A DNA stretch of 64,000 nt from Sialis fuliginosa. Its lineage: Eukaryota > Arthropoda > Insecta > Megaloptera > Sialidae. The notes under the pieces were generated by a model. That model was not told the origin of the DNA, made no database searches, and worked only from the letters and a program-made list of their open reading frames with translations. Numbering within the stretch: the first letter of the stretch is position 1; each line of letters opens with the position of its first letter. The stretch lies in the NCBI GenBank assembly GCA_961205875.1, contig OY540812.1:7006001-7070000 (forward strand). Reading direction: 5' to 3'. Below, piece after piece: positions 1 to 64,000 of the stretch. The position numbers were made by a program, and so were the translations under genes.

Positions 1-424
1 ATATTTAACAATTTAGTATCAACTTCGATTTTTTATCTTATTGCATTTCAATTACAAAACAATAATTGGTAATAGCAACGATAATTAAATTGTTTATTCA
101 CATTGCAAAATTATATATGTATCATTTTAGTATTTTTTAAAATGCCTATCTAATTGTATATAAACACATTATTTCTTGGTAAAAAAGAAAATATATTATA
201 TGTTATTTATTAAACGGAAGCAAAAATGTTAATTACCATGAATTAAAAATACTTATAGATTGTATGATAATAAATTATATACAGAAATTAGTCGTGTCAT
301 TCGATATCCAGGTAAACATAAATAGACATGGGTCATTTGCAAGCTAGCATGACTTGCGGTTTTAAGATTTTAGTTTTATTATTTACTTTTTTCTCGATTT
401 TTTTTATTTTTATATTTTAATGTA

Positions 425-673
425 CAGGGCCGGAACTAGAGGTTCGGGGGCCCCGGGGTAAGAAGTAACCGAGGGGCCTCTATAGAAAAAAATTGAAGAC
501 CTTTTTTTGCCGCCAATTTGAATTTTATACTTCTTCCTAATTTTAATGAATAATAACTGTAAAATTCAAGTTATCAACGAAAAAAACGATCATTAAAATC
601 TAAATTTGTATTAAGTGTAACATTTTCAAGTTAGAAACATTGCCCCGGCTGCCCGGTGATAGTTACGGCCCTG
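425..673. mobile_element. hAT-like MITE with 8-bp target duplication
   Basis: The ends are CAGGGCCGGAACTAGAGG and the inverted TAGTTACGGCCCTG. They are flanked on both sides by an identical 8-bp TTAATGTA (417-424 and 674-681). An 8-bp duplication is the signature of hAT-superfamily transposition. It is 249 bp long with no coding capacity, so it is non-autonomous. Relatives are at 24853 and, as a right-end fragment, near 12935-13003. Confidence 0.75.
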
Positions 674-3006
674 TTAATGTAGAGATATTCCGGGAGAGGC
701 ACATTACTTTTTAAAATAAATGTATGAATTTTATAAGAAAATAACGTTTTTGTTTGATTTATAAATAAAATTATTTTTATTCGGTAGTTTACGTCAGTAA
801 ATTTAAATTACAGTGCGAAATTGTGGTCGTCGAACAATAAAAAGTAAATATCTCGCTCAAAATTACCCTAGATATAATTTATGTGGATATAATTATAATA
901 TTTATATAAAATGCAGTTATTGCTCAATAATATGTTAATTCGATTTTAAAAAGTCGATTTTTACGTATAAACTGCTTATTTTTTTTATAACAGGTTGGTA
1001 CTGATTAAATGCAAAATTTAATGCTTCAAAAGTTTATTACGTTCTGTTCTATGTTCTTTGATGATAGCAATTAAATTAAAATATATTTATTATGTACCTA
1101 CATCCTTTAATGACGAACATAAAATAAACAAAAACTAGTTAAGTGAGCACGGATTTTAACTTTGACCATAACGCCATTAATGTAGCTACACAATTTATAT
1201 TATACATTATATAGCATATATATGTATGTTAGTATGATTCAAAACATAATGTACAATGTCCAAAGGTAGAGACGATTAGTTGTTGAGAGTTGATTAACCT
1301 TTTATTTTTTTTGAAAAATCGCTATGGTTCCATTATTTTGAAAAAATGAATCATTTTTAAATTTTGAAGAAAGAAATGAACGCAATATTTGTAGAAAATG
1401 AAAAGCAAAATCGATCCAAAATCAACGAAGCTGTATAGCAATAAAAAAAATAAAAAAAAACGCTAAAAGGTGCCACAAACCGAAAAAAATATTTAAAAAA
1501 TGTTGATTTCGGTCGCCTCTATCACTCCTCAAACGTTCCACATTGTTTTGGATCATTCTGTATATGTAGTTAATATTAGCTCTAGATGAAGAAAATATAA
1601 CTCCATCAATGAAAAGTAAATAAAAATAGGTGGTATATATAATTTACATACATAAATACAAATATTATCTATAAAAAGGTACGTGCGTTTCTATACGTTG
1701 AATAAGTAACGTACAAAAAAATCAACAGTTGATTTGAAGGATTATTCGTAGTAAAATATTATATTCCATTTTTATAACGTCAACGTATCAGTCATATCAA
1801 TGACTAAAACTATTTTAAGTACAATTTCAATATAAATTATGTAGAGCAAAATTAATAACTAATATTTACAAAGGTGTCGCAGAATAACCTTTCGGCACAT
1901 AAAAAATTAGAATTTGCAAAGTGACTCTTATTTTATTGACAACTATAATTACATGAACGTTATTAATCGTTGAATTTACGAAGGCCACAGTAATACAATT
2001 CATTTATATATGTATATTCAGTGATGTAATAAATATCTGTTAAATTATAAACTTGAGATCGTTGATCTTACATTCATACCTAGTCTATCTACATTTCTAT
2101 TGTGAAACGATACGAACAATAGATTATGAATTTGGCGAAATTTTTTATATTTTTTTTATAAAATATATATTTTTCAAATACCTATAAGTTTTGTGAACTT
2201 TTCGATGTTATTATTTTTAGATTTCAAAACTATTTGCCTAACTACAAAAAAGTATATTTGAGTTTAAATAAGACACGTTCGGATGATAACACACAAGTAT
2301 GTATAATTTAAACTATATATGTAGATCGATTCAATTATATTGATTACGGGATCCCTGCCATTTTTACCGGTATTGATGCAATAAATACCAGTTTAAAATA
2401 CTTATAACTAACTCTCAGAGAGTCCATTTTTGCACTTGAAGATCTTATTGTATACTAGCTAATTATGATATTTTTCTTGGAAGTAGGTATGTGACAGGTT
2501 TTCTAGTAATAAGTTAATATTTTATTTTTGGTAATAAAATCAGGTTTATTAATTGCTGCGTCTGACTATGGGTAATAAAATACAAATAATTAATTATTTA
2601 TACATACATAATTATCAAAATTATTTTTTATTTTTGTAAATTTTTATAGTAGGTACCTATTATCATTTTAAAGTATTAATTTTTATTATTATTATTATTT
2701 TTTTTTTAAATTACATTGGTCGAGAGCCATTTTACTACAGGGTAAACAACTTCTCTAGGGTTGAATCCAAAAATACAATCATTTTACTCAAACAGCTCTT
2801 GTTTTCGAGATATTGCAAAGAAAAACTTTTTTTTTCGATATGCAAACATTCAAATTCGTTTATATTTTTTTTAAATCAAAATAACGCAGAAATGTCAGTA
2901 ACTACCAATTTTGACACACGCGATTGATTTCAGTTCCTTTTCACCAATTTTCATTCGATTACGTTAAAATTGTAACACAATAAAGAAGATAGATAAAGCT
3001 ACAAGT

Positions 3007-3308
3007 TTAGTAAATTGCATTAAAATTGAACAAAAATTGTTTATGTAACAACACTTTGAATTTTGAAAATTGCCGAATTTTGGCTAAAAAATCGATCTGA
3101 CAGTTCTCTTTAAGTTTCATGAAATTTTTGACAATTTTTGCGCACGCATGGTATGTAGACACCAATGGTATTAAAACCGTGGTGATATTATGAAAATTAT
3201 TTTGTACGGTCAAAGTCGCCAACTGTGTTACAATTAGTCGAAGTGTCACTGCTCTAAATTCCATAACTAATCCATAAATTTGCGTGCTCCTTTATAATAC
3301 CGGACATT
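3007..3308. mobile_element. partial copy of the AATGTCCGGTATTATAAAG-type element
   Basis: It ends GCTCCTTTATAATACCGGACATT, the same end as the element at 37653, and contains the internal 'GACAGTTCTCTTTAAGTTTC' segment. The opposite end was not recognised. The minus-strand frame over it is a shadow of the repeat. Confidence 0.5.
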
Positions 3309-3407
3309 ACACACATACATTTTTTGAAATGGGCGTGCTTTTTTTGTCAATGTTAACATACTTATTTTTATCTGCAATTATATTTATCACAATAAAAATA
3401 AACTATG

Positions 3408-3957
3408 AGTACGTTTACACAGCGCTGTTATTCCGATTTAACTATAGCCGATGTAATAAAACCGTTTTAAGTGGTGGTGTTTACACATACGAAAATAAGT
3501 GACGTCAGCTGGAATTATAATTCCGATTTGAAATACGCTATAAGTTCGATGGCGTACCAACAAGAAATCTCAAAAATATTTCGTCTCTTTTATGTCCCAC
3601 GAATCACGTTTCTTTTGTTTTCCATCTCTTCATCTCAGGTCTTTTAACCATATTTTAACTGATGACGCTTTTTCAAATGTTAATGCGAAGTGCATTACGA
3701 TGAAATCCCTATACTTCGTAGATACTTATATTTTTTGAGGTTGGCTAAATAGATTTAATTTTTTAATTGCAGTTTACACACATTTTTATTCCTGATATAT
3801 TCCGGTTTACTTATGCTATTCCTGTAGAGCAAGAGGAATAGCATTACTAAACCCGATTAGTTATGTCGGGTGTAAAATGCATTTACACGAACTTTTACAT
3901 CCGGTTTTATTACATCGGTTATAGTTAAACCGGAATAACGGTGCTGTGTAAACGTAC
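3408..3957. mobile_element. TIR element / MITE with ends AGTACGTTTACAC
   Basis: About 58 bp at 3408-3465 (AGTACGTTTACACAGCGCTG and onward to AAAACCG) recurs inverted at 3900-3957 with few mismatches. The element is 550 bp with no coding capacity. I could not settle the target duplication. Confidence 0.7.
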
Positions 3958-4754
3958 TATATGATAAAATATCAGCTGTTGATGCGTATGCTCAAAACTT
4001 GTTAATGTTATCACACGAAACATTGTTTTATTTATTTAATTAAATCATATAATATAATATGAGATATCGAATGAACAAAAGTGTATGTAAACAATAAATT
4101 ATTTTGTCAATAAAATAAATACTTTAAACTTAAAATGAATAAATCATGACCTGGTATAACGTTCTACGTGCGTAAATAGAATAAAGTATAATGTAAAGCA
4201 AATATAATCAATATGATATGGCATATTTTTTTGTAATATATTTCAGTTTAATCATGCAGTTGACATGCATATGACAATAAATTTCCAATTTAAATTTTTG
4301 AGAATATTTTTGTTTATTATTATATGTATATAAAAATCATGAAAAGTCTATCATAAAAAATTATGCAGTATACACATGTGTATTTTTTTCAAAATTAATA
4401 GTATTCATAAAGGGTTAAAGATTAATTAAAACATTTAACCTTGCTCAGATAATTAAATATAAAAATACTCAATTATTTTTATCTTTTATTTTCATTAATG
4501 TTTAAGCACGTAGGTACTATTGATTATATTTTTGATCTTTGATTGTATATTTGTATATAAAATAGCGAACCGGCAGCCGCTTCCCTCGTGTTGTTTTAAT
4601 TTTTATGAAAATTTGTATAATTTTCAAATCTAATACCATTGTTAGGTTAATCTAGAACAATTTTTTACTCTTATTAGGATTGAACTTTGAAAAATCGCGA
4701 TCTACGTATATTTTTCTTTTAATAGAAGAATATTTTGCCGGATATTCATCCTTC

Positions 4755-4855
4755 ACGCTCCCAAAATTTCACGTTTATAGATCCAAGAGTTTGGGCTGGG
4801 TGTTGATGAGTCAGTCACTCGGGGTTTCTTTCACACAACTCAAATTTGAATTTCT
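4755..4855 (-). repeat. dispersed 'ACTCATCAACGCC' repeat, copy 1
   Basis: On the minus strand it reads GTGACTGACTCATCAACACC, 'CAGCCCAAACTCTTGGATCT', then 'GTGAAATTTTGGGAG'. The same block appears on the plus strand at 9075-9165 and 61375-61460. It is a common insect dispersed repeat that gives spurious frames. Confidence 0.5.
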
Positions 4856-5377
4856 GGTCAATCATTCATACGCTAAATCGTCATATATTAAACGAAAATA
4901 CGACAAAACATAAAGTTTGTTGTTTCGTTTTCAAAACGAATCAACAAAATTATAATATTTGACAAGATCAAAAGGGTTAAGTTCTTTTTGTATATACCAA
5001 GCACCGCGCTGCCGAGGTCTCTGCGTCAGCATTTTCGTTAATACACTACAAAATCTAAAAATTATCATATATTTTAGTGTAAGGTACTTATAATTCGTAA
5101 TAAAATATTACCTTTACAGAGTGACAATTTTATTTTAATAACTTTCATATTACGTTACATAAAATGTAGGATAATTTATACACTATATTGTATAACGACA
5201 ATTATAACGCATACCTACAAACATTACGAAATTTCGTTAGAATACATTAATTTGTATCAATCATTAGATCAACTTGTCAAATATAATTGTAGTTTTATTA
5301 TTTTTATGCAATTATAATTGTCGCAGTACATATCTACATATCCTGTTATCTAAGCTAAACTTCAATTATATATTTTA

Positions 5378-5990
5378 CTAGCGGACTTATCCCGACTTCG
5401 CACGGGAGTTAATATTTCACCCCGTGTCACGTATGGAGGGTTGTAATTGTTGTTTTAGCTGACACAGCAAACGTTGTTCAGCCCAAAAATAACTTGTTTA
5501 AAATCAGATCATAAATACACATTTTTGTAAATATCTCGATTCCAGATTCCAGCACCACCTACCGGGTGCATTTTTTGTAAAAATATTTCTTTCCACGTAA
5601 CTAACTTATATTCTGAATGTAAGCCAAATCGGACCACATTCTCGACCCCAGCGCCACCTACCTACCGAGTTAAAAAAAAAGATAAACCTAATGGACCACT
5701 AAACGATCATATGGTGTGAATATGGCTTTGATACGTTCAGTGGTTTAGGTCTGATGAGATCACATACAAATAATCGACGTTTTTATGTATTTTTTATATA
5801 GAAAAATACAATTTTTCTAAATATCTCGACCCAAGCGCCACCTAAAGGGTCCAAAAAATCTAGAAGCTTATCGGAGCACCGAATGGACATATGGTGTGAA
5901 TATGGCTTCGATACATCATGTGGTTTAGACCTGATGAGAACACATACATACGTACCAACGTTTTTATATATTTGACACCCATATAATAGT
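5378..5990. mobile_element. RTE/SINE-like tail with internal duplication
   Basis: It opens CTAGCGGACTTATCCCGACT and 'TCGCACGGGAG', a common end of insect RTE-derived short retroelements. It then holds two diverged units, each with 'CTCGACCC(C/A)AGCGCCACCT' and 'CATATGGTGTGAATATGGCT'. There is no reverse transcriptase. Confidence 0.5.
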
Positions 5991-7029
5991 GATGTTAATT
6001 TAAGATACTCGTATTAAAATATTACTTTAGTGCCTCGCACTATTATAAATAAAATGAATGAAATTTGCTAGCTTATAAATACTTTGAACGGTATACCAAT
6101 ATTATATGATATTTATTCATATTTTAGCGCCTGCGTTGTAAATAGAAAACAAATGGTGAACAAAAATTGTACGGTGAGTAGTAGCACAGATTGTTTCCAA
6201 AATAAATTCAACATAATTCAATACCCCGTTCAAAGTGTTTGCAAGCTAGTACATTTAATTTAATTTATTATTTTATTTTTCTTATCATGTTAAAACAATT
6301 TCAACGACTGGCATATACATATTTTTAATAAAACTTATTATAATTTTAATATGTTGTAAGTTTATACATCGTTGTTTAATGAATATATTATATTTAACAC
6401 ATTTTTTTATAAATATTTTTTTATAAATATAGATCTATGAATATTGTACATAAGTACTTATATTATTAATATATAAAATAATTTCTTGGCGTAATTAATA
6501 TCAATAGTATTTGAAATTAATAAATAGCAAAAACGAGATTATTTTACAGTATTGAATTAATTGTATGTACTAGTTTTATTTCTCAATGAAAGTAAATGCA
6601 ATGAGTAAATAGATATTATTGCAAATCATTACCTTTCAATTTTAGAATAATACTATATGATATATGTATAGAAACAATCAATAATGCAAGAATAAATGAA
6701 AAGCAATTTAAATATTTAGGTTCGTAAGTAATCACTAATCACGAAAAGTGTGCCAAAATATATTTGATCATTGAACAAATGAAATAGTATGACTCAAGAA
6801 TTTAAAAAAATCAATTTATTTATAAGATGACAGTGTAACTTATTCCATAATATAAAATGTAAAAATAATTAATATATTATGTTTATAATGCAATATACTG
6901 ACATTACCATGAACAAATTTAATTAATCAAGATATGAGCATTAAATAAAAAACTTAAAAAACCCTAAAAACACTGAAAAGTATACCTAATAATTAAATTT
7001 AACAGTTTTATTTTTAAAGTTTTTTTCCA

Positions 7030-7275
7030 TAGTCTGATACTGATATAATTTCTATGAGACCACAGTATACTTTTTCAAATAAAAAAAATAAACCGAATAG
7101 GTGCATATTTGTCGAAGTTATGCCCGAAAATACATTAAGAAAAATATACAGCCGAAAAAAAAACCTTATTTTTTAAGTCCAAAGTCAAATTCTGATAAAA
7201 TTCATGTGTAACCACTTCAGGAGCATATTTCAAAACAAATAAAAATCGTCTAAATCGGTGCATGTTTGTCGAAGA
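7030..7275. repeat. two diverged tandem units, 'GGTGCATRTTTGTCGAAG'
   Basis: Both halves contain a 'TCTGATA' start, an A-rich middle and GGTGCATATTTGTCGAAG or GGTGCATGTTTGTCGAAG about 170 bp apart. It is non-coding. Confidence 0.4.
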
Positions 7276-9074
7276 TACCTCTTCTTTTTTTGAAATCGGT
7301 AGGTAAGCGATAAAAATGAGTTAATCACATTAGATTATGTTACCTTGCTTCAACTCTGTAAATCCTGTACAATTTGCTCATATCGTCAATGTTGACCGAT
7401 ATAAATGAAACTAATTTCCTTGAATGATACATACTTTCGCTATTATATGACCAATAACATAAAAAATTGAGTTATTGTACTATAAAATCGGTATTAATCA
7501 ATAAATATCTAACATTGTTGAAGAGTAGTTTGCCCATTCATTACGAAAAACAAATCTAGTATTGATATCTAGGACAAACAAGTAGAGAAACTTGCATCTA
7601 TTGAGCAAAACCAGGAATACATTCATTGCGAAATGTTTACGAGTAAACAAGAAAATGCAGCTGCAAAGTAGAGGTTATGTAAAGTGCAGTAACATAACCT
7701 ATTAAATGCCACATAGCAGGGGCATTGCTAATGCAAGTACAGAACAATAATCGCGAAATAAACTTTCTATAGGTACTGTTTACCTAATTTCAAGGAAATT
7801 GATGCGGTGGACCTATTATTGAATTCAACAACTGTTCATATATATCTTGTGGTTTATAATTCTATCGTAAACTTTATTATTAGATTTGCCACCTGGTGTC
7901 CCTATTACCGGAAATTAAACTAAAGAAATGTCAAATAGTTAAATTTATAAAATAAATACCAATTTCATTGCATATGTTCATTTATGTAACTGCATAATAT
8001 CGTTGAAGAAAAAAATTGTCAAATGCGAGTCGAACCTCACGTAGTAATGACACGTATCATATAGTATTTCAATTTATTCGATTACTGTATTTTGAATTGC
8101 GCTTGTGAACACAAATAATGGTAACGCATTTATATTATGTAGGTACATAGATTATAAATTTGAATTATTTTTGAAAAAAATATGTATGTGCGGTGAATAC
8201 TTATAACTTTCAGATATAAAAATATAATTGAATTAATTAAATTTCATAAAAAAAGTTCTTTTGCGTCAAAAACTTAATTTTTTAATTTTTATTTTTATAA
8301 CTCAGGGATAATATTACTTTAGTATTTACTTTACTACTATAATTATGCCAAATCTCAACTTTCTTAGTCAAATTATCCAGTAGCTAGAAGGCTGTGATAA
8401 ACAGACAGACATATTATTATACAGTGTCGACTTGTTTTAAGAGATTATTGACTTCTAGTTAAACGCCAATTCAGCCATCGTGGTTTAAACGCAAACACCA
8501 AAATATCTGCATCCATTTTCCACATCTACCTAATGATTCAGCACTTTTTTGCATAACATTACGGAATGTTTTGGCATAAATTCTATTTGTCTAATGTCCC
8601 CATTTTAAAAAGCGTAAGCTAGTTATGTGTAATGTACCAATAAAAATAAGTTAATTGCTATTACGATAATCGTGCTTATTTTCACAAGAGTCAAATTAAA
8701 AAGAAAATCGTGTTAGTAATCCCGTTAGAAATACAGATCGCAGAACTTTCAATACAAGGTAATAAGAACAGACATCGACTATTTCAATCAATCATTGCAA
8801 TTCTATACTTATATAATTAACTGTAGGTCATACGCATTTATATTATTTACCTTTAAGAAAAAGAAAGTGGTCTCAAGGTCGTTGTGCCAAAACTCGTCTC
8901 TTGAGAATGGCCATTCAACTTATTTCGCTGTCTTCCGCTCTATGTGGGCGAATTTATTTATTTTTCATGAAATTTAAGCTTTATTGTGAATTCTAAGAAT
9001 GATCATTTTTAATACAAGGTAATCAAAAAGCATTTTAGGTTCTGTAACTACTAACTCTAATGTTTATAAAGAGT

Positions 9075-9165
9075 GAAGTCTTGAGTGATTGACTCATCAA
9101 CGCCAATCCCAAATCCTTGGACCTAAAAACGTAAAATTTTCTCTTTATGACGTTAGAGATGGGGT
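9075..9165 (+). repeat. dispersed 'ACTCATCAACGCC' repeat, copy 2
   Basis: It reads GAGTGATTGACTCATCAACG, 'CCAATCCCAAATCCTTGGAC' and 'GTAAAATTTTCTC', matching the copy at 4755 in reverse. Confidence 0.5.
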
Positions 9166-10036
9166 GTTAATTAATTAATTATTATTTATTATATGTTCTA
9201 GACAACACAAATGATATTACATTTTAACTTTAAATAACTAAATATGAACGTGGAAATAATAACTAAATCAGTTTTTCTTTGACTTCTAAGACAATTAATA
9301 AATTGGTATAATTTAATATTTTACAGTATTATTATTCAAATGATAAAATAAGTTATCATGACCTAAAAAAAGAACTCACGTATGCACATTTAGGTATCTT
9401 TCATTTTTAGTTGTGGAAACTAACTATATTCAGGTTAATGCTTTAGATATTCATAACGATAATTGTGCACTGATTATTTCAGTAAACGTCACGAGGTTAA
9501 ATGAAATTTATTTAATTAAATATTACATTTTAGCATATACTAATTAAAGTTACTTTTTTGTCGACACGTGGATGTAAGTGTTTGAATATTATGCATATGC
9601 CGGCCGGTATATAATATGTAAGTAACCTTAATATAAGATTAATTCTGAAGGTTATAATGTATTTGGTTTGATCAATATCTAGGTGTCTGTACAGGGTCGA
9701 TGCCTTGTATAATTTTTGCAAGTTCTCGTTGTTTTTTTTTTGTTTTGTTATAAAATACTGTCTTGACTATCTGGATGCCGTTATGATTTATTTTTACAAG
9801 TGAAACTGTGTATTTTGTATGCCTTCCAGAGTTAAGTGAATTATAAATAATATATAATTAAAAACTTTCTTTTTAATTTTTAGTATTTTGAACTTACGAT
9901 ATTTGCAAATTATAAATTTCTAGTTGAATGTATTTTATTAGTTTTTTTAGATGATTAATAAAAGTCAGACTGTTAGGAATGCTAATTTTCTATATCATTT
10001 TTTCTCATTTGGTTTTTTTCATTACTTGCTTGAATC

Positions 10037-10493
10037 ATATACAGGGTGCTACAGATCGACTAGATTTGCTGATTTCCGGTGTTATAAAGGAGCTAGCAAA
10101 TTTGCTAGCTACCAAGCAAGGTATATAAAGACAAGGTAGTCTCCATTGGTGGTTTTTTATACCACGCGTGTGCGAAAATTATCAAACACTTCATTAAACT
10201 TAAAAAGAACTGTCAGATAGGTTAGAAACCTCATTTGAAAGTGCTCTAGCTAGCTAAATAAACTTAAAAAAAGTTCAAATAAACTTTTTTTGCAGAACTT
10301 ATACTTTTTAAAGGGGTCACCAAAATGTGTTCCCTTATCGAAGTTGGTAACGTTAGAAAACAAAGATGACGAACCAAAAACAAAACAAAGCTCATTAAAA
10401 AAAACTCGATTATTTGGAAAAGGGGTCTACTGGACATTTGAAGCATCCAATGAGAAATTGCGTCGTAGTTAGCAAATTGTCTAGGACACCCTG
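10037..10493. mobile_element. TIR element with TATACAGGGTG ends
   Basis: It starts TATACAGGGTGCTACAG and ends GGACACCCTGTATA. The interior carries the 'TTATAAAGGAGCTAGCAAATTT' type of sequence also seen in the element at 37653. The open frames on both strands within it are shadows of this repeat. Confidence 0.6.
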
Positions 10494-10642
10494 TATATCA
10501 TAAACAAAGAAATAAAAAAAATTAACATACAAACAAAAAATATTATCGGTCACTATAAAATAGATATTATTATGTTTAGTGTTTCCGGTCTTAAGTAAAT
10601 TTTGAGGAAATGGCATTTAAAAAAAAAGATTTCCACTTAGAC

Positions 10643-10837
10643 TCAAGTTAATGTTTCCACTCCACCCACAGTACAATGCGTGGCAACCTTGCGAATCAAT
10701 GTTGTGCACGATGATGTGTTTTGTTTAATGCCCTTAAGATCTTTCTCGATAGATAGTCCTTCGGCGAAATCAAAACTAGTTTTATTTTTTAAAGAAATGC
10801 CCATGTACAAGGTTAAGAGTACTTTAACCTGATGACG
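10643..10837 (-). CDS. unrecognised open stretch of 64 codons in a G+C-richer island
   Basis: Between two stops on the minus strand, 64 codons are open, with an internal Met at codon 12. Part of it reads SFDFAEGLSIEKDLKGIKQN and then SSCTTLIRKVATHC. Unlike the surroundings, its base use is balanced. A possible acceptor (AAACTAG) precedes the Phe-Asp-Phe stretch, but no good donor is present. It does not look like any remaining CD36 block. It could be an old transposase or gene remnant; the function is unknown. Confidence 0.2.
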   Translation of the reverse strand, partial: RHQVKVLLTLYMGISLKNKTSFDFAEGLSIEKDLKGIKQNTSSCTTLIRKVATHCTVGGVETLT

Positions 10838-11109
10838 TCAATTAACATGTGCATTTATGTGCATATGCAGTTACGGCCATTGTGTGGGTATAAACGGGTA
10901 TAAGTTATTTAGAATTAATAATTACATATTAATCTAAACATATTGACGATTTTTATATTAAAATAAAATGTTTGGTTAACTCAACAAAATTTTAAATTAG
11001 TAAGTATTTAGAAAATCTAAAACGTAAAACGAATTATTTTCATATTAACTTATAGCTGATTTACTAAAAAAAAATAAGTTTTCTGTTATAATAATTTCGT
11101 TTTATAAAG

Positions 11110-11645
11110 GGAATAAGCATTTGTAAACAATATTGAACAGTATTTTTTGAGTTTTAGCAATAGTTAATATAAACTAGCATTAAGAAAATACTTTTTGTTC
11201 ATTGAAGAAATAAAATGACACAAAAAAAATGACTAAATCAGTATTAGGTTGATGAGATTTGTACTAAATAAGCAATATCATGTATTTATATGTATAATAT
11301 TTTATAAATCGTACAGAGTTCTAATAAAAGGCAAATTAACTGTCCTTGGTTAGGGCAATCTATTGGGGCGAAATCGAGTTGGCTAGTTTTGGGTTGATTA
11401 GTTTTCGTTAGGTTAGGTTAGGTCTATTCTAACATATCAACACGTGATATTTAATAGTTGTGACGTCGGTAACGGCATATTCTTCAGGTTCACCTTATTT
11501 TATTAGGGGGGAGGGAATGGAACATCCCCCCAAAATAAAAAAAACCAAATTCAATAATACAATTTTATTTTATTTGGGTCGGGGGGGGGGGGGGAGGTAG
11601 GTAAAGTATATAAAATATTGCGCACTTAAATACTACCCTTTTATA
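11110..11645. mobile_element. dispersed element with (TTAGG)3, copy A
   Basis: It contains (TTAGG)3 at 11408-11422, 'GGGGCGAAATCGAGTTGG' before it, a 14-G run at 11581-11594, and 'AAGTATATAAAATATTGCGC' near the right end. The same order is found inverted at 28580-29165, which shows that it is one repeat family rather than a chance motif. It is non-coding and its superfamily is not recognised. Confidence 0.65.
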
Positions 11646-12934
11646 AATAATTTAAAAATAATCATTTTAAGTTTGCGAGTGCTTTTATAAATAATAACGT
11701 TAATAATACTCTTTTTCTTGATTTCATTATCTTAAACACCAATGATTTTTTCATTCTGATTGAACATTCTTGATATGACGTTATTGAGAAGCATGTAGTA
11801 ATTATAAACAATTTTATGATGTGGGTTCTTTTAACGATGTCATACTTTTTTTAATTATTTTTCTCAAACATCTAGATTTGTAGATTAAAATACTTGATTC
11901 GTGCAAGTGTATGCAAATTTTTCTCGTTACTGACATTGCGATTATAATATGTTACAAAAATAGTTAAAAAAAACACATTGATGCAGGTAACAATTCATTG
12001 GTTGTTGATTATATTATTAATACGTCAATTTAAGAAAAATGTATTTTTTGTTACATTTAAAAAGTGAACACATTATGGCGTCAAATAAAATTACATACTT
12101 ACATTGGCATAACTACAGGGTTGGTAAAAAATCAGACGGTTTACCTTAAAATTGTGCCACAGGTATGATATTTGTAGTTGCGCTACTGATTACATGGTAT
12201 GTATAATTTCACGAAGTAACCAAAGTGTATATAATTTTCTGGATACATAACAACAGATACACAATACACCAAGATTACGCGGTATAACTGTTAGCAGTAT
12301 AATAAGTATATCATTACGTGAACTTTGTTAAAAATCAGTCTTATAATCTTCGCTTCTTAAGGCCCTTTTAGACGGTCAGTTCAGTTTCAGTCGAACTGTC
12401 CGTTTTTCCTATGTGAGGCGTTTTATTATATGTAATCCAATAATTTCTCATATCGAGTTGCATAAAACTCGATTATAGTGCAGTCATATTAGCGAAATTT
12501 TTTGTACCTTGTTGATAAAACGACCATTTTTACGGATTTTCGTGTACGATTTCTTTTAAATATCTCCAATTCTATTGACCGGATTGCAAAAATAAAAAAA
12601 TAATTTTAAAATTCATTTTTTGGATTTCCCTATAAAACTAAATTAAAATTTTTTTTATATATATCTTAATATATTCCTTATGATTATAAATATGTATGTA
12701 AGTGAGTCAAGTTCCAAATCAAAACGGCTATAAAACACATTTAAAAATAAAAATTGATTCGTTGATATCTTGTAATATGTAAATTTTTTTATGTACTATG
12801 CGATGGCGCATTATAAATGTATTAAACAATTATTTTTTTCGAGTTTTTGTTTTTGAAAAATTTTCTCCGTGTTAAATCAAAATGATTTTAACTCAAAACT
12901 TTTTAAATTCGATTTCGTAAAAAATACCTTCCTT

Positions 12935-13003
12935 TTTCGGGCCCCCCCTATGCTTGGGGACCCAGAGGCACAGCCCCGGCTGCCCCGGTGGTAGTTACGG
13001 TCC
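12935..13003. mobile_element. right-end fragment of the hAT-like MITE family
   Basis: It contains 'GGGGACCCAGAGGCAC', a 'CCCCGGCTGCCC' core and the terminal TAGTTACGGTCCTG, as in the copies at 425 and 24853. The matching left end was not seen nearby, so it looks truncated. Confidence 0.5.
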
Positions 13004-14042
13004 TGATGTAATCTTACACTAGATATGTACATTGAATATGTTTTTATAAAGTAATGTAGATGATTTATCTCAACTGTTATTTTTAACCCTAAAGTTATAC
13101 GAATAAGTATTTAAAATTAAATAAATCTACTTATCAACAAATAAAAAAATGGCTGCCATTAAAATAAATTAATGTGCAATTTGCGTTAAGACATTTCGAT
13201 TATACAAAAAATATATATATAATTATAGGTATCTACCTACTTTATTTTTTATCTGCATAATGAATATCATTCAAATAAATAAAATAATAAAAACAAAAAC
13301 ACTTTAAAACGATGTTTTTTTGGTTTTGTTTAAATTTTTAAATATTTCAAACAAGTTTTTCGAACCAAATAAAATTAAAATAAAAAATGGGAAAACCAAA
13401 TTGTATTCGTATAGTCATTAATATAATTGATGTAACTGGATGCTACTTTTGTTATTTTCAATAAAAAAAATAGAATCAAAACAGGTTTTTGACAATCGAT
13501 TAAATTTAATCAGCACAAAGAAATGTAACTGAAATTTAAATAATGCACGATCTTTTAATTTAAATTCAATAAAAAAGTAAATAAAATTATGTATCATATT
13601 ATGTTGATTATAATTAATAAACATTAAAGCAAAATTGTAATTATTTGGGTTAGGTAAACACACTTTAAATTCTTCAGCGTAATTTTTTTATTATAATTTT
13701 CATAATTTTATGTTGAAACTTACGGCATTTTTATGTGACTATTTAGGGAACACAATTCAAATGTTAGGAAATTTTTTAGATATTATATAATTTTAGTAGT
13801 TCGCAAAATTGCTAAACTGAATAATAATAGAAAAGCAAAAATTACTTTCTCTATGAATTTAATTGTTTGAGTACATTTACTTCACTGTGTTACTTCCATT
13901 TAACATATTATAGAAAATTGCTCTTAAGTGATCTTAAGTAAAAAAAATAATACATAGGAATTAAGTTAAATTTACATGAATTTCAAATAAAAAAATATAT
14001 AAGAAATGATATTTTAAAATGAAGGTTATACTAAACAATATT

Positions 14043-14571
14043 AACTATACAGGATGTCCAAGATAAGTCGAAGTATTAAATACTAGTGAATTTATAAAGT
14101 ATTTTATTACAAATATTTATGTAGGCCATGAAAAACAAAAATTGTTAAACAAAATTCACAATCAAAATAAATGAATATTTGAAAACAATAAATTATTACA
14201 AAAAAAGGTTCATACTTTTTTTCGAAAATAAATATGACAAGTTACATATCGTTATAAATTAGAGTAAAAAACATGTTAAAATATGCTATAAACAACTTAG
14301 TGGCCCATAAGAAAAACTAAAGTTAGGGCTTGTAACTCGGAAACTAAAACTGATATAAAAATTCTAAATATACAAATCAATTCCACACAAAAAGTAATTT
14401 AAGAAACCGTTGACAAAAAGTACCTACATATCTACTTTGACAAAAAAGTAATAGCCATTTAAAAAATTTCCGAATATTCAGATTTTTTGATATAATTCAT
14501 CTCATTTAACCGAATCTGTATCTCTTACCGATTAGGAAATTTAACGCTTATCTTGGACACTCTGTATAGTT
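14043..14571. mobile_element. TIR element with ends AACTATACAG(G/A)
   Basis: The sequence AACTATACAGGATGTCCAAG at 14043 and the following bases are mirrored at 14547-14571 (CTTATCTTGGACACTCTGTA and on). It is 529 bp and non-coding. The ends resemble the ACAGGGTG class found elsewhere in the window. Confidence 0.65.
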
Positions 14572-16017
14572 TGTATTTTTTATTTATTTATTTGTATTTC
14601 AACAAGCATATTTAATTTTATTGTCTATAAATGTTTAATGTTTCCTAAAATAACTCGAATACATATAAAAAAAATACAAAATTTTATTGTACCCAGATAT
14701 TTCTAATAATTATGAGTGACACATTGTCTTAATTAACAATAAGTATATAGATATATTTTCTATTACCTTAAACTTTCCGAGTCGTGTAGGCGAGTTTATA
14801 TTATTTCATTGACCATGAACAATGTCTGTTTTGTCAAAATTGCAAAAAATGTTTTAGCCTCAGTAGTTTTTTGACACCAACTTCATACGACATTAGTCAT
14901 TTTATGAACATATGAATACAGCAAGGACAGAAAAATCTCATCTTCAAAGAATTTTCACCTCAAACAACTTTTAATAAATTAAATATGTTTTATGTTTGAA
15001 GAACATATGCCTAGGGCGTTTATAACATATATTTTATGGATTGAAATGTCCTTTCATTTTGATGATACGATATAAAATTTAACAAAACGTGTGTTCATTT
15101 CCAAACTTACCAGTTTACCACATTTAAGAAAAGAATGTTTCAATTAAAAATTGTTTTATTTTTAAAGGGAAATAAAATGACGTTATTAATTTTTGACTTG
15201 ATGGACATTTTCAAGGCCAAATGAAGTCAATATTTTTTTTATAGAAACCTATAATTTTAAGCACAGTTTCTTATTTTATGGAAAAATAACACGCGTATAT
15301 TTCTTTATTATTAAGAATATTTTATTAATGTTATGTTTATGAATACATTTATAAGATGTAAAAATATTATATACCTATAATAATATATGCATTTTTAACA
15401 TTGTGAATCATTTTATAATTGAGTTATTATTTTTTATTATTGCTTATTTTTCTTACAATTATAATGCAAGATTAAAATTTATTATTTTCCAATAATTAAT
15501 TGGTTTAATATTCATAATTGAACAACTTAATAAAGTTATCATGTATTTACTGCACACAAAAATCAGTTCATAATTACTCTGTAATGAATAGACTATATAA
15601 TATGCACTTTATAAAATAATACGTGATTGACAACTGAAAAAATATATTACCTTCGATCGACAAAATTCCGATATATTATTAAATAATTGGCAATTGATGT
15701 ACAAGGCTGTTAAAGTTTCAATCGTGTTGCATTTCATTTTTTTTTTTGGTTATTCCCGCCTTGAAACATACCGCCAAAGATTATATTACATTTTGCATTC
15801 AAGGTTTTTTGTTTGGATTATTCGAAGAAAGAAAGGTAATTTAAAGTAAAATATGCATTATAATTGCAATTGTACATTTACTGTACTCAATTATGAAAAA
15901 TAAAATTAACAACACGAAAACTTGTTTACTCAGAAAATTACTTATCATTGAAAGAAATACTATGAAGGTAGTTTGAAAAATTAAAAAAATAATAATAATT
16001 ACTTTATTAATGCACTA

Positions 16018-16318
16018 ATTTTTATCAAATCGATGGACCCACTGGCCTCATACAACCCTGGTCTAAATTATAATTGGTTAATACTGAAAATTGATAACAC
16101 TTAAGAATACTAAACCAATTATCAAATTTCATAAGTGTATCGAAATGGGTTCTAAAGATATTAAATAAAAATTAATTTAAGTCAAAATCTTTGGAGGGAT
16201 GTAGCTTCCTCACAAAAAATTTCCGAGCACTTATTCATGTAAAGTTTTTTGCTTAAAATATTGTTCTCATTTTACAGTTCAAGTTTAACATTATATAATG
16301 CTGAATCACATCATAATC
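16018..16318. mobile_element. half-copy of the hairpin-2 element
   Basis: From 'AAATCGATGGACCCACTGGC' through 'CAGTTCAAGTTTAACATTAT' to 'GCTGAATCACATC' it follows the right arm of the element at 54279. The left arm and loop are absent. Confidence 0.7.
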
Positions 16319-16870
16319 ATAAATATGTCCAAATTCGTTATTTTTGGCACTTTTAGGTTAGAATATCTCGATAACCTGAGCTAATTGAGCAATTTGGGGA
16401 ACCTTCAGGATCGCCTATTCATATCTCGGCAGTAAAACAAAAGTATTTTTAATTTCTCAGTATAATCTATGTTCGTAAATAAGTAGTCTTCATAATTATT
16501 TGGCTAACAATAAGTGACAAATATATACTTTTGACTTTTTAATTTTTATTGATCCAGGATAAAACTTAAATGGAGTGTTTTAAAATTATTTATCCATTTT
16601 AAATGTTTTCAAATGTCAATAATATCAATTTGTCATTAAACAATGCTGTAAATGAATAAAAGAAAACAAAAATAGAGCGCAAGTGTCACTAGTACATTAT
16701 AAAGAGGTCACAAGTGTATACTAATTTTATCTTAATTAATACCAAGTCGTATTTTTGAGTCTGTTTTATTTGTAAAATAAATTACATATCTGAAAGATAT
16801 GCGTAACGAATATCTATACAAATTAGACAGATAAATATATAACTTATATGGAAAATATGATTTGACTTAC

Positions 16871-17015
16871 CAAAAGAGCAATGTTCGGCAAAAGAAGGAT
16901 ATCTTCCTCTGTATGACCTTCTGAGAGATCCGGCCGCCAGATTAAAGGATGCTGAGGAATGGCAGAGACTGTACCATTGTCATTAAATACGACGCTGCCA
17001 TGTTCTAGTATTTCT
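16871..17015 (-). CDS. CD36-family receptor, exon 4 (ectodomain)
   Basis: Reverse-strand exon bounded by a TTTTTTTAG acceptor and a TTG|GTAAGT donor. It is 145 bp: one base completing the split Gln codon from exon 3, then 48 codons. The translation begins EILEHGSVVFNDNGT and ends EEDILLLPNIALL. This matches the conserved CD36 block in which a [V/I]LEH..[V/N]xFNDNGT stretch is followed by HPL.W.P.LSEG and PNIALL. The NGT is a canonical N-glycosylation sequon of the ectodomain. The exon ends on a codon boundary, and the expected continuation was not found in the remaining 16.8 kb, so the next exon is off the window. The identification is secure from the motif order together with the phase match to exon 3. 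Confidence 0.9.
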
Positions 17016-17223
17016 CTAAAAAAATTAGTAAAAATAAATTATTTACTATTACATTTTTAGATTAAATAAAATATTTATAAAATTGGGAATCATTTTTTAC
17101 AATTAAAACTTAAACTTTTGTGATGGCTTTTAAGCTATTGAAAGAAAAATAATTTTATTTTATAAGAAGGGGTAGATAATAAGGTCAAAAAGCACAATTT
17201 CTGCAATAAAAAATTATACATAC

Positions 17224-17384
17224 TGATAAACATAAGGCCCTACTTCTTGAACACGTAATTTTTCATCACCTCTCATGAAAGCATCTTTGTTTGTAACGTT
17301 GAATAAATATATTTTTACCAACAATTGAACGGGAGGAGCTCTCCATAATTCGAATATTTCCCCTCCTTCAGCGAATATAATTTT
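17224..17384 (-). CDS. CD36-family receptor, exon 3 (ectodomain start)
   Basis: Reverse-strand exon with acceptor TTATTCCACAG and donor GTATGT. It has 161 bp, giving 53 codons plus two bases of a Gln codon finished by exon 4. It encodes KIIFAEGGEIFELWRAPP, then a VKIYLFNVTN stretch and EVGPYVYQ. These are hallmark CD36-family blocks: the FELWR.PP membrane-proximal motif, the [Y/F]FNVTN strand with its NVT glycosylation sequon, and the invariant EVGPYVY. The intron to exon 4 is only 208 bp, in contrast to the very long introns on either side of the cluster. A run upstream of the exon reads through in frame to an ATG, but the acceptor and the family alignment show that this is intron. Confidence 0.92.
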
Positions 17385-17410
17385 CTGTGGAATAATACAT
17401 TTAATCAATT

Positions 17411-17575
17411 AGGTCCCGGTCCGGTCTCGCTCCAGTCAAATATTCAGTATAGTAAATACTGTATTAAAGGGTGACGACTGGAGCGAGATCAACACGATAC
17501 CTATGTGTGGATACTTTCATTGTTTATTGGTTATTTATATTTAGACCGAACCGGCACTGGTACGATAGTCTGGAT
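17411..17575. mobile_element. short MITE (copy 1) in CD36 intron 2
   Basis: It has 'GGTCTCGCTCCAGTCAAATA' near one end and 'GACCGAACCGGCA' near the other. The same unit lies in inverse orientation at 43077-43238. It is non-coding and sits 27 bp from exon 3, so it accounts for the repeat signal beside that exon. Confidence 0.6.
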
Positions 17576-17619
17576 CGACCCTTAAACCTTAATAAGATTT
17601 ATTAAGGGCATTAGTAATA

Positions 17620-18094
17620 CAGTGCAACCTCGATATAACAAAACTGAAGGGAAGTAGAAAATATTCGTTATACCAAGTAATTTGTTACCGTGAGGTTTGT
17701 TATATAAAGGTTAGGTTGGTCTACAATTCGTTATAACAAGGTAAGAATGTAGCGATGTCTATTTTTTTCGTTGTAGGATTCTTGTCTACATACTTAATGA
17801 TTTCTCGTTTCTTTGCGACGGTTAAGGAACACCTTTTTTTGTTTTTCAACAATTGCAACTTTAAAACTAGCAACAGTGACAAACAGCAAACAAAACAATA
17901 ATGATTGTATTACGAAAAATTTAAAGTGTCTGAACCTGTCGTAAAATTTATTATAAAGAGGTTGTTGACAAATGTATTCGTAATATAAAGGTATATTTTG
18001 CATTAGCTCTTACGGGCAGTTCTAGAGAATTTCGAAAAATTTGTTAAATCGAGGAAATCGTTTTATTGAGGCTCGTTATATTAAGGTTACACTG
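17620..18094. mobile_element. pogo/Tigger-like MITE with TA target duplication
   Basis: The ends are CAGTGCAACCTCGATATAAC and the inverted GTTATATTAAGGTTACACTG, flanked by TA on both sides (17618-17619, 18095-18096). CAGT ends with TA duplications and a 'CCTCGATATAAC' TIR are typical of insect pogo-like elements. It is 475 bp and has no transposase. It fills about a third of CD36 intron 2. Confidence 0.75.
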
Positions 18095-18949
18095 TATATA
18101 ACAACTTAAAATGAATATTCTTCCTTCCTTATAGCATTTGGCGACCTAACTATATGTGAAGTCGGACTATTTTTTTAGAAAATAAAATATTTTTGTATAA
18201 AAAAATATCAGTTATTCAAGTTCAATACTAATTATTTTTAAATATCAGTTTTTTAAATAATTTACGCGTTAGATAATTCTTATCAATAATTTTTTATATA
18301 ATATATAATATCTTATTATGTATAATATTATGTTTGATAATAATTTTCAATGACAAATATCAAAAATTAATAACAATTTGTAAGAAAATCAATTGATGTA
18401 ATAAACAAAAAAATATGACCTATGATAAATGAATGTTTCCTTAAACGATAAAATTATCGAAAGCAAAAGAAAAGTGATATGGATAGTAAACAACATTAAC
18501 TGTAAATATAATAAAAAATTATGATTATTATTTATAGAAGGACGAAACATGCAAAGTGTAATTAAATAATATGTTATAAAATCATACATACATATTACTT
18601 ATCATTAGTTATTTACTATGTTTTTTATTATTTATTATAAATATAATTATCATTAAGTTTCGCACTTCTTTTACAACTAAAGTCCTTATAAGGACAATGA
18701 TCAAGCAAAAATATTAAATACCATTCGAAAACATTCTAAAGTTATTTTTTACTTGTTTGACAATGTTGCAGCATTTGTAATTGTTGCAAATAGTTAAGAA
18801 AATATGTTATGTATTTACATAGCACAATGAAGAATCTACATAATGTAATTCAAATTTCTAATACAAATAATGAAAAGTACACTTGAAAAATAATTACCAT
18901 ATCATTATTTCTGTATAAATAAACGATAGATGTATAAAAGGATACTTAC

Positions 18950-19041
18950 AAGTCTAAATAAAAAGTCGTAAGGATGAGCAAATAATACGAAACATCCAGA
19001 TAGTATTCCTAATAGGCCAAGTAGAAGGTATATAAACGTTC
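18950..19041 (-). CDS. CD36-family receptor, exon 2 (N-terminal transmembrane segment)
   Basis: Reverse-strand exon, 92 bp, with acceptor TTTCTGTTTCAG and donor CTT|GTAAGT. The first two bases complete a split codon, followed by 30 codons. The product runs TFIYLLLGLLGIL, SGCFVLFAHPY and DFLFRL: a hydrophobic span of about 20 residues with a small-residue centre, then the PYDFLF.LK junction that leads into the FELWR block of exon 3. This is the position and character of the N-terminal membrane anchor in CD36 proteins, with the N-terminus facing the cytosol. The exon is too short to stand out as an open frame and was found from splice signals plus phase. Every isoform needs an upstream first exon ending one base into a codon. 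Confidence 0.88.
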
Positions 19042-19293
19042 CTGAAACAGAAAATAACAATTTTAGTTTTTCATAAGTATAATATACTCGTTCAAAAATG
19101 TATAAAATATAATATCAAAATTAATCTTATAACGTCAAATATTATTAGAAAATACAAGCAATAATAATTATCCATGTAAAAAGTAATAACAAATAAAAAA
19201 CCTGTTATTATTAAAAACAACGGTACATAAATAAATAAAAAATATAATAGAAATGCATTCAAAAGTAGAGATTTCAAACTCAAAAACAAAATA

Positions 19294-19671
19294 CAGTGTA
19301 TTCCAAGTTGATTAAGACATAGGAAATTTAACATGGGGACAATTAGAAATATTGTAGTAATGTCAAATTTAACGATGTGTGATTAGTGCATTTTGAAATG
19401 CCACCTCGAAACTAATTGATAAATTTTAAATTAATCAACAGTATTTTGTTTTCAACTTTAATAAAGATTAAAATACATTAATGAAATTAAAGTAAGCATC
19501 CTAGATAAAATTATAATAATATTTTATAGCAGATATAAATTTGAAAACAAAAGACTAATTATTATTTTATAAATTTTGTGGCGGCATTTAAAAATGCACC
19601 AATAACAAATCGTTAATACTAATTACCCCCATGTTAAATTTCCTATGTCTTAATTAACTTGGAATACACTG
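19294..19671. mobile_element. TA-flanked MITE with 50-bp inverted ends
   Basis: CAGTGTATTCCAAGTTGATT and the next 30 bp (19294-19345) are repeated almost perfectly inverted at 19620-19671, with TA at both outer borders. This suggests a Tc1/mariner or pogo type. It lies about 250 bp upstream of CD36 exon 2. Confidence 0.75.
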
Positions 19672-20559
19672 TATAATTATATAGCTACGATTTTTTTTCC
19701 TTTCTTGCTTTTTGATAACAATTTTTATTTTCTTAGTACACTTCAATACAATATATAAGTTTAATGTGATAAAAATAAATGAATTTGAAAAATTTACGAA
19801 AAGTTGAGATTTCAATCTTTTAAATGTTTATTTATTTTTAAATTGCGACCATTTGTAGGTACTACAATTTGAGAGCTCTGACATTTTTTTTAGAAATACT
19901 TTTTTTAATTTAAATATGTTTTTTATGTAATTTTTTCACTGTTTTAAATTACACATATGTAAAATGTACATATATGTATGTAACTTATTTAATAAAATAC
20001 TGAAAATGGTTTTACCAAAACAAAATATAAATATGATAAATAATTATTTAACCGCTAGTCACAATTACTGTGTTCTATATAATAATTCTTATACATGAAC
20101 AAATTATAAATTATAAAAACTACTTGAAACACATTTTTATACTTATAATTAAATAATATCTAACCGTTAAGTTTAGTCTTTTCATAACGACGTATAACAA
20201 AAAACATAAAAGACAACATCACAAAAACAATGCAGCTATTTTATTGTTCGAAAAATCACTGAACACATTGCAAATTGCAACAACTGTAAATTAAATATAT
20301 AAATTAATAATAATAGAGAAACTGTCACCCACCCAAATTTTTAATGAGCTATAAATCAGTCGTGCTTATATATGTATATTCGACCCGTCAAAAGATATCA
20401 GAGCAAGCCTTGATAATTATTCGTGCATTACAATATGAATAAATACTTATTTAGATTTGAAAGAAATTTCCGCTAATTGTTTTCTTTAAATGTGAAATTG
20501 CAAACATATCAGAATTAAAATTCCGAAAATAAATAATAATCGAAGCTAACCCAATCAAT

Positions 20560-21085
20560 AGGTAATTTTGGGGTTCATTTAATCCGAGAGTTTTGATATT
20601 TAAAGGGGTCGCGGTAGATTTAGGTACTGATATTACAAAATTTCATTTTTGACAGCCCTTTTTCCAAGATGGCTGTGTGATAAATATATCTGTTGAGATA
20701 AATCTTGGTAAGGGAATATTTTACAACAAACTTTGTAGATCTATATTATAGAAAATTTAATGCTCTACATGATGACTTGAAAATATAAATAATTTTGAGA
20801 TATCACCACTCCCCTTTTACACACGATTTTGATGATTTTGAAATAAGATTATTCTCAAGTTAAACCCAACTATCCAACCAAGTTTCATTAATATCGGTTC
20901 AGTGGTTCATGAGTTATGCGTGTGACAAGGATTCAGAGGACAGACAGACAGACACGGAACGAAAAATGTTTTTCTTGACCTGAAACGGAAAAATCAATTT
21001 AAAATTTTGAAATCGGAGAATAATTTTTTTGTCTCATTCTAAAACGATCACAAAGCTTCTCGTATCTTCGATATTGCGAGGAAGA
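20560..21085. repeat. dispersed repeat (copy 1) with CAGACAGACAGACACGGAAC
   Basis: It includes 'TTTCATTAATATCGGTTCAG', 'TGGTTCATGAGTTATGCGTG', 'CAGACAGACAGACACGGAAC' and 'TCTTCGATATTGCGAGGAAG'. The last ~190 bp recur in the same orientation at 30797-30975. Its class is not recognised. Confidence 0.6.
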
Positions 21086-22154
21086 TAAAATTACACAACG
21101 AATTAATTTAATTCTTTAAAAAATGCTTTGTCTACAAAACCTACAAAAATTATTCATAAGTTCAAAAAACTTAATGCACCTCTGATATTTAATATGATCT
21201 ACATTAATTTAATCTCAAAAAAGAATATAAAAAAATCTTAAATACCCATCATAAAGAAAAATAAATGATTTAAATAAAAAAAAACATAGATAAGAATATA
21301 AACAAAAACTTTTAAATAAAATAATTTTGTAAACATAAATGCATGTACTAATATAATAATTAATCAAGTTTAATACTTTTTTTTGGATCGTATAGTAATA
21401 GTATCAATATCTTTTTATTCACAGTTTGAATAAACACTTAACAATTTGTAATAATCGTTAGCATACCTACCAAAAAAAATATGAATGAATAAAAATTGTG
21501 TACACAATACTCAAATTCAAGTTCTTTAAGAATGATAATTATGATTATTATATTATGGTAATTATATTTTATGTATATGTTACTTTAATTTTCCTATAAT
21601 AAACAACCGTTATCATACTAAAAACGTTCAGGAATAATAATAATTAATAATCAGAATAGACCTATTACACAATACATACCTATACGATTTATTTTTGGCA
21701 GCTAACGATTTATATTTAATTTTTTAAATTAATACTATAACAATTATCAGTTTCTTAACAATTTCTCTGACTTAATCAGCAATACTAACTTATATTAAAA
21801 TATTATATACAGAGGTATAACATAAAAAAAACCTACAAAAGTTTTAATAAATTATTTCCTTGTTAGATAACAAACGCACAAAATATGAATTTATAATTAA
21901 CACAAAATAATTCAAATCAGCAAAGCAGTAATCTTGTACTGTAAAAATCTCAGTTGGAAAAACATTAAAATCTTTAGAAATTACCAAAAAAAAATTGAAC
22001 ATGTTTTATTTTCGTCAATAAATCGAGCTTACAGTTGGACGTAAAATTGACAAGTATAATACATACTTAAGTCAATATAAATCATATATATCTAGGGTCT
22101 AAAACATAAACAATAAATGATAATTGGTTGCCACTGTTTTGCAGTATTATTATA

Positions 22155-22406
22155 ATCCATACTTATATTATAAATTCGAAAGTATCTCTGTCTGTCTGTC
22201 TGTCTGTTACTTTTCACGGTTAAACCGCTGAACCGATCTTGATGAAATTTCATCCTGAGGAAGGACATAGTTTACTTTATATCCCGAAAAAAAAATTTTA
22301 AAATGGGTGTGTGACATTTGTATATATTATAGGTTATGTTTAATCGACTATCAATATAACAGAAATCTATATTACCTCGCAGACGAAGTCGCGGGTAACA
22401 GCTAGT
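22155..22406. mobile_element. RTE-like LINE tail / SINE
   Basis: It contains (CTGT)n, 'AAACCGCTGAACCGATCTTG', 'ATGAAATTTCATCC', 'ATATCCCGAAA' and the terminal 'GACGAAGTCGCGGGTAACAG'. This order is typical of the 3' ends of RTE-clade elements in insects. It is short and non-coding. Confidence 0.65.
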
Positions 22407-24579
22407 CATTCATAATTTCCAAGAAACAAATAAATTATTACTGTAATTAAATCAATTATAGCATATAATAAAACCCTGGGTTCAAGGTCGATACTCAAGA
22501 TTATATTATCTATAAAATCGCGATGGAATGTACACACACTTCTCTTATAAAAGTGGCTCAATATTAAAAATAATATACAAATAACATTAAGATTCGCATA
22601 AATATTTATTAATTATACAACAGGTGTCGACAGATCTAAATGCAAGTGCAATAATAGCGAAATATTCCCTCCAAGCATTTACATAACGAGGAGAAATAGT
22701 ATCTGGTCGTTGTCACCAATGTCCTTGGCCTAAAATTAAAACCCAATAGGTTGAATTTCTTCGTGGAAAGAAAGAAATTATCTAATGTTTGCGAAGATGC
22801 AATGGTATGTGTGTCTATATGTGTTTTTTTTTTCATACGTGTAAGCGGGTTAGATATTATGCAATGTATGTATGTTTTTTTAAGATATGGTCATGCTTTC
22901 TTAACTTTCGCTTGCGTTTGAAATAATAACATCCATTCATCCATAGGTTATGTGAAATGTACTTATGTAGACATTTAGGCATCTGCTATTTTAATGTAGG
23001 TAATATATTTTATTTGTTGGTTTCAAAATGATTTATTAAAATTACAATGCAAAAAATAAACAATCTTAATTTTTTTAAATCTATGAAAAGTCGATTATTT
23101 GACAGCTGCTAACTAACAAATCTTTTTTCAGTAATCCAGAAAACCTTTAATAAGGTATTTTAGGCAAGGGTTAAAAGAAAATATATTAAAAATGAACACA
23201 CTATGTTTATTTGTTAGGAGATATGGTAAATCAAAAATTTTAGTTTTGATCTGTTAAATTACATATCTTCGGTTCTATTAATGGTAGAGAATTCAAACTG
23301 AGCTCATAATAGGGAAAGGGACCGTCGAGACGTCTTAGGGCATTTGAAAGTTAATGCTGGAAAAATAAATCTCGCCGAGGGCGCCAGACTTGCTAAAACC
23401 GGCTCTGCACGTAAGTAAAAATTATATTCTTTACTACAAATTATAATATTTTTTTACCAAGAAACCTATGTAGGTTTTTCAATAACTACATATAAATGAA
23501 TTAATGCGGATATAGAAATATTACGTAAAAGTAGTTTATAACTTGTTCAAAAAATTTCAGGCGTAAAAAAATTAATACGATATTCAAATACATTTAATAT
23601 ATATTTCACGAAACAAAAAATATCGTAAACGTAAAACGTGTGTGGTGGTTTTTTCATAGGTACACGTTAATTTATATTCATATGTATTCATAATTTACAT
23701 TCATATTTAATTCATATATTTGTTTTATCTATTAAAGACAAAAATTATAAAAAAAAGTAGCAAGAGTTTTTAGAGTAATTATATTTTAAACTATGTATAT
23801 TCTACGAAATTAGAATTTGTGTAATGCCAATTTTTTCACTGTTATGAGTCATAAATGTGACATTTTATTTACATTACAATTACAAAGTAGACCCACATAT
23901 TCATATACAAAATTTCACTTGAAATATTTAACCACATAATTATTAACCAACCTTATAATAATTTATATGAATTCTTGAATTGTATCTTTAATGTTTATTT
24001 TAATTAACAGTTAGCGTAATTACCCAAATTTAATGTTTATAATATAGGTACATACATACATACATATAATGCTTCCAAGCTGTAAGCTGAAATTACATCG
24101 ACTTATGTTTTTACAATGCTTTATTATTTATTACAACTTACCATTTCTAAAAATGTATCACCCCAGGCACATGCTTTCATATCTATCTTTTATTGCTACT
24201 CGCTATAGCCACACTTGTAGAGATAAAGAAGCTGGATAGATACGTTAGTTTTTACGTTGTACGTGATTCCATATAACGAGCTTAATTTGTAAAAATATTA
24301 TTATTCATTTTTAAATTATGTAACTAGATTATATAGTTAAGTATATATTTTAATAAAGGACTCAAAAGTCTAGAATTACCCCTTAAATATGGGCACTACC
24401 CCTCTCCCAAACTGCAAGACTTACGCTACTGAATTACACTGCTTCAAACAACACAATCAATATGCATTTGTTACAATATATCTAGCACAACTACTGCTGT
24501 CTGCTTCCGACCTTCACGTACCGGCCGCTGCATCAGGAAATGCGTTTTACACCTTAGCAATGAAATGCAGATAGCCGTG

Positions 24580-24616
24580 AACACAAACACACATACACAC
24601 ACACATACATACACTA
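24580..24616. repeat. CA-rich microsatellite
   Basis: Interrupted (CA)n of the form ACACAAACACACATACACAC directly follows an unclassified G+C-richer stretch at 24380-24575. Confidence 0.7.
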
Positions 24617-24852
24617 AATGTGCAATAAATACATCATACGTAAATAATTTGAAATTATTTTTACCTACTTTTTTTTAGAATGTTTGTTGTCTCATTGTGC
24701 ATTGAAATCTAAGAGAATGTATTAATGCTTTGTGATTTCTATAGATATGGCACGTATTTCTAATCTTTTAAAAAGCTTGCTGTCTGAGTATATACAAATG
24801 TATATTCTTAGGTTAAAAATCGGATTTTAATTCATTTCTTCTTGGTTTGCTT

Positions 24853-25079
24853 CAGGGCCGTAACTAGAGGCTCTGGGGTCCCGTGGCAGCAAGTGATATA
24901 AGAGCCTTCCCTGCACACTACATGCAAAATATAAAAATTTGTTCATTGCTATTTCAATCCACAATTTTACGCATGCTACTAATTTTAATGACCCCCCAAT
25001 TTCTACGCTACTGCGCCCCCTCCCCTAAGCTCGGCGACCCAGAGGCACTGCTCCGACTGCCGTAGTAGTTACGGCCCTA
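24853..25079. mobile_element. hAT-like MITE, second copy
   Basis: It begins CAGGGCCGTAACTAGAGG and ends TAGTAGTTACGGCCCT. The flanks GTTTGCTT (24845-24852) and GTTTGCTC (25080-25087) agree at 7 of 8 positions, which supports hAT-type insertion. The interior shares the 'GACCCAGAGGCAC' core with the fragment at 12935. The open frame inside it is incidental. Confidence 0.7.
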
Positions 25080-28000
25080 GTTTGCTCAGTATATGTAGTA
25101 CACTAATATGTAGTTTCATTATATAACAATAATGGATTAGCATTAGTATTAAAAAAATATTTAATTCAGGAATTCCCTGCAAACTTAAAAATTGTCACAA
25201 TTACTCCAAATAACATCAACTTATAAACAGTTTTCATAAATTATTCTCAAGAAATTTGCGTGATTATTGAAATAAGTATACAAAAAATTTTAATTTGTAT
25301 ATGGATTTTTTTCTAAAAATATATTTTATTCATATACAATAGATATTATATATCATTTTAAATTAATACATGTCACCTACTACATTTTCTGTGTCAACTA
25401 TAAGCAAATATATACAATTCTAGTGATGCAGGATATTACTATATTAAATCGATATTAAATGCATATGTATTTAATATAGATATTAATATTAATATATATA
25501 ATAATTAATATATATATATATAATTTTATTGATTACAATATATTAATAATGAATTAAAAAACCAGTTTCAATATAATTATTGTTTTTAATATTTATGTAT
25601 AAAAATATAACCTACGTATGTACATTAGGTCACGTATTTTATAAAAATATTAATTTAATTATTGGTTAGAGGTATTTAATTTTTTTGAAGAATATCTCAA
25701 CTATAAAAAAAAATTATGAGAAAAAATTATTTTATTATTTATAAAAATGCAACCTTATTTTATACAGTATGATTCGTAAAACGAATATATTTAATCTTGT
25801 TATTATATATACGTATACTTTGCACCTTATCAATAGTTTGAAATTAAGTCAAGCATAAATTGGCCTTCATATGGAGGAGGATGTCAAAACGTGGACATTT
25901 GATGAAAATTTTCGAAAAAATTACAAAACGTCCATTCTCTACGGATGGGAAGTTAAAAAGGATGATATATCCAATATTAAATTTGGTTGAAAGTGACAGA
26001 GTGATAGTTACATATCAATTGATAAATATTTGTTATAAAAACGCGATCGCATTTCAACTCTCACTAAAGGTGTTTTTAATATTTTCGCTACGATTAAGGC
26101 CATTTTACATAAGTAAATATAACTCGCGCTTTGCTGAAACCTATTAGTACAAATATCTTATTTGTATATATAGGTAATCAAAATATGATTACTTACCATC
26201 AATAATTTGTATATTTGTATATTATAACAATTAATTACAGTGATTGTTGAAAGTGTTAAAACATGCAGTACCTAAATACAATTGTATACTTTATAATAAC
26301 TCACATTTTTCTGTAACAAAATCATAAAGTAAATAGGTAAACCTTGTGCAAGTATATCGTAAAATAATACGTGGTTTTTTTAGAATAGTTTTAATACATA
26401 TACACGTAATTATAATAATCGGCCCCCGCCTGGGGTACAAGGCCTAGAAAAGCGGTAATTATGAGGACTAAAAAGTGATATGAGAACTACAAAAAATATC
26501 TGAACTGAAAAAGGGTGCAAAAGTAAGTTTTAGGGATGGAAAAATTACTATTATAACGATCAAAAATAGCAGAGGGGCGTAAAAGTGAAGTTAGGGGGCT
26601 CCAAATTTTAAGTGACAACGAAAAGAAAGTTTTTAATACCCCAGGGGGCGCAGCAAGCTCTAGCTATACCACTGATTATAATGCACTCATATATTATTAT
26701 GAAATACTAGATATTGAATAACTGAAAATAAAATTAACACATTTTTATACGGAAGTTATCTATACTTTATGTCATTTATTGAATAATAAATAAAGCATAT
26801 TTAATTATATCGTCTTTAGTGTAAAAATCAAAATAATAATGACTTTTTAAAATACTTACAAAGTATAATAGTTAAAGTGTAAATATTTTAATTAATTATG
26901 TTAAAATGATTAATTATGGGTATAATTAAAATCAACATTTTCACTAATAAAATAGTTATTATACTCCAGTGTTTATCGTCATTTACATAAATACAAAGAT
27001 ACATATTTAAATTGATTTAAATTTCATATTTTCTATTGTACAACATATCAATTCTAACTGAAGATTTTAAAATATCAAATTTCATTGTAAAAAAATATTA
27101 CAAAAAGATGAAATTAAAACAATTTACTTCCTGAAAAGTTTATCAGCAAATCAATAAAAATTGAAGGTAATAGTTTGGTTTCTAATATATGATATGTATT
27201 ATATACATAACTTATATTTCCAAATAAACTCATAGGTATATGATGTAAATGGTTCTAATAGAAAGTAAAAAAAAAAAACGAAAGAAAAACCTTTTCAAAT
27301 TTCATAAATTACGCGATTATTATTAATACTAATAAAGCACAATAAAAACCACACCATATAACTACGAGTGTGTGATCACGAACTTGGCTAGAATGTTGCA
27401 CAAACGCGGATGCAAAACCAAATTGCCGTTCGGCAAAAATATGTAACAAAAATGTTAACAATCAGAATCGCCAAAATTTATTTCGATAGTAATATTTTTC
27501 AGGACCGACTTTAGATTATTATTTCTTATACAAAATAAATCAAAATTTTATATGGTATGTATCTTAGATTAGGAAAGACTATGGATACATAACAACCAAT
27601 GCTAGTCCGTACATGAAACTGTTACCAAAATTTGTCGGCGGCCATCTTTTTTTAATTGTCAAAATCGCATATTATCCCATAGGCGTCAGTTGAAAATTTA
27701 TAATATGCAAATATGCTTTAAATTACAATTGAATTTAGTATGTATGAGAGATGATAGTTCCAAATAGACGTTTATCTATTAATCAATTATCACTGAAATA
27801 CATTTAAAGACAATATAAAACATTTATTATTAATTAATTTTATAATTCAAAACAATTGATATTTATTTAAAAATCTGAATGATACGCCAATGACTCATGG
27901 CGCGATTTTTCATGGTGCGATATGGTAACAACGCTAGGTAATGTGTTATTTGTCCTTTATCTTTCCTTGTCTAAGGTATGTATTCTCATTTGTTTCTTGG

Positions 28001-28579
28001 TTATGTAGATAATGTAGCTTCCTTTCCAGTCAGATTTTTTATATAATTAGAAACACATACACTATACACACAGTATTGCGTATACGTATAAGAAAGTACC
28101 GTGCCAAGTCATAGTAGCCTTTTTATATACGTAACACTGATGAAATATTATTTTTTCTTAAAATTACGCTTTATACCTAAATTAAAAATTTTGTAAATTT
28201 TTGCACCCAAGACAGCACGTGCTATCATCACCTAAACCGGTCCTGATTTTAATAAAACAACGACCCACCTACATGTTACGCAAACATTTTTGCAGCTAGA
28301 AAACTAGATGATTTTGTTTCCTACTAACAAATAATTAATAACATTCACTTGTCTCTGTTAGCTTTCTTTACACTTTTCTTGCACTCTGTCACCCAGTAAC
28401 CTACTAATAGCCGTCGTGCGGTAACACACGGTCTCGAGAAACATCACACAGGTTTCACAACATCGCGGTTATATAACCATCTTAAATAGATAGGGAAAGC
28501 GGAGAGGTAGGCATTGTGAGATATTTCTCTAAATGGATTTGATCGCGCATTAGTTGTTATTGTATGCGAGTTAATATAC

Positions 28580-29165
28580 TATCAACAAATAAAAGAATGG
28601 GTAGTATTTAAGCGCGCAATATTTTATATACTTTGAGCATAAATATATTGTAATTGAGCAATAACATTTTGAATTCTGAGCATTATATTAATAATTTTTT
28701 TGAGCACTAACATTTTTCGTGTTGAGCATTAAAATTTTGTTTTGTGCAATAATATTTGCGTTCATTAATATTGTACAACTTTTATTTTTTGGGAAGGGGG
28801 AGGGGGGTGCTCCATTACCCCAGCCCCTCCACGTGTTGATGTGTTAGAATAGACCTAACCTAACCTAACCTAACGAAAACTAACCAACCCAAAACTAATC
28901 AACTCGATTTCGCCCCAATGGACAGTTAATTTGTATTTTATTAGATCATCAACTCGATTTATAAAATATTATATAAATACATGATATTGCTCATTCAGTA
29001 CAAATCTCACCAATCTGATACTCATTTAGCCATTTTAAGTAGCAATTTTTTTTATGCGTCATTTTATTTCTTTAATGAACAAAAAGTATTTTCTTAACGC
29101 TAGTTTATATTAACTATTGCTAAAACACAAAGAATACTGTTCAATATTGTTTACAAATGCTATAA
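28580..29165. mobile_element. dispersed element with (CCTAA)4, copy B, inverted
   Basis: This is the inverse of the element at 11110. It carries (CCTAA)4 at 28854-28873, 'AACTCGATTTCGCCCCAATG' next to it and 'GCGCGCAATATTTTATATAC' at its other end. It has gained a degenerate tandem array at 28632-28760. It is non-coding. Confidence 0.65.
28632..28760 (+). repeat. degenerate ~22-bp tandem repeat, TTGAGCAnTAACATTTTG
   Basis: About six units begin TTGAGCA/CTGAGCA/GTGCAAT, each followed by TAACATTTT-like sequence, with spacing of 20-25 bp. The array is absent from the related element at 11110, so it arose within this copy. Confidence 0.55.
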
Positions 29166-30796
29166 TTGTTTATTAAGTGTTAGAATAGTTTATTTAATGT
29201 TTTTCACAATTTCTCATTTCATTTCAAATAGTGCACGCATTATTTTTTCCCTAAAAGAATTATTATATTTGGAGCTCAGTGATCGGTCATAATATGTATG
29301 TCTGTCTTTATCAAAATATCGTTCAGATATCAAAGTCAACAACTCCTTTAAAATTCCTTTAATGGTAAAAAATTAATTTTCATTGAAATAAAATATGGTA
29401 TATTATATATGATAAATATATTTTGTTTGTTTGTTTTTGTATTTTTGATTGATATACATATGTCCAAAAAGTACCTATATAAATTTTTTGTAAAAAACTT
29501 GAAAAAGTCAAAAACTTATTCAATATTATTAATCAAATCTCTAAATTTCATTTTCTAGCTAAAATTTTTTTAAAAGTAACTGCTTTTGCCGTTGAAATAA
29601 TTATAATTAAAAATAAATAAAATATATGTATCTATGACCAGTAATATTTATTAAATAATTAAATTAAACGTGTATTTCATTCAATAATTACAAATAATAG
29701 AATCTACCTCCTTTGAAATTAATTCATCACTTAAAAACCTATGTAATAATAAATCACTTATGATTTTATAATTTGCAACAATTAATAATGCATTAATTAC
29801 CATTAATAATATATATTACATATGCATAAAATTATAAATATTATAATTCAAATAATCACGTGGGGTTATATATATTCCCATTTATTATTCTTTATTAACT
29901 GTGAGTTTCATCGCAGAATATATGCACTAAAATATAATAAAATAATGTATTGATAAGTATAGTTAAGGCAGAAGAATTAATTATTATAATGTCTACAAGG
30001 GGTCTATATTAAATTCTACATAAATATCGAAGTCACTGCAAAAAAACATGTTTCTTACTATATTATTAGATATAGTAAAAGTGTATAGTTTATTAAAGTT
30101 ATACCATAAAAAGTTATTTTGGTACTTTTTTTAAAGTTCATGGAATAAATAGTACTTGAATGTAGTACAGAGAACATGGACCTGATAATGACCTAGGCCC
30201 TGAGAATTTCAAGGTCATATTATAATATGTAATATAAATAATATGGTAATAATTTTTATAATTAAAATGTGCATAGTTCTATAACGCGTCTTATAAATTT
30301 TTGAATTTTAAAAAGTTTCCGTGACTATTCTAATCTAGTTTCTCGTTTCATTAAAAAAAGGTAAACTGGGAATTTTCTATCAAATAAATCATCTTAATTA
30401 TTGTTTTCTTTTATATTTCCTCATATCTTAATTATAAGTTGTCAATTTTGTAAGTAATGTCTTAATAATATACATAAATAATAATATTGTTTATTTATAC
30501 TTTACATTTAAAAATAGATAGAATAGGTTTATGTACATTTATGTTAAAATGATTTCACTTGTTTATTGTCAATTGGATCTTTTCCTTTTCCGATAACTCC
30601 ATATTAATTAAACAATTAAATACTATTTTCTATGAGTTTATCTGATTGTGAGTATATTAGGACACTGTGCATTCCCATATTGTGCTTGGGCACAAGATGG
30701 GAATGCGGTAATGCGCCAATCATAGCTGGTATCTATAAACAAGGTGGTCGTTTATTTATTCATCATTATTATTAGTATTAAAAATATATAATATAA

Positions 30797-30975
30797 AGTT
30801 TCATTAATATCGGTTAAGTGGTTCATGAGTTATATGTGTGACAAGGGACAGACTGACATACAGACACGGAATTGATCTGAAACGGAAAGATCAATTTAAA
30901 ATTTTGAAATCGGAGAACAATTTTTTTGTTTAATTTTAAAACAATCACATATCTTCGATATTGCGAGGAAGAAAA
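30797..30975. repeat. dispersed repeat (copy 2, 3' part only)
   Basis: It matches the right part of 20560-21085: 'AGTTTCATTAATATCGGTTA', 'ACACGGAATTGATCTGAAAC' and 'ATCTTCGATATTGCGAGGAA'. Confidence 0.6.
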
Positions 30976-32115
30976 AATAACTATATTTCTATAGAATATA
31001 TTCCTCTTTCAATAACATAGCATTGATTGATTCATATTATCAGAATTTATATTCAATTATAAATAAATAAATTGCTTTATCAATGATTTTTTTATAAAGT
31101 GAGTAATTTACACATTTTACGAATAATTACATTTTACTAAACTTGACATTGAGAAAGTTGTTGTATATGTTACATGTTATTAAATAATAAAAATGTATTG
31201 GTTTATATATTATATTATAGATAGAAGTGCATTTCTTGTTATAAAAAATGCAACCAATGTCAATGTTTGAAAAACAATTATTGTATAATTGTAAAAATAG
31301 GTATTTAATCTACGTTACTTATTTAGAAATGATAATTACATTATTGATTTCATCTTGAATTTAATAAAAATAACTACTTTAATGCAAGGTTCGAAATTAT
31401 CAAGATTATTATCGGATATTAATTTTAATTCAGCCTGTAATTAATTTTTTTTCTTGTTTGATATAGATACATACATATAAATTAAACAAATTTTATATCC
31501 TTACTTTTTTATTATTATTTAATGACTGAAACAAAACCAAAATAGTTCACTTTTTATTTATAATAATCATTGAAAAATAACACAAACGGATGTTTACTCT
31601 TGAAAATTTTTGAATTTTCGAATTATTTTTGAAATAAGAAAAAAATGTTTTAGATAAAAAATGTCGAGTATGTTATTATCTATAATTTATTCCCCATATA
31701 TTTTTTTACAACAATTATGATTTAGCCAAAAAGAATTTTTTTTATGTAATTATTTAGATTCACCTACACTGTTCACTCTCAGTATTACGTATAAGAAAGT
31801 CCCATGACACTCATGTAACAAACCATTTGTTTTCAAAAATAGGACGTTTTCTTCTCAGACAAAAATTAATCTAAAATATAAAATTTCATCCTTCTATGAT
31901 TTGTCGTAATTGAGTTACAGCGCTTACAGACCGACAGACAGACACACAGACATCATGGCGAAAATAGTCAGAATGGATTAAGGGAAGGTCAAAATGGATA
32001 ATTCCATCAAAATCCGGATTTCGAAAAAAATCGGCTTCACTATACTTACTTATACTATATGTATATTTCATATACACGGTATAAGAAAGTAATAATATCT
32101 GTAGCGACTTAAATA

Positions 32116-32388
32116 TAGTAAATCCTCGGTAATCCGGTCCTTATCTAATCCGGCGCCCTCTGTAATCCGACATGCCAATTATTAAACTTTGTGTTTATTT
32201 TATTTATGAAATTGCAATAGTATCAATTTTATACATTGTGTCACCTTCTTCATAATTTGTCGGATTACAAGGTACTCCTCTTTAAAATATTTCGGACTAC
32301 AAGGGGTTGGTGGCAGTACTCTATAGTCCGAATTTGATAATCCGACGCAGCTTTGCAAAACAATTACCGGAATACCGCGGGTCTACTG
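32116..32388. mobile_element. pogo/Tigger-like MITE (AATCCGG type)
   Basis: It begins TAGTAAATCCTCGGTAATCC and ends CCGCGGGTCTACTG, with TA at both borders. The 'CCTCGGTAATCCGG' TIR is characteristic of Tigger/pogo relatives. It is 273 bp with internal repeats of 'TAATCCGA' type and no coding sequence. Confidence 0.7.
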
Positions 32389-32485
32389 TATTCAAGTTAA
32401 ATAATTCATCTCACAGACTTATAATAATATGTATAGAACTAATACAAAACGGTCATACATAATTTTGATGTATATATTTCTTATA

Positions 32486-33065
32486 GGGTCAACTGGGGTA
32501 AAAGTTAAACAAAATACAAATCTTTCATGTTTTTTTGACAGTTAACGATACAAATTCATACTTTAATTTTTTCTAGTAGATGCGCTTATGAATAACCATT
32601 TTAAATACTTGTCATTTGAACTGTACGATACAATACGGAATTTAAAAATGAAAAAAGTGTGTTTCATTTTTAACCTCTAATTTGAGAAAAAGTGAAACAG
32701 GCCTCCAATGGAAAATATGTATTTCTCGAAAAATTAAAAGAAAAGCTACAAAGGCAACTTTGATTTATCTTCTTTGTGGCATATCAATGTGAAATTATAA
32801 TTTTAATTAATATCTGAGCTATACAGAAAGTTATGTGCAAAGAATTAAAATTTAATTCACACGTTTTGACATCGACTAACAGGGAAATATGTAGGGGTGA
32901 CACATTACTTATAAGGCGATTCATATTTTCAAGTCGCTTTAAGAAACCTTTAATGATGATGTCAGTTTTTATAATTCTCCTATAAACAAATGAGTTTTTT
33001 AGTTGCAAGCTTGTTTCATTTTTACCCCATTTTTTTTGGTGTTTCATATTTACCCCGCTCGACCC
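32486..33065. mobile_element. TA-flanked MITE with GGGTC ends
   Basis: GGGTCAACTGGGGTAAAAGT at 32486 is answered by the inverted TATTTACCCCGCTCGACCC ending at 33065, with TA on both sides. It is 580 bp. Open frames on both strands near 32784-33244 are by-products of this repeat and its flank. Confidence 0.65.
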
Positions 33066-34417
33066 TAGTATATTATCCGTTTGAACTCTGCATTTGTTCT
33101 GTCTTAACTTTTCATACTAAAGATTGTACAAACGTTTTTCGAATAACCTTTGAATTAATGGCGAAACTTCTTTATAGTTTCCAATTTAAAAGAAATCCCC
33201 AACCCGGTTTCAAATTAAAATATTTCATATCAATTTCCAAATGAAATGAAAAAGTAAAAAAAATCGGTTGGTAACACAACATGCAAATTTTCATCTAACG
33301 ACCTCAGAAATAGTAAGTTTTTTTTATAATGAAATTTTACCGAATTAATATCCGCGATGATAATTTATATGTAATAAAACACAAGCATATACATAAATGT
33401 TGTTATTATCTAATCAATTAAGTCACCAGGTGTTTGCTGCTCTATGATACGATAGATAATGCAACTGGTATCATTTCGAGTAGTGAATGAATTTTTTAAA
33501 ATTATAATTATGTAGTATATATGACGTATATAATGTGTTATTTTTGTAAATTTAGTGTTTCTATCCAGCTATTGAATATATGACATAACTTACAATTATG
33601 TCTATTCGCGATTCTATTTTTTACTTCTTATTCAATCGACGTTTCTTCACGTTTGCATTGGATTTTTTAAAAATTACGTTGAATAATAATTCTTAAAATC
33701 AATCCGAAATGATTTAACGCCTTCGTGTTTAATGTTTAAACAATATGTAATAATATTTTTAAAATCAACACTAGGTAAAATTTTGCAAAAAGCCCGAAGG
33801 CCAACGATTAATCATCCCAATTCTTATAACGAAATATTGATAATGAAAATCAAGAAGATGATAATAAAAAGTAATAAAAATATTTGAATACATATCCAAT
33901 ATTGACTTAATAGTATTTCCAGTGAATGCAGTTATGTAAAATATAAAAGATATACATGACATAAATTAAATATTGCATGATACCAGAAATATCTAATAAT
34001 TTATATTAAAACAAATAATATCACAGCATTGTTATAATTGCTGAAGCACTTAGAAGTTTATATAACATCTATTTCGAAAGTTATTATTGTTTAATCGCTA
34101 TATTATTTTATATCCTGTTCTACTTACTTACAGTTGTCACAATATTCTGGAAATCCCATATATATTGAATATGTATTCTAACTATTTAGATTATTTTTAT
34201 TATATATTAATATCCGCGAGCAACAAACCAAACTTGTCAACATGTTAATTAATAAATAGGAATATTCCAAGAAATTATGTTATGCAGAAGAAGAATAAAG
34301 ACGAAGCTGATACACAAATCCCAAAAATAATCTAAACATTAAGTAAATTATAATTTTTAAAGGCTAATATTAAAAAGGTAACATTGACTTTTATATTACA
34401 TACTCTTTTTTTTGTTA

Positions 34418-34935
34418 TACAGAATGGTCCGGTTTGGAATACAGATATTTTAAGAGCTGATTTATTAATTCATCGTGTGTAAAAAAGAGGGGTCTATCTT
34501 CAAAATCCTCTCAGCTACAGGATGTTTAAAAACTTCCTTCAGAGTAGTACTTACAAACAAAGATTATCTCATAACTTCCAAAATAAACGTAACTAGAGCA
34601 ACCACAATGAGTCTGTTTCATAAGTAATTAACCAACGTATTTTTCAAAGTCAAAAAATAAATATATTTTTTTACTTTGATGAGCAATAACTCTGAACTGG
34701 AAACACGGCTAGCAATAACGCTAATACTGAAAAATACTTTAGTTAATTACCTATGAAACTTACACATTGTGGTTGCTCTAGTTACTTTACTTTGGAAGTT
34801 ATGAGATAATCTTTGTTTGTAAGAACTCAAAGAATGTTGAAGATAGACCCCTCTTTCCTGTACAATTTTTTACTCACAATGAGCCAAGGAATCAGCTCTT
34901 AAAATATCTGTATCTCAAACCGGACCACCCTGTAT
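34418..34935. mobile_element. foldback element, arms about 210-230 bp
   Basis: ATACAGAATGGTCCGGTTTG at 34418 is mirrored by CAAACCGGACCACCCTGTAT at the right end. The two halves stay complementary inward to about 34648 and 34726. A transcript would fold into a long hairpin. It has no coding capacity. Confidence 0.7.
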
Positions 34936-35324
34936 AGTATATAAATGAATTCATTTTATTATCAAAAAAATAATCCTGTTGATCCGTATCAAATCGAACC
35001 CTAACCACCAAATCATTGTTCGGGATTTTACACAAGAAAGTATTTTTTTATAAATCCTTTCAGTTACTTTATTGAGGAATCAAGGCAATTTTCGGCGTTT
35101 GTATTCTTGCTGTCGTCAACAACTGGCTAAGACCAAGCTTGCTGATACCTTTGCGAAGAAGAATATATACTAGGGACACAGTAGCAACTGTGCAGCAAGA
35201 AAACAACACCATAAAGGTCGATTAGGTAAATGATACATATTTCTATATGATAGTCGATAAAACAGGTTTTTAATTTCCCATTTGCACAATAGATGTCACT
35301 AAACTAATCTAACCTATCGCGCGT

Positions 35325-35497
35325 ACAAATGTCACACCCATTTTGTTTGTCTAATAAATTTTTCGGGATACAAAGTATCTTATGTTCTTCTTCAAGATGC
35401 TAGCTATCTTCCTGCCAAATTTCATCAAGATCGGTCAGTGGTTTAACCGTGAAAATACAGGTAGAGAGAGACACACTTTTGCATTTATATTAGTATT
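35325..35497. mobile_element. RTE-like tail, inverse orientation
   Basis: It contains 'TTTTTCGGGATACAAAGTAT', 'CCAAATTTCATCAAGATCGG', 'CAGTGGTTTAACCGTGAAAA', 'TAGAGAGAGACAC' and 'TATTAGTATT'. It belongs to the same class as the copy at 22155. Confidence 0.55.
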
Positions 35498-37652
35498 TTA
35501 TATTTAAGGGTTACATTCATTTTGTTATAAATGCGACCATATAAGCTGTTTTTATTATTTTTTATTTCACTACTATTATGGTAATGTATCTATGGTGTGG
35601 GGGCAAAGAGTCATAAGTCAATTTTTTTTTCAAAATTGACATATTTACACTATTGTATTGATAAAATTTAAACTCTCTGCACAGGTAAAAGATCATATCT
35701 CTATGAATAATACTTCCATGTATTGTTTGTTCAATTGTAAAAAAAACATACAATATCACATATTACTTTTTGTTTATAACATTTTAAAAATATTTGTGTA
35801 AGATGACTTATGTGTATACATTATTTACATTTTAATACAATTTTGTCACGAGTAAAAAAGCATACTTGTAATAAAGACTCTATGCCCGTTTATATAAAAT
35901 AATTATATAATTATATTATAACGTTGGATTAATGTTCCCGAGGTTACCCTCTAGTACAGCTAGGGAAGACATAGTTGTACGTAAAAAATTTAAATATCAA
36001 ACATAATTTACGATAAAATTACTATCGTTACAACTTTTTAATGGTACTTCTCAGGGTTACAAAGATCTGTTTTATGATTCTATGTATGATGACGTTGTTT
36101 GCGATATCATACAAAACTTAATTTTGAGGAAATTGTCGCTTACGATAATAAATTCTGCGGTTGGATGTTCAATATTATGTAAATTCATTTCTACAATTAA
36201 ATTTTTTTAGGATCTGAATATAATATGGATAAATAAATTCAAATATAAACAATGTTCCAAACAAGAAGATTTTAATGAAATATTATCAGGAAATATATAA
36301 CTTATAAAAAATTATAAAAATATTGACATACGAGACTTACTCATATAAATTAAATCTTAAAATAGGCATATCTTCCTTATTATTTTTGAATAACTTACTC
36401 ATAATATCAATATGATGATTAACATTTTTCATTCGCAATAAACATTGTTTATATTTTTATTTCAATGCCAAAATGTGACGACAAATCACTTTAATTATAG
36501 TTTACTTTAACACATGAAATATTATTTTGATATGTCAAAAATATCGAAAAATAAAATCATTTTAAATTATTTAATACAGAATATATAAACATCCAAAGAT
36601 CATTATTATTATTACCTTGTGGATACAATTAAAAAAAATGATCAATCATTCTTGTCCCACTTTCGATGTAAGAAAGGATAAAACAATGTGTAAAAAGACA
36701 CATTATGGTCATCGCATTTCGCATATTATCCATATTCATCAGAAGGAGAATAACATTTTTTTTATTGCGGTTCAATGAAAACCACCTGTGTTTAAAATAA
36801 AGAAACGTTGAGAAATTTATAAAATGTAATTTTTACTTATTTGTTTACTTTACATGACATGTAATTATTGTCGGTTATTTGTTGATATTATTGTGGTTTA
36901 AGTTTAGTAGTTTATTTTTTTAGTTTTTGTTGTTTACTTGTAAATACGCTTACAAAAGATTAACTATGAAAAATAAATTAATAATGTTTCTTAAAAATCT
37001 TGTATAAAAATGTATGAAATATGTAACTAATAATAATTGTATTTCAAAATACTTTATTTCTCAATAACACGAAAACACGAATTTAGTGAAACTAACAATA
37101 AGTACCATTATTGGCGAGCTTCAGAAAATAATCAAAAATAATTTTTTGGGAAAAAAGATAAAAATAAAAAAAAATACATCGATACACTAAAACAAGTTCG
37201 AGGTTGATTTTTATTTTTTACTTGTCGAAATCATTTTGTTTCTTTTTGTTCTGAATTATTTTTTATATAAAAGTTTATTGCCTCTTTAGTTAATTTTTAT
37301 TATTAACTTATCACTAACAAAGGTCCTATAGTAAGGTTTGGTCTATTTATATTACGACGGAGGGGGTGGGGGAGGGGTAGAGCCAGCTGTTACATTTTTC
37401 AATACGTATGCCAATTATTATAAGAAAAAATCTATTGCAAACAACGCAAATTTAACAAACAAATAATTTTAGTGATTTTTCATTGACCGACGACGATATG
37501 TACCTCAATTTTATAAAAAATAATTTATGTAAATTTACAAATAAATGTACAGAGTAAGTAGATTATAATTATTTTTAAAATCGGAAAGGTTTTCGTTTTT
37601 TATTCCAAACAAAAAAATCAGGATTCAACTATTTTTTCAAATATTTTTAGTA

Positions 37653-37948
37653 ATGTCCGGTATTATAAAGAATCTCGCAAAATTTGCAAGTTGCAAACAC
37701 TTTCAAACGAGGTATCAAGATTATACGACAGTTCTCTTTTTTTAACAGATAGTTTCATGCACAGTAAGTTGATTTTTGCCGTTTTTACTCAAGATTAGTA
37801 AATATACTTTACATACCTTTGTTTTTACTTCCTATGCATGAAACTATTTGCCAAAAAGTCCAATAGAACTGTCATATAAGTTTAATACTCCATTTGAAAG
37901 TGCTTGCAAGCTTGTAAATTTGTGAGCTCCTTTATAATACTGGACATT
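37653..37948. mobile_element. TIR element with AATGTCCGGTATTATAAAG ends
   Basis: The left AATGTCCGGTATTATAAAG and the right CTTTATAATACTGGACATT are inverted. Complementarity continues through 'CTCGCAAAATTTGCAAG' and the 'GACAGTTCT' segments. It is 296 bp. A related right half lies at about 3100-3308 and related interior sequence at 10037. Confidence 0.65.
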
Positions 37949-40794
37949 TTTATTGTATTATAAATATATAAATTAATTAAGCTCCTTGAAATACATTTTT
38001 TTCCTTCTAAGGTCATGGATTTGCTAGGGCTCGAGGACTACACTCAATTAAAAGATTTTTTAAATACTAAAAATATTGTTTTTGTGTACTTGGCATTGAT
38101 TTTAACTGTAAACTGACTTAAATAAATATTAAATCATTACTTTTATAGTATAACATTTACATTGGTACTTAATTCATGTAATTAACGTTTATTATTAATT
38201 ACATATCGTTTTATTAGAAAATAACAAAGGAGTACAATGAGGCAGATTTGTAAATATTTTGGAATGAGAATTATTCTACCCCCCTTCCTTCCACTACTAT
38301 ATTTGATCGAAATAAAATATGATTGAATAAGAACAAAAAATTTAAACGCTCCTTTACTTTCATAAACATATGTCGCTGAATATCTACTTAAAAACAAAAA
38401 TAACAAGAATATAAATCAAATAACTTAACCAGAAAATTGATAACAACAACAAAAATTGAAATAATGTGTTAATTTAATGACTATAAATGTCTTTAATTTT
38501 ATCTCTTCTTTATTACCTGTAAACAAAACGGTTCCTTCCTATCTGTTATTCTATATATAAATATTAATCTTTCAAGTTTTATTTAACATCATGAGACATA
38601 TTAGCTAAAAGATTTAAGTGAATCAGAATAATTAGAAAAATACAACACTTCCGGTAAAATAGCCTCAAGAATTCCAAGGATATTGACTTATGTATATCAG
38701 TAACAAAACTTATGACATATGAGGACAAACATAAGATCTTTTTCACCATTTTATAATATATTGAACTTGATTTTAATCTTCAGTCCTACGACGTAGGAAC
38801 GTTGGTACTTTGGGATGTTGTTTTTAAGAAGATGAAGAATAAAACTCGATGTAATAAAACGTATTTATTTTTTATGTATAAAAAAATACGCATAATTAAA
38901 ATTATTTTAATTTCACTAATTCATTATCAAATACTTGCCAGATTGAACAAATAATTCTATTTGGTTATCCGAGATTCCTGTACTCAATTTAATATTGATT
39001 TAAATAATGAATAGACTTATTCCATATTTGATTTGCAAATATATTGTAATTTTCAATTAAGTAAACATCATGTATATACCATTTTTTTTATTTATTATAA
39101 AATACTTTCTGATTGTTTATAGTGTGATATAACTATGTAAATAGTAACCATGAATTTATTTATATATTTTTTTGTGTTTATAAACAAAAAAAATATTTTT
39201 ATCTTAAAGATATACACATAAGAATGTCGCAGAAAAACTTGATATTACTTTGACAAAATATATTATTTGACTTTTATATATTTATTGTTTATTAGTGCAT
39301 GGTTATTTGAAGAGATTAAACAATGTTTTTTTTGTTTTTTAATCCTACACATATTTTGTCATTCAATTTGTAACTAAATAACTGGTTCTTTCAAAAAGAT
39401 TTTTGAAATTTTGAATCAAAAAACAATAATCAATGATTTGAAATAATATACATAAAATACAAAAAGGAATATTATTTTTTAGGTGTATATTAAAATGGGA
39501 AATTTTCAAAATTTCAATTTACATTTTTCGTTAATACCCAGGGAAAAATCATAATATTTTAACGCTATTATGAAAAAAATTACTATTGTAAAAAAATGGA
39601 AATGTCCCATTTTATCTTTGATTTATTTATGTACGTATTTAATTATATAAACGTGATTGTAGGTACTTCAATATTACATTCAATATAAACCTGCGATGAT
39701 TGTCCCATCAGCAAACTCCCATTCCGTCAGACATTCCTTGTAAAACAACCCTTCATAAAATATAATTAACTGCATAAAAATGATAAAAACACCACTGAGC
39801 TGTTGGAAAAGGAGTAATCCAGTCGACAATAAATGCATCTTATTATCATTAATCAAGAAGATTGAAATAAAACATTCAAAAGTTATCTAGTGCGAAAAGT
39901 AAACACTTTTTCTAGAAAAGGAAACTTTTTTTTAAGTGAATTGCATCACTATCACTAAATACATATATGTATAGATTGGTTATACATTTTTGTAATAATT
40001 AATAAATACTATAAATCAATGATTTTCATGTGCAAGGTGCCGTAGGCGGTCATTGACCTGGTGTAAATTTAAACCAGAATTTGATATTGCGTTTAATAAA
40101 TTTAGAAAGATGTATTAATTAAATAATTATATCCATTTCACTCCGCAATCTGTTAAATATTTCAGAATCATGGTCAACGAAATAGTTATGCAATTTGTTG
40201 ATACGTTTTTCGGCAACTATTAATAGCGCATTAAAACATGAACTTAATATTTAGCAATATAAGGTGACAAAGTCTAAATTTTAATATCTTTAAATTTCAC
40301 TTTATAATTTTTATTTTACAAATAATCCAAGATTGAACTCTAAACATGTTTGGTAATTTTGATAGAAATTTTACATCGAACTTATAACTAACCCTAACCA
40401 AAAATGTTTTAACAAAATATTGATTATTATATGGTTATCATTTAATTAAATTTACAAATTACAAAAACTTTGTGAGAAATAATATGTATATTGTAATGAA
40501 CAGGTAGGTATACTAATGTTGCACGCCTTGGGGTGCAATGCTAACCACTGCACTATACATATCATTTCTTATAAAAAAAACTGTCATCGCTTGACAATTA
40601 TTATTGATAATTAATTATAACCTTTAAGATTCCTTCTTCCTTTTAAAATAATACATTTTTTTCAGTCACTGTATAAATAGACCAATTAAATTAGAATTTT
40701 AAATAGAAAATATATAACAATTGGATGATTTTTGACACATGTTAACAATTATGAAATATATTGATTGAAAATTGAAAAGTAAGAAACATTTTTA

Positions 40795-41060
40795 TGATTG
40801 TTGCTAGCCTATTTATTTATTTATTTTTGATTTTCATACACACGATTTTCTCAATAACTACTGAACGGATTTTATTCCGGTTTTCGCTAATGAATAGGTA
40901 AAGTTTAGGTTCATAATTTTTGTATATTTTGTGTAAATTTCAAGTCAGAAAAAAATATTCACGGTGAACCGTTTGTTGTGGGTATGTTGGGTGGGCATGA
41001 TTACTATGTTTAATTGAATTAATATCCCCGTGTAACACCGGGTCCAATGCGCTAGTGATT
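40795..41060. mobile_element. possible RTE-like tail, diverged
   Basis: It has 'ATTTTCTCAATAACTACTGA', 'ACGGATTTTATTCCGG' and 'GTGTAACACCGGGTC'. These resemble the 'ACTGAACGGATTTT...' and terminal 'CCGGGT' parts of such retroelements. It is weaker than the other copies. Confidence 0.35.
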
Positions 41061-42061
41061 TTAATAATTTTAAAATATTTCGCAATAATTGAGTTCGTTA
41101 ACACTGCGTTTCTATGTATGTGTATCTGTAAAAATAACTAGACAAACACTTACTTTTACTAAAACATATGAGACGTTATAGAAATGATCTGTTTGTTAAT
41201 GTGAAAACTACAGGGTCATTTATTTGTAAAATATTTCTCAAATAAAATTGGATTTTGCTTTATTTTTTAGCTATGACGATTGTTTTTGTTTATGGTAGGC
41301 AACTGATACCTTAATTCCTTTTATTTTTAGTTTTTCCTATGAATAATTATTTTTTATAATTACGTCATTGTAGTTGTTGTTTATGAATTTATTATTTAAA
41401 AATAAAGCTGAAAAATGGGTTTGTTTCTATTAAACCTGTTTAATCAAATCAATACGTTATTTGTATTGTTTAAATTAATATCAATCCGCAGAAAATATAA
41501 ATAATCATAATTTTATACCAAAACATAATCGGAACCTTTTTTATTGAAACTAATATTAATTAAGAAGAAAAAATAATCTTCATAACAAAAAAATAATGAA
41601 CGTAAAAAATAGTATACTGTTTAAATGCACTTAAGTAATACACCATAAATATTAAATTAACTTAAACATACTCCACGTGTTTTTTTTAATCGATAAATCA
41701 CGCACGCTTTAATATGCAATAATAATTTGCAACACATATTATTAACTGATATATAAATTTGAAAATAAGATATAAACAAGTCGACGCTATTGATTCTGTT
41801 AGCTAATTTTAACTTCAAATTTCTAAAAAAGATTAATTAATGAAGGTTGTCTTGCTATGTGTGTGAAAACTTATGCAATTTGTGACAACTTATGACATTA
41901 GCTAATTAGGTTATTTACCCAATAATATTCCAATAACAGATTCTAACGTTACAAGATTCTGAATAATTAAATCGCATTTTAAAACTTTCTTTATTAATTA
42001 TTACAGCTGCATTGACTTATCAATTTTTATTTTATTTTTATGTCAATATAAATAAACTTAC

Positions 42062-42239
42062 TTTTAGGCCACGTTTTGTAATTGAAAATATTTGATATAA
42101 ACGATGCATTCTGGTAGTCTGGATGTGGTTCACTAAGATTGACAGACTCATATACACTATTATGATATCTGTGATTGTCAGTAGAATTTCCAGAAGTATA
42201 TCGAGCCACTCGGCTCCAAATGTTAACTATGTCTTTCAT
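42062..42239 (-). CDS. CD36-family receptor, alternative first coding exon (proximal, 59-residue tail)
   Basis: From an ATG at 42239 the frame is open for 59 codons, MKDIVNIWSRVARYTSG to FNYKTWPK, and meets an AAAA|GTAAGT donor one base into the next codon. That base plus the GA opening exon 2 makes an Arg codon, giving KTWPKR-TFIYLLL, a basic collar directly before the membrane span as expected for a cytosolic N-terminus. The tail is hydrophilic and longer than the roughly 5-15 residues usual in the family. It contains YESV near residue 30, which fits the YxxPhi adaptor-sorting pattern (inference). A weak acceptor 16 bp upstream (GATAG) would need incoming phase 2, so the exon cannot follow the distal first exon as an internal coding exon. 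It is best read as an alternative first exon. No transcript evidence is available. Confidence 0.65.
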
Positions 42240-43076
42240 TTTAATGTTAAATAAACTATCACAAAAACAGTTTTAATTTAAACAAAACACATAAATGTAC
42301 GTAAGTTTAAGATATTTCACTTGTAACCGCAAAACTGTCAACAGTAGATCCTATTCTGAACCCTGCCAGTTCGAAACAGATCAATTCGAATTTCACACTG
42401 ATCATGAGGACGGATTTATCAACAATAAGCACCATATTTAATAGCATCATGTCTTTATTATATTGTTGGGGGACGATGGTGTTTTTTTCACGGCAAACTT
42501 GAATTAGCCAATAGGAGATCGGTGCACGTATGACGTATATCCCCACCTAATCAATGCTTGCAATTTCTCCGATATACGCACCTGTAGAAATGTCTCGTTT
42601 CAAATAGTAACGGTGTAGGAGAGTAGGTAAAATGTCAAGTATATGTTTGTTTAATAACATAACACTTTTTTCTTCAGTTAAACTTTTAAGAGGATTTATA
42701 TGGGTCTAATTTTAAAAATAAAAGTAAAAAGGTTATTTTAGAATGTTGTATATGTATGAGTATACAAATTAAAAAATACATTTTTCTATGAGTTTTTAAC
42801 TATATTTATGTTTAAATATTTGTTTTTAATTATTTTACGATTAATTGCATTCTTAAAGAAAATAAAGGAAGTTGCCACTGTGTCTTCCACAACGGGTTTT
42901 GGATCAACAGAGAAAGAACGTGTGTTTTTTTTAAATTATACGATAATACCTATATAAATTTTTTTTGCGCATGTTAATTTTTTAATATTTATTTGTGTTT
43001 TATGATTCTTCATATATTTGTTATTTTTAAGTACATAACTAATCGTAAGATAAGTAAGCTTCATACGATATAGCGT

Positions 43077-43238
43077 TTATCCAGACTATCGAGCTGATCT
43101 CGGTCTGGTCTCGCTCCAATCAAATATAAATAAACAATAAACAATGAAATCATTCACACTATAGGTATCGCTCAGCTCTCGGTCGAATCACGCTCCGATA
43201 CAGTATTTGACTGGAGCGAGACCAGACCGAAACCGGCC
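43077..43238. mobile_element. short MITE (copy 2), opposite orientation
   Basis: The reverse complement aligns along its whole length with 17411-17575. Shared parts include 'TCTGGTCTCGCTCCAGTCAA', 'GCGATACCTAT' and 'TTCATTGTTTATTG'. It is non-coding. Confidence 0.6.
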
Positions 43239-44447
43239 CGATTCAATTTTTTTTATTTTAAGATTATTTATTTTCTGAAATTTTTGAGGATTTTTTTGTA
43301 AAGTATGGAATGTATTATTTTTCTTTAAAATTTTTTTAACAAATATTTGTTATTTGTTTATTTTTTTCGTCTTTCCATTTTTCCTTGGTTATTACATACA
43401 TGTACCGTGTTTTCGTTACTATTTTATAAACTGCTTTTTCTCAAATCGATTATTTGTCCTTTGTGTTTTAATTTTTTACCTAGTAGTGTTGTAACATGTT
43501 GTTCAGCAATCTTTTGTTTACAATATCTTCAAAATTTCCAGACATTGTTCTATTTTTATTCTTTCCTTTAACAATTTTTTATACCAATATTTTAATCTAA
43601 AAAAATACATGTTTTACTATTAAAGATTAGAGTAGACTGAAACAAATCAGATCAAATAACTTTTGAGGCTATTTTCAATTATTTGTATTTGTTAAACGTG
43701 TCTTATTATCATGTGAATCACTTTCACACTCTCCTAACACATCGAAAACAATCGTTACTAGATCCATATTACGAAATATTTAGTGCTCAACTGCTCACCA
43801 AGGAAATGTCTTGAACGTACAAACTAATTTTATTGCTCACGTAAAAACTTAACATTTTTTTTCAATTTCTATGATCTCTTTAATGGTGATTCGTGTCGTC
43901 CTCAATTTTGGGGCAAATCGAATACTTCCTCTCTGTTAATTCTTTGTTGTAGATTGAGAAATTTCATATTTGCATATTATTTTATTGAATAAAAAAGCCA
44001 AATATGCAAATAAATGCATAATAAAATTGAATAACCAAAGTTGTCTTCATTTACTTTTTTGCCATTAGATAAAAAAATGATCCAATTCACTTGATAATAA
44101 GTGTCTTATTTAATTATATAGATTAAATCTTGTTTGTTTTTTTATTGATTAATTGTTTTTATGGGTAATAACTTATAAGAAAAACATTTTAAAATTAATA
44201 TTCCAACATCGAATCGTGACGACCAGATCGAATTATAATATTTAAAAACAATATCAAAAAAGGTTTGTTAACAACCGCATCAGAGTTATGTTGTTTTAAG
44301 TATACTTATGAACTACAATATTATAACTTATAAAGGGGCGTGCATATCATTATAAGACATATAGCCATTAATATTAACTAAATTTAACACCATACTTTAG
44401 CTAATTTTTCTTGTGTATTATTTAGAGTCGAAAAGTGTAATAATTAA

Positions 44448-44702
44448 TTAGAAGAAGTTATTATTTATGGACATGTATTTTATATTAATTCTATTAATGG
44501 TACCTTGTTTTGGATAATGCTGTCTTTTTTTGGCCTTTTTCTGCAGATTACTACTACTGATTATTATTTTATTAAAAATTTCGTTATCCTGACATAAACT
44601 ATTTCCTTTTATCAGTGTTTTTCTTTTATCATAATCATCACACTCAATAGTGTTAGAAAAAGGCTTATTATTGTCAGTATTTGAACCTTTCAAATGCACC
44701 AT
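44448..44702 (-). CDS. unrecognised 84-residue hydrophilic open frame
   Basis: A minus-strand frame from an ATG reads MVHLKGSNTDNN, then a PFSNTIECDDYDKR stretch, a run of three Ser, and a basic QKKAKKRQ patch before a stop. It has no membrane span or recognised motif. Its amino-acid composition (Asn, Lys, Ser, Asp) is what A+T-rich DNA tends to give. It is somewhat longer than expected by chance and its codons are not low-complexity, so it is kept as a weak candidate. It may be an exon of an unknown gene or nothing. Confidence 0.15.
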   Translation of the reverse strand: MVHLKGSNTDNNKPFSNTIECDDYDKRKTLIKGNSLCQDNEIFNKIIISSSNLQKKAKKRQHYPKQGTINRINIKYMSINNNFF

Positions 44703-44823
44703 TCTATTATCTGAATTCTAAATGCCTTTACGACTCGTAACTAAGGATACTCGCAGGACGATTTTGAGCAGTGATAATTGACACATATAAGCTCACACAT
44801 TTCCGTTGAGAGATAATCACCGC

Positions 44824-45227
44824 GGGACTTGAACCTGAACTCCGAAAAACTTCGTATTTTTCAATAACTTGAACCCGAATCGAACCGTTATATTTCAAAG
44901 TCAACGAACCTGAACCTTTTCATGGATAATCGGTAACCATATATTTTTAAAAGGTTCAATAAATTATTTTTAATATTTTTCTCCAATGATTTTTAAAAGA
45001 GATTCTAAAATTAACTAACTGAAAATCTGTTTGAATTTTATGGTATGATGTGAGTTATCAAGTCCACTATACTAAAATTTACATATTTTTACTTTCTTTT
45101 TTAATTCTATAATTGAATTACAACAGTTTTTGAACACAGATAGTTTGCACCATGTTGAACCCGAACCAAATTTTATATTTGAACCCGAACCGAACCCGAA
45201 CTATAAATAAATTCCGGTTCAAGTCCC
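44824..45227. mobile_element. TIR element with GGGACTTGAACC ends and GAACCC sub-repeats
   Basis: GGGACTTGAACCTGAACTCCG at the left pairs with CCGGTTCAAGTCCC at the right. Inside each end are irregular GAACCCGAACC repeats, for example GAACCCGAACCGAACCCGAA near 45181. It is 404 bp and non-coding. Confidence 0.6.
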
Positions 45228-46310
45228 AAGAATAACCACAAAAATCTTTTAATCGACACTAACCATATTTAAAAGGTTTGTAACTTATAGCACATATGTA
45301 TATATAGTTCTACTAAACACCTAACACTGTTTTTTTTACCGGCAAATAAGTTATCACAATCACTGTTATCATTGATATATTTATCTTCAAACAGTGATGT
45401 ATTTATCTTGGTTTAATATCGATATACAATGCAAACAATTATTATTTCCTTAAGAATATATATGTAATTATAACCAAAATTGCAGATAACATATGTAGGT
45501 ATGTAGTTTATATGTACACAGGGTGACTACATATATGCAAATGAATGAAGTTTAATAAAATTGTAACCAAATCCAAAACATCATAAGAAACTAGTCGCAT
45601 TAAATTACCAAGTAAACAAGAATTTGCCGTGAAACTTTTATATCTTCATTGCCCTCGACCCAAACATACCTAATGTATTATACCGTGTATTGCTTCTAAC
45701 TCACACAAGTATCATAATTCTCTTGCATTCAGTCAAAAACACAGCGCAGTCGAGCGCAGATTATAATTGTCTCTGACAATTAGACACCGGCTTTATGTAA
45801 ATGATATATTTACACTAGAAGAAAATCGATCACGTTTTTATGGAAATCATAAAATATTCCTTGAAAATGTTTGATTACTGGGAAGTTAAGAATAGTTATT
45901 GCTCATTAAAAAATTAGATTTGATCTTCTATCTATGGAACGTCTACTGTATGTAAGGAAGTTTTATAAATTTAATAATAAATAATATAAATTTTCATAAA
46001 AATAAAAACAAGGCGAATAAAACCGCGGAACAACCGTTATTTATTACATATTTGTTCAGTAAGCTCTGTTCATATTTTGATATAATAGGAAATATACAGT
46101 GACGGACTAAGGAAGATTGTACGCGGGGTGGAATGTTAGTTATGCATTCCCCTCCCTCCAAAAAATGTCGTGCAATTGAATAACATTTTCTTTGTAAGTT
46201 CAATTTTAACATCCCTTAGAAATTACTTTTACGCCCTTCTGCAGTTTGTGTAGACCTTTTTTTAGTTTTAGATCGCCCCTCTCGTTCACTGGAAATATAT
46301 AGTAACTAGC

Positions 46311-46670
46311 TGTGCCCGCGGCTTCGCTCGCGTGGACTACGGAATTATTGTTTAGGATTTTTGAAAAATATTATTGAATTATTTTAGATCTTTTTATTCT
46401 ACACAATTATTTACTACATTATATTATTCAATATTAAATGGTTTAAGTAGCGTATTACAAAAGAGCGCGCTAGCGTCAAACTTTTTTCCGACTTGATTTA
46501 CTATTATTGTCACTGCTTATTCCTTATGTTACCTAACGTAACAAAATATATACTAAAACCCGAGCAAATAACATATTTATATGAATTTATTTATATGAAT
46601 TATTCAAATGATAAACGCATTACCGGACAGACAGACAGACGTTATAAATATTAATATTTATTATATGACA
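46311..46670. mobile_element. short retroelement with TGTGCCCGCGGCTTCGCTCG start
   Basis: It starts 'TAGCTGTGCCCGCGGCTTCG', continues A/T-rich, and ends 'GGACAGACAGACAGACGTTA'. These are hallmarks of a widespread insect SINE/RTE-tail class. It lies about 110 bp upstream of the condensin-like microexon. Confidence 0.5.
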
Positions 46671-46780
46671 AAACACGAAAAATAAGGGGTTCCTTTTCTC
46701 ATACTTGTTACGAAATCTCTAAACATTTATAAATGATTTTATATAAACAAAAAATATAATCACTCTTAAATTTTTTACAG

Positions 46781-46802
46781 GATGCTGACAATTACACTAA
46801 TT
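46781..46802 (+). CDS. possible 22-bp microexon of a condensin-II G2-like gene or fragment
   Basis: A good acceptor (TTAAATTTTTTACAG) and a GTAAGT donor enclose 22 bp. If it is read so that the donor falls on a codon boundary, it encodes MLTITLI, which continues without a stop into the exon at 46884. The intron between them is only 81 bp, a normal small insect intron. In the presumed homologue the residues just before the LK.LPI block would sit here. Both the microexon and the reading frame are inferred, and no upstream exon was found. Confidence 0.28.
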
Positions 46803-46883
46803 GTAAGTAAATGTTATTAAATATATTTTATGATCTTGATAAACATATTAAAACCGTTAGGATTGTTCTGTTTTTTATTTAAG

Positions 46884-47046
46884 AATCTTAAAATTTTGCC
46901 AATCAAAAATGTTTGCAAGGAGCGACCAAAAAACCAGATTTTAAATGAAACCATTCTTCCCAATTTAGAAAATACAATTGCTCGTACAAGAATAACGTTC
47001 GTCGATTTATTAACCTTTATGAGACATACAAACAATACCAAAATTG
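46884..47046 (+). CDS. exon resembling the HEAT-repeat region of condensin-II subunit G2 (possibly a fragment)
   Basis: Bounded by a TGTTTTTTATTTAAG acceptor and a G|GTATGT donor, this 163-bp stretch is open for 54 codons plus one base. It begins NLKILPIKNV, continues ILNETILPNLENT, and ends with ARTRITFVDLLTFMRH and NTKI. From memory of the family, condensin-II G2 has LPI, then HPLLEQLLPAL, then VR[V/I]AFVDxLLxxKxxRxxK in the same order and spacing. G2 is a HEAT-repeat subunit that helps compact mitotic chromosomes. The match is recalled rather than searched, and four or so residues are missing before the R-[IV]-x-FVD block. The following exon (expected to begin near FW.I.P) was not seen, so this may be a duplicated fragment. 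It lies antisense within the CD36-family intron. Confidence 0.35.
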
Positions 47047-48435
47047 GTATGTGATTTTTTATTTTATTTAACTTTATTGTGGGGAATCCCTAATTGAATA
47101 CCTTACGGCTTACGCGATAGAAACTCCAAAGCATTTAAATAAAAATTGGCCAAATGACGTTAATGGTATAAAGGTTATTTTGTATTATCTACTTTATTAT
47201 CTTTGAATAAAACACAAACTTAATGTACAATAAGTCTACACAAATCGATTAAAAAACATACGTCAGTCCAGTTTGTGACGTTAGAAGAAACTCCGTACGA
47301 AATCTGGTTTTTATCTCTTGCTAGGTGTATTCAGAATGATGTCATTATAACATTTAAAACATGTGTATTGTTTACAAATTTATAAAGTGAATCCGTTTAA
47401 ATACATGTATGTGTGTTATTGTAATTCTGTTAATAATATGTTATTTATATATAAATTTAAATAATTCAGTATAATTATTTATTTCGTTTAGTATACGAAC
47501 AGCATCTAAATAGATTAATTATTGTTATTGCATAAGATGAGATTTCAATAATAAATTATTACTGACATTTATGCAAGTGGGCTGGGAGTTAAACAGCCTT
47601 CTTTAAGGGGTTATATCTAATGTATTAAATTAATTAATTTTTGATAATTTTTTTATTAGCTTAAATGATATACAAACATCTTAAAAATGATATTTAAAAG
47701 AATTATAAGCAGAAAAAAAAAAATTTTTAGAGCTCAAGTGTCTCTGAACGAACGAAACAATCTAGATGGTGAAAAATAAACGATGATGAGTATATGGTAA
47801 TATAAAGGGGCACTGTAATTCAGTCTCAAGCCAAAACAGAAGTAAAATAAGCAACCGAAAACCGCCAAACCGACATAGTCTCGAAAAAAAATTGGATCTA
47901 ACGTCGACGTTTGCATGTAGTAAAACAGTTTTCAAACTTTAAACTCATTTTTATCGAAACCACGTTTTTTTTAAAACTGCGGAAAACGTATTTTAGCTAT
48001 TTTTCATCCGACTGTAACCTTGGATAGATTTTACATCGAAGCATACACGATTTTTACGATTGGTTAACAATTACGATTTTTATGAACAATTTAAGGTCGT
48101 TTTTTTCGTCAAAAACGCGATTTTTTGTTCAAAGTGATGCAAAATTTGCAAATATCGATATTTATTAATAATCGTGTGTACTTCGATAGGAAAACTCATG
48201 TAAATAAAACGAGAATTTTTTTTTTTGCCCTGGATGTTGATCCATGAAAGTTCTTATTTCCGCACTGAAGCACATGTATAACAAAAAAGGTGCACTCAGT
48301 GCTTAAGTCATCATTTTGTTTTATATTTCAGTAAAAAAAAAATTGTATGTTTTGAGACATGTACAATAAACCCTCCAAATTTCATTTGATTGTTTTTTTT
48401 ATTGTTTTAAAAAAATCTTAAAAAAGTATCATTTT

Positions 48436-48665
48436 CCAATGTGAAATTTAATTCTCTCTGATATGCTGCTGTAAGAAATTAAAATAAATAAATTTTTCAA
48501 CGAGATATTCGCGCGTAAGTAAAAAAGTAATTTTTCCCATGTTAATCAAATGGAAAAAAGACTCGGTTTACGCCGTCCACAGGTTTGATCTATGAGTCTA
48601 AAATTTTGGGACAGTTAATTTTTGATCCAAAGCTAAAACATAGGCCTGCGGGACCGAAAACTTCA
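48436..48665. mobile_element. partial copy of the TTAGGGTG foldback MITE
   Basis: It shares 'GAGATATTCGCGCGTAAGTA', 'CGCCGTCCACAGGTTTGATC' and 'AACATAGGCCTGCGGGACCG' with the element at 60792. The terminal TTAGGGTG ends are not present. Confidence 0.65.
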
Positions 48666-50368
48666 GTGAAGGTATAGAAAGTAAAAACTATTAGTATGTA
48701 GAATTTACATTTCCATTCTAGGTGAATGTGCATTATTTTACTTGATTTGCAGTTAACTGTTTTATAGTTCAACCACGATAACGCAAAGTAAAATAGTGGG
48801 AATTCCCTATTTTGTCAACAATAATATTAGTATTCGACAAGATCTGAATAAGATATAAATACTCCTTTTAATAAATAACATTATGTATTTTTCCTATTGT
48901 TTGATTATTACGAATTATGCAAAAAGTTGTCCTTGCAAATAAATCAATCATAATCGATTATTCCTTTGAAATTATTGGATTAATTTTCTCATAACTAAAG
49001 TATATACAGTGTAAACGGAAAATTTGATATTTTTTTATAAATTATTTATAATTATTTTAACCCTATTAACCTTCATGTACTTTAAGATTATTATTGCACT
49101 ATAAATAATATTATAATCATTTCAAATGAATCATTATAAACAGTTTTTCATATTACATATATTATTGTAACATTGTTGTAATGTACTTTAGCTTAACGAA
49201 TAAACAATTATAACTATAACTTAAATACATACAATATTAAATTTTAAATTCTCATAAATTGATACGCACTTACCTATCTAATATTAATTATAGTTATTGG
49301 TAGTACAAACAATGGGAAAATCTATTGTAATAAAACTGTAATCTTTTTCTTAACATCTCTTCAGTTGTATATGCAAATCAAAATATATCTACAAATAAAA
49401 AATACAATTGTAAATTGTTAAATAAATAAAACCAAGGTTAGTGATTTCAACGTAAGATCAAGACACATGTTGATAACTTTTATTTGATATTCATAATGAG
49501 AACTAAATCTGCACACAACAGTTTCTGGGTTTTATTGTCGTGTTGAAATCTCTTGTAGTGTAGGTTACATGCATCACTGTCAGGTGACGGAGATGAGACA
49601 AAATTAAATTTTGACTGAGACATATCAACTTTATTTTATTTATTTTTTTAAAAGTTTAAAAATAACAAATATATATCGTTGTCTACAAATTTCCCTGTTT
49701 AGCCAATATACTGATTTACTTGTTACTTTTTGGGCACAAGCTAAGGGGGCAAGCCCCCCTCCCATGTCACTTCCTGGGTACGCCCATGAATTTTAACTAA
49801 TCTTTTTCTAATATAAGTCTCAACGTTCCAGCATAATTACGTTATACAAATATGGTTAGAAGTTAAATTAATTAACTTCACTTTTTGCCTCTTTTTTTAC
49901 TTTTGGTACCAAACACTATTCATTTCGGTATCTTGTATTTGAATTCATATAAATTGCTTTCACGGCTGATTTGCGCAGTTGTTGCTTTAGCATTTATTCA
50001 AAACATGAGTGTATAAAAAACTACAAATAAAATAAATAACAAAGAGACATGATAAATTGTAAAGTCTAACTGCATTATTATTACAAAGTTTTGTTCTGTC
50101 ATCAATCAAATTCACTAAAACTTCAATCTACAAAAAATCGATGCAGAGTAATATATGCATTGATGTTGTTAAGTATTAATGACGTAGGTATATATTATAA
50201 TTCATACAATCTAACCTTTTAACCTGTACCACAGAATATTAATAATCACCTGCACATCTTCAGTTTTTAAATTCTTATGCCTCAAACTTATTGTATATTT
50301 GTTGCAGGCCGCAAGTTGGCCAGTCCTGCTGTACAAATTAAACGAATTTCGAAACTATTTTGGCTTAA

Positions 50369-50775
50369 GTTGGGCATGTGAGTAATTTTTTAACTTTTGT
50401 ATGTATTCGAGTTGATATTTTTATGAAAAGTTGAAATTTTTTTATGAAAATTCTATGAAAAGTAAAATACAGCCATGAGATTTAACTACAACATTTTGAG
50501 TTTTAGTTTTCATTAAAAATATGTTTTTTTAAATAGAAAATAATGTAAAAAGTTGAAATTTTCAAACCGCAGGTCTGTATCTTAAACCGTTCTCGAGGTA
50601 TGGCCTTTCAAATTTTCAGTTTTATCAAAATTTTGGAAAAAAATAGCTGTAACTTTTGAACGCGTGGTTGAAATTGATTTTAATTGACGAATATGAAATC
50701 ATCGTGTCAAAATCTATATAATAACATGTAAAATACTTAAATTGACTACGTAACCTTATCATGAGCGTGCCCAAC
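50369..50775. mobile_element. probable TIR element with GTTGGGCATG ends
   Basis: GTTGGGCATGTGAG at 50369 and CATGAGCGTGCCCAAC ending at 50775 are imperfect inverted repeats around a non-coding A/T-rich interior. A hAT-end-like 'GGCCGCAAGTTGGCCAGTCC' lies just outside at about 50308, so boundaries are uncertain. Confidence 0.4.
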
Positions 50776-51041
50776 ACGCACTTGACCTTTTATTTTAAAC
50801 TAAAAATCAACACTATATTTAAATTTAAAAAAAACTGACGTAGTAATAGACAATGACGTTTTTGATTGCCTTGTAATATATCTAATAAAAAGAAAATAGT
50901 TAGTCATTGGTATGCATATTTCTGAAAATTCGCATGTATTTTTTCTGGTTATAAAAGAAACCTATTTGTCATAAAAATATATAAAATCAAAAATTATAGG
51001 CATGATTTTTTATAACACAGCTACACAAAAAAAGCGCGAAG

Positions 51042-51299
51042 CCAAAAAAGCGACCTATATACATAGCATTGTAGTACAGGTCGAGTATAGTCGAAATCCA
51101 AATTTTTCGAATTTTCTGCTTACCATTTTTTTTAATTTGAGCATGAATTTTGGGCTTAGATTGAATTTTTCCAAAAAAGCGACCTATATACATAGTATTG
51201 TAGTATAGGTCGAGTGTAGTCGAAATCCAAATTTTTGGAATTTTCTGCTTACCATTTTTTTTAATTTAAGCATGAATTTTGGGCTTAGGTTGAATTTTT
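51042..51299. repeat. two-copy tandem duplication, period 129 bp
   Basis: CCAAAAAAGCGACCTATATA starts at 51042 and again at 51171. The two 129-bp units differ at only a handful of positions. A 13-G run follows at 51309-51321. Open frames over both strands here are caused by the duplication. Confidence 0.85.
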
Positions 51300-52723
51300 C
51301 CAAAAAAAGGGGGGGGGGGGGCAAAAAATATTTATAATTATAAATGTATTTAACATTGCATGCATACTTCTATGTTTACACATTTTCTTAATGTATTGAC
51401 TGAAAATAATAAATTAACTGCAAATATTTCAGATCAGCACTTTCTTATAGAGAAGGTTAAGGTTGATAAGTTGCTTATACAATATACATTATTATACATT
51501 TGTACGGTACATACTAGTAATAAAAACGTGTTTTAGGGCATGCACGTACATATAGTATTTATGTTTTACAAATTTAAAAAAACAAGTTTATTGTTAATGT
51601 CTGTTATGTTATGTCATGTTGATCCTAGTATTGGCAACGCAAGGACATAAGAAATTTATAATTACATATTTTTAAATAAATACAATTGGTTATAATGAAA
51701 CGTGGATATAGGTAGGACCGGATTTCGACCTAAGCCCGTTATTTCTAGAGGCCCGCATTTTCGAGCAGACTTCGACCTAGGCAGTCTAGGGCCCGTTATT
51801 TACAGAGGCCTGCATTTTCAAAAGTGGAAGTAAAAAAACCCTTCATATTAATGTTGGCATTTATTTAATTATTGTAAAAAAATCCAAAATAACTGGATTT
51901 TTTACCGGAGCCTGCACTGGAAATCTTGTCTAGGGCCTTATTTTCCATAGTCCCCCCCTAGATTTCGGTTGTGTAAATCAAGCTTTAAAACAATACAAAA
52001 CAATCAATCATGTAGTTTCAAAAAAAAAAAAAAACGTGAAAAACTAATCGACCTTGAGATTCAAAAATAGTCAAATTTTCTATTCAGATATTTACTTTTT
52101 TACACAGAGTCAATTTATTATATTGTGTTACTTGGGTCATTCAGATTAACAAGTTAAAAATAAACTTTTTGTATGACCGAACAATAGAAAAATATTCCAA
52201 AAAATGAATGCTATGTCTTTTCTAAGAAATATTTTTATTTGTTTTATCCCCGTTTACTTGAAACTATGTTTAGTATTCATCACATTGTTTTTAGTGTTTT
52301 CATTTTAACCACTTCCTTATGTAGCAATGAAAGTTTTCCTTAATTAAAAATTGAACATTTTTTTTTACAAAAATTACACAACATAATTTTCATACTTCAA
52401 TCTCAGAATAAGTTATTTAGAATTCGAAGAAAAAACGAAATTCTTTAAAATTTTCTGATTTATTCTCGATTATCCCCTTTCAATTTTATTGATATCATGT
52501 ACAGTACCGGATAACATTCCACCCTTTTTAGTCCGCCACTGTCTGCTCTAATTGCTCCATGGTAGCTACGCCACTATCCCCTATATATCATCTGTAATAT
52601 GCTTAAAATATTAATAAAAATTAAATCAAACTTTGTAGGGTAGACTAAGGAAAGTTATTTCCCGGGCAGAATGTTAGTAATCCCCCACCCTCCCAGTGGC
52701 AAGTTATGAAAAATTTAAAAGAC

Positions 52724-54254
52724 AAAGGCTGTAGCCGGGTAAGCATGCAAAACATGCCTTTACATGGATTTGGCTGATTATTTTTTTGGAAGTCACATTC
52801 TATTAAACATTCAACCTGACCAAATATTAGCTTCCAAAAATTTATAGTTTTCGAAAAAAAATTTTTTTTTGATTTTCAAAAAAAAATTTTTTTTTGATAA
52901 TCTGTCAGTCGAATTTGATGGTGCTTGAAATATATTATAGAGGTACTTATGACTCATCAGAGGTAATTTTATTATGATTCTCTGTACATAATAAACCAGA
53001 AAAAAAAATTAATAAAATTTAAAAAATCAAAAAAGACCATGTTGTCTTCGGAGGGCAATCACAATTTTTTTATATATTATACCTTGTATGTACCCAAACA
53101 ACATATCAAAATCCCAAGTTGATACAAAGGGTATAACATACTTGTATAAATTCGCATGCGGTCGTATCAGAGTGGCGCGAGCGTGGCGCGGGCGAGTTCA
53201 AGTGTCTTAATACTTTTAAAATATCTCTAATTTGTTGCTAAACAGGACTAGGCTAACCCAGAGGCATATCGAAAATTTGACGGGGCCCATAGTCTGACAA
53301 AAACAAAATATAGAGGCCGTAGCCGGGAATATATGGGAACTGCTCCATTGAATTAATTTTACAATTTTTTTTCTCATAGATTGCTTTTTAAGTAAAATTA
53401 AATCGCCCTAAATGTCTGTGCTTCAATATATTCATTTTTGCTCAGATCATTTTTAGAAAAAATAAATAAATCTTGTCTATAGTTTTTAATGGAAGAAGAT
53501 TCGCTAGTTCACAGCGGAAATGTGATTTGTTACTACTAAAGTCGATTATAAACATTTATAAGCGATTTGGGGCGATTTTTTGTTACTTAAAAAGCAACCT
53601 ATAAGAAAAAAAATTGTAAAATTAATTCAATGGAGCAGTTCCCATATATTCCCGGCTACGGCCTCTATATTTTGTTTTTGTCAGACTATGGGCCCCGTCA
53701 AATTTTCGATATGCTTCTGGGTTAGCCCAGTCCTGTTTAGCAACAAATTAGAGATATTTTAAAAGTATTAAGACACTTGAACTCGCCCGCGCCACGCTCG
53801 CGCCACTCTGATACGACCGCATGCGAATTTATACGAGTATGTTATACCCTTTGTATCAATTTGGGATTTTGATATGTTGTTTGGGTATATACAAGGTATA
53901 ATATATAAAAAAATTGTGATTGCCCTCCGAAGACAACATGGTCTTTTTTGATTTTTTAAATTTTATTAATTTTTTTTCCTGGTTTATTATGTACAGAGAA
54001 TCATAATAAAATTACCTCTGATGAGTCATGAGTACCTCTATAATATATTTTAAGCACCATCAAATTCGACTGACAGATTATCAAAAAAAAATTTTTTTTT
54101 GAAAATCAAAAAAAATTTTTTTTTCGAAAATTATAAATTTTTGGAAGCTAATATTTGGTCAGATTGAATGTTTAATAGAATGTGACTTCCAAAAAAATAA
54201 TCAGCCAAATCCATGTAAAGGCATGTTTTGCATGCTTACCCGGCTACAGCCTTT
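52724..54254. repeat. 1.5-kb near-perfect inverted repeat (hairpin 1)
   Basis: The left arm 52724-53413 and right arm 53565-54254 are each about 690 bp and complementary almost base for base. They start AAAGGCTGTAGCCGGGTAAG and end with its inverse. The spacer is about 151 bp. No target duplication was found at the borders. The arms include 'GGCCGTAGCCGGGAATATA' and a short run of alternating A and T blocks. Mismatches are few, for example CATACTTG against CATACTCG, so the inversion is recent or kept similar by conversion. Its transcript would form a very long double-stranded RNA. Confidence 0.85.
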
Positions 54255-54278
54255 TACCATATCATTACAAAACATTTA

Positions 54279-55232
54279 TATACAGGATGATTCAGCAATG
54301 TCATGCCAAACTTTAACAGTACATCGAGAAAAATATTTTAAGCAAAAAACATTATATAAACATGTGTCCGAAAATTTGTCATGAGGGGGCTACAGCTTTC
54401 CAAAGATTTTACTCAAAATTAGTTTTTATTTAATATCTTGAGAACCCATTGTGTTATAGTTATGAAATTTGATACAGGGTTTAGTATTAATAAGTGTTAT
54501 CTATATCCAGTATCAACCAAAAGTAATTTTGACCAGGGTTGTATGGGCCCAGGAGGCCCGTCGATTTTTATCCAGTATTTTTTGTTCTTCAATTTTTTCC
54601 TGACTTAAAAATTTGAAAAAGACTGCATGAGACAAAATACACAAAAATATACTTTGCTCATTTATCATAGGATAAACCGTTTACGAGCAATATCGATGCA
54701 AAAGAAAGCATGCAGAATTTTACTTATTTTTTATCATAGAACAAGAATATAAAACTATTTTTTGTAATTTGAAGCATCCGTATTAAGTAAAATTCTGCAT
54801 CCTTTCTTTTGCATCCATATATATCGTAAACGGTTTATCCTATGATAAATGAGTAAAGTATATTTTTGTGTATTTTGTGCCATACAATCTTATTCAAATG
54901 TCTAATTCAGGAAAAAATTAAAGAACAAAAAAATACTAGATAAAAATCGATGGGCCCACTGGCCCCATACAGCCCTGATCTAAATTATAATTGTTCAATA
55001 CTGGAAATCGATAACACTTATTAATACTAAACCCTGTATCAAATTTCATAATTTTAGCACAATGGGGTCTCCAGATATTAAATAAAAACTATTTTTGAAT
55101 AAAATCTTTGGAGGGCTGTAGCCCCCTTACGAAAAATTTCCGAACACATGTTCATATAATGTTTTTTGCTTAAAATATGTCTCTTAATTTACTGTTCAAG
55201 TTTGGCACGACAGCACTGAATCACCCTGTATA
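54279..55232. mobile_element. 0.95-kb foldback element (hairpin 2)
   Basis: TATACAGGATGATTCAGCAA and the mirrored TGAATCACCCTGTATA form the ends. The arms (54279-54728 and 54782-55232) are complementary over about 450 bp around a 53-bp loop, more diverged than hairpin 1. It starts 25 bp after hairpin 1. A half-copy lies at 16018-16318. It is non-coding. Confidence 0.8.
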
Positions 55233-56329
55233 ACGAAACGTTAACTAATAAATACATGATACATTTATTCAGACGCTAAGGAAATCAAAAGTTCTACAAT
55301 AAGCGGTAGCTAACATGATTGGACTAAACGACAGGCAGATTCATATTAACACAATTTTCACTGACGTAGTACATCTATCTAATTCATATCGTTTTGGAAT
55401 TAAATGTAATTTTTAAATTATCAGGTTAGTTTTTCTAAAAATGTGTATTAAATCATTATCGACATTAGGAAATTAAAAAAACTAATATTCATAATACAAA
55501 TGTGAGTCTTATTTCTTACAAATTTTAGAGAGTATGTAAAAACGATTGCCAGTTTTTTAACTTGGAGTATCGCATATTACTATCTTTATTTTGTGGGCTA
55601 ACCTAGTGCCTGTGTGAATCGTACCGTCTAATCCCCACCTACCACTGCAATCTTAAATGAAACAGACTATAGAACAGTTGTCATTATTGATTGTTCAACG
55701 CCATCTCTACAAAATAAACTTAACCGAGAAAATATAAAAAAATAATGACTTTGAAATTGATAACAAATATTATATATTGTGATGTAAACATTGCATTCAT
55801 TAATAATCGAATTTCATAATATAATACATATATTTATATTTTATAATGTACGTAAAGAAAACGAAACTTGAATTACATCCCTATATTTGAATATAATAAT
55901 TTAGGCAATTCGATAACACATCATACCAGACGCAATATTGTTATAAAAATTATAACTTTAAAATCAGTATTAGATGGAACCATTAATTTTTTTAAATACA
56001 TTCAAATTCTCCGTAAAACCACTTTTATGAGACCTTTTTTTAATAACCGTATCTAAGGTCAATTGGGAAAAGTTTAATTACATATACGTAAGTAAATATA
56101 TATTTTTTATTTTTTGTTAGTTTATTTATAAATTATTTTAGCTATAAAACCTGTATATTTAATTGGATGATATTTATTATTTCAATCGTTCAAAAGTTTT
56201 TTTATGAATAATATTTTTATTTATAATCAAGAAATATGATCATTGATAAAAATTTGTATTAAGAAAAATTAAATTGCTATATTAATTTTATAAATTATCT
56301 ATAATCTGTTATGCCAAGTATGGCGCATC

Positions 56330-57070
56330 GCACACGTACGGTACGGTTTAAAACCGTGCATACGAACCTGACGCGGATGAAATGCATCGGATTGACTCGT
56401 CCAGTTAAAAACCTAATCAAGGAACTTTAAGGCGAACTTAACATGCTTTTGCTATGGTCTCCGCACAATTACGGTTTGTATGCACGGTTTCAAACGAAAA
56501 CTAGCTATAGTTATGACTTTCATTTGTTATAATTGGAGAGAAGATTGGTAAAATGGACAATATATCAGTATTTTATCCGGGATTGATAATAATGATGTCA
56601 AAAAATCAATTAAATTCATTTTTAATCCAATTTCAGAAATACATTAAATTATCATTCTCTACGACCTAACGTTTTTTTCTTTTTTTTACTTGCGACAGTA
56701 AAAAAACAATAATTAATATTATATATATTAAATATAATCATACCTTTTTATTTTTTTTAAAAACAAAACGAAAACTAACTCGGAGACAATTTCACACCCA
56801 CAATAGGCTGCTCGCGTACACGGTAATAGAATAAAACAACGTGTAAATGTGTGTCTGCTATTAGAATCGCGGCGCCTACTGTCGTCTGGTGTCGGCCGAA
56901 CCGGGGAATCCCACGCCGGCACCAACCGGCGTAATTGTGAATCGGCGTAAATCGAACAGGCGCAAAACGACGTTTACCTGTATTTTAAAACCGTATGCAT
57001 GAGGAGCTTAACAGGTTCCCTGATCCGGTAACCGCGTCAGGGAACCTGATGCGAAAACCGGACGTGTGAG
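56330..57070. mobile_element. TIR element with CGCACACGTACGG ends and a G+C-rich core
   Basis: The left CGCACACGTACGGTACGGTT and 'GAACCTGACGCGGATGAAAT' pair with the right 'GGGAACCTGATGCGAAAACC' and 'GGACGTGTGAG'. The interior at about 56780-56990 is far more G+C-rich than anything around it. The minus-strand frame of 65 codons there shows no known domain. Confidence 0.6.
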
Positions 57071-57505
57071 AAACAATAATTTTGTATTAACAAAAAATCT
57101 ATGAATATAAATGAGAATGTTTATTTAGACATCATTTTTGTGTTACTAATAATCATAAAAATAATCATTCATTTAGAGTCCAGGTTTTGTGAAGTATTAT
57201 TAGATAAAAAAAAAAGTGATGCAGTGTAACAAAAGGGGGAGGGGGGTTAAAAATGTGTGAATTTTATATTATTTTATATTCATTTTTTGTTTTTGTTGCT
57301 GACGTGTTCCATATCATTATTATTATATGATTTAATTTTTTATTTTCCAATAAAAATATGAAACGACATTCAATTTTTACTTCCATGTTCTGAAAGAAAT
57401 GGAAGTATTGTAATACCATCGAAAAATCGTGTCCGAGAAAATGACAAATTCTCATTGTACTAACTTCAAAACGTAAAGAAAAGTTAATTTCCGCATGGCG
57501 GCTGT

Positions 57506-57552
57506 GTGTGTCTGTGTGTCCGTGTGTCCGTGTGGCTGTGTGTCTGTGTGTC
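57506..57552. repeat. TGTGTGTC-type microsatellite
   Basis: Interrupted TGTGTG(T/G)C(T/C) units run here. They lead into a repeat-like tail extending to about 57900, and they cause the 111-residue frame on the minus strand. Confidence 0.7.
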
Positions 57553-58475
57553 AGGATGTAGATTTTTTTTCGTTCACGATAACTACTGTAAAAATGCACC
57601 GACCTAAATTATTTTTAGGGAAAATGTTTGTCTCAGTGAGTACTCCAGACCTATTGATTTTGGTGCTAATCGGATTAGAGGTTTTGGAAATATTCGAAAT
57701 TTTGTAACTTTTTTCGTCTAAAAAGTGAACATTGCCAGTATTATCTCACTAATTTTGATAAGATTTGGTACATTTACAGTTTAATTGAATCTAAGGGACA
57801 TTTATTATTTGTACGTGTCCAAACAGCCATTAAAGGGGTGAAAAACACACTTAAAATTTGAATTTTAAATACTAATTAATACGTCATTAATTTATGTTGC
57901 CTTGGAAACAAATGCAACTAAATTCAGATTGCCAAATTAGTTGTTCTACGAATGTGTATTATGTTTTGGACATTATATATTTATATACAAATGGCAATAA
58001 CTGCTGTAACCGTCGTAAGTATATATATTTTTTTATGTATTACGAAATTACGATATATGTATATTCATAGTAATAGTAGGTTATATAAATAAAATATTTT
58101 AAAAAAAATTCATATTTAAAAATTATTTAAAAAGATAGAAAGAACATGGAAGTCATGTATGGTTCTCCATACCGATATTTAATAAAACTACACCTCACAA
58201 ATACAACTTCAAACTTTGAACAATATACACAAATATATTTATATTTACAGTAATGTACACCAAACAAATAATTTTATCGCAAATTAATGTTGAAAGTAAA
58301 TTAATTTAATTTTTTTTTCGGTACGTGCATTGTTGTTATAAAATTATCTGACTATAAAATTAGTTTTAAACATTTTTTTTTCTTGGTCATTATAAATAAC
58401 TATTTATCAATTTACACGTCTATACAGAATTCCAATATTAAAAGAATTAATATTTAAACAAAAATATTAACTTAC

Positions 58476-58542
58476 CATTTTCACTTGATCTTTTCACAAT
58501 TCTTTGACAATAAAACACAACTTTATCAATAAATATCTTCAT
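58476..58542 (-). CDS. CD36-family receptor, alternative first coding exon (distal, 22-residue tail)
   Basis: An ATG at 58542 opens 22 codons, MKIFIDKVVFYCQRIVKRSS then EN, followed by one base and a G|GTAAGTT donor. That base plus GA from exon 2 gives Gly, so the joined protein reads SENG-TFIYLLLG. The tail length and the basic QRIVKR stretch before the membrane span suit a CD36 N-terminus. The exon may begin at 58571, where TATGTTTTTTGTATTAAG is a fair acceptor for a non-coding exon farther upstream. Splicing to exon 2 would remove an intron of about 39.4 kb. The phase agreement with exon 2 is the main support. Similarity at this divergent end of the family cannot be judged by eye. Confidence 0.6.
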
Positions 58543-60244
58543 TTTTGATTAAACAATCCCTAAACGAAGTTCTTAATACAAAAAACATAAAATAAATAAA
58601 GGTTCTCAAAGCTTCACAACACTTTCTTAAATGTCAACTGTACATTTCACAAATATTAATTACTCCAACTACAGAAAAATGTCTCACTAATCACCTTATT
58701 TAATTAAACATACATGAACAAATTTAATTTTAAAAGAGATTACTGACTTATGCATTTATGTAGCAGAGAGCAACTATTAATAAAGTTTATCAATTCATAT
58801 TTTCTATATGTAAAAATAACGGATACGGCTTGCACAGACAAAGTTTAATCTAATTACATAATGTATCCATAATACACATTAATTAATTTATATTTAAAAT
58901 GAAAAATAAATTAATCATATTTCAATTGAACTGGAGTTGGAATATTTTGATAAAACAATGTAATTTAATATTTATTTTATTCACTTCTTATTAGATCCGT
59001 TTGTTTATGATTTTTATACAGGGTGTCTTCAGATGTAAGATAAAAATTGTTTGAAGATATACAAGAAAAAAAAATTATAGAAATATGTGCAATGTGCATA
59101 GATGTAAATACATATGTACTGACTGAAGCAAAAATAGTGACTGACTGCTTTTATCTTTTTCAAAATGAATATAGTATTAATTTATCATACTAGTACGTAA
59201 TTTGTTTGATTTTTTGATAATTTGTAAGTAATCTTTTATTTCGTCATATTTATTTAGGTGAAAAAATACGCCAATAATATTTTTTATTCACTTTATCATA
59301 TTTTTCTCTAAAACAAAATAAGCTACTGGCACCAGTTTTGGGTAGTACCCCAGTGTTGGACACTTGTTTAATTATATACATACTGAATCATTATAGATAC
59401 TTAACTGTAAAACAGCTTAATTTGATGACAATCGGTCAATGGGTGTCAAAATGGTGGACATTTAAACTAATTATTAGTGTAATCTATTTATTTATGATTA
59501 TATTATCATAGCATCTGCTGTTTTGAATTTTACGATTTTTTATTTTAAAACTTTTGTGTCGTAGTACTTATCATTTTGTAATCATATCACTGAGTACCCA
59601 TTACTAGTTTTACTTTGTCCATTACTGCAGAAAAAACATAAACAAAATAAAAGGTTATAATTTAAAAAAAGAAACTATCTTTATATGCTGATAAATCGAT
59701 ATTTTATTATTTTTTTAATTATTTTGAATCAATTTTTACAGACTACTCTTTGAAACATTATGTAAAAAAATTGTAATAAATCATTTTTAGTGGTCAACTT
59801 TAAATATTCGATTGAACTTTTCTAGGTTTGTTTAGTTAATTCAATGCATTTTTTAATAATAAAATAATAACACAACCTAATTAATTAAGTAACAACAATA
59901 TAACACACGAATTCTACAATAATTTTTTTATGAATTAAAAATAACTATCAAAATTATACAAACTTACAATACATACATTATAAAAGTAAAAATCTTATAC
60001 TTGCATTATAATTTTAGGTTCGGCGTTTTTCTAACATGCACTATTTAAAAAACTATACAAGAACTTATGAAAAAATACCATATCAACGAACAAATTAACA
60101 TTTTACATATAATATACAAAAATACACATTTGAATTATTTTTTTTATTAATGCACAAACACAATATATAAATTTTATAATTTTTTTATAAAACAAAATTT
60201 AATACACGAAATATCAACTACGTACTACAACAAAATAATTTTAC

Positions 60245-60386
60245 CTGTGTTTTACAAATCGGACACACAGTAATCGCGATTTTACCACAATAATATTAAT
60301 TACTCAGCATTGCGATAAAATTCATAACAATCCGAGCAACGTATAAAAACAAATAATATGATAAATTAATTCACGAGAACGAAAGT
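60245..60386 (-). other. putative non-coding first exon of the CD36-family gene
   Basis: Reverse-strand stretch of less skewed base composition running from an Inr-like site near 60386 to a clean ACACAG|GTAAAA donor at 60245. It has no long open frame and would be 5' untranslated sequence. It could splice to the acceptor at 58572 in front of the distal ATG, removing about 1.7 kb. Position, strand and splice polarity agree with the receptor gene, but the call rests on signals alone and it could belong to another transcript. Confidence 0.35.
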
Positions 60387-60424
60387 GAATCCATACTAGA
60401 TTCGTCTCTGTATTTTTTTATTGG
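60381..60424 (-). promoter_or_regulatory. putative core promoter: CCAAT, TATA-like and Inr
   Basis: On the minus strand CCAAT (60424-60420) is followed by the TATA-like TAAAAAAATA (60420-60411) and the Inr-like TTCACTTTC with its A at 60386. The A/T box lies about 25-34 bp before the Inr A, which is canonical spacing. A/T boxes are common by chance in such DNA, so the spacing and the downstream donor carry the case. Confidence 0.3.
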
Positions 60425-60791
60425 TTATCAGAGGTCATAATGAAATGCATAGACAGTAAACATCTACAAGCGAAACTAGGTTTAACGCATATGTATACAT
60501 ATATACTTAAATGCATTTGTATATGTGTGTGATAAACGACTGGCACAGCCCTACATAATATAATGCATGCACGTGTTTTTATTTTTAAGTCAAACACTTC
60601 ATTACTAAACGTGCAATTTGTTCAATTGTTTAATCATGATGAAGAGTTAAAATATTTATATTTTATGATTTTAATTGTGTGCCTAATATTAAATAGAAAT
60701 TTTCATTGTAATTAAGTATGTCCAATATTCTTAAAACCGAATGTGCCTAAAGAGAAATGAGGTAAATACAAACATCAGTAATCTATGTATA

Positions 60792-61348
60792 TTAGGGTGT
60801 TTTTTTCGGTCCCGCAGGCCTATGTTTTAGCTTTAGATCAAAAGTTAATTGTCCCAAAATTTCAGACTCATATAGATCAAACCTGTGGACGGCGCAAACC
60901 GAGTATTTTTCCCATTTGATTAACATGGGGAAAATTACTTTTTTCTTTATGCGAAAAATGTATTTATTTTAATTTCTTACAGCAGCATATGATAGAGAAT
61001 AAAATTTCTTACAAAAAAGATTCCAAGTGTTCAATTCATAGATCGAATATTTTTAAAGATATGTATGTTCGTTTAAACATTATCATAAAAAGTAAAATCC
61101 AATTTTTATGATCATTTTTAAACAAACATTTCTTAAAATTTATTGGATTTATGAATTGAACACTTAATTCTCTACAAAATATTCCACTGAGAAATTTTCA
61201 AAAAAAATTGTTTTCAACGAGATATTCACGCGTAAGTAAAAAAGTAATTTTTCCCAGAGTCTGAAATTTTGGGACTATTAACTTTTGATCCAAAGCTAAA
61301 ACATAGGCCTACGGGACCGAAAAAATAAAAATTAAAAAAACACCCTAA
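60792..61348. mobile_element. foldback MITE with TTAGGGTGTTTTTTT ends and 6-bp duplication
   Basis: TTAGGGTGTTTTTTT opens and AAAAAAACACCCTAA closes the element, flanked by TGTATA on both sides. The halves are complementary through 'GGTCCCGCAGGCCTATGTTT' and 'AAGTGTTCAATTCAT'. It is 557 bp and non-coding. A partial relative lies at 48436-48665. Confidence 0.7.
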
Positions 61349-61374
61349 TGTATACAAACATACATATAATAACA

Positions 61375-61560
61375 AGTCCTGATTGATTAACTGATTCATC
61401 ATCGCCGAGCCAAAACCCCTAGACCAAGAAATGTGTAATTTCAGGAGTTTCTTCCTTTTATGACGTAAGCACCCAACTAAGAAAGTTTTTTTTTAAATTC
61501 AACCCCTACGGGAATAAAAAGGGGTATAAAAGTTTGTATGGTAAAAAAAATTTGTTTTAT
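61375..61560 (+). repeat. dispersed 'ACTCATCAACGCC' repeat, copy 3 (longest)
   Basis: It reads GATTGATTAACTGATTCATC, 'ATCGCCGAGCCAAAACCCCT', 'AGACCAAGAAATGTGTAATT' and then 'AACCCCTACGGGAATAAAAA'. The longer tail is not seen in the other two copies. Confidence 0.5.
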
Positions 61561-63763
61561 TGGATTTACTTGAAATTTATAATAAATACTAATACAATAC
61601 ATTCAGCATTTCTCAAAAGTTAACCCTGAGGGGTTGCAAAAAGTTGTTCATTTTTTAAAAACTTTGATATATTTATCTACATAATTATTTATAATATTAA
61701 TTTAACCCGTAATAGTGGGAGTAGACAAGGGGTCTGTTTTTATAATTTTTAACTAACATAAAAAAAAAATTAACTAACGTAAAAAAAGTCGGATTGTGAG
61801 TAGGTGTCTACCAAAACAAAAATAATATTACTATTTTGCGATATGTTAAGTGGAATTCATTTTATAATTGCCCAAATCGCGAGACTCTTGTCTTCACAAG
61901 GTCTTCAGCTAGCACCTGTTCTGCTCCCTATATAAAAATAAGTTGTAAAGAAAATGTAAATAATAACAAGAATGTTTTTGATGATTTTGTATACAAATGT
62001 TAAATAGTTAAATATTTTTTCTACTTATAAAAATACATATATAATGTGTTTAGTCAACACAAATTAAATAATTATAATTGCATGTAACATAAAATTTTTA
62101 CTGCCAAATATTGTTTTCTATTTCATCATCCCAAAATCTAAAAAAAGCTGTTTTCAGGATAATTTATTTTAAGTGCTAAATAAAAGATTTTCAATACAAT
62201 TTTCTTAAGAATATAAATGAAAACGTGTTAATTTAATTATTTTTAATGTGTTCTATCAAATATAAATATACGATATTTACTTTATCACAATTATTTATAA
62301 ATCTTTAGAAATACCTCAACAAAAGTTTAAATAGGAAGATAAATATTTATAAATAATTATTGTATGATATCATAAAAATTTTCCATGCTAATTGTATCCT
62401 TTGATGATTAAGTGAAATACAATAAATTGATGATTGTATTGATGTACTATGATGTAACAAATTCGAAAATATTAAGACAAACATCATCGGTTATCTTTTT
62501 CTAGAGCGGAGCTTATATAGTTACATCATTTTAAATAAAAACAAGTATATGTCCCTTTCATTAATTAATTTTATATCAAGTTTAACATATTTTAATATTA
62601 AAATTCGGAATATCAAATATTTATTGTCACAAAATTTACTTATGCAATTTTCAATAGATTACATAATAATTTAATTTCACAAATATATATGAGTACGATA
62701 AACGAAGGAATATGTCTTTATCTAGCAAATGAGTTTCAAAATATCTGTCTTTGTTTGGTACATGAAGAAATTATTTAAATATGATAATAATCAAATGGGA
62801 GAAGCTTACTAAGACTATGATAAGCGAATTTCAATAAAAACTGGACGACCACTTCTGCATTTCACTGTACCTATAAAATATATATTTTAAAAACTTGATG
62901 CATTTAAATAAGATGTTTCGTGTGAAAGATGTCTAATTATGGATCCAGACTTTTACCCAGAAACCTAAATGAGATATCTATTGTTTGAGTAAGATATTTA
63001 AATAAATGTTTCTTCTATAATAGAATGCCTCGCATATCAGTATAATTTTGTTAAATTGCTTGTAAATATAAAAAAATATATAAAAGTAAACATATCAAAT
63101 GTTGTAAACAAAAGGGGTAAGCATAATTTTTCTAAACTTTAATTACCAATATTTTTTACTGTCTTGGATAATATACATGTTTGGTTTTATCTTCACATAC
63201 GTAAAAATGATTAGATCTATAATCAATAATATAAACATTTATTAATAGGTTACCCAGATTACTTTTTAATAAATATGTAATATAGATCTATTACGTAATT
63301 AGGAAAATTATCGTAATATGTCAATATAAAAATTATTGTGTCATTAAGTTCCTTGCGATCATATATTTTTGTTTATTTTCGTAATGCATGCAATAATTAA
63401 AAAAAAATATTGATAAATTAAAATAAATATATTACACTAATAGGGATATTTGATAACCCCAAATGCACATCTATAATAATAATATTAGGAAATTAATATT
63501 TACAACATAGATCACTATTTTATAACCTAATTAATTTTTTTTACAGATCGACTATAATTTGAACGTATCTCAATAAATTATAAATTGCGACATATTATTA
63601 TTTAATATACGTTATATTTAAAATCAAAAATTTTACTGATGAATTTTATCAGATCCAATAAATAATTTAAGTGAATATTTTTATTTTTTTAAATAAACTT
63701 CTAATTTTATTGATTATTTGAATTCCATGCAGTTTCATTACATTGTAATTGGAGAAATATATT

Positions 63764-63953
63764 ATATCGGGTGTTTTTTTAAAGACTTTCCAAAATACCG
63801 AATTTTCAGAAAAAAAATTGTAGACATAAGTTTGATATATTGATATTATGGGCTGACCTTAGAAAGGTTACTTTGATGGGTTTTCAGGTTCAGCTTTTCT
63901 TTCTAAAAATTCGTTATTTTGCAAATAATCCGCTGGAAAGTCACCCAGTATAG
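63764..63953. mobile_element. probable small MITE near window edge
   Basis: 'ATCGGGTG' and 'GACTTTCC' at the left are mirrored by 'GGAAAGTCACCCAGTAT' at the right, about 190 bp apart. It is non-coding, and the ends are imperfect. Confidence 0.35.
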
Positions 63954-64000
63954 TGTGATTAAACATTATTTAAAAATGCAATCAAAAAGACATTGCTAAC

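Follow-up and report, generated by a model that had tools for sequence, protein, structure and literature searches.

The tails of vertebrate CD36-family receptors are short. At the C-terminal end, this family already offers a case of tail switching: in the mouse, inclusion or skipping of Scarb1 exon 12 (SR-BI/SR-BII) alters the C-terminal domain and lipid handling, according to the part of the source on which we draw (PMC9771820). The five alternative first exons studied in human CD36 are spread between 44.7 and 8.5 kb ahead of the start of translation, which lies in exon 3, and are presented as 5' untranslated sequence (PMC1475603). For insect Emp and nematode SCAV-2, the passages at hand assign function to the C-terminal tail or merely term the tails short, so that the N-terminal tail, if both forms of it are used here, would be a new target of study. 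In the excerpts of open-licence papers that were consulted, alternative coding first exons are not reported for any CD36-family gene.

The window analysed here is a stretch of 64,000 nucleotides (C4:7006001-7070000, within a 392-Mb genome of 20 contigs) for which an earlier note, made from the sequence alone, had proposed a CD36-family receptor with two alternative first exons and hence two cytoplasmic tails. The window DNA has a G+C content of 27%, which, together with many TTAGG repeats and with the CD36-family and cytochrome P450 matches, is in keeping with an insect. The receptor gene lies on the minus strand, and its body is spliced from position 19041 leftwards past the window edge. Eight body exons make it up, three in the window and five to the left of it (C4:7005972 to C4:7001575), with GT-AG splice sites throughout and a reading frame that is open to the stop; its donors include GTAAAT and GTATGT. 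Together with the proximal first exon (Table 1), the body encodes a protein of 590 residues, of which residues 66-516 match PF01130 at 474.9 bits (cut-off 26.5) over positions 5-461 of the 463-position profile. The best solved relatives are LIMP-2 (3.3e-59), followed by CD36 (platelet glycoprotein 4; 1.7e-50), so that a full-length PF01130 domain and a relation to solved members of the CD36 / class B scavenger receptor family are both present. The family had been named correctly, as the near-complete profile match shows, and the gene, as judged from its predicted protein, is an ordinary insect CD36/LIMP2-type scavenger receptor gene. The first membrane span was computed in exon 2 (hydropathy 2.48); the second, in the last exon, was read by eye from the translation.

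Table 1. Features of the receptor gene and its candidate first exons, in window coordinates.
Feature	Position	Strand	Basis
Putative 5' leader of distal exon, G-over-C-skewed	58543..58701	-	Skew; contains upstream ATGs
Distal candidate first exon, coding part	58476..58542	-	MKIFIDKVVFYCQRIVKRSSEN plus one base; ATG/GTAAGT
Putative 5' leader of proximal exon, start site not located	42240..42400	-	No good acceptor before ATG
Proximal first exon, coding part	42062..42239	-	Donor AAA/GTAAGT, phase 1; rank 1 of 121
Exon 2	18950..19041	-	First membrane span, TFIYLLLGLLGILSGCFVLFAHPYDFLFRL
Exon 3, receptor ectodomain	17224..17384	-	CD36 family match C4:7023223-7023402; splice sites
Exon 4, receptor ectodomain	16871..17015	-	CD36 family match C4:7022844-7023020

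Exon 2 starts after ...TTTCAG, and its acceptor, left out of the model for this purpose, scores 9.97, which corresponds to fifth place among 1804 AGs of the intron. The first two bases of the exon complete a codon, and with them the first membrane span is reached. The exon contains no Met, and its frame, when read back into the intron, reaches a stop at 19117 before any ATG; there must therefore be a coding first exon that stops after the first base of a codon, and a translation start inside exon 2, or by read-through into it, is ruled out. The earlier note had called for just such a donor upstream of exon 2, and the phase, the missing Met and the stop bear this out. Of all that the earlier note argued, this need is the most solid element, and it holds.

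Two segments had been put forward for this role, and both have the geometry ascribed to them. The proximal segment opens with ATG and spans 178 nt, or 59 codons plus one base, encoding a tyrosine-rich tail of 59 residues without cysteine. The distal segment likewise opens with ATG and spans 67 nt, or 22 codons plus one base, and would encode a basic tail of 22 residues with one cysteine. Joining each to exon 2 gives the predicted junction residues KTWPK-R-TFIYLLL and SSEN-G-TFIYLLL, with basic residues ahead of the span in both forms (placed behind SSENG in the distal one), and both joined frames stay open across the eight body exons to the stop. Both segments are thus open, phase-compatible and provided with a good donor, as alternative coding first exons should be. 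A genome search that skips very common words returned the self match alone for each of them, and an origin as a repeat or duplicate was rejected. No relative was found in scans of genome and viral contig collections, none of them eukaryotic.

Such geometry can also arise by chance, and its frequency was estimated from ATG-opened phase-1 frames that end at a GTAAGT donor. Nine of these lie within 19042-64000, with lengths of 59, 22, 22, 11, 9, 7, 2, 1 and 1 codons. Of 300 introns simulated with the third-order Markov composition of the real intron, 2% contain a candidate of 59 codons or more, and 37% contain one of 22 codons or more. The simulated introns hold 2.2 such candidates on average against nine in the real one, so the figure of 2% is optimistic; scaled by this ratio it becomes about 8%. 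A combined scan of the 45-kb stretch covered both strands, three phases and all donors scoring at least as high as the weakest of the receptor gene, and yielded 121 ATG-to-donor candidates, 19 of them in the fitting strand and phase. Its donor model mixes the seven donors of the gene itself with a consensus. Its codon model was trained on P450 and CD36 exons of the same genome and includes, despite a held-out label, locus L004 (50 of 2256 codons), which is an exon of the receptor gene itself; cytochrome P450 matches in this genome number 108.

In the combined scan the proximal exon comes out on top of all 121 candidates with a score of 16.5, while the runner-up of the same strand and phase reaches 10.5. 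Its donor scores 5.5, against 8.3 for the distal one, and its per-codon score (0.097) lies close to the 0.101 of the gene body. The codon score is matched by 4 of 150 stop-free and 4 of 44 ATG-started null segments, a conservative comparison in that the null segments include upstream DNA with real genes. When the donor is disregarded, in a maximal-segment codon scan of 19042-64000, the proximal exon stands out less, being outscored by six other segments: five are plus-strand, and the sixth (42546-42316), on the minus strand, is its immediate upstream neighbour. The donor-aware scan already takes account of this result. A nested gene as the source of the proximal exon was rejected after a Pfam scan of 10 of the 84 open frames of at least 60 codons right of 16000, in which the only returns were a CENP-B fragment below threshold and a weak match to MA3. 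The proximal exon goes beyond chance, and it is most likely a true coding first exon.

The distal exon is placed 63rd among the 121 candidates and 12th among the 19 of its own strand and phase. Its donor is among the highest scoring, its frame score is negative, and its codon score is matched by 445 of the 595 null segments that start with ATG and by 1761 of the 2584 that are free of stops. Neither its frame nor its codon use goes beyond chance, so that only one of the two first exons does better than chance. The earlier note is borne out as regards the proximal exon, which is well supported; its two-tail proposal draws on the ATG, the perfect GTAAGT donor, the start context and the leader-like skewed stretch of the distal segment, and finds no support in the frame of that segment. 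The distal ATG lies in the context CAAAAATG, which we take to be good by the rule for insect start sites; another ATG, at 58588 and out of frame, starts a reading frame that extends across it. The one independent sign for the distal exon is the stretch 58701-58476, around and ahead of this start, which has 46 G to 12 C when read on the minus strand and is the most G-skewed 226-bp stretch of the intron, such a skew being reached by only one of 4474 overlapping 226-bp windows, that on these very coordinates. The skew sets in about 160 bases before the distal start codon and is gone about 75 bases past the donor, in the manner of a 5' leader followed by a short coding exon. The other exons of the receptor gene do not share this skew, which is therefore no proven mark of an exon, and the stretch, first seen with 300-base windows, came to notice only once the distal exon had been singled out; the resemblance is taken as suggestive only. 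Upstream of the distal segment there is a divergent DEG/ENaC channel exon (PF00858; L010:2652-2816, equivalent to window position 66652). The distal segment therefore lies between this exon and the receptor body, in a position that would suit a 5' end of the receptor gene. Taken together, we place the odds that the distal segment is a coding first exon a shade below even.

The earlier note had also held that the proximal exon cannot be an internal coding exon behind the distal one, its only acceptor being out of phase. This is right in effect and wrong to the letter, as further AGs are present. Six AGs were scored between 42400 and the proximal ATG, and the best of them (exon base 42255) has a score of 1.73, rank 380 of the 1804 intron AGs, and does not fit the phase. 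Among 14 known acceptors of the receptor gene and its paralogs, 13 score between 5.1 and 11.8, and the weakest, that of the true exon at 17384 of the receptor gene, scores 1.41. Upstream of the proximal ATG, the AGs that are in phase (five among those listed as far as 42600) lead to a stop codon. Within the proximal exon, four AGs are in frame and open, with scores from -2.8 to -8.7; a single longer tail made by splicing the distal onto the proximal exon would depend on these very poor AGs and was rejected. With no good acceptor among those scored shortly before and within it, the proximal exon is in all likelihood a genuine first exon.

If both promoters and both exons were real, the gene would make two proteins, identical but for the cytoplasmic tail at the N-terminus. 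In favour of this are the two junctions, in frame across the whole body, the GTAAGT donor on each segment and the difficulty of placing the proximal exon behind the distal one by any good acceptor scored, but neither codon score nor rank supports the coding status of the distal segment, and we put the reading forward tentatively, at somewhat less than an even chance. A receptor with two unrelated N-terminal tails, one tyrosine-rich and of 59 residues, the other basic and of 22, from promoters 16 kb apart, is to be regarded just as tentatively. The gene may instead make one protein, the proximal segment being its sole coding first exon and the distal segment a chance open frame. The frequency of distal-like candidates in simulated introns and the middling rank of the distal segment point this way, as does a second 22-codon GTAAGT candidate at 34621-34555. 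Yet the distal segment has a better start context than this candidate, occupies the most skewed stretch of the intron and is located where the gene could be expected to begin, so that the single-protein account, too, is possible but on the doubtful side.

By analogy with human CD36, whose alternative first exons are untranslated in the part of the paper cited above, there could also be two promoters and one protein, with the distal segment as a non-coding leader spliced just ahead of the proximal ATG. An AG stands before 42255, shortly upstream of that ATG; it is a weak acceptor, yet the true exon at 17384 has a lower score still, and we consider this arrangement unlikely. It is very improbable that the distal segment alone is the genuine coding first exon, with the proximal exon spurious: the stronger donor and leader-like skew of the distal segment speak for this, but the proximal exon tops the whole candidate list. 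Equally slim are the prospects of a coding first exon in some other segment with a weaker donor; the use of GTAAAT and GTATGT elsewhere in the gene brings further candidates into play among those in the fitting strand and phase, but the best of these trails the proximal exon by score, as given above.

The best explanation as a whole, to which we assign a probability of roughly 0.6, is that the proximal exon is the main first exon and that the distal one has about an even chance of being a second. According to this explanation the N-terminal inner tail would be encoded on an exon of its own, with a phase-1 intron of great length between it and the first span. As the main coding first exon, the proximal one would be transcribed from a nearby promoter and supply the 59-residue tail. 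The distal segment may, with odds close to even, be the first exon of a second, upstream promoter, and its ATG, if used, would place the shorter basic tail of 22 residues on an identical receptor, the tail being selected by promoter choice alone. The gene body, the phases, the need for a phase-1 first exon and the top rank of the proximal exon are established; the two promoters, translation from the distal ATG and a trafficking difference between the tails are what we infer. YxxPhi-type motifs were seen by eye in the proximal tail (YESV) and in the common C-terminal tail (YLKV); by a rough reckoning a match among five tyrosines is likely by chance, and it was given no weight. Should both tails be used, promoter choice would set the cell location of a lipid or debris receptor and leave binding unchanged; should the proximal tail alone be real, the gene would be an ordinary one for a receptor, its first intron being long.

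The receptor is like LIMP-2/SCARB2 and insect class B scavenger receptors in its full-length PF01130 domain and in the putative arrangement of two spans around one ectodomain. It differs from these relatives in the long predicted inner tails at both ends and in the N-terminal tail being encoded on its own exon. In the paralog at C2:22004127, the only readable one of six loci, start codon and first span lie in one exon. With SR-BI/SR-BII the candidate arrangement shares one receptor body and two alternative tails. There, however, the change affects the C-terminal end and comes about by skipping of an internal exon, whereas the candidates here would alter the N-terminal tail by the choice of first exon, and so are not a C-terminal switch of the SR-BI/SR-BII type. 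If both tails are real, they would form an N-terminal counterpart of SR-BI/SR-BII, enabled by a tail exon that is separate from the first span.

The long phase-1 intron that separates exon 2 of the CD36/LIMP2-type receptor gene from its candidate first exons carries several repeats, among them a long hairpin whose arms are 98% complementary to each other, and which is placed between the proximal and the distal candidate first exons, so that only transcripts from the putative distal promoter would contain it. An arm has at least 40 full-length matches in the genome at 97–100%, the two arms of this hairpin counted in, a lower bound given that 40 of 1312 candidates were scored. The copies of the 129-base repeat by chance form a 23-codon phase-1 candidate exon with the donor GTAAGC. 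Fourfold TTAGG gave 7097 matches across the assembly, overlapping matches included, and among those listed for contig C1 the positions are scattered along the contig.

Immediately upstream of the proximal exon, the 79-codon frame scored 14.8 in the codon scan, versus 11.9 for the exon itself; this frame may be merely G+C-rich promoter DNA. Further into the gene, the transposase-like fragment is intronic, lying between exon 2 and exon 3.

The channel exon in L010 is oriented divergently relative to the receptor gene, and L011 and L012 contain similar fatty acyl-CoA reductase-like pieces, the one in L012 matching PF07993.

Features in and beside the receptor gene (window positions unless prefixed)
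Feature	Position	Strand	Details
CENP-B/pogo-type transposase N-terminus-like fragment	17724-17909	minus	Pfam, E 0.0017, short of cut-off
Tandem repeat, 15-base unit ACCTAACCAAAACTA	28853-28898		in intron
Open frame, 79 codons	42546-42310	minus	maximal-segment codon scan
Tandem repeat, 129 bases	51042-51307		two copies
Long hairpin repeat	52724-54254		two 690-nt arms, 151 nt spacer
DEG/ENaC (pickpocket-type) channel exon	L010:2652-2816		right of window
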